IMG/VR virus record: IMGVR_UViG_3300025121_000084
Span: 1-43,305 of that record
DNA length: 43,305 nt
Origin: a virus
Direction: 5' to 3' (one strand)
Positions 1 through 43,305 of the stretch are shown one piece after another. The notes below the pieces were generated by a model. It worked only from the letters and a program-made list of their open reading frames with translations, did no database searches and was not told the origin of the DNA. The number at the start of each line of letters is the position of its first letter. Position 1 is the stretch's first letter. The translations under genes and the position numbers were made by a program.

Positions 1-20
1 CGGCACATGCCTACCCTCAT

Positions 21-35
21 CGGTTTTTAAAACCG
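21..35. repeat. Short palindrome near left end
   Basis: CGGTTTT and AAAACCG form 7-bp inverted arms around a single T. The element lies just past the end of the GIY-YIG gene, which is read leftward. No run of T follows in that direction, so it is not a typical intrinsic terminator. It could be a protein-binding site or part of an end/cos region, but that is inference only. Confidence 0.35.
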
Positions 36-59
36 CCGGAGGACCCTATATATTTATAT

Positions 60-893
60 CTATATATACGTGAATACATATCCATGAGTATGTGATCTTT
101 TATTTTGGCAAACCCTGATTATCATCGGCCTTGGTATTGCTAGATCATCCGATGCTTCATAGGTTGATTTATATATCTTATTATTGTTTTGACAATATAT
201 TCTCTTGTGCTCGCTGATACCCCTTATTATTGAATCACGCAACTCTTTTCTTTTTGGTATTGATTCTATTTCAGCAATCCTTTTTATTCTTAATTCTTCT
301 TTAAGCAATCTTTTATTTTCCTTATTTATCCTTTTTAGCTCCCTTTTACCCTCCTTTTGTTTCATTATTTTAATATATTCGATTGATTTTTTCCTTTTAT
401 CCCAAGCTTTTCTTGCTGCATTACTACACTTCTTTATGTACTCTGGGTCTTTTGATAGCTCAATAGTCTTTCTTCTTGCCATTTCCCTATATTTATCAGT
501 TCTTAGTAACGCATGTGTTCTTTCAAGAATACCTCTTTCTTTTTGAGCATTAACTCCAGCTTTCCCGTAAACACTCATTCTGTGCAGCATTTCAACATCC
601 TTAACCTTACCTCCACCCCCTCCACCTGCCTTGATATTATAGCCCTGTGGGGTAATTGTGTTATATTTTTTAATATATTCTATCTCTTTATCTTGTAATA
701 AAAATAAATCATCTGATTCATACAATTTTTCAAACTGAAACATTTCTATTCCGTATTTTCTTAAGGCACTATGGAAAATGCTATTTTTAGTATGACTTTT
801 ATGCTCTCTTATTCTCTGGCTCAGCGTCCTGGATGTATATCCAATATACTGTTTTCCATTTTCCCTATTTGTTGCGATATAAACTATTCCCAT
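60..893 (-). CDS. GIY-YIG homing endonuclease
   Basis: A 277-aa protein whose N-terminus carries the GIY-YIG nuclease signature: GIVYIA at residues 2-7, then YIG at about 16-18, followed by an Arg-rich helix (RTLSQRIREH). The middle is Lys/Arg-rich. The C-terminal ~45 residues (KSTYEASDDLAIPR onward, ending HGYVFTYI) look like the NUMOD1/IENR1-type DNA-binding repeat common in phage homing enzymes. Such enzymes make site-directed double-strand breaks that spread their own gene. It is free-standing, transcribed divergently from the early genes, and has its own promoter (912-940) and an AAGGAG ribosome site. Its base composition is visibly more AT-rich than the structural genes, fitting acquisition as a mobile gene. 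Family assignment is confident; the target site is unknown. Confidence 0.93.
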   Translation of the reverse strand: MGIVYIATNRENGKQYIGYTSRTLSQRIREHKSHTKNSIFHSALRKYGIEMFQFEKLYESDDLFLLQDKEIEYIKKYNTITPQGYNIKAGGGGGGKVKDVEMLHRMSVYGKAGVNAQKERGILERTHALLRTDKYREMARRKTIELSKDPEYIKKCSNAARKAWDKRKKSIEYIKIMKQKEGKRELKRINKENKRLLKEELRIKRIAEIESIPKRKELRDSIIRGISEHKRIYCQNNNKIYKSTYEASDDLAIPRPMIIRVCQNKRSHTHGYVFTYI

Positions 894-911
894 TTGTTTC
901 TCCTTTTTTAT

Positions 912-940
912 ATAATAAGGTACTGTTTACATATTGTCAA
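912..940 (-). promoter_or_regulatory. Sigma70-type promoter of the GIY-YIG gene
   Basis: Read on the minus strand: TTGACA (940-935), a 17-bp spacer, then TATTAT (917-912), followed by AAGGAG and the start codon at 893. The -35 is a perfect consensus and the -10 is one base off. The gene therefore appears to have its own promoter. Confidence 0.7.
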
Positions 941-950
941 TGACATTCTC

Positions 951-1211
951 TGGCAAGGTGTCAAGCTCTATATACCATAAAGACTTATCTCAATTTCCAC
1001 TCACTGGCATGCTAGGTGCTAGTTATGCGACACAGGTAGCTATGTCATAACTCTATATCACATATATACATCTTTGGCACTGGCAAGGATGACACAAAAA
1101 ATGCGCATAATGCTACCATAGGCAGTAAATCTTATATGCTCATCAATGGCATTTATCTATAGTTAGGGGTTGTGCGCGTACGTGGCATTATATATCCTAG
1201 CCACCTTGCCA
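951..1211. repeat. TGGCA word cluster (candidate iterons)
   Basis: TGGCA occurs at 951, 1005, 1075, 1081, 1147 and 1183, and its complement TGCCA at 1207-1211. The outer two belong to a perfect 10-bp inverted pair: TGGCAAGGTG at 951-960 and CACCTTGCCA at 1202-1211. The copies are unevenly spaced, unlike classical plasmid iterons. The cluster borders an A/T-only tract, so origin or operator function is plausible but inferred. Confidence 0.45.
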
Positions 1212-1212
1212 C

Positions 1213-1254
1213 TATATATATATATTCTTTTATTATAAATAAATAATAATAATA
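1213..1254. other. A/T-only tract, candidate DNA unwinding element
   Basis: A stretch of about 42 bases composed almost entirely of A and T, including alternating TA steps. It directly follows the TGGCA cluster. This pairing of repeats and an easily melted tract is the usual layout of iteron-type replication origins. Here it is only a structural resemblance. Confidence 0.4.
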
Positions 1255-1471
1255 GCGAATTGCAAGGGTGGAAGAAATTCTGTGTATATGACTGTTCATA
1301 GTAAGATATATTATATTTTTGTATTACATGCGGATAGGACACATTTATGTATTAAATAGATATATCCTAGAACTGCTAATTATATCTACCTGTTGTCAAT
1401 TAGAACTATAAACTATATTGTATGGGTATAATTTAGAACAGACAATAATAACAAAGAGATATAGATTATAA

Positions 1472-1485
1472 CATACAATTGTATG
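1472..1485. promoter_or_regulatory. Perfect 14-bp palindrome, candidate operator
   Basis: CATACAATTGTATG is a perfect palindrome ending 9 bases before the -35 box at 1495. A matching half-site, TTGTATG, lies at 1418-1424. The position suits an activator or repressor site for the first early promoter. The AbrB-type protein encoded just downstream is an obvious candidate ligand (inference). Confidence 0.5.
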
Positions 1486-1494
1486 AAAGTATTG

Positions 1495-1523
1495 TTGACA
1501 CATAAAACACTTTATTATATTGT
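1495..1523 (+). promoter_or_regulatory. Promoter for the first early gene
   Basis: TTGACA at 1495-1500 and TATTGT at 1518-1523 with a 17-bp spacer; TATATT at 1516-1521 is an alternative -10 with a short spacer. It lies about 75 bases upstream of the start codon at 1598. Confidence 0.6.
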
Positions 1524-1597
1524 GGTGTTTATGAACGGTGATTTACTATAAGTGGATACAAGATAAGTACGGCAAAGCTATATCTAGGAGGACTTCG

Positions 1598-2179
1598 ATG
1601 ATAGACTATTCAGAGGCTATGACGCGTTTTGAGTTCATGCGTGACGATGAATTCCCGGTTGGATCGACAAAAATAATGAGGGTTTTAGAGATATCGGCGC
1701 GAACCTTCTATAAATACGCTTATCGGTATCTTGATTCGGCCAAGGCAAAGAAGGACGGGCGCTGGTATATAGACGAGCACGAGCTAGGGGAATTTTTGAG
1801 GAAAGTCTACGCCATGCCTGGCTATGAGAATTACTGGCTAGGTACGCCCAAAGATGGCAAGATCATGATGCCACAGGTCAAGCGCAAGATCATAAAGCTA
1901 GGATCGGGATGCGCTGCGGTAATCATAAACAAGGATCTATTGAAGCTGGCCGGACTTAAAATAGGCGATACGGTACGGGTAACACAGGCGTATGTTGACA
2001 CGGTGCCGACCATAGTCATATCAAAGCTAGGATATAACGAGTTTGGACAGATAAGGCACTCAGGCGACAGTGAGGAAGTATTATATGGCAAAGAGCCGAA
2101 GAAGGCCCAGGGCGGCGCTGAGGTGGTGGATGATGATTATGATTATGACGTTGTAGATGATAACGACACCAACCTATAA
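1598..2179 (+). CDS. HTH + AbrB/SpoVT-type DNA-binding regulator
   Basis: A 193-aa protein. Residues ~24-70 (ISARTFYKYAYRYLD, then GRWYIDEHELGEFL) resemble a MerR/excisionase-like helix-turn-helix. Residues ~94-143 (KRKIIKLGSGCAAVIINKDL, then AGLKIGDTVRV) match the swapped-hairpin AbrB/MazE/SpoVT fold. The C-terminus is strongly acidic (DDDYDYDVVDDND). The start at 1598 is chosen because TAGGAGGA precedes it at ideal spacing; an upstream start at 1538 has no ribosome site. It is the first gene after the control region, so it is likely an early transcription regulator, perhaps autoregulatory through the palindrome at 1472-1485. A MazE-like antitoxin is less likely because no toxin partner is adjacent. 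Confidence 0.7.
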   Translation: MIDYSEAMTRFEFMRDDEFPVGSTKIMRVLEISARTFYKYAYRYLDSAKAKKDGRWYIDEHELGEFLRKVYAMPGYENYWLGTPKDGKIMMPQVKRKIIKLGSGCAAVIINKDLLKLAGLKIGDTVRVTQAYVDTVPTIVISKLGYNEFGQIRHSGDSEEVLYGKEPKKAQGGAEVVDDDYDYDVVDDNDTNL

Positions 2180-2227
2180 AATATTTTTTATTTTCCCTCT
2201 TGACAGGGTAAGTGGCGGGTGTATACT
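2176..2227 (+). promoter_or_regulatory. Strong early promoter with AT-rich upstream box
   Basis: TTGACA at 2200-2205, a 16-bp spacer, and TATACT at 2222-2227. An A/T-rich tract (TAAAATATTTTTTATTTT), which looks like an UP element, sits directly upstream. The end of the spacer, GGCGGGTG, recurs at the promoter near 14406 and in part at 7005, so this is one member of a repeated promoter family. Confidence 0.75.
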
Positions 2228-2248
2228 GACAGCGTAATGGAGGTGGTT

Positions 2249-2512
2249 ATGGATAAAAAAGATGACGATATGATTCCTTTAGTTGACAGCGCGGCTGTGG
2301 CGTATGACGCCGTCAAGAAATTCGACGCGGCCCGTACCTATATAGTAGCTTTGAAATTTTCCAGCCCCGAAGAAAAGGAAAAGGTACGCGCTCATTTCAA
2401 GGCGAAGCATGTCGCCATCGGGCCATTTTTGACCGAATCGGCCTGCCTGTATACGTTCGGGCTCTTGGCCCTCCCCCTGCCCAAGACGAGCCCACCTCAG
2501 CTCCCGAAATAG
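2249..2512 (+). CDS. Hypothetical early protein
   Basis: An 87-aa protein with no recognised family. The N-terminus is acidic/polar, the middle has a charged helix-like segment (SSPEEKEKVRAHFKAKH), and the C-terminus is Pro-rich. The start at 2249 follows GGAGGTGG at good spacing; an upstream in-frame ATG at 2219 lies inside the promoter and is rejected. It is the first gene of the transcript starting near 2235. Confidence 0.7.
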   Translation: MDKKDDDMIPLVDSAAVAYDAVKKFDAARTYIVALKFSSPEEKEKVRAHFKAKHVAIGPFLTESACLYTFGLLALPLPKTSPPQLPK

Positions 2513-2534
2513 GGGCTACCAAAGAGGCCTTGAA

Positions 2535-3131
2535 ATGAGTGCCAATTATACCGCCGCAGAGAAAGCCCTCCCGATGGTATATGATGATATTCTCCCCTCG
2601 TGGTTTGCAGGATATCGCAACCTAGCCAGGAGCGTCATAGAATCGGCGCTCGAAGGCCTTTGCGAAAGCCTCTATATAGAAGCGAAGCGGGATGGCGTTT
2701 ATTCAGGCCAGAAGCGTGTATCTTTTAATGCGCAGTGCAGACGATCAATAGCAGAGGCCTTTTTCATGCGAAATGATAGGGTGCTCTCTGTATGGACAGC
2801 AACGGCTGGCCTTGATATGGATATCCTTATCGGCGGCGTACGGCACATCATTGCAGATCGGGACGCACGAGAGGCCCAAGAGGTCGCAGACTCTTTTGTC
2901 TTGCTTGCCGATCCTCCTAAATACAAGAGGGCAGCACGAAAAAGGCAGGGTGTTGAGGATAAGGCTCGTGAGCTAGGTATCGTCCCTGGATCGGTGCCGA
3001 GTATTAGTCAGGCGGCGGTAGAGCCGACCAAGGAAGTAAAGGCGGCAAAGGCCGCGTATGTGGCACATCACAGGCTAATTCACAGGCACCCAAGACAGAC
3101 ACAAGGGCAGACCCAAGGAGTCACAGCATGA
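2535..3131 (+). CDS. Hypothetical early protein
   Basis: 198 aa, no recognised family. The first ~135 residues are a mixed helical domain with Trp and Cys residues (ILPSWFAGYRNLAR, ALEGLCESL). The last ~60 are rich in Lys, Ala, Gln and Thr and look disordered. It overlaps the next gene by four bases (ATGA), so the two are translationally coupled. Confidence 0.75.
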   Translation: MSANYTAAEKALPMVYDDILPSWFAGYRNLARSVIESALEGLCESLYIEAKRDGVYSGQKRVSFNAQCRRSIAEAFFMRNDRVLSVWTATAGLDMDILIGGVRHIIADRDAREAQEVADSFVLLADPPKYKRAARKRQGVEDKARELGIVPGSVPSISQAAVEPTKEVKAAKAAYVAHHRLIHRHPRQTQGQTQGVTA

Positions 3132-3364
3132 GCAAATCAAATGGCAAGGCAGGCAAGACCATCCCGGTCAAGCTCTACGCGCAAAGCGCCCATGACTGGG
3201 CAGACTCGGCAGCCGGACAAAACGAAATCCAAAGGCTACGCGGCCAGGGCGGGGCTACAGACCAGATCCTTCAAGCTGTGGTTATGCGGGCATCGGGCCT
3301 GTCCAAGATGGAAGATATCGGCCTTGTAGTCGATGAGATGAAGCGCAAAGGGTGGATGGTGTAA
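3128..3364 (+). CDS. Hypothetical early protein
   Basis: A 78-aa basic protein starting within the last codons of its upstream neighbour. The N-terminus is Lys-rich and the rest looks helical (NEIQRLRGQGGATDQILQA). Family not recognised. Its stop codon lies within the first copy of the AT-rich repeat at 3362. Confidence 0.7.
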   Translation: MSKSNGKAGKTIPVKLYAQSAHDWADSAAGQNEIQRLRGQGGATDQILQAVVMRASGLSKMEDIGLVVDEMKRKGWMV

Positions 3365-3380
3365 TATTTTTTATACAGGC
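3362..3380 (+). repeat. AT-box/ATACAGGC intergenic element, copy 1
   Basis: TAATATTTTTTATACAGGC follows the stop of the upstream gene and leads into an AGGTGG ribosome site. A near-identical copy starts at 4201. Both resemble the AT-box plus TTGACAGG start of the promoter at 2176-2227 with the middle deleted. They could be degenerate promoters or RNA-processing/ribosome-loading elements. Confidence 0.5.
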
Positions 3381-3403
3381 CGAAGGGCCAAAGGTGGCGA
3401 AAG

Positions 3404-3622
3404 ATGTTTATGATTTATCTTCTGGTATGCGTGGCGTTCTTTTTCGGATTCTGCTTTGCTTCGCTTTTCCATGTAGGGCCTCACGGGGCGTATGTTTACA
3501 AATCAAATCCTTACCTTGATGAATCCAACAGCGCCCAGCGGGAAAAGTGCGCGGAGTGCAAGCCCAATTCAAAAGGGCTCTACGAGTGCGAAACTTGCAG
3601 GAAGCAAGGGGACGACAAATGA
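3404..3622 (+). CDS. Small membrane-anchored Cys-rich protein
   Basis: 72 aa. Residues ~2-22 form one hydrophobic segment (signal anchor). The C-terminal part has four Cys arranged as CAEC and CETC about 14 residues apart, which could bind a metal. It is preceded by AAAGGTGGCGAA. Its stop overlaps the ATG of the lipase-like gene (ATGA), so the pair may act together at the membrane. Function unknown. Confidence 0.7.
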   Translation: MFMIYLLVCVAFFFGFCFASLFHVGPHGAYVYKSNPYLDESNSAQREKCAECKPNSKGLYECETCRKQGDDK

Positions 3623-4203
3623 CCCCCCTCGACCTTTTCAACCGCTCCATATCCGGTGAGTGGAAAACAGCTGGGACCGATACGCAATACCGGATCGAAG
3701 TAATCCCCGACGTAGCGGGCAAAAAGACGCAGTACGTGTTTTTCCAGCCCACAGGCTCACAGGATGACTGGAAAAAGAACTTCGATATCTGGCCGATCCA
3801 CGGCGTTCATGGCGGCTATTGGAAGCGTTTTACAGAGGCTAGGGCGCAAGTTTTAGCCGAAATCGACAAGGGCATGAAAACGGTATTCGCAGGGTATTCC
3901 ATGGGTGCCGCGATTGCGCTCCTTTTTTATCTATCGACAGACGTACCCCGACGCGCTATCCTTTTTGCATGTCCCCGCGTGTTGTGGCTGGATACCAGAG
4001 GCCACGAGCGGGACAAATCCCTTGTACGTGTCTCAGTGCGTGGTGATCCAGTGACCCGGCTTCCCTTCGCGGTGCTAGGCTATCGACACATAGGCATTGA
4101 GGCCAAGATAGGGCGCAAGGTTTTCGGCTACTGGCCGAAGTATCACCAAGCGGCGGCGTATGTTGAGGCGTTGGCTGTATTATCGGATATTCATCAGGTA
4201 TAA
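3619..4203 (+). CDS. Class 3 lipase-like alpha/beta hydrolase
   Basis: A 194-aa protein. GYSMG at residues 92-96 is the GxSxG nucleophile elbow (Ser94). GDPVTRLP at 142-149 supplies the Asp (Asp143) in the form typical of class 3 lipases, and a His follows at 157 (GYRHIG). Thus Ser-Asp-His are all present in the expected order. HGVHGGYWKRF at 61-71 matches the region that precedes the elbow in this family. The family hydrolyses acyl esters such as glycerolipids; the substrate here is unknown. There is no signal peptide, but the gene is coupled by ATGA overlap to the upstream membrane protein. The start at 3619 is chosen over an upstream one (3547) that lies within the preceding gene. An early-region lipase in a phage is unusual. 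Confidence 0.82.
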   Translation: MTPLDLFNRSISGEWKTAGTDTQYRIEVIPDVAGKKTQYVFFQPTGSQDDWKKNFDIWPIHGVHGGYWKRFTEARAQVLAEIDKGMKTVFAGYSMGAAIALLFYLSTDVPRRAILFACPRVLWLDTRGHERDKSLVRVSVRGDPVTRLPFAVLGYRHIGIEAKIGRKVFGYWPKYHQAAAYVEALAVLSDIHQV

Positions 4204-4217
4204 TTTTTTATACAGGC
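4201..4217 (+). repeat. AT-box/ATACAGGC intergenic element, copy 2
   Basis: TAATTTTTTATACAGGC, a second copy of the element at 3362. It begins at the stop of the lipase-like gene and is again followed by a GGGTGG ribosome site before the next ATG. Confidence 0.5.
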
Positions 4218-4239
4218 TCTAGTTGTTAAGGGTGGCCCC

Positions 4240-6951
4240 ATGAAAAAGGTTTTCGAGGATGCCCGTGCGCGGGTGTCTCGGTCAGTCATCGAGTCAATGC
4301 TCCCTGGTGGCAAATGGGACGCCGACTCATATTGGGTATGCTCGCCCTTACGCGCCGACAAATTGCCTGGATCTTTTCATGTGGCAGACGATGGCCGATA
4401 CTTCGACTTCGCTGATAAGTCAAAAGGTGATTTTATCCACCTTATATCCGAAATGCACAAGGTTAGTCCAACCAAAGCCGCTGAATTGATAGTTAAGGCA
4501 TCAGGTGGCATTGTATCCGATTTTACCCCAGCACCCGCACAGCCCCCAAAAGCGGAAAAACCCCGCGCCGTATACCCCGTCCCTGCAGATAAAGTAAAGC
4601 TACTTAAAATACTTATCGACTCCGATTTTTCCCTTGAAAAACACGGTACACCCGTTGCCGGATGGAAGTACCACGACGAAAAGGGGCGAGTTATTTTCTG
4701 TGTCGCCCGCTTTAATAAACCGGACGGATCAAAAGACGTTATCCCCTACTATTGGGACGGCATAAAATGGCGCGAAGGCCAGCCCATGAAGGACGGTCGA
4801 CCACTGTTTAACCTCCACCATATCGCAGAGGCTACCCCGGCGACTAAAATACTCATCGTTGAGGGCGAGAAGTGCGCAAGTGTAAAAATACCCGGATGGA
4901 TACTTACAACATGGTCAAGCGGGTGTGCAAGCGTTGACAAAACCGATTTTTCACCCCTCATAGAAGCCGCCCGCCGTGGCGTGGTTTTTATCTGGCCGGA
5001 TGCTGACTATAAAAAAGACAAGAGCGAAGTATTTTTTACATGGGACAAGCAGCCCGGAATGGTGGCCGGACTTCACATAGTGCGTAAATTACCTGGGGCC
5101 GTTCTTCTTAATACGAGCAAATATGCCGAGCAAAAAGACGGCTGGGACATAGCCGACGCGATAGGCGAGGGCATAGACCCGGCGAAGTTTATAGCCGAGT
5201 GTCCTACCGTATCCCAAGAGCAGCCAGACCTTAGCGCCCCTCTTGAAGATCACGACACAGAACAGGACACGCCCGATCTCCCCCCCTCCGATTACGACTC
5301 AGACCGCCCTGAGGATATCGTAGGCCAGCCCTTCCGGTGTCTTGGCTATGATGCAGAGTCCTATCACTTTTTACAAGGCGGGCAACAGCAGGAAGTCACC
5401 ATCCGCAAGGGCGCTTTTACGACCTCGATGCTCCAAGAGCTTACAGGGTCCCTGGCATGGTGGGCTATCCAGGGCGCTGTAAATAAAAATGGCGGCATAG
5501 ACCTACCTCACGCCCAAGAGCTCATTATGGAGATGCAAGCCAAGGCAGGCCTATTCGACCCTGAATACCTCAGAGGATCGGGCGTGTGGATCGACCGTGG
5601 CGAGATAATTATAAACGATGGCGGGCAGATAATTACCCTTGACGGCCATTCCATTCCCCTTGAGGGCTATGCAGGTCAGGCCGCGTACTTGAGAAGCAAG
5701 GTCAATTTCCTGCCCATGCAGGGCGATGACTCAACAGCCGATGAGGGTAGGCGACTACAAGAGCTTTTCGACGCTCAGGGTTTCTCTAGGCCCCTTGAGA
5801 GCGTTGCGGCTCTTGGGTGGAGTCTTATAGCCCCCTTCGGCGGTATCCTCTCTTGGCGGCCTCATCTATGGCTATCCGGGCGCAAAGGCACGGGCAAGAC
5901 CTACGTCCTTGAAAACCTTGTAAAGCCGATATGTGGACCCTTCGCACATTGCGGATCTGGTAAGGACACTGAGGCAGGGATTAGGCGCACGCTCAACATG
6001 GACGCCAGGCCTGTTATCCTCGATGAAATGGAACCGAAATCACGGCCAGCCAAGGAAAACGTGTCAAAGATACTTGACCTAGCCCGCAACGCAGCCGGCG
6101 ATGGATCAGGCCGCGTTACTATGGCGTCTGGTACGGGTACACAGACCTTTTTAATCCGGTCTTGCTTTGCCTTCGCCTCTATAAATATGCCAGAAGAAGG
6201 CGCGGCCATAGCGTCCAGAATTATATCCGTGGAACTATCCCCGCCTAAAAACGAGGACAGGAAAATAGCGGAATCAAAGAGGCTCTACGGTCCAGCTATG
6301 AAAGAGCCTGCCCGATACTTGCGGCGTATTTTCCACGCCCTGCCCCGCATCATGCAGGATATAGAATATTTACGCGATACGTTGACCCCGATACTCGACG
6401 GGCGCAGGGATGCCGATCTTTGGGCTCCGATACTCTCGGCGGCATGGGCAATTCAGTCCAATGAGACAATACAGACAGCCGACGGTATGGAGTGGCTTAT
6501 GCCGCTAGTAGATGCCCGGTATAAACAGAAAGGCGAGACGGTAGAGGATGAGGATCGAGTTGTAGAACACATCCTGGCCGCGTCGATGATGACCGATGAA
6601 AAGACCTCCCGCACGATAGCTGAATTACTCAACGACTCAGCCCTGCATATATTTGACGGCCAAGAGTCCGGGCGTCTTGCTACTGAGATACTATCACGGG
6701 TAGGAATACGGCTATTCAGGCCGTCCGATCCGATAGCTGAAGGTGAAAAGAGGATAGGAATTTGCACAAGATCAGACGCCATATCAGAGCTCTTGGCCGA
6801 TACGCCCTACTCATCGGGCTATGATGCACAGATAAAACGCAATCCGATATGCCGCAATTATACGGGAGGCGGCCTACAGGTGCGATTCTCGCTAGGACGT
6901 AGGACGGCTAGACTTTTGGGGTGGGATCAGTTTGCGGAAAGGTATTTATAG
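4240..6951 (+). CDS. TOPRIM primase / P-loop helicase fusion
   Basis: A 903-aa replication protein. Residues 1-~90 resemble the N-terminal module of phage primases but lack a Cys zinc cluster. A TOPRIM domain follows, with VEGEK at 207-211 and the acidic pair D254/D256 (PDAD), consistent with primer synthesis. The C-terminal half is a P-loop ATPase of the DUF927/phage helicase kind, with GRKGTGKT at 547-554 (Walker A) and VILDEMEP at about 592-599 (Walker B, D595/E596). It should prime and unwind phage DNA at the fork. It stands alone after the AT element at 4201, with ribosome site GGGTGG, and is followed by a new promoter. Confidence 0.88.
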   Translation: MKKVFEDARARVSRSVIESMLPGGKWDADSYWVCSPLRADKLPGSFHVADDGRYFDFADKSKGDFIHLISEMHKVSPTKAAELIVKASGGIVSDFTPAPAQPPKAEKPRAVYPVPADKVKLLKILIDSDFSLEKHGTPVAGWKYHDEKGRVIFCVARFNKPDGSKDVIPYYWDGIKWREGQPMKDGRPLFNLHHIAEATPATKILIVEGEKCASVKIPGWILTTWSSGCASVDKTDFSPLIEAARRGVVFIWPDADYKKDKSEVFFTWDKQPGMVAGLHIVRKLPGAVLLNTSKYAEQKDGWDIADAIGEGIDPAKFIAECPTVSQEQPDLSAPLEDHDTEQDTPDLPPSDYDSDRPEDIVGQPFRCLGYDAESYHFLQGGQQQEVTIRKGAFTTSMLQELTGSLAWWAIQGAVNKNGGIDLPHAQELIMEMQAKAGLFDPEYLRGSGVWIDRGEIIINDGGQIITLDGHSIPLEGYAGQAAYLRSKVNFLPMQGDDSTADEGRRLQELFDAQGFSRPLESVAALGWSLIAPFGGILSWRPHLWLSGRKGTGKTYVLENLVKPICGPFAHCGSGKDTEAGIRRTLNMDARPVILDEMEPKSRPAKENVSKILDLARNAAGDGSGRVTMASGTGTQTFLIRSCFAFASINMPEEGAAIASRIISVELSPPKNEDRKIAESKRLYGPAMKEPARYLRRIFHALPRIMQDIEYLRDTLTPILDGRRDADLWAPILSAAWAIQSNETIQTADGMEWLMPLVDARYKQKGETVEDEDRVVEHILAASMMTDEKTSRTIAELLNDSALHIFDGQESGRLATEILSRVGIRLFRPSDPIAEGEKRIGICTRSDAISELLADTPYSSGYDAQIKRNPICRNYTGGGLQVRFSLGRRTARLLGWDQFAERYL

Positions 6952-6984
6952 GGGCGTGGCGGTGTATGGGTATATCGGTGTATA

Positions 6985-7033
6985 AAAATATTTTTATTTT
7001 ATGCTTGACACCTTGCGCGGGTGGGTGTATTGT
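6985..7033 (+). promoter_or_regulatory. Early/middle promoter with AT-rich upstream box
   Basis: TTGACA at 7005-7010, 17-bp spacer, TATTGT at 7028-7033. The A/T tract AAAATATTTTTATTTT lies just upstream, and the spacer ends in GTGGGTG. It has the same architecture as the promoters at 2200 and 14406. Confidence 0.72.
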
Positions 7034-7039
7034 TTGGGT

Positions 7040-7369
7040 ATGCAGATAAGTTACTTTTTATCGGGTGAACAGCGCCTAAACCCTCCCGAGCTTTATACCT
7101 CTGATGAGGTTAAAGACTTCAAGGATCGGAATGACCTGGCTAATGAAAAGGCGCTGGACGAATTTTTAGAGAGGAGGCGAGAGGATATGGCATTGCGAGT
7201 AATTGAAGTAGCCACGCCTGAGTATTTTTGCAACAGGTTGGAGGCATACGCAAAAGAAAATCCGGGCGATAGCTTTTTTATCCGAATTCGTGGCGACGAA
7301 ATAAAAGCCCTTCGCAACCTCATCGATGAGTATAAAGCCTTGAAGAACACCCGCAAGGAGCACCTATGA
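7040..7369 (+). CDS. Hypothetical protein
   Basis: 109 aa if the ATG at 7040 is used. It is highly charged and mostly helical (RNDLANEKALDEFLERRRED; KALRNLIDEYKALKN). No family recognised. The start is uncertain: 7040 is only seven bases after the -10 box, so translation there would be almost leaderless. An in-frame ATG at 7187 has a better ribosome site (GAGGAGGCGAGAGGAT) and would give about 60 aa. It overlaps the next gene (ATGA). Confidence 0.6.
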   Translation: MQISYFLSGEQRLNPPELYTSDEVKDFKDRNDLANEKALDEFLERRREDMALRVIEVATPEYFCNRLEAYAKENPGDSFFIRIRGDEIKALRNLIDEYKALKNTRKEHL

Positions 7370-7614
7370 GCCGACACCTTGACCGTACCAAGACCCTTGA
7401 AACCATATCGGCCATATTCCTAGCCGTCTTGCTCTGCGTGGCACTGCTTGCCGTGGTATCCGTACTGCGCTTCGATCTGCCCGGCGAGGTGAAGCTGATC
7501 TACTCAGGCAGGACGTTTCCGTGCGGGCCGTGGAAGGCGATTTACGACATCGATGGTCACAGAAAAATAGTAATCAAACCAACGCAAGAGGAGGCAGAGG
7601 CATGGGTAAAATAA
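7366..7614 (+). CDS. Small single-pass membrane protein
   Basis: 82 aa with one long hydrophobic segment at about residues 13-36 (IFLAVLLCVALLAVVSVL), and a short soluble C-terminal domain. The N-terminus is basic, suggesting an N-in orientation. It starts by ATGA overlap with the upstream gene and overlaps the next by 13 bases. Function unknown. Confidence 0.7.
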   Translation: MSRHLDRTKTLETISAIFLAVLLCVALLAVVSVLRFDLPGEVKLIYSGRTFPCGPWKAIYDIDGHRKIVIKPTQEEAEAWVK

Positions 7615-7922
7615 TGGTGCAATCACCGGAATACGGCGTTGAAGATCTCAAGCTTGGCTGCCTTGAGGATGTTTCGCTTGTGTACGCTTTTTACGAGGAA
7701 ACACCCGTCGAGATAGCGGCCATAAAGCGTCAATTCGCCATTCTTCACGAGGTTTTCCTTGATCGAAGAAAGCGCAAAACACAGCTTTATTTTAACGATT
7801 GGTCGCGAAAGGATCTATTGAAAATGGCGGCATTCGCCATTGCGACCATAGAAATGATGGATATCGACCGTGCAACTATCGCACCTGACCGCGAGAGCGC
7901 GGAAGCAGTGATAAAGGAGTAG
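7602..7922 (+). CDS. Hypothetical protein
   Basis: 106 aa, family not recognised, no membrane segment. It looks like a compact helical domain (ETPVEIAAIKRQFAILHEVF; LLKMAAFAIATIEMMD). The start at 7602 follows GAGGAGGCAGAGG inside the end of the upstream gene; the longer frame from 7521 lies wholly within that gene and is rejected. Confidence 0.68.
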   Translation: MGKIMVQSPEYGVEDLKLGCLEDVSLVYAFYEETPVEIAAIKRQFAILHEVFLDRRKRKTQLYFNDWSRKDLLKMAAFAIATIEMMDIDRATIAPDRESAEAVIKE

Positions 7923-7926
7923 GAAG

Positions 7927-8142
7927 ATGTGGGGAACCATTAAACCAAAAAAGGCCGGAGGAAGATATCTTGTGACCTTGCGGACTTCGTTTGGTCGACA
8001 AGTTAGGCAAGCCGATTGCGTGGAATATCCTAAAGGCAATATCTATTGGTGTGTGCTTCCGGAATATTCATCGCATACAGACGATGTTATTGCGTGGATG
8101 AAAGAACCAAAACCATATACGTCCCCGGAGGCTCCCCGATGA
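7927..8142 (+). CDS. Hypothetical protein
   Basis: A 71-aa small basic protein, probably beta-rich (GRYLVTLRTSFGRQVRQADC). Family not recognised. An AAAGGAG site overlaps the upstream stop. Its end overlaps the next start (ATGA). Confidence 0.65.
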   Translation: MWGTIKPKKAGGRYLVTLRTSFGRQVRQADCVEYPKGNIYWCVLPEYSSHTDDVIAWMKEPKPYTSPEAPR

Positions 8143-8561
8143 AGGCACTAATTTTGACCGAGGAAGTGGCGGAGAAGATAAAAGAGGCATTGAAAAAGTG
8201 GTCTAATGAAGCACATGAAACGGCTGAAGGGTGGGAAGAAGAAGTTGCTATCGAAGCCGAACTAAAAGCCGCCCTCTCCCTCCTCACCCCGCAAGAAGTG
8301 CCGGAGGATGCAGTAGAAGTGATAAACGTCTTAGAAGGTATTTTCAATGTAGAACCAGACTTGAAGCCCAAGGCACATCAAACAGCCCTTGCCTTAATCG
8401 CCGCCTATGCGCGGCAAGTGCCAAGGGCGATTGAGTGGGGAATGCTTCAAGATATGTTTATGCAGTATTCAACATATTCGATGCTTGGCGTTTCGCCTAA
8501 AGAATTTAGAGAACAAATTGATGCAATAGCTAGCGAGCGTGGCTATTCAATAAGGGGGTAA
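8139..8561 (+). CDS. Hypothetical helical protein
   Basis: 140 aa, acidic and largely helical (EEVAEKIKEALKKW; EEEVAIEAELKAALSLL). Family not recognised. The start at 8139 is preferred because it overlaps the upstream stop. A longer frame from 8046 would overlap the whole end of the previous gene. Confidence 0.68.
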   Translation: MKALILTEEVAEKIKEALKKWSNEAHETAEGWEEEVAIEAELKAALSLLTPQEVPEDAVEVINVLEGIFNVEPDLKPKAHQTALALIAAYARQVPRAIEWGMLQDMFMQYSTYSMLGVSPKEFREQIDAIASERGYSIRG

Positions 8562-8565
8562 TAAG

Positions 8566-8760
8566 ATGGATTTTACAATGGGAATGAATTGTCCTATATG
8601 CAAAAAACATGGCAATTTCCATGGTGGCAATTTTGGCGGGAGTATTGAATCAGTTCACTTCGGTTGTGCTTGTGGATTTCAAGCACTACTTGTAATTGCA
8701 GATAAGAAGTATAGCCATTATGAAATAAAGGGCATTCCCGTAGAAAAACCCAAGGAGTAG
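8566..8760 (+). CDS. Small zinc-ribbon-like protein
   Basis: 64 aa with CPIC at residues 9-12 and CAC at about 34-36 flanking a Gly/His-rich loop, plausibly a small zinc ribbon. Family not recognised. Its end carries AAGGAG overlapping the TAG stop, part of a 16-base junction sequence repeated at 8944. Confidence 0.62.
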   Translation: MDFTMGMNCPICKKHGNFHGGNFGGSIESVHFGCACGFQALLVIADKKYSHYEIKGIPVEKPKE

Positions 8761-8762
8761 GT

Positions 8763-8954
8763 ATGAAGCGAGAGAAGCTTGAAACATATCTCTATAAAGA
8801 AATAACTGCCTTTTTCAACACAGGAGACTCTGTTACTGGTGTTTTGATAAAAGGAAACAACCACGAGGCCGGATACTATCAGTGTGGCGATTCATTTTGG
8901 TTTAGAAGCTCTCACGTGAAAAAGATCCAGCTTGCCGAACGAGCCAAGGAGTAG
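8763..8954 (+). CDS. Hypothetical protein
   Basis: 63 aa with an alternating charged/hydrophobic pattern that looks like a small beta domain (GDSVTGVLIKGNNHEAGYYQ). Family not recognised. Both its start and its end are bounded by the same junction sequence (CCAAGGAGTAGGTATG), consistent with a modular small-gene cassette. Confidence 0.62.
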   Translation: MKREKLETYLYKEITAFFNTGDSVTGVLIKGNNHEAGYYQCGDSFWFRSSHVKKIQLAERAKE

Positions 8955-8956
8955 GT

Positions 8957-9406
8957 ATGGAAAGCGCGGAAGTATTTATTGAGCGTGTAATTGATCCCGG
9001 CAGATACGCCATAGGTGACAAGGCCATAAAAGCGATCAATGATTTCTTTCTTAGCGAAGTCACCTCCCGCGACCTAGCCATCCGGCAAGATGAATCGGCA
9101 CGGTGCGCGGAGAAGGCGGTTCACGCACTCAACGAATTTGAAAATGACTGGATCATTATTGATGGCGCAGTCCATTCCAAGCATGAAGACGCCCTTCGCC
9201 TCGCCATCACGCAGGGCCAGCCTGATCCGAGGGATGCGCTACTGAAAGAGGCACGGGATGCACTGGCTAAAGCCCATGATCACCTAGAGGAGCTTATCGC
9301 GAAGTTGCCTATGCAATATTTTGGTCTGGTTGACGGCGGGATAATCCAAAACACAGACAACCCAATCGACTGCATCGACCAAGCCGCACTGGGGGCCACA
9401 AAGTGA
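8957..9406 (+). CDS. Hypothetical protein
   Basis: 149 aa, soluble, mostly helical, with a possible coiled segment (DALLKEARDALAKAHDHLEE). Family not recognised. It overlaps the next gene by four bases. Confidence 0.66.
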   Translation: MESAEVFIERVIDPGRYAIGDKAIKAINDFFLSEVTSRDLAIRQDESARCAEKAVHALNEFENDWIIIDGAVHSKHEDALRLAITQGQPDPRDALLKEARDALAKAHDHLEELIAKLPMQYFGLVDGGIIQNTDNPIDCIDQAALGATK

Positions 9407-9906
9407 AATGTCCAGCTTGTAATGGAAAGGGATATACAGACCAGCATTCAATGGACGACAACGCCCATGACGAAGCAGGAAATTGCAACCCAGGATTCTG
9501 CCCGGTTCAGGAACAGTGCCCACATTGTCAGGGAACGGGCGATATGCCGACAGTGTCAGAAGTCAAAGCCCTCCGTGACGAGGTAATCGCCCTCCGCAAG
9601 CAGGTTGAGAAACAGCGGTGGATAAGCGTCAAGGAGAGGTTGCCGGAAGGTGACAAACTTGTAATAGTCAAGCTGGAAAACCTAAAGATTCCTATCCGTG
9701 CGTTTCATGCTGAACCAAAGGGTTCGGAAGGTAGTTGCGAAGATGAGATAAGCATCTACGACGAAGAGGCTGACTGCTACTGGCTACCAGAGGGCTGGTA
9801 CGAGTGCAATCAATACGAGGAAGTAAACTGGCTTGTGCATGATAATGTCACACATTGGCAACCACTTCCCGCCCCGCCCGCAATCGAAGGAGAAACAGGG
9901 GCTTGA
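9403..9906 (+). CDS. DnaJ-type zinc-finger + DUF551 protein
   Basis: 167 aa. It opens with CPACNGKG and CPHCQGTG, the CxxCxGxG repeats of the DnaJ zinc finger, then a short coiled coil (VKALRDEVIALRKQVEK). The C-terminal part begins WISVKERLPEG and ends VTHWQPLPAPP, the characteristic frame of DUF551 proteins common in phages. Biochemical function of DUF551 is not known to me. It is ATGA-coupled to its upstream gene. Confidence 0.8.
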   Translation: MKCPACNGKGYTDQHSMDDNAHDEAGNCNPGFCPVQEQCPHCQGTGDMPTVSEVKALRDEVIALRKQVEKQRWISVKERLPEGDKLVIVKLENLKIPIRAFHAEPKGSEGSCEDEISIYDEEADCYWLPEGWYECNQYEEVNWLVHDNVTHWQPLPAPPAIEGETGA

Positions 9907-9934
9907 TATATTGTTGTAGTTGTTGTATTATAAT
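9903..9934 (+). promoter_or_regulatory. Possible promoter before the small HTH gene
   Basis: A perfect -10 TATAAT (9929-9934) lies 15 bases before the ATG at 9949. The only -35-like hexamer, TTGATA (9903-9908), is 20 bases upstream, too far for a strong promoter. It may be weak or activator dependent. Confidence 0.35.
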
Positions 9935-9948
9935 AGCAAGAGGTACGC

Positions 9949-10119
9949 ATGAAACCAGAAGAGATAAAGGCAATCAGAAAGGCTCTAGGGTTGCGGGTTG
10001 GGGAGTTTGCACAAAAGATTGGAATTAGCCCCGGACTTCTGGAAGCTCTAGAGCAAGGAAGGAGGACAGCAACACCTGAAACAGTTAATAAAATTTATGT
10101 CCTGAAGGCAAAACAATGA
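9949..10119 (+). CDS. Minimal XRE-family HTH protein
   Basis: A 56-aa protein that is essentially a single Cro/C1-type helix-turn-helix: IRKALGLRVGEFAQKIGI, then SPGLLEALEQGRRTATPETV. There is no second domain, so it may act as a small repressor or Cro-like regulator by dimerising on DNA. The ribosome site is AAGAGGTACGC. The stop overlaps the ATG of the HNH gene. Family assignment is good; its targets are unknown. Confidence 0.78.
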   Translation: MKPEEIKAIRKALGLRVGEFAQKIGISPGLLEALEQGRRTATPETVNKIYVLKAKQ

Positions 10120-10613
10120 ACGCCTTAACACAAGAAAAACAAAAATTACTCAATCAACAAATTGTTATGTCTTTGCTGTCTTATGACAAAGATACTGGTA
10201 CTTTTATCTGGATAATAAAAGGTAGATACAACCATAGGACAGGATGTGTTGCGGGATATTTGAATACAGATGGATATCAATACATAAAATATAAAGATAA
10301 AAATTTCAAAGCTCATCGACTAGCATGGCTTTATGTATATGGTGAATGGCCAAATGGTCATATTGATCATGTGAATGGAACAAGAAACGATAACAGAATA
10401 AGCAATCTAAGAGTTGTTTCATATAGGGAAAATAACCTTAATCAAAAAATGCACAGAGAGGGACGACTGCCGGGATGTTTTTATGAAAAAAGATGGAAAA
10501 GATGGCAATCAAACATACAGCTAAATGGTCAGCATTTATATTTAGGGTTATTTGATACCGAACAAGAAGCATCAAATGCGTATTTTACTTATAAAAAGGA
10601 GCATTCATTGTGA
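10116..10613 (+). CDS. HNH homing endonuclease with AP2 domain
   Basis: 165 aa. The HNH_3 core reads AHRLAWLYVYGEWPNGHIDH, then NGTRNDNRISNLRVVS, with the paired His and Asn residues of the metal finger. The C-terminal segment (GCFYEKRWKRWQSNIQLNGQ, then LGLFDTEQEASNAY) matches the AP2 DNA-binding fold found in phage HNH homing enzymes. The gene is visibly more AT-rich than its neighbours. It is nested by four-base overlaps between the XRE gene and the next gene, as expected for a free-standing mobile endonuclease. Confidence 0.92.
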   Translation: MNALTQEKQKLLNQQIVMSLLSYDKDTGTFIWIIKGRYNHRTGCVAGYLNTDGYQYIKYKDKNFKAHRLAWLYVYGEWPNGHIDHVNGTRNDNRISNLRVVSYRENNLNQKMHREGRLPGCFYEKRWKRWQSNIQLNGQHLYLGLFDTEQEASNAYFTYKKEHSL

Positions 10614-10984
10614 CGATACAGGAACAACTCACGGAAGCCGAGCAACAGCGGGATGAAGAAAGAAAGGCACACGACGCAATTACCTACATGTGCTTTAGGG
10701 CCAAAATCGACTTTGTTGAAGAAGATAACGCAGGCAAAACATCGATTGAAATAGTGCGAAATCTTATCAAGAATCTAAAACTAGCTGAGCAACGCGCTAC
10801 TACCGCCGAATCCCGCATCAAGGAACTAGAGGCATGGCAATCCAAGGCCCTGCCCTACATCCAGGCAGAGTACAGCACATACGCAGGGGCGGTTGCACTT
10901 TGTGGCGGATCAGGGCAGCCGGACGCGCCATTCAAGGAGCGCATGGCGGAACTCAAGGCGATGATGAAGGAGGCAGCCCCATGA
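10610..10984 (+). CDS. Coiled-coil hypothetical protein
   Basis: 124 aa starting with GTG inside the stop of the HNH gene (AAAAGGAG lies upstream). The N-terminal third is strongly charged and coiled-coil-like (QLTEAEQQRDEERKAHDA), and another helix begins LAEQRATTAESRIKELEAW. Family not recognised; similar small coiled-coil proteins are frequent in phage early regions. Confidence 0.65.
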   Translation: MTIQEQLTEAEQQRDEERKAHDAITYMCFRAKIDFVEEDNAGKTSIEIVRNLIKNLKLAEQRATTAESRIKELEAWQSKALPYIQAEYSTYAGAVALCGGSGQPDAPFKERMAELKAMMKEAAP

Positions 10985-11145
10985 CCCTTGACCTCCCCTC
11001 CGGCTCCGGCGCATGGGATATTGATCCGTCCTACCTTCGCAACGTGGCCGACTCTGTACCCTGGCCGCATGTGACCGCCGATATGGTGCAGGATGTGCTT
11101 TTGGCTTGTAAGGCGAAAAGTGATAAAGGGGCAAAAGAAAAATGA
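10981..11145 (+). CDS. Hypothetical small protein
   Basis: 54 aa, preceded by AAGGAGG in the end of the upstream gene and overlapping it by ATGA. The motif WDIDPSYLRNVAD precedes a short helix, and the tail is Lys-rich. No family recognised. The longer frame from 10834 would run inside the upstream gene and is rejected. Confidence 0.6.
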   Translation: MTLDLPSGSGAWDIDPSYLRNVADSVPWPHVTADMVQDVLLACKAKSDKGAKEK

Positions 11146-11384
11146 AAAGAGAATTCTACATAAGTTGTTTAACGGAAATATCAGGCAAAGAATATGACAA
11201 GGTAGCTGAAATAATAATACAAAGATCACCATCTCCTGCAATAGTTTTCAAACTCAACGGTATTGAAATTTTGAAACTAGAGCCGAGTAAATTCACATCA
11301 GACAACGAAATTCTGCCAGATATAAAATCAGTTTATAATCGACTTGACGAATGGATATCCGAGGTTGAGCATTTTGGGAATTAG
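11142..11384 (+). CDS. Hypothetical protein
   Basis: 80 aa, more AT-rich than the flanking genes, with mixed alpha/beta character (YDKVAEIIIQRSPSPAIVFK). No family recognised. The start overlaps the upstream stop (ATGA). About 30 bases separate it from the next gene, which has its own AAGGAG site. Confidence 0.62.
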   Translation: MKREFYISCLTEISGKEYDKVAEIIIQRSPSPAIVFKLNGIEILKLEPSKFTSDNEILPDIKSVYNRLDEWISEVEHFGN

Positions 11385-11416
11385 TACATAACAATAATCT
11401 ATTAAGGAGATCCCCC

Positions 11417-11893
11417 ATGTCCAGCCTACACACTACCGTCCTACGTCAAGCCCTTATGGATGCTTCCGCTATGGGGTGGCGACTCTCGATAAACTCGATA
11501 GCCGAGGGCTATATGATCCCAAAGCGGCAGATTATAAACGAGTACGACACCTCGGGCCGTAATGGTGCCCACCATATCATTGAGGTGATAGATCCTCGCT
11601 GGCAGTCTTTCGGGCTTTTCTCCCCTGGCGGATTTGACTGTCTAGGCTGGCAGACAGTTACCATAACCCCGGACATGATAGGCGAGCGCGTGGCTGTTTT
11701 TACGGCCATCGATGCCAAGACCGACGCATATAATAAGCTATCGGACAAGCAACAAAACTTCGCCCGTCTTGTGCTCGATGCTGGAGGCCGTCCCTATATC
11801 GCCCGCAAGCGCACTGACTCTGATGTTGTAGATATTTTGCCCGTCAACCGCGCTGATTTGTCCGATCCGCTAGCCGCTCCCTCAGGGGCCTAA
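11417..11893 (+). CDS. VRR-NUC domain nuclease
   Basis: 158 aa. SPGGFDCLGWQTVTITP, then GERVAVFTAIDAKT and KLSDKQQNFARLVLDAGG, form the expected order of the VRR-NUC (PD-(D/E)xK superfamily) fold: an Asp in a GxxDxxGW turn, a D-x-K on the next strand, and a Q-rich helix. These phage nucleases are often next to a superfamily 2 helicase, exactly as here, and may process replication or recombination structures. The Glu usual in the E-x-K motif is Asp here (DAK). It ends one base before the helicase ATG. Confidence 0.78.
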   Translation: MSSLHTTVLRQALMDASAMGWRLSINSIAEGYMIPKRQIINEYDTSGRNGAHHIIEVIDPRWQSFGLFSPGGFDCLGWQTVTITPDMIGERVAVFTAIDAKTDAYNKLSDKQQNFARLVLDAGGRPYIARKRTDSDVVDILPVNRADLSDPLAAPSGA

Positions 11894-11894
11894 C

Positions 11895-14387
11895 ATGGTA
11901 AAGCTACGCCCGTACCAGGATAAAATAGAGGATGAAGTCAAGGTGCACCTCCGGGCCGGTGAGAAAAAGATACTCGTAGTTGCTCCAACTGGCTCCGGAA
12001 AGACGCGCATTTTTGCTGATATCGCACAAAAGGCCACGTCGAAAACTAATAGGGTAATGATCCTTGTGCACCGTCAAGAGATAATGGAACAGACCCTCGA
12101 AAAGCTCTACGAGTTGGGCGTTGTATCCGGACAAGTGGCATCGGGTAGGCCTATTACCCGCGATAGCGTCCAGGTGGCAATGGTAGGGACACTTATCCGT
12201 AGGCTGTCCCTTGTGCGTAGGCCTGATTTGATAATATCGGATGAGTGTTTTCCTGCTGGAACTCTTATAGATGGCACAGATATTGCATGTATACAAAAAG
12301 GCGATACGGTCCGGTCTTTCAATCATTCAAAAAATTGCATAGAATACAAAAAAGTTTTAGACGTATACTCAAGGGAATATGAAGGCAGTCTATACAAAAT
12401 AACTACCTCAAACGGAATTGAAATAGTATGCACTGAAAATCACCCATTCTTTGTCAACGGTAAAGGCTATGTTTCTGCCAAGTCATTTACATTGCATGAT
12501 GCTTTGTTGTATAGTGATACACATGAAATGTATAAATTGCCAAATAGAGATTATCCCAGACCGAAAGCACCTGGATCACGATTACAAATATTGCTCGATA
12601 AAATGCAGATCGGAATACAGAAGCAAAACAATCAAGCAACTACCGAAAATTTATTGTTCAGTATGCGGGAAGGAAGCAATATACGAAAAAAGAGCTTCGC
12701 ACCTGGCAGCAATAAGACGAAAAAGTGCCTATTGTTCGGACGAATGCCGGGAGAAAGTCGCTTCAGAAAGATCATCGAAAATCATGCGCAGAACAAACCT
12801 AGCGAGAAGGGAAATATTATCGTTAAGGATGAAAGAAAAAAACCCGATGGCAATGCCTGGAATAAAAGAGAAAATGCAGGCAAAAATGAAGGGAAAAAAG
12901 TTCAAGGAGCGCGGAGGAAATGGGAAATTAACTCCGCAACAAATATCCGTTCATTCCGCGATAGGGTGGCAAATGGAATATGCCGTAAATACGAAAGATG
13001 CAAGGCCTTATTTCAAAAACATACCTTCAGCATACAAACTGGATCTTGGAAACAACACCCTGAAAATAGGAATAGAGATAGATGGGAATGGACATTTGCG
13101 GCCAATAATGAAAGAAAAGGATGCGAAAAAGGAGGCCGTATTGAATTTTCTCGGGTGGAAAGTATTGAGATTTACAAACCAGGAAGTAGATCGAAGCCTG
13201 AATGGATGCCTAGAGAAAATAAGGTCTATAATTTCCACGTAGAAGGCAATGAAAACTATTTCGCAAATGGAATATTAGTACATAATTGTCACCATAGTAT
13301 TTCCCCGACCTGGCACAAGATTTTTGACTTCTGGTCCGATGTCCCCCGCCTTGGCTTCACAGCAACCCCTGAGCGCCTTGATGGGCGCGGCCTGGGCGAG
13401 ATGTTCAACGTCATGGTTCAGGGGCCTACGATAGCGGATTTGGTTGCAGATAATTACCTAGCCCGCCCGGTGCTTTTTAGGCCACCCCATGAGATAGACG
13501 CAAAATACCACGTCAAGCGCGGTGATTTTAGCCAGGACGAGCAGGAAAAGACCATGAGCCGCAGGGCTATTGTGGGCGACGTGATCGACCATTACCGCAA
13601 GCATTTAGACCATCTGCCCGTGGTATGCTTTTGCGTCTCGGTTAGGCATTCCCACCTCATGGCTGAGCAATTTATCCAGGCAGGGTATAAAGCCGCTGTA
13701 GTCGAAGGCGGCATGCCCAAGACAGAGCGGAAGGCGGCGCTCCAAGGCCTGGCCGATGGCTCCCTTGACGTTGTATGTTCATGCGACGTGATATCCGAGG
13801 GCGTGGACGTGCCCGTCATGGCAGGAGCTATTTTGCTTCGAAGGACGGCCAGCCTTGCGCTCTACCTACAACAGGCGGGCAGGGCGTTGAGGTTATCACC
13901 CGGCAAAGATGATGCGATTATCCTCGATCATGCGGGGAATTATCACTTGCACGGCCACGTGTTAGAGGAACGCGAATGGAGCCTTGAGGCCAAGAGTCGG
14001 AAGGACAGGGGCGAAAAACCGCCATCGATTACGACTTGCCCTATCTGCTATGGAGTCTGGCCGGGTGGCGTACAAGTATGCCCCGCTTGCGGTTTTGAAT
14101 TCAAGGAGCGGGAGCCGGACGCCGGACGTGCTCGACCCTTGCGCGTGATAGAAGGCGAGCTCATCGAGGCCGGAGTGGGAGCTAGTGAGGCCCGAGACTT
14201 GGCCGCTCTGTATGTCCGGGCTATGGGGGCCGATGCCAAGACCCGGCAAAAGATGCTACTAGGGGCGGCTATGCGGGCCACTGATAAAAGAGCGGTGAAA
14301 AGTCTAGCCCGTGCGGTAGGCTATAAGGACGGATGGAGCGAATGGGCGTGGAGTTGGAGAGAGCGCAGAACCGCCGGGGCGCGGTAA
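11895..14387 (+). CDS. DEAD/DECH-box helicase interrupted by an intein
   Basis: An 830-aa precursor. The N-extein (1-117) has the LRPYQ entry, Walker A APTGSGKT at 30-37, and the first half of motif II ending IISDE. The intein (118-464) interrupts motif II; splicing joins DE to CH and restores a DECH box, giving a 483-aa helicase. The C-extein carries the helicase C-terminal domain: LGFTATP (motif III), VISEGVDVP, and QQAGRALR (motif VI). A late zinc ribbon has CPIC and CPAC. It is a superfamily 2 helicase, probably working with the VRR-NUC nuclease encoded just upstream in replication or branch processing. Splicing is required for an active enzyme. Confidence 0.92.
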   Translation: MVKLRPYQDKIEDEVKVHLRAGEKKILVVAPTGSGKTRIFADIAQKATSKTNRVMILVHRQEIMEQTLEKLYELGVVSGQVASGRPITRDSVQVAMVGTLIRRLSLVRRPDLIISDECFPAGTLIDGTDIACIQKGDTVRSFNHSKNCIEYKKVLDVYSREYEGSLYKITTSNGIEIVCTENHPFFVNGKGYVSAKSFTLHDALLYSDTHEMYKLPNRDYPRPKAPGSRLQILLDKMQIGIQKQNNQATTENLLFSMREGSNIRKKSFAPGSNKTKKCLLFGRMPGESRFRKIIENHAQNKPSEKGNIIVKDERKKPDGNAWNKRENAGKNEGKKVQGARRKWEINSATNIRSFRDRVANGICRKYERCKALFQKHTFSIQTGSWKQHPENRNRDRWEWTFAANNERKGCEKGGRIEFSRVESIEIYKPGSRSKPEWMPRENKVYNFHVEGNENYFANGILVHNCHHSISPTWHKIFDFWSDVPRLGFTATPERLDGRGLGEMFNVMVQGPTIADLVADNYLARPVLFRPPHEIDAKYHVKRGDFSQDEQEKTMSRRAIVGDVIDHYRKHLDHLPVVCFCVSVRHSHLMAEQFIQAGYKAAVVEGGMPKTERKAALQGLADGSLDVVCSCDVISEGVDVPVMAGAILLRRTASLALYLQQAGRALRLSPGKDDAIILDHAGNYHLHGHVLEEREWSLEAKSRKDRGEKPPSITTCPICYGVWPGGVQVCPACGFEFKEREPDAGRARPLRVIEGELIEAGVGASEARDLAALYVRAMGADAKTRQKMLLGAAMRATDKRAVKSLARAVGYKDGWSEWAWSWRERRTAGAR
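12246..13286 (+). mobile_element. Intein in helicase motif II
   Basis: 347 residues in the helicase frame. It starts with Cys1 (CFPAGTLIDG, block A), has block B GIEIVCTENHPFFV with the TxxH catalytic pair (T63, H66), and ends VYNFHVEGNENYFANG (block F), then ILVHN (block G, penultimate His and terminal Asn). The next extein residue is Cys. All classical self-splicing residues are therefore present. No LAGLIDADG endonuclease is found in frame. Instead the middle ~200 residues are Lys/Arg/Asn-rich without domain character, because that DNA encodes a homing endonuclease in another frame (12523-13242). The insertion more AT-rich than the exteins. Confidence 0.93.
12523..13242 (+). CDS. EDxHD/Vsr-like homing endonuclease, out of frame within intein
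   Basis: A 239-aa protein read in the +1 frame relative to the intein. The N-terminus has two C-x2-3-C pairs forming zinc modules (Cys 3/6/24/28 and 45/48/71/75). A basic NUMOD-like linker follows (MKEKNPMAMPGIKEKM). The C-terminal nuclease has E152, D174 (YKLDLGN), then IEIDGNGH (D187, H191), D200, and LNFLGWKVLRFTNQEV, the layout of the EDxHD/Vsr-like homing endonucleases first described beside split inteins. No good ribosome site precedes the ATG. Upstream in-frame starts (TTG 12451, ATG 12469) are possible but also poor. Expression may rely on coupling or frameshifting (inference). Confidence 0.85.
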   Translation: MKCINCQIEIIPDRKHLDHDYKYCSIKCRSEYRSKTIKQLPKIYCSVCGKEAIYEKRASHLAAIRRKSAYCSDECREKVASERSSKIMRRTNLARREILSLRMKEKNPMAMPGIKEKMQAKMKGKKFKERGGNGKLTPQQISVHSAIGWQMEYAVNTKDARPYFKNIPSAYKLDLGNNTLKIGIEIDGNGHLRPIMKEKDAKKEAVLNFLGWKVLRFTNQEVDRSLNGCLEKIRSIIST

Positions 14388-14388
14388 A

Positions 14389-14434
14389 TATTTTTTTATT
14401 ATGTATTGACACTGTGCGGGGGCGGGTGTATATT
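14389..14434 (+). promoter_or_regulatory. Middle promoter before the recombination genes
   Basis: TTGACA at 14406-14411, 17-bp spacer ending GGCGGGTG, TATATT at 14429-14434. An A/T tract (AAATATTTTTTTATTA) lies immediately upstream. It is the third member of the repeated promoter family and drives the exonuclease/annealase block. Confidence 0.75.
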
Positions 14435-14483
14435 GTGGATAAGCGCGGACGCGATAAGGCGTCGGCTGTAAGAGGTGGCACAC

Positions 14484-14672
14484 ATGGAACCAAAAATCAC
14501 CGTCGAAGGTACGAAAATGCTCATTGAGGTTGACCTGTCAACGCAAGGCCAGCCGTCAAAGTCCGGCAAGTCGATTATCCTTGCCAGCACATCCGGCAAC
14601 AAAAAAATCAATTTCAACGGCCAGGATGTGTATATCGGGCTGAATGTGTACAAGTACGCACAGGCCCGGTAA
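14484..14672 (+). CDS. Hypothetical small protein
   Basis: 62 aa, likely beta-rich (PKITVEGTKMLIEVDLST; KINFNGQDVYIGLNVYKY). Family not recognised. The ATG at 14484 sits five bases after AGAGGTGG, the ribosome site shared with other genes behind this promoter type. It ends directly before the exonuclease start codon, suggesting a shared transcript and perhaps a linked role. Confidence 0.65.
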   Translation: MEPKITVEGTKMLIEVDLSTQGQPSKSGKSIILASTSGNKKINFNGQDVYIGLNVYKYAQAR

Positions 14673-15725
14673 ATGTTCCGCTATACCAAAATAGGCAAGG
14701 ATTTTCACGCCGAGCGAGCGCAAGGGATCGGCTCATCTGATATTCCTACGCTTGCAGGACTTACCCTGAAATATGGCCGAACTCCCTATATGCTATGGCG
14801 GCGCAAGATGGGTATGGATCCGCCCGATCCAGCCGGAGAGCGAGCCGACTGGGGTCATCGTCTTGAGCCGCTTATCCTTGCCCGGTGGGTGGAGAAGCAT
14901 TACGGAAGGGATGTTGCGGATGAGTACCTAGCGTATAAAATCAGGGGTAAGTCTTGCGGCCAGTACAAAACAAATACCGCCTGCAAACATCCAAAATGGC
15001 CTTGGGCGCTGAGTCATGTGGATTTACTCGTAGACGGTGATGACGAGCCAGCTATCATCGAAGCCAAATCAGCGGGATTTTTCGGCGCAAAACGTGACGA
15101 GGAAGATCCAGACAAGGGCTATTCTCGCTCCGATTTTTCACAAAACGGCCTCCCGGCTGCGGTATTTTTGCAGGTGCAATGGCAGCTATTGACCTATGAC
15201 GTGCGGATCGGGTGGGTAGTCGTACTCATTGATACGGGCGAATGGCGAGAGTATGGGCCAATTATCGCAGACCCGAGAATACAGGAAAAGTGCCTTGCCC
15301 TTGGTCAGCGGCTATGGGATTTAGTTCTATCAAAGACTCCCCCAAAGCCCGAAGATTGGACGGATGTCGCTACCATGTGGCCGGTGCCCGTGGACAAAAC
15401 GGCCATGATTGGCGGGGACGATGAACTAAGAGCAAGGGACATGATCGACCGATACTGGAAGGCATCGGGGCGATTAAAAGAAGCAGAGGCAGAGCGCGAC
15501 GATATAAAGAACGCCCTGGGTATCCTCATCGGTGAAAACTCTGTATTGACTACGCCAGAAGGTGTAAAACTGGCATCCTCATGGGTGCAGAATAACCCGG
15601 CCAGCGTGTCGCTTTCGGATATCAAGGAAAAGGAGCCGGAGCTATACGCGAAACTGGATCAGGGCGGGTATATCAGAAGATCGGAGCGCCGTGAACTCAG
15701 GCCGGCGAAGATAAAAGCCAATTAG
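14673..15725 (+). CDS. YqaJ-type phage recombination exonuclease
   Basis: 350 aa. It opens with RAQGIGSSDIPTLAGL, then GRTPYMLWRRKMG and WGHRLEPLI, the YqaJ signature. The catalytic core of the PD-(D/E)xK fold follows: LSHVDLLVDGDDEPAIIEAK (Asp, then E-x-K), then FLQVQWQLLTYD. It is a 5'-3' double-strand exonuclease of the lambda Exo type, producing single strands for the RecT protein encoded about 600 bases downstream. A charged helix near the C-terminus (KEAEAERDDIKNALGI) is probably an oligomer or partner contact. Confidence 0.92.
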   Translation: MFRYTKIGKDFHAERAQGIGSSDIPTLAGLTLKYGRTPYMLWRRKMGMDPPDPAGERADWGHRLEPLILARWVEKHYGRDVADEYLAYKIRGKSCGQYKTNTACKHPKWPWALSHVDLLVDGDDEPAIIEAKSAGFFGAKRDEEDPDKGYSRSDFSQNGLPAAVFLQVQWQLLTYDVRIGWVVVLIDTGEWREYGPIIADPRIQEKCLALGQRLWDLVLSKTPPKPEDWTDVATMWPVPVDKTAMIGGDDELRARDMIDRYWKASGRLKEAEAERDDIKNALGILIGENSVLTTPEGVKLASSWVQNNPASVSLSDIKEKEPELYAKLDQGGYIRRSERRELRPAKIKAN

Positions 15726-15734
15726 GAGGTGGAC

Positions 15735-16013
15735 ATGGGCAAGGATAGGCATCTTCGGGAAATCTCGAAGGTAGTAAACAAGGTTGCGGGCGACCAGAAA
15801 GCGGCCAGAGCAAAGCGGTATCGCCGTCCCTGGGCTCTCTCGCTCATCGATAGGGTTTTCCCCTTCGCAAATTGGTCGAGGGAGCTTGTGAGAAATCACC
15901 GCGCAAAGTACGACGCTCGAACCGATGAGATAATCAAGACGGCAATTCATAGGTCGCTGAATGCGTCCAAGTCAAAACGCGGCCATGCCTCAAAATTGGC
16001 CAAGGTGAAGTAA
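15735..16013 (+). CDS. Hypothetical basic protein
   Basis: 92 aa, strongly basic, helical (LREISKVVNKVAGDQKAARA), with an extended basic C-terminus, so nucleic acid binding is plausible. Family not recognised. The ATG at 15735 follows TAGGAGG. It lies between the exonuclease and RecT and overlaps the next gene (TAATG). Confidence 0.65.
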   Translation: MGKDRHLREISKVVNKVAGDQKAARAKRYRRPWALSLIDRVFPFANWSRELVRNHRAKYDARTDEIIKTAIHRSLNASKSKRGHASKLAKVK

Positions 16014-16300
16014 TGCCAAAAGCAAAATACACCGTAGGCGATCCGGTAAAAACCGTCGATGAGTTTATCCAAAAGGGCGAGGAAGGCCGATTGTTTTTTA
16101 ACCTCCACCCCTTCAGTAACACACATGGCCGGGCCCTGACCTACGCATGGATACAAAACTGGTCACTGCATTATCTATGCCACGAACTCAAGGCCGGGTT
16201 AATCTGTGAAGCAATTTCCATGCCAAAGACAGACAGAAAGAGGGGCAGACCTCGGAAAGTGGATCGAAAAGACATAAAAACTGCAAAGGAAAACACATGA
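16013..16300 (+). CDS. Hypothetical protein with AT-hook-like tail
   Basis: 95 aa. The centre has a Trp/Tyr/His-rich helix (YAWIQNWSLHYLCHEL). The C-terminus contains KRGRPRKV, an AT-hook-like minor-groove binding motif. Probably a DNA-binding accessory of the recombination block (inference). It overlaps both neighbours. Confidence 0.62.
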   Translation: MPKAKYTVGDPVKTVDEFIQKGEEGRLFFNLHPFSNTHGRALTYAWIQNWSLHYLCHELKAGLICEAISMPKTDRKRGRPRKVDRKDIKTAKENT

Positions 16301-17301
16301 GTACTGAAAAACCGCAAGCCGCCCCCGCAACTCAGGCGACACAGGTCGCGTCCGGATCAAACCAATCAGAGGGCGAATTCTTCGCAATGGTCGTTACTGG
16401 CCGCAAGGGTCTTGACACCATAGCCGACTCCATGGGATCGCGCATCATGGCGATAGCCGCCCCCAACGTCCAGGCTACTTTCTCAACCTGGATGCAACGC
16501 GCCATCGTATCCATCGGCAATGATGACAACCTCAAGGATATCATCAACAGCCGTACCGGGCTTTTTTCGGTCTACCAGGGCCTAGCCAAAGCCTCAACGA
16601 TGGGCCTTCAAATCGGCGGACAATTCCCCCATGCTTATTTTGTACCGAAGGGCGGCAAGGTTGTCCTTATGCCATCGGCTCAAGGCCTTGCCTACGTCGC
16701 CGCTCACGGTCCAGGGGCAGTCCTGCGATACATCCCGCTCGTGACCCCGATCTACGAGCATGACAAGTTTTCGGTTGACAACGCAGCCGGAACATACAAG
16801 CATATCGTCGAACCACTCAGCGATCGCGGAAAACTCGTGGCGTGGTATGCCAAGCTCGAATACATCGACGGGCGGGTTGAAATTCCCTTTGTACTCCAAT
16901 CCGAAGTGGTAGCCATCGAGAACAATTACGGAAACACGAATTCCCCGGCGTACAAAAAGAGCATCATGGACATGCATGCGAAAACTGCGGCCAAGAAGCT
17001 CCTAAAACGCCCCGCCGCCGAAGCCGAAGGGCTCGCCATGGCAATGAGTGCAGATGATGAGGCAATCGCCCCGGATGAGCCAGCGGAGCGGCCTTCCGCG
17101 AACGTTTCCGAACGCATGGGGGCACGGCTGGATAAGGTGGCGACGAAGATAGCTCCCGCAGCCTCGCCCGAAAACACGAAGGCCGCAGAGCCAGTCCCGC
17201 CCGAGACTGTGGAAGACGGCGTATTCGTACAGGACGGCCCAGCCCCCGAAGGACAACCCGAAGGCCAAGCCCCTGAGTCGGATTCCTCCGACCTGTTCTG
17301 A
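16297..17301 (+). CDS. recT: RecT-family single-strand annealing protein
   Basis: 334 aa. The core matches RecT: TFSTWMQRAIVSIGNDD, then GLFSVYQGLAKASTMGLQIG, HAYFVPKGGKVVLMPSAQGL and YIDGRVEIPFVLQSEVV. It anneals complementary strands made by the YqaJ exonuclease encoded upstream. The last ~80 residues are acidic and Pro/Ala-rich and end DSSDLF, resembling the acidic C-terminal tails of single-strand binding proteins. A strong terminator follows, so it closes the early block. Confidence 0.93.
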   Translation: MSTEKPQAAPATQATQVASGSNQSEGEFFAMVVTGRKGLDTIADSMGSRIMAIAAPNVQATFSTWMQRAIVSIGNDDNLKDIINSRTGLFSVYQGLAKASTMGLQIGGQFPHAYFVPKGGKVVLMPSAQGLAYVAAHGPGAVLRYIPLVTPIYEHDKFSVDNAAGTYKHIVEPLSDRGKLVAWYAKLEYIDGRVEIPFVLQSEVVAIENNYGNTNSPAYKKSIMDMHAKTAAKKLLKRPAAEAEGLAMAMSADDEAIAPDEPAERPSANVSERMGARLDKVATKIAPAASPENTKAAEPVPPETVEDGVFVQDGPAPEGQPEGQAPESDSSDLF

Positions 17302-17331
17302 TCTCTCTGGCATCCCCGACTCACTTACAGC

Positions 17332-17356
17332 GCCCCTCTTTTGAGGGGCTTTTTTT
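17332..17356 (+). terminator. Strong intrinsic terminator of the early region
   Basis: GCCCCTC (17332-17338), a TTTT loop, GAGGGGC (17343-17349), then seven T. A 7-bp GC-rich stem with a U-run makes a textbook terminator, located 31 bases after the recT stop. Confidence 0.93.
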
Positions 17357-17384
17357 ATCTCCACCATAAGCCTATACTTATACC

Positions 17385-18122
17385 ATGTTGCGAGTAACAT
17401 CCGAGACAGCGCCCTATTTCAAAGCCCTTGAAAAAATAGACAAGGGCATTAACATAGCCGCCGCCCGCGCCATAAATACGGTTGCAGGATTCGCGCACGT
17501 TGAAGCTATAAAAAACCTCAGGAAGTATTTCAAAATCAGAAACAAATACACTGAAAACTCGATGCGATTTTACCCTGCCAATGAGAAAACAGCAAAGGCC
17601 GCTAGTTATAATAAAACATACACTGTCAAACAAAACCTTGACCGGATCAGTGCGGTATCTGGATCAGTGTCGCCCTATTTGCCCCTCCTTGAGTATGGCG
17701 GTATTCAGCGCCCGAAGCCTGGATCTAAATTTGTACTTATGCCGACAACGAAAGGGCGAGGAGGAAATATCCTTGCGCCTATCCCGAAGCGGTTGCGTCT
17801 TGGCCCTCGTGGATCTGTTGAGGAATTCGGAAGTGGGCCAGGGGCAAAATCAAAAGCAGGCCAATACAAGTTTTTCGCGTTGCCTTCTGGTATCTATTAC
17901 CGCGTAGGCCGCCCGCATAAAGGCAAGAGGGCTGCGCCTGGAAATGCTCGACCATTCCGGCCCATCATAATGATCCGCACACTAGGACATGAGTCGCAGA
18001 GCGTTAAAGCTCATCACTGGCATGAGGAAGCTATGAAGCGAGTGGGAACATGGGAAAATATCGACAAGGCTTTTATCCAGAATGCAAAGAGAGTCATAGC
18101 CGACGCTGAAAATAATAAATAA
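17385..18122 (+). CDS. Probable tail-completion (gpZ/gp10-like) protein
   Basis: 245 aa, very basic. AAARAINTVAGFAHVEAIKN, the following Arg/Lys-rich helix (FKIRNKYTENSM) and the C-terminal run FRPIIMIRTLGHES resemble the minor tail/tail-completion family of lambda gpZ and HK97 gp10. The assignment is by pattern only. It is the one structural-looking gene on the plus strand, placed after the early terminator and convergent with the late operon. No ribosome site and no clear promoter precede it (TATACT at 17371-17376 has no -35). It could be activator dependent or served by readthrough. Confidence 0.55.
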   Translation: MLRVTSETAPYFKALEKIDKGINIAAARAINTVAGFAHVEAIKNLRKYFKIRNKYTENSMRFYPANEKTAKAASYNKTYTVKQNLDRISAVSGSVSPYLPLLEYGGIQRPKPGSKFVLMPTTKGRGGNILAPIPKRLRLGPRGSVEEFGSGPGAKSKAGQYKFFALPSGIYYRVGRPHKGKRAAPGNARPFRPIIMIRTLGHESQSVKAHHWHEEAMKRVGTWENIDKAFIQNAKRVIADAENNK

Positions 18123-18141
18123 GGGCGGTGATTAGCCGCCC
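18123..18141 (-). terminator. Terminator at the end of the late operon
   Basis: GGGCGG and CCGCCC form a 6-bp GC stem around a 7-base loop. On the minus strand it is followed by a T-rich tail (TTATTTATTATTTT), so it suits the leftward late transcript. There is no T-run in the plus direction. Confidence 0.7.
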
Positions 18142-18198
18142 CTAAATTACCTTGCATCCCGTAGGATGGTAAGTACGCCCATGGGTGTTCCTTTTTAA

Positions 18199-18345
18199 CT
18201 ACATTTTTACAGTGTCTTGAGCCTTTACTGCCGCCCATAGTTCCGGGCAGTATTCCGGGCAAACATGAAATGGCGAGCCGTCTTTGAGAATGACAAAGCT
18301 CCCATCGTCCCGCCGTTCGATAATTTCATAGCCTGTGGTTTCCAT
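18199..18345 (-). CDS. Small hypothetical protein after tail fibre
   Basis: 48 aa beginning METTGYEIIERRDDGSF, with two Cys in HVCPEYCPELW. The start at 18345 overlaps the tail fibre stop (TAATG) and has a GAGAGG site; an upstream extension would run inside the fibre gene. Such short proteins after fibre genes are often fibre chaperones or adhesin accessories, but no family is recognised here. Last gene of the late operon. Confidence 0.6.
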   Translation of the reverse strand: METTGYEIIERRDDGSFVILKDGSPFHVCPEYCPELWAAVKAQDTVKM

Positions 18346-20597
18346 TATGCTATCCTCTCGTAGAACATTCTCAGATTGGCAGAAGCGGTTCCTGACATAA
18401 GGCCCCCCGCCGCTGTGCCTGCCATAACGCTGTTGTAAGTAGCCCCATATGTTGCCACCCTGAACATCCACGTACCACCAGCCGGAAGCGTAACCTGTGC
18501 GCCTGATGCACAGTCAGCAACACCGCGATATCCGATAATTGATGTCGATGTGCGCGTAGGCATTGCGCCGGGAGTCGCCCCTGCACCAATAGCCGGGCCG
18601 AGTTGCGCTTTAGCCTTCGCCCCCGCATCGTCCACGCCGCCAGCAAGGGTAGTGCCGGAGGCTGTGAGGTTTGCTCCCGCTTCTGCGGATATAGCTATCG
18701 TGTTGCCCAGTATGCCGACAGAATTTACATACGTCTGTACTGCACCGGCACCAGTAGCCTGACCAGCAATTAGCGGTAGGGCGGCTCCTGCCGAGGTAGG
18801 ATTAGGCACATAGACCAGTGGGTGTGGTGCTGCTATTTTATAGACAGAGCCGTCATACGTTCCTGGCTGTTGACGATTTATTGCAATCCCAAGCCTCTGT
18901 AACGTACTGATGGCACTTACGGATGACTTTACCACATCACCTTCTGTTGTTGGCGTAGACCCGCTTGCGAGGAAGGTATAAACCTTCCCGCTAATAGTAA
19001 CTTTTGAATTATCTGCTGGCTGTGTGCTGTTTATTGTAAATGCCCCACTTGCCGCCGCACCTACTCCGGGCGTGTCGCCTAACTGGTTGGCTATTCTGGC
19101 CGCTTCTTCGGACAGGGAGCCGGGGAGGTAGGAGTAGTCGCCGATCCAGTAGGCGTCTATGCTAAACGCAACCCCTGTTACGGAAATACCTAATATATTT
19201 GATCCTGCGTAAGCTGGGAGTTGCACAATAAAAACAGCATCGACAGATGATGCGGGCAATACCACAGTAGCGCCCTGATTTCCCCCAACCGCAAAAACAA
19301 ACGTACCACCAAGCGGCGCGTTCATTTTTATCAGCAACTTTTTGCCCAAGCATCCAGCGATAGATTTATATATACCATTACAAGCTGCCTCAACCGTAAG
19401 TCGCCCACCGGACACCCCAACGGTTCCCGATCCTGAGTTTTTTGCCCACCCGTAAACGGTGGCAAACTCATCTTGGTATTCGACCTCCGTCGCCCCATCC
19501 GGCATCTTTGTGCGCTTGGTGAGAAAGAAATCGGCAAGGGCCGTGGCGTCTTTGAGTTGCTTGACGGTGGGGAAAAGCACATCGCTTGTGCCTGTGACAA
19601 GGCTAGCGGCGGTTGCCTTGAATGCGGTGATGAGTGCAGTCTTGAAATTTGCCCACGTGATCTTCTTACTCGCCGCGCCTACGGTATCCGCATAGTGCAA
19701 CACGTCCGCGTCTGCCGGGGTGTCTTTTGCGGTGAGTGCTACGATCCACGCGTAGAGCTTGCCGGAAATATACGTAAACCAGTTTGCGGCAGTCGCGTAT
19801 TTCGTGGCGTTGGTATCTGCCGAATCGGACAGCGAGGTTTTATCAGCGTCTACGATGGTCGCCTTGTTTGCCCCGCCCGCGATAAGCCCGCCGAGCCGTG
19901 TCCATATCGCGGCAAAGATATTCGCCCACGTGTAATATAGCAGTGAGTGATCGGCCTTAACGCCCGGAACGATGCTTGTGTCCAGCGGGGTCGTGGTTGC
20001 GGTTCCCGCCTCAATGGTCGCGGGGAGCAGGGCTTTTATTTTTGCCTTGATGTTCGCCCAGGTCGTGGTTTTCGTAACGTTTGACGCTTCGGTGTCCACA
20101 ATGGCGACTTTATCCGCATCGACAAGGGTGTCTTTATTGGCCGCACCATGGATCTTGGATTGTATCCAAATCCAAATATTGGCGAACGTCCAGCGCGTTA
20201 CAACATTCGACGCGGCAGAGTCAATTCCGGCAATCGAATCAGCATCTATCGGCGTGGTTTTCGGTGTTGCCCCGAATATTTTAGCCTGAATCCAAATCCA
20301 GAGATTCGCGAAGGTAATTTTCTTCGGTGCATTGGCCGCTTCAGTATCCGTAAGTGGCAGGGTATCTGCATCGACGGGCGTTGCCTTGGCGGTCAGCCCT
20401 TCAATGATCTCGCCCAGGGTTGTCGCCTCTGCGCTCGTATAGCCTAGCGAGTTCCATGCGGTTGTACCATCTCCCCATTTTACCCGCCCGGTATCCGTCT
20501 CATATCCAGGCTCACCGGCTCCCAGGACGGGATTTACGCTCGCCCATTGCGCTTCGGTATCTTGCCTGACTAAAATTTGAGCATCTATAGTTGCCAT
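18345..20597 (-). CDS. Large tail fibre with repeated modules
   Basis: 750 aa. The first ~60 residues (ILVRQDTEAQWASVNPVLGA, then GEPGYETDTGRVKWGDGTTA) are the adaptor seen at the N-terminus of phage receptor-binding fibres. Residues ~60-330 contain about six degenerate ~40-residue repeats with the frame P-x-DAD, then D(T/S)-x-A, then K-x-T-(W/F)-AN. The remainder is Gly/Ala/Thr-rich and beta-like, ending FRVATYGATYNSVMAG and NLRMFYERIA, probably the host-binding tip. It is the main receptor-binding candidate. The repeats are visible in the DNA as diverged copies, suggesting recombination-driven length change. Confidence 0.85.
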   Translation of the reverse strand: MATIDAQILVRQDTEAQWASVNPVLGAGEPGYETDTGRVKWGDGTTAWNSLGYTSAEATTLGEIIEGLTAKATPVDADTLPLTDTEAANAPKKITFANLWIWIQAKIFGATPKTTPIDADSIAGIDSAASNVVTRWTFANIWIWIQSKIHGAANKDTLVDADKVAIVDTEASNVTKTTTWANIKAKIKALLPATIEAGTATTTPLDTSIVPGVKADHSLLYYTWANIFAAIWTRLGGLIAGGANKATIVDADKTSLSDSADTNATKYATAANWFTYISGKLYAWIVALTAKDTPADADVLHYADTVGAASKKITWANFKTALITAFKATAASLVTGTSDVLFPTVKQLKDATALADFFLTKRTKMPDGATEVEYQDEFATVYGWAKNSGSGTVGVSGGRLTVEAACNGIYKSIAGCLGKKLLIKMNAPLGGTFVFAVGGNQGATVVLPASSVDAVFIVQLPAYAGSNILGISVTGVAFSIDAYWIGDYSYLPGSLSEEAARIANQLGDTPGVGAAASGAFTINSTQPADNSKVTISGKVYTFLASGSTPTTEGDVVKSSVSAISTLQRLGIAINRQQPGTYDGSVYKIAAPHPLVYVPNPTSAGAALPLIAGQATGAGAVQTYVNSVGILGNTIAISAEAGANLTASGTTLAGGVDDAGAKAKAQLGPAIGAGATPGAMPTRTSTSIIGYRGVADCASGAQVTLPAGGTWMFRVATYGATYNSVMAGTAAGGLMSGTASANLRMFYERIA

Positions 20598-20634
20598 GCT
20601 TCCCCCTCTTTAATACCTGTTAAAATACAACACT

Positions 20635-20910
20635 TCATACCGCCCATGACTCGGCATCCCCGCCCGATATGGCCGTAATTGCCGGGACAATTCTCTGAGG
20701 TGTTGACCATACACCGACAAGCGCCCCTGCATTTGTTTTGCGGGCATTTGATTGCCATACGTTGACCGAATCAGGAACGCCATGAACCCATCCTGCGGGA
20801 CTATTGCCCGTAGGCGTGGCCGGCTGTGTTGCGGAGTCCTTATAAATTATATCGGTATAGTCGCCCTTCTGTCCTGGTATCAGTATTTCAATGGTTTCTA
20901 TTTCGCTCAT
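20635..20910 (-). CDS. Hypothetical virion-associated protein
   Basis: 91 aa, beginning with a Glu/Ile-rich strand (MSEIETIEILIPGQKGDYT) and continuing with Trp-containing, Ser/Thr-rich sequence. Family not recognised. It lies between the two fibre-type regions, so a fibre accessory role is inferred from position only. Confidence 0.6.
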   Translation of the reverse strand: MSEIETIEILIPGQKGDYTDIIYKDSATQPATPTGNSPAGWVHGVPDSVNVWQSNARKTNAGALVGVWSTPQRIVPAITAISGGDAESWAV

Positions 20911-20913
20911 ATA

Positions 20914-21309
20914 TCAATCTCCTGCGGGTGGCGGGATTACTTGCGTTGCTTGCGGTGATATCTTGGCCTCGCCATGGATAGCGCGTGTTACAGTCCCATC
21001 TGACCAGTCGATGAATAGATCCCATGCACATCGAAGGTATTCGCTCCATGCTCGCCCGGTAGCCGGTATCGCGGTTGTCTCTGTATCGGTCAAGGATATG
21101 ATTACTTCGCCCGTGGTAGGGTCAGCATCAACGGTACACGTAAAATCCTCAAGGGCAGCGGCTGCGCCTGTGTAGGCACGAAGCTGCGCGCGTACCGTGG
21201 CCCCTGTGAGGTCAACGGCCACATCATCGGAGTCAAGGAGTCTAAGGGATAGCGCGAAGTCCGCGCCCCTCGGGATGACGATATCGTATACGGCGGGCTG
21301 TAAGATCAT
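20914..21309 (-). CDS. Phage BppU-like N-terminal / tail-associated protein
   Basis: 131 aa. YDIVIPRGADFALSLRLLDS, then DLTGATVRAQLRA, is the pattern of a small beta-sandwich found in many phage tail regions, similar to the N-terminus of BppU-type baseplate adaptors. Its position beside the fibre genes fits an adaptor or fibre-linked role. The fold call is by pattern; its role is not proven. Confidence 0.6.
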   Translation of the reverse strand: MILQPAVYDIVIPRGADFALSLRLLDSDDVAVDLTGATVRAQLRAYTGAAAALEDFTCTVDADPTTGEVIISLTDTETTAIPATGRAWSEYLRCAWDLFIDWSDGTVTRAIHGEAKISPQATQVIPPPAGD

Positions 21310-21376
21310 TTATACCCTTCCTGTTTCATGGTACCCTCTTGCACCTCATAAGTCAACGTAGTTTTACTCCTGCCCG

Positions 21377-21640
21377 TCATCGGGTGGGCAAAATCACGCC
21401 CTGCCTTACTAGCGCCATTCTAACCGTATCCACTTCGGCCAAATACTTGACCAATGATATCCAATACTCAAAAGGCACAAGCTCTGTCAGCCCGTCCTCA
21501 CTCAAGAGGAGGTTTCCCGGCGGGCTTACCAGCATCGGCCATGCCATCGCTACTGGCTCCGGTTTTTGCGGACAACTCGCGCAAGAGTTCAAGGGCAGCA
21601 TTATGACGCTGAGGAGTAGTGCCAGAAGCAAGCACCTCAA
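21377..21640 (-). CDS. Outer-membrane spanin lipoprotein (Rz1-like)
   Basis: 87 aa. Residues 1-19 form a signal peptide with lipobox LNSC, so Cys20 would be lipidated (MRCLLLALLLSVIMLPLNSC). The mature part has few charges and a Pro-containing start (CPQKPEPVA). Its start lies inside the i-spanin gene in another frame and it runs past that gene's end, the nested Rz/Rz1 arrangement. o-Spanins join the inner spanin through the periplasm to fuse the membranes at lysis, which implies a host with an outer membrane. It is longer than classical Rz1 proteins. Confidence 0.82.
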   Translation of the reverse strand: MRCLLLALLLSVIMLPLNSCASCPQKPEPVAMAWPMLVSPPGNLLLSEDGLTELVPFEYWISLVKYLAEVDTVRMALVRQGVILPTR

Positions 21641-21809
21641 GCATCTTTTGGAGTTTTTGGAGATCGTGCTCCCGTGCTTGGGATGAGTTTTTAAGGGCGA
21701 CGTATTCGGCCTCCTTGAGGTGTAACTTTTTACGGGTGGAGGATAGGGACTGGATAAGGACGAAGATCACGAGAGAGAGAAGGACGAGGGCTAGGATAAG
21801 ATAAATCAT
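21498..21809 (-). CDS. Inner-membrane spanin (Rz-like)
   Basis: 103 aa. One N-terminal transmembrane segment (YLILALVLLSLVIFVLIQSL), then a charged coiled coil (STRKKLHLKEAEYVALKNSS; REHDLQKLQKMLEVLAS), which is the i-spanin architecture. It contains the start of the o-spanin gene in another frame, overlapping it by about 140 bases. It starts by ATGA overlap with the 41-aa membrane protein encoded upstream. Confidence 0.82.
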   Translation of the reverse strand: MIYLILALVLLSLVIFVLIQSLSSTRKKLHLKEAEYVALKNSSQAREHDLQKLQKMLEVLASGTTPQRHNAALELLRELSAKTGASSDGMADAGKPAGKPPLE

Positions 21810-21931
21810 TTTGTACCGCCATCGGCTACTTCTTGAAGTTCTCTTACTCGCTCTTGTGCCTTACGAAGAGACGAATAAAAGCACACATTTATGAAAACCG
21901 AAACCCCTAAAAGCATTATTAAGAATACCAT
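21806..21931 (-). CDS. Very small membrane protein before the spanins
   Basis: 41 aa: MVFLIMLLGVSVFINVCFYS is a single hydrophobic segment, followed by a short charged helix (SLRKAQERVRELQEVADG). A TAGGGAG site precedes the ATG, and its stop overlaps the Rz-like start. It looks like a miniature spanin-type or pinholin-like protein; the lysis role is inferred from position. Confidence 0.6.
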   Translation of the reverse strand: MVFLIMLLGVSVFINVCFYSSLRKAQERVRELQEVADGGTK

Positions 21932-21940
21932 ATATACTCC

Positions 21941-22939
21941 CTAAACGTACATTATTGTTACATAGATGGTTCGAGCAGAACCAGTAGCGCCTCTATAGCC
22001 AGTAATATTAGTATTGTCGTACGCTATTGTAAGAATAAGAGCAGTCGACGCAGCTAAAAACCCAAGTAATTCACTGCTTCCGTCATTTCCTGCACTGCAC
22101 ATTGATATGATTCGATGGTTAGTGGATGCGTTTGATATTCCGTGCGCGGCTGATTTAGTGGAATCGCTAGACCCAAAAGAAAGCGTGATTATCTTTGTCT
22201 TAATCTGTCCGCCTGCGTGTCTTGAGCTTCCAGCATCTACCGGGCTTGAGGCTAAATCGGCGGTATCTCCCTGTGCCGCTGTAGCAAACTCAGCCCTATT
22301 ACTCTCTGTCAGCACCTTAACCCAAGTCGGCGTAGCCCCTTCGCTCGATGCCGTGTTGATCTGTAGGCCGTCTGTCTCGGTCAGCCTCATCATGTAATAA
22401 TCTTCCATCGTACCGTAGCCGCTTTCCCCGGTAGGGCGACGGCGCAAGACCCATAGCATTTCCGATTTCTCGTCATCGTTGAACACAGAAAGGACAAAAA
22501 CGCCCTTCATGGTTCCCGAATAATTGTGCATCGAGAAGTCGAAAATCCAATCTATCCCACCCGCCACACATCCGAGTGAGTGAGTGGCTTCCGTGGTAGC
22601 TCCGGCGGGGGCGCGGGTTTCGGTGATAGTGAATTGCTTCCCGGTCTGCTTATTCGTGATCATCAATTTTTTATTGGTCGAATCCGGAATTAAAACCGTT
22701 TCAATTTCGTAGTCCCCGGCTACCTTCTTTGCGGCTGAAAATAGCGTAGCCATGAGCGTCCGGAATTGCGTATTGTCGGCCTTGACGAGTGTCACGCCCT
22801 GAGCCTCAAGGAAGCCGTAGAACTCTTCCTGCATGGCATTTAGCCAATCATCGGTGACCTTCGTAGCGTTCTGTCCAGGGGCGGGCGTCTCTGTGAACAT
22901 CCCGGCAACCGAACCGTCTCCATCTATTCTGTGTCCCAT
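21941..22939 (-). CDS. Tail fibre protein
   Basis: 332 aa. The N-terminus (MFTETPAPGQNATKVTDDWL, then NAMQEEFYGFLEAQGV) is the classical tail-fibre module found at the start of side-fibre proteins of Mu/P2-like phages. The rest is Ser/Thr/Gly-rich and beta-like. It directly follows the gp48-like baseplate gene, as fibres do in Mu-like phages. Whether it is a second receptor-binding fibre or a fibre adaptor cannot be told from sequence alone. Confidence 0.78.
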   Translation of the reverse strand: MGHRIDGDGSVAGMFTETPAPGQNATKVTDDWLNAMQEEFYGFLEAQGVTLVKADNTQFRTLMATLFSAAKKVAGDYEIETVLIPDSTNKKLMITNKQTGKQFTITETRAPAGATTEATHSLGCVAGGIDWIFDFSMHNYSGTMKGVFVLSVFNDDEKSEMLWVLRRRPTGESGYGTMEDYYMMRLTETDGLQINTASSEGATPTWVKVLTESNRAEFATAAQGDTADLASSPVDAGSSRHAGGQIKTKIITLSFGSSDSTKSAAHGISNASTNHRIISMCSAGNDGSSELLGFLAASTALILTIAYDNTNITGYRGATGSARTIYVTIMYV

Positions 22940-22952
22940 ATTTCATCCTCCA

Positions 22953-23609
22953 TCAAAGTTCCAGCAAGTGCTCTCCGGCTCTCGACCCTGCCCTGAATAC
23001 CGTGTCCCTGAAATCGTACAGCGTCCCAAGGTGAAGCGGCCTGTATCGCTCGATTATGGATATGAGCCGATCTTCCTCGTCATCCGTGAGCGCAGCAAAA
23101 GTCCTAACATAAAAATAGCCGATAGCCATTACAATGGACCCGCCGTCGATTATGTCAGTACCTACAGCCGACGCGCTCCCGCCCGTGAGGGTGTCTGTCC
23201 ATGATACCGTACTAGCGTCCCCGCCGTCGATTATGTCGGTTGGCGTTGTAGCTTCCCACTCGATGACCTTGATTACAAAGCCAGCGGACAGGGCGACGGC
23301 CTCAAGTCCTAAAGCCGTAGGCGACTGGATGCCATTCATGCGGGCAAGTATCATAGCCCTTAGTTCATCATCTGTTGAGGGTAACGGAAAATCAGGATCA
23401 GGCAAGCCCGCAAGCTCTGCCCATGGGTCAAGGTCTACCGCCGTCGATGCTCGAGACTCGGCCACTATCTCACGGATTTTCGACCGGACACGTTCAAGGG
23501 TTACGCCCAAGCCCGTGAGGATAAGCCCCATGTATGACGATGGGGTGACCCGCCCGAACGCTTCGCCGGGTGGCAAGAGGAGGCGCAATAGCTTTTCAGA
23601 TGTAGTCAA
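22953..23609 (-). CDS. Mu gp48-like (YmfQ/DUF2313) baseplate protein
   Basis: 218 aa with the expected DUF2313 pattern: LLRLLLPPGEAFGR at residues 7-20, then DLDPWAELAGLPDPDFPLP, and the C-terminal SIIERYRPLHLGTLYDF. It forms the baseplate-to-fibre link in Mu-like tails. The start codon is TTG with GGAG upstream. An internal near-duplication, DIIDGG at two points about 25 residues apart, lies in the middle. Confidence 0.88.
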   Translation of the reverse strand: MTTSEKLLRLLLPPGEAFGRVTPSSYMGLILTGLGVTLERVRSKIREIVAESRASTAVDLDPWAELAGLPDPDFPLPSTDDELRAMILARMNGIQSPTALGLEAVALSAGFVIKVIEWEATTPTDIIDGGDASTVSWTDTLTGGSASAVGTDIIDGGSIVMAIGYFYVRTFAALTDDEEDRLISIIERYRPLHLGTLYDFRDTVFRAGSRAGEHLLEL

Positions 23610-23649
23610 GCCTATCTCCTCTGTGTGCCAGTTATGACCCGCCCGTAAC

Positions 23650-24732
23650 TTATGACCATGTTACGGTCCCAAGTGCCGCTATCTCATTATCTAAAAGCGT
23701 ATGCCCTGTTGAGGGCGTGGAGTCTATCTCCATCGTTAAGGCTAGGGACTGCGCTCCGGCTGCCGTGGCCGCTGCGTATAATAGCGCCGGGGAAATTACA
23801 TTGCGAACTTCATCATCCGTGTACTGTCTCGGATAGCGGGTATATAAATGCGTCTCGATCGCGGCCTCTACGAGTAGGCGCAAGGCGGCGGTATCCGGGG
23901 TCATGGTGGCTATGGCAACGTCAACGACTAACTCATCCATGGCTACAGCGTACACGTCCGCGCACAAGGGGCGGCGGGTAGGGTCTTGCAGATAGGCCGC
24001 AACCTCGGCCAGCTTGCCAGCATCCGGTATCCTATTCGCTCCCGTGATATCCTCAAGCGGATATACTGTCACCTCTCCGGGTGCCGTGTTGAACGCAAAA
24101 GCCTTGACAATTCCGGACACTTCTCTAGCCCATCTGATATAGTCGGCGGCTGAACCTACGCCCGGCCTAAACCGGATACGCTCCTCAAGGCGCGTCCTGA
24201 AATCCTCGATATCTTCCTCATCCTCGCCCTCGACCGTCCTGGATGTGACCGTGGCCGTTCCGGTGACTCCAATTACGGGTGAGGCAAGGGCTAGGACTTC
24301 CCCATTCTCAAGGTTGCCCAAGGCTCCGGGCTCTACCGCGATAAGCGATACGGTGGCCGTTCCGGTGGCTATAGTTGCGGCATCCTCTTGCTCGTAAACT
24401 GCCCCTTGCGGGCCCGTCCAGAGTGTCGCTTCTGGTATGGTCACTCCATTGGTTCCGGGCACTGTGGCAACGAGGACGGCTGAAATAGCAGGGTTGCGAA
24501 CTATCGCGTATTCGGCGGCACGTGCTACAAGGGCTGCATCGTCTGCCGATGAGGTAAATATCTGCCTATAGACCCACTGCGCGAAGCGATACAAAACCGA
24601 TATAACTCCCGCAAGGGCTGTGGCCAGTACGCGGATAAATGCCTTTGGAAGTATCGGGATCGTAGTCCCTATTTGAGTCTCGATATCGGTGATTATTTGC
24701 GCCTTGATCTGCGCTATAGTCGGGATCGTCAT
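23650..24732 (-). CDS. Mu gp47 / baseplate J-like protein
   Basis: 360 aa. The order ALAGVISVLYRFAQWVYRQI near 40-60, then a beta-rich middle (GALGNLENGEVLALASPVIG), then ETHLYTRYPRQYTDDEVRN near the end is that of Mu gp47 / P2 gpJ baseplate wedge proteins. With gp46- and gp48-like neighbours it forms the wedge module. It overlaps the upstream gene by ATGA. Confidence 0.92.
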   Translation of the reverse strand: MTIPTIAQIKAQIITDIETQIGTTIPILPKAFIRVLATALAGVISVLYRFAQWVYRQIFTSSADDAALVARAAEYAIVRNPAISAVLVATVPGTNGVTIPEATLWTGPQGAVYEQEDAATIATGTATVSLIAVEPGALGNLENGEVLALASPVIGVTGTATVTSRTVEGEDEEDIEDFRTRLEERIRFRPGVGSAADYIRWAREVSGIVKAFAFNTAPGEVTVYPLEDITGANRIPDAGKLAEVAAYLQDPTRRPLCADVYAVAMDELVVDVAIATMTPDTAALRLLVEAAIETHLYTRYPRQYTDDEVRNVISPALLYAAATAAGAQSLALTMEIDSTPSTGHTLLDNEIAALGTVTWS

Positions 24733-25145
24733 GCACTAGCCTCCGTCATGGCGGCCTGTTTCGCCCAGTTAATTTGATACACTATGTTCCCGCCCTCGGC
24801 GGTTGTAATGGATATCTCCATGATCCCAGGTGCCGAGATAACGGCCTCAACGGTGATCTCTGAAGATATCCCGGAATCGATCATCCACTGCAAAGCCTGA
24901 CGTACTTTCGCTTCCATGTCAAGGCGCGTTTGATTGGTCAACGGCTTTAGCATCTGCGCTTGTATCTCTGAAGCTAGTACCTCGTCGGGACTCGATGCGG
25001 TATTACCCCAGTAGGGACCGGCGAAAAGGGATATATAGATTGCGGTAGCCAAGCCCTCGTCCATGGTCGGCTGCCCGTGATCGATCTGGATATATCCTCC
25101 ATCGTGATCGTGTAACATCTTCACATCGCCATCGTAGGACAGCAT
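24729..25145 (-). CDS. Mu gp46-like baseplate protein
   Basis: 138 aa. Short family with ATAIYISLFAGPYWGN and TRLDMEAKVRQALQWMIDSG, the pattern of Mu gp46 (gp25/gpW-like wedge). The start at 25145 is chosen because GGAGG precedes it with five bases spacing; a longer frame reaches 25181 inside the spike gene. The gene follows the spike and precedes gp47, as in Mu. Confidence 0.85.
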   Translation of the reverse strand: MLSYDGDVKMLHDHDGGYIQIDHGQPTMDEGLATAIYISLFAGPYWGNTASSPDEVLASEIQAQMLKPLTNQTRLDMEAKVRQALQWMIDSGISSEITVEAVISAPGIMEISITTAEGGNIVYQINWAKQAAMTEASA

Positions 25146-25146
25146 A

Positions 25147-25674
25147 TTAGCCTCCAGTCTTGATCGTAGTGGTAGCCGCACTTGAGATATTAAGACTCAT
25201 GGGTGCCGTAGGTGGTGAGGGTGGGCCAATGGCGGCGGTTGGATGTGTATGCAGATTGAGCGCCGTTATGAAATTCTGCAAGGCGGTATTAAGCTCAGCA
25301 TGGGTGACAAATGTTTTCGACGATCCGTTGAGTTCAATAGATCCATCGGCCTTGAAAATGGCTTTCGCTTTTACGATGTCCCCGGCGGCGTCGGTAGAGT
25401 ATACGGCTGTCTCGCCTTGTGCCAGGGTAATTTTTATCTTGTAGTTGTGCGTGGCGACTACTATAACGCGCCCGCCTTCCAGGTACACCTGAGCGCCGAG
25501 AGTGCCGTCCCCTGGTAGGCTTATCACTCCGGGCGATTGGTAGACTTCGGGCGTTCGATTTTCGCCCCCGGCGGCGGTTGACTTTACAACAACACTATCG
25601 CCCGGAGCTTTATTCTTTCGGGCGTATGCGGCGCTTTTAAGCGTGGCAAGCGTGGCCTTGAGGTTTAATCCCAT
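25147..25674 (-). CDS. Mu gp45-like tail spike / baseplate assembly protein V
   Basis: 175 aa. A beta-rich OB-like start is followed by repeating beta helix strands (AKAIFKADGSIELNGSSKTF), then a C-terminal tip with HTHPTA, the His-x-His metal site typical of contractile-tail membrane-piercing spikes, and a Pro-rich segment. It pierces the host envelope when the sheath contracts. It overlaps the gpP-like gene. Confidence 0.9.
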   Translation of the reverse strand: MGLNLKATLATLKSAAYARKNKAPGDSVVVKSTAAGGENRTPEVYQSPGVISLPGDGTLGAQVYLEGGRVIVVATHNYKIKITLAQGETAVYSTDAAGDIVKAKAIFKADGSIELNGSSKTFVTHAELNTALQNFITALNLHTHPTAAIGPPSPPTAPMSLNISSAATTTIKTGG

Positions 25675-26690
25675 GGATACCTCGATGGCATTTCGTTTTG
25701 GTAGGCTTGCGGGAGGACAAGGGATAGCGTAGTTTTTCGCCCCGCGCTCTCGTCCATTTTACGGGTAAGCCCTGCAATGATATATGCCGTTGTCTGCCTG
25801 ACCATGATGCCCGGAGCATAAAGCGAAATCGTAGTACCCTTGCGCCATATCGCGCCACTCGCATCCCTCCATCCTTCTACTTCTATTGTCGCCCCAGTAC
25901 CTTGAGCAAGGCCAAGCGCCCGCGCTCTCTTTGCGGTAGTCGATGGTTCAGTCGGGCTTTTGTCATTTAATTTTTCTATCTTCGGTCTGTATGGCACGAT
26001 TCCTGCATCTAAAGCCTCGCCTGTGATATCGGGCTGTCCAAAGTCTGATCCGACAATGCGATATCTAGAAAACCGTTTTGTACCGTCATAGGTTGCCGAT
26101 CCTGACAGGTAGGGAAATTCGCCTGAGCGTATGGACGCAACGGGAGCCGTTGCCCGTGGCGGGTAGCCTATTATCAAGCGGCCTTGCTCATCTGACCATA
26201 CATTGAGGCCGAAGCCCTCGGACAGCTTCTGAATGTACCCGGCGGGCGTGTCACCCACTGAGGCCGATGCTTCGGCTATCGGATTGGTATCGTTGCGGGC
26301 AAGTATCGTTACTCCGAATCGGCGGGATAGCTTCTTGGCTATCGTCGAGAGTGCAAGGCCAGAATACTCGTATCCCTCATCGTCTATGTCACAGTCAAGC
26401 ATGGGGCCAGCCAGGGAGCGCCCCTGGACGGATAGCGATCTATTGCCCGCATCCTCTTTCGGTGATACTGACTCAACAAGTCCAGTCAGCACGGAGTCTG
26501 AACCGATGTATATTTTAGCCTTGCGGTAGGAGAAGGGCTTAAACTTTAGGCGCATATCTTCGCGGGTAGGATCGAACGGTGACATGATGGAAAAGGCATC
26601 GGCCACTTGATCTATGGCCTCGGTTATGGTTACACCTTGCCAGCCCTCAAAGCGCGATCCCTCAATGTCAACGATTACTTCATCCGACAT
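25665..26690 (-). CDS. Mu gpP-like baseplate hub protein
   Basis: 341 aa. FEGWQGVTITEAIDQVADAF, then FSYRKAKIYIGSDSVLTGLV and SLSVQGRSLAGPMLDCDIDD, are the features of Mu gpP/T4 gp27-like hub proteins. It forms the hub that holds the spike. Order in the operon (gpN, gpP, gp45) is as in Mu. Confidence 0.9.
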   Translation of the reverse strand: MSDEVIVDIEGSRFEGWQGVTITEAIDQVADAFSIMSPFDPTREDMRLKFKPFSYRKAKIYIGSDSVLTGLVESVSPKEDAGNRSLSVQGRSLAGPMLDCDIDDEGYEYSGLALSTIAKKLSRRFGVTILARNDTNPIAEASASVGDTPAGYIQKLSEGFGLNVWSDEQGRLIIGYPPRATAPVASIRSGEFPYLSGSATYDGTKRFSRYRIVGSDFGQPDITGEALDAGIVPYRPKIEKLNDKSPTEPSTTAKRARALGLAQGTGATIEVEGWRDASGAIWRKGTTISLYAPGIMVRQTTAYIIAGLTRKMDESAGRKTTLSLVLPQAYQNEMPSRYPWD

Positions 26691-27468
26691 AATACCGCAC
26701 TTCCATACCGGACGGGATGACGAGGATTTCAGAATCTACCAAGTGATTTTGGTCTATAAATTCCTCGACTATCTCATCGGCGGTGGAGCCGTAAAACTGC
26801 CACACAAGATCCAGGACGCACGAGTCGCGTTCTAGGGTAACTACACGCTCGACCCTGAGGGAAAACGCTCTCTCAAGGAGGATAGCCTGTGCACGGGCTG
26901 CAATCCTTGTCATGGCTTCGAGCACTTCTGAGGGTGCTACATAGCCGGGCGCATTGGCTCCCGATGGTGTCGTATAATCCGGGAGTGCAGTCTCTGCGGC
27001 CTCGGCTATCTGCTTTGCGACTAATGCGGCGGCGGCTAAATCTCGAGCGGCCTTGACTGCCTCGAATCGGCTTTTAATATTGCCTTGAGTTACTGATTGA
27101 GCAAGACCGTTGACGAGTGCGGCTGTCTGCAATACCAGGGTCGATGCTTCGGCGTTTGACTCGGGCGGCTCTGCCTGTGATATTGCGGATAGGGTGTCGG
27201 CGTAGCCTCGTATTTTATCAATTACCGCTTCGCCTGTGCGCCCTACTGACCGGATGGTTCCTAGTACCTTATTAGCCAGGGTTTCCGGCGTGGATACGAG
27301 GGTATCTATGCGGCGCTCGATGGAGTTTATGTCGTTGCGGGTTGTGGATACTTCATCGCTTAGTGTCTTGACGCGGGTTGCGCAATTCTCACGGAAGGCC
27401 TCGAATACAGATAGGACCGACTTCTTTTCAGCGGCCTGAGTTTCGGCGGTAAGCGGGCGGGTACTCAC
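26680..27468 (-). CDS. Second half of a Mu gpN-like protein (LysM-like end)
   Basis: 262 aa. The first ~180 residues are long helices (VLSVFEAFRENCATRVKTLS; IEAAET-type Ala-rich runs). The end (ERDSCVLDLVWQFYGSTADE, then SEILVIPSGM) resembles a LysM-like domain found at the end of gpN-type proteins. It starts with GTG one base into the stop of the preceding gene (TAGTG). In Mu the gpN protein is a single chain; here the N-domain and the remainder are separate genes. Confidence 0.7.
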   Translation of the reverse strand: MSTRPLTAETQAAEKKSVLSVFEAFRENCATRVKTLSDEVSTTRNDINSIERRIDTLVSTPETLANKVLGTIRSVGRTGEAVIDKIRGYADTLSAISQAEPPESNAEASTLVLQTAALVNGLAQSVTQGNIKSRFEAVKAARDLAAAALVAKQIAEAAETALPDYTTPSGANAPGYVAPSEVLEAMTRIAARAQAILLERAFSLRVERVVTLERDSCVLDLVWQFYGSTADEIVEEFIDQNHLVDSEILVIPSGMEVRYYVG

Positions 27469-27956
27469 TAGATGGCCCCTATCTGCGACACGAAGGCGGC
27501 TTGCGCAAGTGCCTCGGCTTCGTCAATATCAGCGTCTAAATCCGCTCCGGTTGCGGCGCTTGGGTAGGATGCGTCGGCTACGCGGATGAAGTTTATGACA
27601 AAGGTGGCGCGGCGCATTCCATCGACAAAACTCTCTGACTGTGAAATGGTTTCGGGGAATACTGACAAGTCGCCCCATCGAGGGTGAGATAGGATGCCAA
27701 AGCCCTTTTCTTGTGTTATGGCGTTGTAAAACTTGTCGGCTATTTGGTCGTAGTCTGCACCTGAGAAAAACAGGGTTAATGGGTAGCTCTGCGCGGCAAG
27801 GCCTAAATCCTGAACATCTGGCGTATCCCTATCGGGAGACTCGGATATCGATGCTTTTTTCTTGCCTTCGCGGGACACCTCGAAAAACTCGAATGTAAAT
27901 TCCTTTCCCGATGGCGAGCGATAACGCCCTGCCCGTACACGGTCAAGGTAACTCAT
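27468..27956 (-). CDS. gpN / DNA circularisation N-terminal domain protein
   Basis: 162 aa. YLDRVRAGRYRSPSGKEFTF, then HPRWGDLSVFPETISQSESF and RRATFVINFI, is the DNA_circ_N domain that starts Mu gpN-type proteins. It is a baseplate/tail-tip component in this context. It overlaps the tape-measure gene upstream (ATGA) and is immediately followed by the helical gpN-C gene. Confidence 0.83.
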   Translation of the reverse strand: MSYLDRVRAGRYRSPSGKEFTFEFFEVSREGKKKASISESPDRDTPDVQDLGLAAQSYPLTLFFSGADYDQIADKFYNAITQEKGFGILSHPRWGDLSVFPETISQSESFVDGMRRATFVINFIRVADASYPSAATGADLDADIDEAEALAQAAFVSQIGAI

Positions 27957-29497
27957 CGTCCACCGCCCTGCATGGCAAGGCCAAGACCGCCACGGCCATA
28001 GCTGCCAGTATTTACATTGATACCGGGAGCGGTACCCGTCTGCCTCGTGGTGGTTCCTGCGGGGAGGTTGTTTAGGTTTACGTCAAGCGTCGATGACTGT
28101 TGACTCATGGTTCTGGACTCGATTACCGATGAGTTGGGGGAGAGCGGAATCCCGTTTTCCTCGTAGTAGTTCCCGCCTTGCTCGCCTGTTTTGCCCCCGA
28201 AAATCGAGCCCTCGCGCATGGTCTTTTGGAGGTTTTCAATTCCGGCTATGGCCTTATCAAGACCGGACACATCGAAGCCTATCAAGCCGCCTATTTTAGA
28301 GGCTGTCCATAATACGGCTTTGACTATATTTCCAAATGTTGACAAAAGAATATCGGCCAGGGTGAAACCTAAAACTTTGATACCGTCGAAGGCGGCGGTG
28401 GCTCCGAGTTTTATGCCATCCCAAAGAGCGGCAAAAAATACTTTCACCTTGTCCCAGTTTTTGATTAGGACAACGGCCAGGGCGACGATTGCACCGATTG
28501 CCAAGGCTGCCAAAAAGAATGGGTTGCTTAACATTTTAGCAAAATCCATGACGGCAAAGACGCCTTTTATAGCGGTACGCACGGCCATAAAAGCCGCCAC
28601 CCCAGCGAATATCGATTGTATAATCCCACCATCCCACATGGCCTTGATAAATTTTAGGGCGTTGCCGATATCTTGCAGAGTCTTTTCGAGTTTTAGCCCG
28701 ATGGTTTCGCGGTTGACAGTGATAAATTCCGTAAACTTTTTTATCATCGGCGTGAGCACTTCGACGATTTTAGATAGACCTTGATTGGCTATGCCCCTGA
28801 GTGATCCCTTCAGTCGATCCAGCGAGTCTCCAAACTCATCCCCGGCAGCTATGGCTTCATCGGATATGGCCGCTCCATAGAGTATGGCCTCTTTCCGCAA
28901 GCCCTTGAAGCTCTCGATGCCACCATCGGTCAACTTTATAAGGTCCTGGCCCCCGCGCCCGAATGCGGCTTGTGCTAGTTGCGCTCGCTTCGCGGCGTTT
29001 GTCTCGCCGTCGATGGCCTGCATAAGGAGCATAAAAGCCTCATCGGTTGACTTTGCGCTTCTGAGTTGCTTCCCAAGTTCTGGATTAGTTTTTGATAGGG
29101 TGGTATAAAGTGTTCCCTGCTTTGTCTGCATTTCGCCTAGTGATTTATTAAGGAGCTTCATACCGCCCTCTAAGGTTTCGGTTTCCACCCCTTGGAGTTT
29201 TGCGGCATAGGCTATCTCTTGGAATGCTTGCGCTCCGAGTCCTAAAACTCGGGCGGTCTTTCCGATATTGTCTGCGTTATCTGCGAAGGATTGTACGGCC
29301 TGGGCGAGCTTGCCCGTAGTTACGGCTGCAACGGCTCCGGCTATTAGTGATCCCATGCGTAGGCCAGAGCTCCCCATCTGGGCGAAAGCAGTGGCGCTTG
29401 ACTTGGAAAAACCCTTGACTGAATTTTTTATTGTGGTGATCGGGCCGGACATTTTATCGACCATTGAGAAGATGGTTTTTATTGTCAGTCCGGCCAT
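27953..29497 (-). CDS. Tail tape measure protein
   Basis: 514 aa. N-terminal coiled region and the motif IKNSVKGFSKSSATAFAQMG, an alpha-helical middle (YAAKLQGVETETLEGGMKLL), and a C-terminal hydrophobic region with several membrane-like helices (FLAALAIGAIVALAVVLI). It sets tail length and is ejected ahead of DNA. It is relatively short, suggesting a shorter tail than Mu's (inference). Its position directly after the frameshifted chaperone gene is the conserved order. Confidence 0.9.
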   Translation of the reverse strand: MAGLTIKTIFSMVDKMSGPITTIKNSVKGFSKSSATAFAQMGSSGLRMGSLIAGAVAAVTTGKLAQAVQSFADNADNIGKTARVLGLGAQAFQEIAYAAKLQGVETETLEGGMKLLNKSLGEMQTKQGTLYTTLSKTNPELGKQLRSAKSTDEAFMLLMQAIDGETNAAKRAQLAQAAFGRGGQDLIKLTDGGIESFKGLRKEAILYGAAISDEAIAAGDEFGDSLDRLKGSLRGIANQGLSKIVEVLTPMIKKFTEFITVNRETIGLKLEKTLQDIGNALKFIKAMWDGGIIQSIFAGVAAFMAVRTAIKGVFAVMDFAKMLSNPFFLAALAIGAIVALAVVLIKNWDKVKVFFAALWDGIKLGATAAFDGIKVLGFTLADILLSTFGNIVKAVLWTASKIGGLIGFDVSGLDKAIAGIENLQKTMREGSIFGGKTGEQGGNYYEENGIPLSPNSSVIESRTMSQQSSTLDVNLNNLPAGTTTRQTGTAPGINVNTGSYGRGGLGLAMQGGGR

Positions 29498-29506
29498 ATT
29501 AAACCC

Positions 29507-30063
29507 CTACCGCTTGCCAAACATTTCAGCCATGGCGCGGTCATGCGCCCGTCTCTCGTCTAGCACAAGTATATCATGGTTGTGCTTCCAAAACCATAGC
29601 CTAGATAATGGCATAGCGAGCATTTCAGTCTCGGTAAATCCGAAGCGGGCGGCAACACAAGCCGTCGCCGGTATCGCTTCTTTCAGCCGAAAAAAGAGAG
29701 TACCACGGCGGCGGCGTTCAGATCCCTTTGGCCTATGCGCTCGATCACCCCAAGGGGTTGACCTGAGAGCGTGGATATAAGCCTGAGCGCGGCTTCCTCG
29801 TCGGAGCTTTTACGCTTCGAGATGTCGGCTACCATTTTACCGTTCGGCTCTGAAATGGTGATCTTGTCGAGGATCGATCCATTTTCCAGCTTCACGGGTA
29901 CGATTAGCCCGAGAGTGAAAACACTATCGGCATAGTCAAGCCGCCCGGTCTTGATTCTCTTGATGAGGGTTGCCCTACTTTCGACGGTCAATTCTGCTTC
30001 AAGTTCCGAAAGCCAGCCCGAGAGCGTTTCCTGTGCGACTTCTTCGCAGATTACTTCTTTCAT
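29507..30063 (-). CDS. Frameshifted tail assembly chaperone (gpG-GT-like)
   Basis: A -1 frameshift at T_TTT_TTC (29695-29689) lets ribosomes bypass the TGA at 29685-29683 and add about 60 residues that end at TAG (29509-29507), giving about 185 aa. The extension contains RFGFTETEMLAMPLSRLWFW, the Trp-rich ending usual for the downstream part of such chaperones. It would act with the tape measure during tail assembly. The long product is predicted from the canonical slippery heptamer and the open -1 frame. Confidence 0.82.
29683..30063 (-). CDS. Tail assembly chaperone, short form
   Basis: 126 aa read without frameshift: LDKITISEPNGKMVADISKR, then DEEAALRLISTLSGQPLGVI, as in Mu gp41-type tail chaperones. 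It ends VLSFFG just after the slippery site. It lies between tube and tape-measure genes, exactly where tail chaperones lie in Mu-like phages. Confidence 0.85.
   Translation of the reverse strand: MKEVICEEVAQETLSGWLSELEAELTVESRATLIKRIKTGRLDYADSVFTLGLIVPVKLENGSILDKITISEPNGKMVADISKRKSSDEEAALRLISTLSGQPLGVIERIGQRDLNAAAVVLSFFG
29689..29695 (-). promoter_or_regulatory. -1 ribosomal frameshift site
   Basis: Minus-strand heptamer TTTTTTC is in the X_XXY_YYZ register (TTT TTC in frame), four codons from the stop of the short chaperone. A slip of -1 enters the open frame of the extension. Confidence 0.82.
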
Positions 30064-30139
30064 TTAGCCCACCTTATGCGGCCCCTTGCGGAGCCGCTAT
30101 ATAGTTTAGGTCTGTTTTTAGGCCGTACCCAGGCCTGCC

Positions 30140-30520
30140 TTACACCTGCTCGAACGTCTCGCCACGCATGGCGATTGTTGCTGTACCTTCGGCGGTTGCC
30201 TTCTTGATTTCGCCGGTGATGATGAGGGACCCCTGATACGAGATACCAGAAGGCAGGGTCATAGACACCGGGACAACTTCGCCATTGTCTGCGATTTCCT
30301 GCAGGGCCTCAAGATCGCCATTGCCTTCATCGATAGACAGGGCAAGGCCGTCGAAGCCTCCAAGGACTCTTTTCTGTGTGATGTGCGCCGTGCCGTTGCC
30401 GTTGGCCGCTGCGTCGTTGTTGTATCCGGCCAGGATGATATCTACGCCAGAATCGCCCTTTGGGTCGTACTCCCTACCGTCGATGGTCACTTGCCGAATA
30501 TCGCCCGATCTTACGGACAT
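30140..30520 (-). CDS. Mu-like tail tube protein
   Basis: 126 aa matching the tail tube family of Mu (gpM): GDIRQVTIDGREYDPKGDSG at the start, ITQKRVLGGFDGLALSIDEG in the middle. It forms the inner tube on which the sheath polymerises. It follows the sheath gene as in Mu. Confidence 0.9.
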   Translation of the reverse strand: MSVRSGDIRQVTIDGREYDPKGDSGVDIILAGYNNDAAANGNGTAHITQKRVLGGFDGLALSIDEGNGDLEALQEIADNGEVVPVSMTLPSGISYQGSLIITGEIKKATAEGTATIAMRGETFEQV

Positions 30521-30576
30521 ATTGTCTCCTTATCCCGTTGCGGGACAGTGGCCGGAGTCGCCCCCGGCCTGCCTGT

Positions 30577-32091
30577 TTATACTTCGGTAGTTACCGCAGT
30601 TTCCTCGGCTGAGGTGGCCGGCGCTCCGAATGTCCAGTTATACAGTACCGCCATAACGCGCAAGCCCGTGGACGGATAATCGGTCAATGACAGGTTTATC
30701 CTTCCGGGATTCGTGCCGTCGATTTCGGCGGTGATGGACGCCATGATCGCATCCCTATATCGGCTCCACGCCTCTCCGATCCAAAGCTCGTCGACCATCT
30801 TGCGGACGAAGGCGATAACCCTAGAGGGGCTTATGACGTAGGCTTTCGAGGATACGGCGCTGTCATCGACTACGATGCCCCGGTCAAAAGGAGTTCCGGC
30901 GAAAAGGTTTTCGAGGGAGTACATCTTGGCCGCGATATTGATAATCGTTTCCGGGTAGCGCCACTCATCGGCGGCGGCTCCAAGAGCATTCAGCTTGTAG
31001 GCGGTCACAAGGTCGTAGATCAAGACCGTACCGTCTGACTGGGGCTGCGTGGTGGAGAGTCCTGCAAGTTCGGCGGCATTCTTGGCCGAGTACGTCCAGG
31101 GCGCTACGGTTCCAGCACGGATGCCGGGGAGCCCAAGCGTTTTCCACGGCCTTGCGGGGTCGGCCTGCGCGGAGTTCGCACAGATGCCGATTGCAGCCGC
31201 GGCGATCGCTAGGGGCATATTCGGAGAGCCTTCGACAGGGACGATACAGGTTGCCGGGGAGTTGCGGCCATTGGCCAGGGATACGGCGGTAGCATAGGCT
31301 GCCACGCTGCCATACATGCAGACAAATGGGCGCTTGACAGAAGGATTGATTCTGGCTGTCCACGCGGCTTCGACGAGTCCGAGCGTGGTGGTGTCCTGGT
31401 AGGGACATGCAATCATCGTATACCACGTGTCACCCAATGCGGCGAGGGCAGCGGTTATATCGGGGTTGGCCGATCCTCCGGATCCTGCAACGATGGTGAG
31501 CGCCGAAGTTCCGGGTGACTGTTCCGCGTCGCCAGTCTGGAGGTTTTGGACTACAAGGATATCGTTGCCCGTGAGTCCTGCCCATTTCGCGGTCCAGGTC
31601 ACGATTGCGGCGTCTGCGGCTGCCGTGACAGGTAGTTCGGTCTTGGCGGTGACAGCGGCGGCTATGGCGGTTGCGATTTGCGGAGCGGTGAGTCCGGAAA
31701 TAATAGAGACAGCCACGCGAATTCCGGCGATATAAATCGCAAGAGTTCCGGCGGTTGAGGCTGTTCCGGCTACAGTGATCGTTCCGGTTGCAGAGCCTAC
31801 GCCAGCGGCGACAGGCAGCGCATAGACGGGAACAGACCCGGCTCCAGCGAAGGCATGGCGGGCCATCATGTGCAGCATTGAGCCATTGCCATAGAGACTC
31901 GCGGCCTCATCGACCGATGCTATAAGTCGTGCAACGTTATTCGTCGGAGTCTTTGCGGCTAGATAGTTTCCTATGAGCAGGATCTTTTGCGGGATTTTAA
32001 GCCCGCTTATTCCCACCCTCTGATGCTGTTGCTCGACAAAGATAGCCGAGGCGACGGCGTTGGACGGTGTAAGCGTGAAGCCTACGGGCAT
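30577..32091 (-). CDS. Contractile tail sheath protein (Mu gpL-like)
   Basis: 504 aa. AIFVEQQHQRVGISGLKIPQ, then ILLIGNYLAAKTPTNNVARL at the N-terminus, and a C-terminal GTPFDRGIVVDDSAVSSKAY and LTDYPSTGLRVMAVLYNW match the Mu sheath family. It proves a contractile tail. An AAAGGAGGG ribosome site precedes the ATG. Confidence 0.93.
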   Translation of the reverse strand: MPVGFTLTPSNAVASAIFVEQQHQRVGISGLKIPQKILLIGNYLAAKTPTNNVARLIASVDEAASLYGNGSMLHMMARHAFAGAGSVPVYALPVAAGVGSATGTITVAGTASTAGTLAIYIAGIRVAVSIISGLTAPQIATAIAAAVTAKTELPVTAAADAAIVTWTAKWAGLTGNDILVVQNLQTGDAEQSPGTSALTIVAGSGGSANPDITAALAALGDTWYTMIACPYQDTTTLGLVEAAWTARINPSVKRPFVCMYGSVAAYATAVSLANGRNSPATCIVPVEGSPNMPLAIAAAAIGICANSAQADPARPWKTLGLPGIRAGTVAPWTYSAKNAAELAGLSTTQPQSDGTVLIYDLVTAYKLNALGAAADEWRYPETIINIAAKMYSLENLFAGTPFDRGIVVDDSAVSSKAYVISPSRVIAFVRKMVDELWIGEAWSRYRDAIMASITAEIDGTNPGRINLSLTDYPSTGLRVMAVLYNWTFGAPATSAEETAVTTEV

Positions 32092-32109
32092 ACGCCCTCC
32101 TTTATGGGA

Positions 32110-32721
32110 TCATGTCCCATATTCTTCCAGGCCGTCCACGTGCGCGGCCCCGGCTCCGGCAGTCTGCCCGAGCTTTGATAGTTTGATCGACCATGATAGC
32201 TCATCCAGCGGGACTCCCGCCACATCCTCGCCATTCCAGGCACAAGACAGGCTAAAAGTCCACCGGCCACCGATAACGGTTTCCTCTGGCATATTGTCAT
32301 CGCCCTTAAAGCGCGTCCATGTGGGCTTACTCTTTGACGATATGACGCCGGGAGCGAATCCGAAATCAGTATTGACAAGCCTAAAAACCGCATAGCGTAC
32401 TTGCTCCTTGAGGTAATACAGCCGATTGGCTGCGTCAAGGAGGGCGGGCAAGTACCCATCATTTCCCCGCGTTATGCAATCAAAAATTATCTGAAATTCT
32501 TCCATTGCATAGGCTTTCGAGGATGACGGTCCGGGAGTGTTCCCGTCTGACCAGATATTGACTACAGGCTTTTTCATGCCGTGATACGGTCTGGATCGGT
32601 CCCTGAAAACGTCAAAATCGACGGATACATCAAGCGCGATTTGCTCATTTCTGAACGTCTCTAGCGCCGTTTTTACCCTATCGATTAGGATATCCTCAAA
32701 GGGACGCACAAGCAAGGCCAT
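32110..32721 (-). CDS. Probable tail terminator / head-tail connector
   Basis: 203 aa. VRPFEDILIDRVKTALETFR with a mixed alpha/beta pattern, then MEEFQIIFDCITRGNDGYLP. It stands between the head genes and the sheath, where neck and tail-terminator genes of Mu-like phages lie. Family not certain. It starts at the stop of the upstream neighbour. Confidence 0.6.
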   Translation of the reverse strand: MALLVRPFEDILIDRVKTALETFRNEQIALDVSVDFDVFRDRSRPYHGMKKPVVNIWSDGNTPGPSSSKAYAMEEFQIIFDCITRGNDGYLPALLDAANRLYYLKEQVRYAVFRLVNTDFGFAPGVISSKSKPTWTRFKGDDNMPEETVIGGRWTFSLSCAWNGEDVAGVPLDELSWSIKLSKLGQTAGAGAAHVDGLEEYGT

Positions 32722-33095
32722 TATTTCCGGCTCCTTAAGGTCATAGTCGCACGGCCAGCGGTACGGTCAAGCATAACGGCAAGGAAATAGCCGTCAACTT
32801 GCTCCCCGGTTATGTCGTGGATGGTGGCTTTCCATCCATCGCGGTATAATTCTTCCGGACTAGATAACCCTAGCGCGGCCAGTGAAGAAAGAGAGACGGT
32901 AATCGATGAGGTGTTGCCGATGATGACCGCGCCCGTTGCCGGGTCGATCTGGACTCCAATACGGCGGTACTCACCTCGTACCGAATACGTTGTAGTATCC
33001 GGAGAGGTTAGCACGATATCCGTACCGAATCCGGTATCATCCTCAAGGATAGCCGTGGAATCTTCCTCCACAAGCTCGCGCAGGGTATCGCTCAC
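32721..33095 (-). CDS. Probable head-tail joining protein
   Basis: 124 aa, beta-rich (GTDIVLTSPDTTTYSVRG; PATGAVIIGNTSSITVSLSS), overlapping both neighbours by a few bases. Size, composition and place after the capsid genes fit a head-tail joining protein such as lambda gpFII. No decisive motif. Confidence 0.58.
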   Translation of the reverse strand: MSDTLRELVEEDSTAILEDDTGFGTDIVLTSPDTTTYSVRGEYRRIGVQIDPATGAVIIGNTSSITVSLSSLAALGLSSPEELYRDGWKATIHDITGEQVDGYFLAVMLDRTAGRATMTLRSRK

Positions 33096-33322
33096 GCTTT
33101 AGCCTTGGGCTGGATGCCCTTGACAGCGGAGCGGCGAGGCTGAACAGGCGTGTGCTTAACTTCGGGCAGCTTGACTTCCTCGGCCTGGACCGGGGTCTTG
33201 ACCGTGGCCTGAACCTCTGGATTCATTATGTCTAGTTCACCGCGGCTGGATAAAATGTCCGCGATATTCCTATTCATAAAACTTTCGAAGCCGTTCCGAA
33301 ATTTAACACACACCTGATCCAT
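33092..33322 (-). CDS. Hypothetical protein after capsid gene
   Basis: 76 aa. The first ~30 residues look folded (VCVKFRNGFESFMNRNIADI). The last ~40 are Pro/Lys/Val-rich and probably disordered (AEEVKLPEVKHTPVQPRRSA). Unknown; place suggests a head-completion accessory. Confidence 0.6.
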   Translation of the reverse strand: MDQVCVKFRNGFESFMNRNIADILSSRGELDIMNPEVQATVKTPVQAEEVKLPEVKHTPVQPRRSAVKGIQPKAKA

Positions 33323-33350
33323 AGTATCCTCTTTCCCGTTTTAGGGATTA

Positions 33351-34274
33351 TCAACCTACGGCCGAGACGACTTTAGCAGCCAGGATAGGCAGGCCGTAGC
33401 CGACGTTGCCCCTGAAGGTGGCTCCAAATTTCAGCTTGCGATTGACGTACTTCTGCGAATCGTCAAGGAAGGTTTCGACGTCTTTGCGCTTCTGCTTCAC
33501 GAAGGGGCCTACGCTGTAACGGGTGGCGAGACAGTAGAAGTCATTGGCATCCGTAAGGCCAGGGTCGACGATAAGCCGCTGAATCATGCTGGAGTAGGGG
33601 TTCTTCGTTCCCGAATTGGAGGTAGTGGGATCGGCGGTCGAGTTCATAAGGGATAGGAATACCAGCTCCAGGTTCGGGGGGATGACGAAGGTATCCGGCA
33701 CAATGCCAAGGATCTCACCGCGTGAATTCGTAAAGGCCATCATAGACTTGCGGGCAGTGTTCACATCGGCGGCAGCCTGGGCGACAGTGGGTGTAGCGGC
33801 TGAGATGGTTCCGGCCAGGAGGTTGTCATTGATGCGTACTCCGGACGCGTTTGAGAAGAACGCTATACCATCATAGGCAAGATTGGTAGTACCAGCCAGA
33901 AGGATGGTATGCAGGAGCTTGCCCCAATATCCGCGCTCTTTGCCGGCCATGGATGCAATCCTGGGCATGATGATGTCGTACTTGTCATCCTCAAGCTCGT
34001 TGACATGGATAGCAACAGAAGCCGCGAATTCCTTATTCCGGATGGTGTAGCTGTAGTCCTCAAGGTCTTTCGAGTTGAGGTCGCCAAGCCATTCCTCAAA
34101 TTCGGGCATTTCCTGCAGCCAGCGGTAATCTTCTTCAGCTCCCGTGGAGGGAATTTCAGTACCGATGGTAGCCATCTGGTCCCATGCGCTCGTGGCCTCA
34201 TACTCGGCAACGGCACGATTGTACTCAGTGCGGAATACTTTTTCCGCAGTTACGATGTCTGATCCTTTAAGCAT
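33351..34274 (-). CDS. Major capsid protein, Mu gpT-like
   Basis: 307 aa. The family pattern of Mu gpT is clear: KVFRTEYNRAVAEYEA near the start, DYRWLQEMPEFEEWLGDL, then SYTIRNKEFAASVAIHVNEL, MPRIASMAGKE and NPYSSMIQRLIVDPGL. It forms the icosahedral shell (HK97 fold). It is remarkable here because the upstream terminase and portal are of lambda type rather than Mu type. Confidence 0.9.
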   Translation of the reverse strand: MLKGSDIVTAEKVFRTEYNRAVAEYEATSAWDQMATIGTEIPSTGAEEDYRWLQEMPEFEEWLGDLNSKDLEDYSYTIRNKEFAASVAIHVNELEDDKYDIIMPRIASMAGKERGYWGKLLHTILLAGTTNLAYDGIAFFSNASGVRINDNLLAGTISAATPTVAQAAADVNTARKSMMAFTNSRGEILGIVPDTFVIPPNLELVFLSLMNSTADPTTSNSGTKNPYSSMIQRLIVDPGLTDANDFYCLATRYSVGPFVKQKRKDVETFLDDSQKYVNRKLKFGATFRGNVGYGLPILAAKVVSAVG

Positions 34275-34292
34275 CTGTCTCTCCTTGCCTAA

Positions 34293-34715
34293 TTAGGCCA
34301 GAGCCGTCTTGGTGATACCCTTGCGGTTATCGACCAGGAGATAGCCAGTCTTGAAGTCAACCGCAATACCAATCGGATCGGCATTGACGGCGCTCTTTGC
34401 GATTGTCCCATCATCGGCGGCGTAGATGTAGTCGCCCACATCCGTGACCGCTGCGGTTGAGAAGGGCATCCAGATTTTGCCGACTTCGACTTCACCGTAG
34501 CGGGTTTCCCCTGCAGCGACTTCGATATGCTCGGTCATAATTCCGGACAGCGATCCTTGAGCCGTGGTATCTGTGGCAACGATACCAAGCCCACCGGCGG
34601 CGGTGAACTCGATAATCGCTCCCTTGTAATAGATATCGTTGGCGGTGAGAAGTACACGAAGTACTTCGGTCCTTCCTGACGTTTCATAGGCACGATCTGC
34701 AGTAAGTGCAGCCAT
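34293..34715 (-). CDS. Capsid decoration/cement-like protein
   Basis: 140 aa, beta-rich and Gly/Ala-rich (NDIYYKGAIIEFTAAGGLGI; GYLLVDNRKGI). It sits between protease/scaffold and major capsid, the place of lambda gpD-type decoration proteins, and its overall pattern fits such cement proteins. The exact family is not certain. Confidence 0.7.
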   Translation of the reverse strand: MAALTADRAYETSGRTEVLRVLLTANDIYYKGAIIEFTAAGGLGIVATDTTAQGSLSGIMTEHIEVAAGETRYGEVEVGKIWMPFSTAAVTDVGDYIYAADDGTIAKSAVNADPIGIAVDFKTGYLLVDNRKGITKTALA

Positions 34716-35090
34716 TTATTCCTCCTTATCCTTGGGCGCATATTTGCGCGCCACGTCGAGGCTAATGCCTGCCTTTTTATAGGCGGCTACTTCCTCAGGG
34801 GTGAACTCGGACACACCGCCGGACGAAGCCGGGGCGGGCGAGGTGACAGCGGGCGGGTTATCGCCATCGGTGGACGCGGAGCCGCGTACCGTCGCTGCCG
34901 TGAGCTTTGCGGAGAGCGAAGCATAGTCCGCGCCGGACGCAAGTGCTTCGTTGACGATCTTATCGCCTTCGGCGTTGATGCCGAGGAAGGCTGAAAGCTC
35001 GTCTCTCCTCTTTTTCTCAGCCGCCCGTCCTTCCGCATGCGCTTCCTGGTATGCGTCGGGGTGGTCGGCCTTGAGAGTAGCAAGGTCCAT
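34716..35090 (-). CDS. Nested scaffold protein (in-frame internal start)
   Basis: An ATG (codon 313 of the protease gene) preceded by AAGGAGGG five bases upstream would give a 124-aa protein beginning MDLATLKADHPDAY. Its content, helical and charged with an acidic/Pro-rich middle, is that of a scaffold. Lambda uses the same trick (Nu3 within C). The ribosome site is the reason for the call. Confidence 0.75.
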   Translation of the reverse strand: MDLATLKADHPDAYQEAHAEGRAAEKKRRDELSAFLGINAEGDKIVNEALASGADYASLSAKLTAATVRGSASTDGDNPPAVTSPAPASSGGVSEFTPEEVAAYKKAGISLDVARKYAPKDKEE

Positions 35091-36026
35091 AGGACCCTCC
35101 TTTCCCTCGATATTGGCCGCTGTGCGGCCTACACCGGCAACGCCGGGATTCTCCATGTTTATTTCCTCGTCCTGTGCTACACTTGGCACGTTTCTTGCTA
35201 TGCTCTTTCCGCGTATCTCGTCGATCATGCCCGCCTTGAGTGCGGACTCAGCGGTAAGCACTCCGCCCCTTCCGAAATTGGCAGATACATGCTCGGGCGT
35301 GGTATGCCTTCCTTCGGCTACGCGGGACACGAAAACCGCATGGAGTGCATCGAGTTGGGCAACTATCTTTGCCCGGCCTTCATCGGTGGCGGTGTCCGGG
35401 CGCTTGTCTGGTGCGTCTGTTGAGGTATAGACACGGTGATCTATTCCCGCATTTGCTAGGCGCCTGTCATCGTCGTATTCTTCGGCGGCTACACCTATTG
35501 AGCCAGATGTAGAGTAGGGCGACATGGCTATAATCTTGTCGGTCATTGAGGCCAACCAATAGGCAGCTGAGGTAGCCCTTCCGGTGACCCTGGATTCGGT
35601 GGGCTTTTTCGCTCCCGCCATAGCCTGAGCCGCTTCGTCCACTCCGTCCACATACCCGCCGGGTGAGTTTATGTTGTATATTATTTTAGACACCATCGGA
35701 TCAGCATCGGCAAGGGAGGTGGCCGCGATAATAAAGCCGTACTCTGTGAGGGCTTCAGCGGTGTAGGCTCCACAGGCGTCGGTCTGTGCTCTCGGGGTAA
35801 GCTCCCCTACGATAGGGATATGGGCGGCTCCGTCTGCGTCGATGGTATAGCCCTTATTTTTTTCTGTGATATCGGACGCTTGGAAAATCAGGGCCGAGGC
35901 CATAAGATCCTCACGTGCTGCCCGCATTGCGTCGGCGCTCTTGAGCTCTCGGGCGAAGGCCATAATATCGCGGCGATCAGATATCAGTCGGGAGATAAAC
36001 CCGGCTTCGGCTGCGTATATTTTCAC
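34716..36026 (-). CDS. S49-type head maturation protease with scaffold domain
   Basis: 436 aa with GTG start overlapping the holin stop. Residues ~70-280 are an S49/SppA-like serine protease: INSPGGYVDGVDEAA, the nucleophile Ser153 in GRATSAAYWLAS, and a likely Lys general base at 207 (APDKRPD). Residues ~313-436 are a charged helical scaffold (QEAHAEGRAAEKKRRDELSA). It is the lambda gpC type of protein: the full-length form cleaves head proteins during maturation. A second start inside the gene (35090) probably yields the scaffold alone. Confidence 0.87.
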   Translation of the reverse strand: MKIYAAEAGFISRLISDRRDIMAFARELKSADAMRAAREDLMASALIFQASDITEKNKGYTIDADGAAHIPIVGELTPRAQTDACGAYTAEALTEYGFIIAATSLADADPMVSKIIYNINSPGGYVDGVDEAAQAMAGAKKPTESRVTGRATSAAYWLASMTDKIIAMSPYSTSGSIGVAAEEYDDDRRLANAGIDHRVYTSTDAPDKRPDTATDEGRAKIVAQLDALHAVFVSRVAEGRHTTPEHVSANFGRGGVLTAESALKAGMIDEIRGKSIARNVPSVAQDEEINMENPGVAGVGRTAANIEGKEGPMDLATLKADHPDAYQEAHAEGRAAEKKRRDELSAFLGINAEGDKIVNEALASGADYASLSAKLTAATVRGSASTDGDNPPAVTSPAPASSGGVSEFTPEEVAAYKKAGISLDVARKYAPKDKEE

Positions 36027-36310
36027 TTTTTACCGCCTTCGGTTGCCGGCGTCGCCGGAGTGCCTAGCCGTTTTTTGACTGTCTGAATAATTGTCTCATA
36101 GCCGATCTGTGAAATGGCAAGGGCTAAAATCCCCTGCGCTACCCATGCGGGCATATAGGTCCATGCTGCGGCCAGGATAAGGCAGAGAGCGGGCTGTACA
36201 AGCGCCCATACCCATCCAGGCACTTCCTTGACAAGACCCTTGACGTACTGGATGACACCTATGGCGCTAAACGCCACAAATGCGATAGTTTCCCAATTCA
36301 TATCGAGCAT
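36023..36310 (-). CDS. Holin-like multi-pass membrane protein
   Basis: 95 aa with about three hydrophobic segments (TIAFVAFSAIGVIQYVKGL; VWALVQPALCLILAAAWTY; WVAQGILALAISQIGYETII) and a charged C-terminal tail. Size and topology fit a phage holin, which makes inner-membrane holes to release the lysin. It stands next to the C39 peptidase genes and overlaps the protease start. Confidence 0.75.
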   Translation of the reverse strand: MLDMNWETIAFVAFSAIGVIQYVKGLVKEVPGWVWALVQPALCLILAAAWTYMPAWVAQGILALAISQIGYETIIQTVKKRLGTPATPATEGGKK

Positions 36311-36321
36311 ATGGCTTCCTC

Positions 36322-37305
36322 CTACTCGGCTACATCGTAGTATTCACAGACAAACCACGCTTTGGCATTGTCTGCATCGGGCAGGAATTTGATGAGCAAG
36401 GCCTCAAGGGGCGGGACTACGATTTCCGCGCCTTCGCGGGTTGAGCCGCCAAACTTATTGGCCCCTACTCCACCGCCCGGAACCGGGATGGTTTCGATCT
36501 GCGAGCCTTCGGCCTTGACTTCCGGCTGGTAGAAAAAAGCGCCCATGACCGGATCGAGGTTTGAAAGGTTGTTTCGGAAATCCATAAGGAACTGCGAGCC
36601 GTACTCAGACATGCCAGTGATATTGGAATCGGTGGCGGCTATTTGGTCGGCGGCTACGGTGCCAACATCCTTATGGCCTACTGACTCTGCTTCGTGTAGA
36701 TTGTATTTCGCCTTGATATCGTTGAGTAGGGTACAGGCTTCTGCAAAAGTGGTGGCGTCAACTTCGGAAGCTAGGGCATGATCTGCTCCCTGGGCGCTAT
36801 GGTAGACCGGGACCGCCGCAGCCATATCCGCATTGTGTAGCTTATAGGCAAGTAAGATCCAGTTTGTCAGCGCGATAAACTGCGGAATGGTTAAGGGTTC
36901 TGTGTTGAAAATCTGAGCCGGCGGATAGCCTACTCCGGGTTCAAGGAGGTGGCGGGCGAGCTTGTAAAGATGCGTGACCATATCGATACGCGCTTCGTTG
37001 ATAAGGGCGAATGCTACCGTGCCGCCCGTTGGAAGGGTAACGGCATTGCGGAAAAGCATCGCCTCCCCTGCTCCGGTGGAGTAAATCAATGCGGAGATAT
37101 GCGCCTCTTTCCCGGCGGGAGGGCGACACATCCAGTATGCGGGCTTTGCTATGTCTACATCGGTATTCTTATTAGTCGCCGTGCAGAGCGTCCCTAAATG
37201 GCTTTTCCAGTGCGGGAAGGTAATCCCTACTTGTGCGGATGAATCTTCGTCATTGGCAACCGGACGGCCTTGAGAGTTTACTATTACAGTTTTCCCGTCA
37301 CTCAT
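36322..37305 (-). CDS. Unknown protein between holin and peptidase
   Basis: 327 aa, no recognised family and no membrane segment. The first half has Gly-rich beta-like sequence (MLFRNAVTLPTGGTVAFAL), then a helical part (FAEACTLLNDIKAKYNLHEA), and a C-terminal Gly-rich stretch (TIPVPGGGVGANKFGGS). The ATG at 37305 has GAGGGG upstream; a GTG at 37308 overlaps the upstream stop. Location suggests a lysis or virion role, but this is inference. Confidence 0.6.
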   Translation of the reverse strand: MSDGKTVIVNSQGRPVANDEDSSAQVGITFPHWKSHLGTLCTATNKNTDVDIAKPAYWMCRPPAGKEAHISALIYSTGAGEAMLFRNAVTLPTGGTVAFALINEARIDMVTHLYKLARHLLEPGVGYPPAQIFNTEPLTIPQFIALTNWILLAYKLHNADMAAAVPVYHSAQGADHALASEVDATTFAEACTLLNDIKAKYNLHEAESVGHKDVGTVAADQIAATDSNITGMSEYGSQFLMDFRNNLSNLDPVMGAFFYQPEVKAEGSQIETIPVPGGGVGANKFGGSTREGAEIVVPPLEALLIKFLPDADNAKAWFVCEYYDVAE

Positions 37306-37307
37306 CA

Positions 37308-37922
37308 CTATCCCCTCTCCGGCATAAGGCCGGAATATAAAATAGCATACGGCTGGACATTGCGATCATATTCCGCTTTATCCATTCGTAGGCCGAATCC
37401 TGACCGCCCTAATCTTCCAGGCCACGGATCGTGATATATAATCTCGCCCTCTCTGAGGTCATAGGCAACGGCTGCGATAAAATGACCGGGACGCTTTAAG
37501 CAAAGCTGGACAGCATAGCCGAGTTCCAGATATTTAGCTATCGTGTCAAATGCCTTTGTCCACTGAAAAACGCACTTCGCATTGAAAACTTCCTTGACGG
37601 CCAGAGGGTACCATTGAGGTACTTCGTTGCCGGGGAGCTTCGCGGCCTTGACGTCTGATCTCACTGCCTCAAGTCTAGCGTAGTTTACTGGATCGTTAAA
37701 GTAGTCTGTTAGCACTTCCTCGGGCTGTGGCTTGTAGCCGCCTAGCGTGGTAATGACAAGAGGAACGCCCAAAGCGTCAAGGCACATGACAGCCGAAGTC
37801 GGCCCGCACGTCTCAAGGGATTTTATGCCCTTTTTCCGTAGCATCTGCTCGGTAGGATTGTTGTCCTGCCTATAGTACCGATTGGCCTCATTCCAGTGCG
37901 GAGCGCCCTTGATATTTATCAT
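37308..37922 (-). CDS. C39-family cysteine peptidase, probable lysin
   Basis: 204 aa. The Cys39 in ETCGPTSAVMCLDALG is the papain-like nucleophile of C39 peptidases, His147 in RPGHFIAAVAYD and Asp165 in YHDPWPG complete the usual catalytic set in order. C39-like peptidases cleave peptides; in phages they serve as cell-wall peptide hydrolases or as structural proteases. Standing between XhlA-like and holin-like genes, a lysin role is likely. No signal peptide. Confidence 0.75.
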   Translation of the reverse strand: MINIKGAPHWNEANRYYRQDNNPTEQMLRKKGIKSLETCGPTSAVMCLDALGVPLVITTLGGYKPQPEEVLTDYFNDPVNYARLEAVRSDVKAAKLPGNEVPQWYPLAVKEVFNAKCVFQWTKAFDTIAKYLELGYAVQLCLKRPGHFIAAVAYDLREGEIIYHDPWPGRLGRSGFGLRMDKAEYDRNVQPYAILYSGLMPERG

Positions 37923-38236
37923 TGGCCTTCCTCATTCTTTACGGTGGGAGGGGCTATCGTGTCAACCTTAACTTCGATGCGCTTTACGGCTTCGGCCATG
38001 AATCGGAGTGTGGTTTTAATTTCCACAAGGTCTTTATCTACATCCGTCTCAGCCTTTTTCATTTCGCGCACGTCGCACTTCAGGGACGAGATATCATCTG
38101 TATGCTCTTTTATAATTCTTTTATTCTCGCCTTCTTTCACGGCTATCTCCCTACGTGACAGTAAGAAGCCAGCAACCGCAATGCCGGAAGCTATGAGGGT
38201 GAACCATTTAATTAACACATCAAGATTGACCATCAT
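37919..38236 (-). CDS. XhlA-like membrane/coiled-coil lysis accessory
   Basis: 105 aa from the ATG at 38236 (GAGGTGG upstream; the second ATG at 38233 is equally possible). One transmembrane segment (LIKWFTLIASGIAVAGFLLS) is followed by a charged coiled coil (KAETDVDKDLVEIKTTLRFM), as in the XhlA family of phage haemolysin/holin accessory proteins. It begins inside the end of the portal gene. Confidence 0.68.
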   Translation of the reverse strand: MMVNLDVLIKWFTLIASGIAVAGFLLSRREIAVKEGENKRIIKEHTDDISSLKCDVREMKKAETDVDKDLVEIKTTLRFMAEAVKRIEVKVDTIAPPTVKNEEGQ

Positions 38237-39908
38237 CGTCCACCTCTTTTTTATTTTTCTTTTTGTCATCTCCGCTTGAATTTCCGTTCTGTTCGCTATT
38301 CGCCTCGTCATCTTCTGGAGCGTTCGGATTCTCCAGGGTATCCATAACGTTTTTAGATACTACGCGCCTTGGCTCAGGCAATAGTTCGCGCTCTCGATCC
38401 TGGGCGGCTACGTTGTCGTAATAGTCAGATCCATTGTACTTCTGCGCCACGCGCTCTAGTGTGGTCGCCCCCTGGTCTATCCTATAGTCATCGGCCTGGG
38501 CGTCCTTTAGCGGGTCGATGGACGGCATTGAGTGGCCGATCCATGAGGTAGCAAGCCAAGCGGCATCGATAAGCGGGGAGGTTCCAAATCCGGATGCCTT
38601 TATATTGTTACGCCTGATTTCCTCTCTGAACCATGCCTCATAAACGGGCTGGAGGAATTGGCTTACATTTGCCGATCTTTCACGTTCAATGGTATTCCAA
38701 AAGAGGATGAGGGACGCACGGGATGCGGAGTAATTCTGATTGAAAGTCATTTCCAAAACTTCTACCGGGACGGATAGGGCTGCCGATATCGAGCGAGTAA
38801 TAGACTTTACGAAGCCGTCAAAACTCACATTCGGGCGCTTCGTGTCGAATGATACTATTTCCTCTCCGGCCTTGAGGTTTTGGACTACAAGCCCTGGGCG
38901 GGTAAAATTCGTTTCAGCTACCGGGGCGGCTGCCGTTGTCTGTGGCGCTGTTGCTCCACCTCTCGGGGTTATGCCCCCAAGCGGTCTAGATGCGGGAGCG
39001 TTGACCGATGGCTTAATCCATGCAGCTATAATCGCGTTGATGAGGGCTGCCTCAATTTCGCACAGCTTATAGTCTGCCATCTTTTCGAGTTCATGGATCA
39101 CGGGGGCGAGTGGACCTACTCCGCGCACTTGGCCGGGGAGGTCTGAGATAATGGAATGGTTTACAAAGCGACGATTGGAAATACCGTATATAGGCACTCT
39201 TTTATATTTCCCGGTGGGCGTGTTGTATTCGTTGACTTCCTGGACATAGATCGCCACGGCCTCGCCTGCAGATGAAAGCTCGATGCCTTCTGATATGCGG
39301 TTGCCGCGTAGCTTCGCATTATTTATATCCGTGTTGCCAAGCGGGAGCGTGACATACTCAGGATCGATAAATTGCAGGGATAATGGCGACATTCTGCGAG
39401 CATCACCTGAGTAGCGGAATATGGAGAAGGTTTCACCATCACGCAAGCGGTTGAGAAATTCAAAACGCTGAAGCTCTCCAAGGGTTCTATACCCTTCGGC
39501 GTCGGACTCCTTGGACGCTGCCCATAGCCAGAAGCGCAACTCAACATCACGAGTCCACTTTAGGCGGGCTTCGGGTGTCATCTGAAAATCGCATAGCTCC
39601 CATATGGGAACTGACTTCATAGCAAGACCGGTGCCAACTGCTTCACCTACTAGGCGAGAAAGCAGGGCCCGCGCTTCCATTGAGTCCCAATAGGCCATGC
39701 GGGAACGTGCTCTGATTATAGAGTGGTCGAGTTGATAGCCTGATTTGTAAATGGAACGCAGTGATCCGCGTACCTTCTCGCCGTCATAATGCGAAGGCAG
39801 ACCCGATCCAGTACGTCCCCATGACGCCTTTTCCTTGGTGCGCTCGGGCTGGGTACGGCCTAAGAAAGCCCCTACCCTGTCACTAAATGTCATAGGCTTA
39901 CGGCTCAT
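38220..39908 (-). CDS. Portal protein, lambda family
   Basis: 562 aa. RSIYKSGYQLDHSIIRARSR, then MEARALLSRLVGEAVGTGL, MTFNQNYSASRASLILFWNT and RGVGPLAPVIHELEKMADYK match the lambda gpB portal family. It forms the head vertex through which DNA is packaged. The C-terminal ~70 residues are acidic/Asn-rich and probably inside the head. Start ATG overlaps the upstream stop. Confidence 0.9.
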   Translation of the reverse strand: MSRKPMTFSDRVGAFLGRTQPERTKEKASWGRTGSGLPSHYDGEKVRGSLRSIYKSGYQLDHSIIRARSRMAYWDSMEARALLSRLVGEAVGTGLAMKSVPIWELCDFQMTPEARLKWTRDVELRFWLWAASKESDAEGYRTLGELQRFEFLNRLRDGETFSIFRYSGDARRMSPLSLQFIDPEYVTLPLGNTDINNAKLRGNRISEGIELSSAGEAVAIYVQEVNEYNTPTGKYKRVPIYGISNRRFVNHSIISDLPGQVRGVGPLAPVIHELEKMADYKLCEIEAALINAIIAAWIKPSVNAPASRPLGGITPRGGATAPQTTAAAPVAETNFTRPGLVVQNLKAGEEIVSFDTKRPNVSFDGFVKSITRSISAALSVPVEVLEMTFNQNYSASRASLILFWNTIERERSANVSQFLQPVYEAWFREEIRRNNIKASGFGTSPLIDAAWLATSWIGHSMPSIDPLKDAQADDYRIDQGATTLERVAQKYNGSDYYDNVAAQDRERELLPEPRRVVSKNVMDTLENPNAPEDDEANSEQNGNSSGDDKKKNKKEVDDDGQS

Positions 39909-40144
39909 AGGTTCCTCGTGAAGGATACATGGGTCAGGCCGGTATTGCCGGACTCATTAGACTGGGCTTCCTCTAGTTCTTTTTCAAGCTGGGTTATCAT
40001 TTCGTTGAGGTCTTTAAGGTTCACGCGACGCACGGATTGATTTCCCTGGCCGGTGTTCATGGCGTACTCTTGCGCGGTAAGCGCCTTACGTCGTGCTGCG
40101 TAGGCTGCTTCGAGGTCGGCGGCTATATCAATCGATGCTCTCAA
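39905..40144 (-). CDS. DUF6148-type small head protein
   Basis: 79 aa. AAYAARRKALTAQEYAMNTG, then GNQSVRRVNLKDLNEMITQL, is a pattern seen in small proteins between terminase and portal (DUF6148-type; the role of lambda gpW-like joining proteins is analogous). The start is taken at TTG 40144, which has GGGGGA upstream and overlaps the previous stop (TTGA); a TTG at 40156 is also in frame. Confidence 0.65.
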   Translation of the reverse strand: MRASIDIAADLEAAYAARRKALTAQEYAMNTGQGNQSVRRVNLKDLNEMITQLEKELEEAQSNESGNTGLTHVSFTRNL

Positions 40145-40299
40145 TATATCCCCCAAAATAAAGCCGTAGACTTCAAGGAGGTGGCAGCCCTGATGCCTAC
40201 GGCAGGAGCGAAGATGAGAAACCCTGGGCGCTCGACGTACCTCATCGGTATTAGCGTACTCTCTGCCTGTCGTGTTGTCAAGTGCAAAATCTGTGCCAT
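40141..40299 (-). CDS. Small hypothetical protein after terminase
   Basis: 52 aa: MAQILHLTTRQAESTLIPMR, then a hydrophobic half ending FWGIY. It fills the gap between terminase and the DUF6148 gene and its stop overlaps the next start (TTGA), which supports it being real. No good ribosome site is seen. Function unknown. Confidence 0.45.
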   Translation of the reverse strand: MAQILHLTTRQAESTLIPMRYVERPGFLIFAPAVGIRAATSLKSTALFWGIY

Positions 40300-40306
40300 T
40301 TACGCC

Positions 40307-42328
40307 CTATCCTTGCTCAGCGGGCCGCTCACCTTTCGACGGCGCTCCACATGCTACCCAAAATACATCCCAATCTACCGCCCCCGAATCCTCATCTACA
40401 GGGGCCACATCCCAAGCCAGCATATAGAGAGCCGCTAGTGAGTATACCCTACAGTCTAGGGCTTCGTTGCGTCGGCCTTCGGGTTTTTTGAATATGTACC
40501 GCGTTTGGCCGTTGTGCATCTTCTCGGGTATCCGTTCCTCGGCGGTAAGCATCCTGAAATAGTCCTCTCCGCGTTCCTCGGGAAAATGGCAATAGCCACG
40601 AGGTAAGGGACCGGCATCGGGCTTACCCTTCCCTAGTGAGGTATATATCTCGATCTTGAGTATATCCGTATAGATATCTGCTCGGCGTATCATGCGTCCC
40701 GAGACTTCGCGCAGCTGAAATACCTTCAAGGTTTTGGAATAGTGGCTCTCGCCCATACAGGGCAGTACGCCGGTGTCATAGTTTTCACAGAAGCCGTATA
40801 CCGTCTGCGTCTGATAGTGGCTATCGATAAGGGCAAGCGATATGCTCATGCCCCCATGATCGGCGGCTAGTATCTGGCTGAACGCTCGCCATGCAGGGGA
40901 ATCAAGATCAAGCGTCTCGCCCATAAGCACGTGATATCCAAGGCTCCAGGATTCGCGCCCCGCCCCCCATGCGACTACCTCACACTCAATACGGTCTTTC
41001 TGCACGTCTGCCCCAAGCGTCAAGAGCAAAGCGCCTTCAGGCAGGATTGGCGGCGTATAGTCTATCGGGTTGCCCTGGCCGTCGAAGTGGAATACCTCTG
41101 GGCTCCAGCCTTCACGCCTGAGCATGATGCGCTCCCACCGGGGAGCCTCGCCCCTCTCTTGCCATGTCTCACCCAAGACCGTATTTGTAAATACTCTGAG
41201 GCGGTTTGGATCGTCATGTGCGTCGATCCACTCTTGGCAAATGGAGTGCCATGAGCGCATGCCTATGGGCGACAATAGCGAGGGGATATGGTAGCTGCGA
41301 TAGTTCGGCTTCATGGCCTGGGCGGTAGGACGCCATTCGCCACGCGGTAGGAAATACGCCTTGTCCTCGTTGCGCCACTCGGCCCCGCATGCTTCACACT
41401 CGTAATGTACTGAGTCCCAAATGAGCCGCCCTGAATCGTCGGTCTTATATTTTACCTGTGCCCACCGTAGATACTGCATTGCTCCGCATGCCTTGCACGG
41501 TACGAAATAGCGGCGCTGGTCACCATCGTTGAATAGCGGCTCTATGCGGCTAGTGGATCTAATAAGTGGCGTTGACCCTCCAAGGGTTTTGGATACAGCC
41601 TCGAACGCGTCCAGCCTTCGGCGGGCCAGTGAGTGCGGATCGCCCTCGGCTGCGCGCTTACCCGCCCCGTCTGCAGAGCCCACCTGTTGCGGCCATGCGT
41701 CCATTTCATCTTCTGCTAATTTTTGTATAGAAAAACTTCTGAGCTTTGATCCTGAGTTTGGGCCTACCGCAATAAGGAAGCCGCCCGGAAATTCCTTTTT
41801 CCGTTTCGTGTCGCCGGTCTTTTTCCCAGAGCCTTGCCGGGACTGCGAAAAAACCTTATTGCGAATTCCTGCACTCTCGATCATCCGGTCAACGCGCAAC
41901 TCAACGGATTCCTCGGCTACGTCTGCATCGGCGCTTATGAACATCATGGGTCCGGGGTCTTGGTCGATTGAGTAGCCTATCCAATTTTCCAGCACTCCAA
42001 CGGTGTATCCGATCTGCGCCCCTTTCATTACGTAAATTTCATGGATGGGCGAGGTAGGGTCAAGACATTCGGCTATCTCTTTTAGGTAGGGTACAACCTC
42101 CCATCGCCACGGCCCCGGCATTGAGGTGAGGCCTTGGGGCAGGATGCGCTTCATAGTGGCCCACTCGACAATCGACATGTGGGATATCTCGTGGTGGATG
42201 TGTGACCGGGTGGCTTTACGTGCCCACGCCCTAGCTATATCCATTTCCTCGGGTGGAAACAGGTGCCGCATTCGACGCGCTGCGGCCTCGGGTGTATCCC
42301 TGTTGCGTCCTGGCTTTATCGCGCTCAC
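40307..42328 (-). CDS. Terminase large subunit, lambda gpA type
   Basis: 673 aa. The ATPase has a Walker A-like MKGAQIGYT around 101-109 and follows the GpA order. Two CxxC pairs (PCKACGAMQY, YECEACGAEW) form the expected zinc site. The nuclease half starts at LTLGADVQKDRIECEVVAWG. GpA-type terminases usually cut cos ends. GTG start overlaps the small subunit stop (GTGA). Confidence 0.93.
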   Translation of the reverse strand: MSAIKPGRNRDTPEAAARRMRHLFPPEEMDIARAWARKATRSHIHHEISHMSIVEWATMKRILPQGLTSMPGPWRWEVVPYLKEIAECLDPTSPIHEIYVMKGAQIGYTVGVLENWIGYSIDQDPGPMMFISADADVAEESVELRVDRMIESAGIRNKVFSQSRQGSGKKTGDTKRKKEFPGGFLIAVGPNSGSKLRSFSIQKLAEDEMDAWPQQVGSADGAGKRAAEGDPHSLARRRLDAFEAVSKTLGGSTPLIRSTSRIEPLFNDGDQRRYFVPCKACGAMQYLRWAQVKYKTDDSGRLIWDSVHYECEACGAEWRNEDKAYFLPRGEWRPTAQAMKPNYRSYHIPSLLSPIGMRSWHSICQEWIDAHDDPNRLRVFTNTVLGETWQERGEAPRWERIMLRREGWSPEVFHFDGQGNPIDYTPPILPEGALLLTLGADVQKDRIECEVVAWGAGRESWSLGYHVLMGETLDLDSPAWRAFSQILAADHGGMSISLALIDSHYQTQTVYGFCENYDTGVLPCMGESHYSKTLKVFQLREVSGRMIRRADIYTDILKIEIYTSLGKGKPDAGPLPRGYCHFPEERGEDYFRMLTAEERIPEKMHNGQTRYIFKKPEGRRNEALDCRVYSLAALYMLAWDVAPVDEDSGAVDWDVFWVACGAPSKGERPAEQG

Positions 42329-43110
42329 CCTACAACCTCGCCCGTTTCAGTGTCGCCCCCTGGTAGATAGTCGTGCATAGCCAAGATCGCCCGTGATATC
42401 TGGGCCTCTAGCTCTCGCTCGACTCCGGAGGGCCCTTCGGCTATAGCTATAGCGTGGATCTGAGCGGCCACCCGGCGCGGCATATCTCGGAACTGTGTTT
42501 TCATGGCGACATCGATGCGGGATAATTCCTCGATCATTATCTGCTTTGGGATAACCTCTTTCTTTTTCTCCATGATGAAAATCTCATGCCGGCGGGCCAT
42601 GGTCCTTTTGAGGTTTATATCTGCCCTGGCCTTCTGGGTGTTTATATTCTCCATAATCGCGGCTGCAATCTGCATGGGGTCTATGTCTTTCGGCAAGTCG
42701 ATGCCGTCTGGTAGCCCACCATGAATACCACCCCCGATACTCACACCCTTGCCACCATCGCCGTCTAAATCATCTTGAGCCGTTCCATGATCTGCCCTTG
42801 CATTTTTACCTGCGCTGAATTCACGGTTCAATAATTTATCAAGGCCGGTTTTCGCTCCGGTCTTTTTACTGGCTGGATCTTTCTTAAATCCGGGCTTGGG
42901 TCCGTTCTTCTTATGAGGTAAGCCTGTGGACAATATAGGTTTTTTCATATCCTTGGAATGCAATATAAAATAGTCGGCGTTGACCGGGTTTTCGGTTTCA
43001 ACCTTGCCGTCATCGGTTTTTACAATCCTGCCCCGGCGAACAGCAACCGTGATAGAGGGGCGTGTTACATTGCACATCCTGGCGAATTGTGACAGTGATA
43101 TCTTACCCAT
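42325..43110 (-). CDS. Terminase small subunit-like DNA-binding protein
   Basis: 261 aa. The N-terminal helix-turn-helix (ISLSQFARMCNVTRPSITVA) binds DNA. A disordered Gly/Asp/Lys-rich linker follows, then a long helical C-terminal region (KARADINLKRTMARRHEIFI) like that which contacts the large subunit. Place immediately upstream of the gpA gene supports the call. It is the first gene of the late operon; its binding site is probably the nearby repeat region. Confidence 0.78.
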   Translation of the reverse strand: MGKISLSQFARMCNVTRPSITVAVRRGRIVKTDDGKVETENPVNADYFILHSKDMKKPILSTGLPHKKNGPKPGFKKDPASKKTGAKTGLDKLLNREFSAGKNARADHGTAQDDLDGDGGKGVSIGGGIHGGLPDGIDLPKDIDPMQIAAAIMENINTQKARADINLKRTMARRHEIFIMEKKKEVIPKQIMIEELSRIDVAMKTQFRDMPRRVAAQIHAIAIAEGPSGVERELEAQISRAILAMHDYLPGGDTETGEVVG

Positions 43111-43305
43111 ACAATACCTGTATTTTGCCCATATAATTGCCGCCTTGAATATAAACTACATCGGAAACAAACTAACACTTGACGCGATCTATAATCCATG
43201 TTAAACGGTAGATGTGTTAAACACAAGCGGGTGAGTGATAAGATATAGCGAAACTAACACGCTGGACGCTTGACTATAAATAAAATTATATTCGATTATA
43301 TGTTT
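43111..43305. promoter_or_regulatory. Repeat-rich region upstream of late operon (possible cos/late promoter)
   Basis: No gene. It holds a direct repeat AAACTAACAC (43169-43178 and 43251-43260), a pair of TGTTAAAC (43199-43206 and 43215-43222, 16 bases apart), and a 13-base palindrome TGTGTT-A-AACACA (43213-43225). No convincing leftward -35/-10 pair is visible, so the late promoter may need an activator. Next to a terminase small subunit gene, such repeats could also be terminase-binding (cosB-like) sites. Confidence 0.5.

Follow-up and report, generated by a model that had tools for sequence, protein, structure and literature searches.

A putative homing endonuclease gene nested in the +1 frame of a predicted intein in a phage helicase

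The window analyzed here is the entire 43,305-nucleotide stretch of the IMG/VR record IMGVR_UViG_3300025121_000084, a phage genome (43.3 kb) with contractile-tail genes (sheath and tape measure) and genes for the portal, the terminase, a primase-like protein and RecE/RecT-like proteins. The phage encodes at least three homing-type endonucleases; among its genes are one for a GIY-YIG-type homing endonuclease (PHROGs; positions 60-893, minus strand) and one for an HNH_3/AP2 homing-type endonuclease (phrog_99, 4.3e-51; positions 10116-10613, plus strand), about 1.3 kb upstream of a helicase gene. The helicase open reading frame is interrupted directly after the Walker-B 'DE' ('SDE' of motif II) and before CHH. 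The features of this locus are as follows.

11895-14387, plus strand: helicase ORF, SF2 with ResIII/Helicase_C; 830 aa with the intein, 483 aa without it
12246-13286, plus strand: intein, 347 aa, between DE and CHH of helicase motif II
12246-12515, plus strand: N-terminal splicing (Hint) half of the intein; model pLDDT >95, omega 0.34 in relatives, in the intein frame only
12523-13242, plus strand, +1 frame: zinc-finger/DUF559 (EDxHD/Vsr-like) homing endonuclease, 239 aa, stop codon TAG at 13240-13242; homing and cleavage are inferred
12524-13136, plus strand: intein linker, i.e., the intein-frame reading of the nuclease body; predicted to be disordered, unconstrained in relatives save for stop avoidance
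12655-12747, plus strand: nuclease cysteine cluster C45..C48..C71..C75 (zinc finger), from sequence alignment
13042-13125, plus strand, +1 frame: nuclease core residues D174, E185, D187, H191 and D200, from the alignment of relatives
13152-13180, plus strand: double-coded strand, with intein R303-VESIEIYK and nuclease G211-WKVLRFTN read from the same bases
13224-13242, plus strand: intein block F (VYNFHVE), overlapping the C-terminal helix of the nuclease
13243-13286, plus strand: intein block G (..FANGILVHN), single-coded; the final 44 nt, past the nuclease stop

All 347 codons of the insert are open in the helicase frame, and the insert matches Pfam Intein_splicing (1.5e-16) as well as the NCBIfam profiles for N- and C-terminal intein regions, in agreement with the initial annotation, which had described an intein with an uninterrupted frame and splice blocks at both ends. 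The complete set of splicing residues is present, namely C1, T63xxH66, H346 N347 and C+1, with ..LVHN followed by CHH at the C-terminal junction. In the structure model of the intein, confidence is high over residues 1-90 and from about 300 to 347 (pLDDT >95 at the ends), whereas pLDDT is mostly below 50 over residues 95-293; the model matches solved inteins, so that the criterion of a Hint fold is met. Two further criteria, in-frame insertion into a conserved host motif and the existence of intein-free alleles, are met as well. A search of plasmids returned partial Hint matches only. By sequence criteria and by its predicted Hint fold, the insert is an intein, with splicing of the precursor being an inference.

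A profile search with the 239-aa product of the +1 frame identifies DUF559 (1.4e-11), and a DUF559 match is found in all 46 family members scanned. In 50 diverse members, D174, E185, D187, H191 and D200 are invariant or near-invariant acidic or histidine residues. The earlier proposal of a complete zinc-finger/EDxHD nuclease in this frame is borne out by the DUF559 match as regards an EDxHD/Vsr-like enzyme but has to be amended for E152, which is not conserved and is replaced by Q in several relatives. The AlphaFold model of the nuclease (mean pLDDT 94) has I-Bth0305I, 3r3p, as its first match in PDB; the structural likeness is modest (Foldseek probability 0.98, E-value 0.018, TM-score to the target 0.54). 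The DUF559 protein 3hrl is also among the structural matches, and the sequence profile of the nuclease matches 3r3p with an E-value of 0.026 and 3hrl with 1.2e-12. Rows from annotated phage records were left out of the alignments behind the structure models. The pTM values of the nuclease and intein models are low (0.55 and 0.48, respectively), as is usual for multi-domain or partly disordered chains. As judged from sequence and model, the catalytic domain of the nuclease is homologous to I-Bth0305I/DUF559; that it cleaves DNA site-specifically is inferred.

Searches with tblastn, started with the intein and with the nuclease, converge on shared sites in phages of Vibrio, Corynebacterium and Pseudomonas. 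There, the phage records examined annotate only the host gene (as a helicase or under an uninformative name), so that the nucleases go unannotated and the inteins would be taken for ones that lack an endonuclease. A total of 217 loci from IMG/VR, from genome contigs and from phage records, collected through their similarity to the window and to seven phages, were scanned in all three frames with separate profiles for the nuclease and for both intein ends. The nuclease profile matches 167 distinct loci, 135 of which also match both intein ends. In 135 of these 135 loci, the nuclease is in the +1 frame relative to both intein ends, i.e., the criterion of a classic full-length intein, an endonuclease in the same frame as the splicing domain, is not met. 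The intein frame is stop-free in 134 of the 135, the sole exception being L075, whose stop may reflect an error in sequencing or a copy in decay. In the subset found by the nuclease query alone, the offset is +1 in 77/77 and the intein frame is stop-free in 76/77; such a query cannot favor an open intein frame. A minority of the nuclease matches include nuclease-frame stops, which are taken as mostly terminal or outside the ORF but were not verified singly. Since the loci were gathered by similarity, more distant inteins with a nuclease in another frame would have escaped notice.

When these sequences are considered as 97 lineages (<60% nuclease identity; 21,139 codons), a single stop is observed in the intein frame compared to about 870 expected under synonymous codon shuffling; sampling of extein codon usage gives an expectation of 1,111, and the third frame has 1,504. 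In the nuclease region of the window, there are 0 stops in the intein frame against 10.7 expected and 26 in the third frame, and none of 300 shuffles of the window nuclease among synonymous positions is free of stops. These expected counts assume otherwise free codon choice. The splicing residues are retained across the lineages: C1 is present in all 89 in which it is resolved, the terminal HN in 88 of 97, C+1 in 94 and S+1 in 3. The intein directly follows 'DE' in 84 of the 89 lineages with a resolved start and DEAH or a similar motif in the rest, the hosts being varied proteins. For example, some of the same dual-coding inteins reside in what appear to be clamp-loader or other ATPases rather than helicases (L027, L039, L056, L188 and others; ..LLDEAH followed by CLTKPSQEALLK), although these host genes have not been formally assigned.

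Selection was assessed in 13 close pairs by scoring every difference in the two frames relative to the full set of possible single changes, so that the omega values are simple pairwise counts without a codon model. The extein has omega of 0.30 in the host frame and 0.98 in the +1 frame, and the N half of the intein has 0.34 in the intein frame and 0.92 in the +1 frame. Over the nuclease body, the intein frame has 1.10 (0.95-1.27) and the nuclease frame has 0.28 (0.24-0.31). In the C-terminal overlap, where divergence is less than half, both frames are constrained, with 0.38 (0.26-0.58) for the intein and 0.27 (0.16-0.45) for the nuclease, and omega is 0.07 in the part of the intein past the nuclease stop. 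This zonation indicates that most of the overlap codes for the nuclease only and that the intein frame there need only stay open. True dual coding is limited to the 3' end of the nuclease, about the last 36 codons. The true dual coding named by the initial annotation thus narrows to this segment, the intein frame elsewhere being merely stop-free. Its observation that both products are conserved around 13135-13242 is valid family-wide: shared nucleotides encode RVESIEI and GWKVLRF, and the intein motif R-V-[DE]-S-[VI]-E-[IV] and the nuclease motif G-W-x-V-L-R-F-x-N are in identical register in 92 of 97 lineages. In the window, even the TAG stop of the nuclease is built from bases of the block-F V-E codons (gTA Gaa). 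The same annotation had named stops in the intein frame of homologs, or the lack of an endonuclease match and of constraint in the +1 frame, as observations that would refute it; the stop counts, the omega of 0.28 and the DUF559 matches go the other way. The distances of intein, nuclease and extein are correlated in a Mantel test (r 0.39-0.46), in accord with shared history; this test cannot separate co-evolution from host-gene effects and is not evidence for a single origin.

Vibrio phages show three states of one helicase site: empty (234P10, L225), occupied by a 150-aa mini-intein without a nuclease (K389, K461, K453), and occupied by the full dual-coding intein (K391, 1.194.O). A further empty allele of relatives is L226. 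Extein identity is 93.6% between K391 and the empty 234P10 and 96.2% between CP-T1 and the intein-free vB_VchM-138. In nucleotide identity, the inteins exceed the exteins, with 97.4 vs 85.3% (L007/L013) and 95.8 vs 77.6% (L007/L008); this fits recent homing, although recombination without cutting is not excluded. The helicase of Vibrio phage 13VV501A (L012:3152-5653) carries a second small intein, apparently at Walker A, in addition to the mini-intein in motif II. A relative of the nuclease is encoded on its own, immediately upstream of an SF2 helicase that has no intein, in L178 (about 3977-4582) and in L062 (about 3998-4636, with a site that is less clear), possibly an ancestral or a collaborative-homing arrangement.

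Both reading frames, the universal +1 offset, selection on both products, stop avoidance, the empty, mini and full alleles and the closer similarity of inteins than of exteins can be read directly from the sequences. On this basis, it is very likely that the locus represents a mobile intein that contains, in its +1 frame, a separate gene for its homing endonuclease; splicing, internal translation, cleavage and homing are all inferred. Under this scheme, the helicase precursor would be read through the entire insert. The two intein ends would fold together as an ordinary Hint domain and splice the helicase, and the stretch between them, the nuclease gene read out of frame, would amount to no more than a long floppy loop. 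The nuclease, translated on its own from an internal start, would be a free zinc-finger DUF559/EDxHD-like enzyme that cuts intein-free alleles at the Walker-B codons between DE and CHH, whereupon repair would copy the intein in. The 3' end of its gene would run into the C-terminal splicing strands, leaving about 36 codons to specify two conserved proteins in a fixed register.

The nuclease could instead be produced by programmed +1 ribosomal frameshifting, fused to the N-extein and the N half of the intein without any internal start. The invariance of the +1 offset is what such a mechanism needs, and the window and about half of the lineages lack a Shine-Dalgarno motif: in the window, none is found upstream of the candidate starts (ATG 12523, or in-frame ATG 12469 or 12496), which leaves the start of its nuclease uncertain. 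However, a candidate ATG is available in 88 of 97 lineages, and 51 of 97 have a Shine-Dalgarno-like tetramer ahead of a candidate start, with enrichment before the first candidate ATG (34/88) relative to other-frame ATGs of the same inteins (83/720). Moreover, the last upstream stop in the nuclease frame lies a median of 8 codons (10th percentile 1) before the first ATG, so that only a tiny, unconserved gap remains for a shift. In the absence of expression data, the enrichment and the close upstream stop favor internal initiation, and frameshifting appears improbable.

Another possibility is that the insert does not splice but is tolerated as a loop of the helicase, the out-of-frame nuclease being its only selfish function. 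An out-of-frame HNH insertion of this kind has been published (PMC11855218), but here the residues C1, TxxH, HN and C+1 are retained, purifying selection acts on both Hint halves (0.34, and 0.07 past the nuclease stop), and the structure model shows a Hint fold at high confidence. Furthermore, the insert splits the catalytic Walker-B/DEAH motif, so that an unspliced product is probably dead; we consider this reading highly improbable. The notion of a +1 frame that is merely a chance ORF or the remnant of a decayed gene, with the intein alone mattering, has nothing in its favor beyond the missing expression data and is contradicted by the purifying selection on the +1 frame over a nuclease body in which the intein frame evolves neutrally, by the ubiquity of the DUF559 match and by the invariant core residues. 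It is ruled out by the stop statistics and the omegas, with barely any residual doubt. Intron-borne nucleases normally occur in any frame, which would suit a self-splicing RNA intron with a nuclease ORF and an incidentally open intein frame. The avoidance of intein-frame stops and the conservation of the intein splicing residues leave this option next to no credence; an Rfam search of 11800-14500 matched no family at E<=1, and the RNA intron was dropped.

Nesting of an endonuclease in the +1 frame of an intein is also found outside the DUF559 family. Terminase-like ORFs of the IMG/VR loci L155-L157, L169 and L172 contain inteins with a +1-frame nuclease that has an HNH core, and the terminase inteins of Gordonia phage Clown (L223) and Synechococcus phage S-EIVl (L224) contain an HNH zinc-finger endonuclease in the same relative frame. 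Three of the terminase inteins with nested HNH have the following coordinates.

L155:3361-4353: terminase intein, nuclease in the +1 frame
L169:2555-3538: terminase intein, nuclease in the +1 frame
L172:2653-3615: terminase intein, nuclease in the +1 frame

These HNH domains show distant homology to those of mycobacteriophage methylases, the setting of ShiLan (PMC11855218). The layout serves a large EDxHD-like family, whose inteins reside in Walker-B/DExH proteins, as well as the HNH nucleases of terminase inteins, and the sequence data make it probable that +1 nesting of a homing endonuclease is a general architecture of phage mobile elements rather than an accident, one that would supply a free nuclease without a separate locus while entangling it with the splicing domain. 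If so, frameshift damage to the nuclease would also break an essential host protein. A splicing domain and a nuclease, both conserved, are encoded here by one stretch of DNA and share a strand in fixed register in dozens of lineages, a natural case of gene entanglement with a visible evolutionary outcome. Because the free-standing nuclease, the mini-intein, the full intein and the empty site are all found, a testable model for the joining of an endonuclease gene and a mini-intein becomes available.

To our knowledge, inteins are generally treated as single-frame proteins that either include a nuclease domain or do not. The 'Fractured genes' study of split inteins (Dassa, 2009) reportedly places the EDxHD/Vsr family in separate genes beside split inteins, and the work of Gosselin et al. 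from 2025, 'Actinobacteriophage Inteins: ... Non-Canonical Architecture', may, judging by its title, deal with unusual intein layouts in actinophages, perhaps with terminases like the one in Gordonia phage Clown among them. A full-text literature search identified no description of a +1 nuclease nested in an intein; the founding EDxHD papers and this actinophage-intein preprint, which is highly relevant, were outside its coverage. The initial statement that the arrangement had not been described can be upheld for the searchable literature, the closest case being ShiLan (PMC11855218), and priority is not fully settled. ShiLan has an out-of-frame HNH in a phage methylase insertion without intein splicing domains and resembles the present case in that a homing-type nuclease is out of frame in a phage gene whose own frame is open (PMC11855218). 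It differs in that there is no splicing domain, the insert is probably retained in the methylase, the nuclease is of the HNH type and in the third frame, and the shared bases encode no second splicing product (PMC11855218). The criteria that define the ShiLan type, HNH and no splicing domains in the host frame, are not met here, given that the nuclease belongs to DUF559 and splicing domains are present. With I-Bth0305I (PDB 3R3P) and the EDxHD family of the 'Fractured genes' study (cited in PMC12350094), the nuclease shares the predicted fold, the DUF559/PD-(D/E)XK-like core, a zinc-finger DNA-binding arm and the association with inteins; EDxHD/Vsr enzymes elsewhere are reported as separate genes in introns, whereas this one is nested in an unsplit intein in another frame. 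In reviews, intein nucleases are in-frame fusions (PMC3943268). In bifunctional inteins, e.g., PI-SceI, the nuclease likewise lies between two Hint halves, and intein and homing endonuclease move as a unit into empty alleles, as is inferred here (PMC3943268). PI-SceI is an in-frame fusion, whereas the present nuclease is a separate +1 gene that overlaps the C-terminal splicing strands (PMC3943268). The nested layout would work like a mobile intein with its homing endonuclease, yet without the classic in-frame feature.
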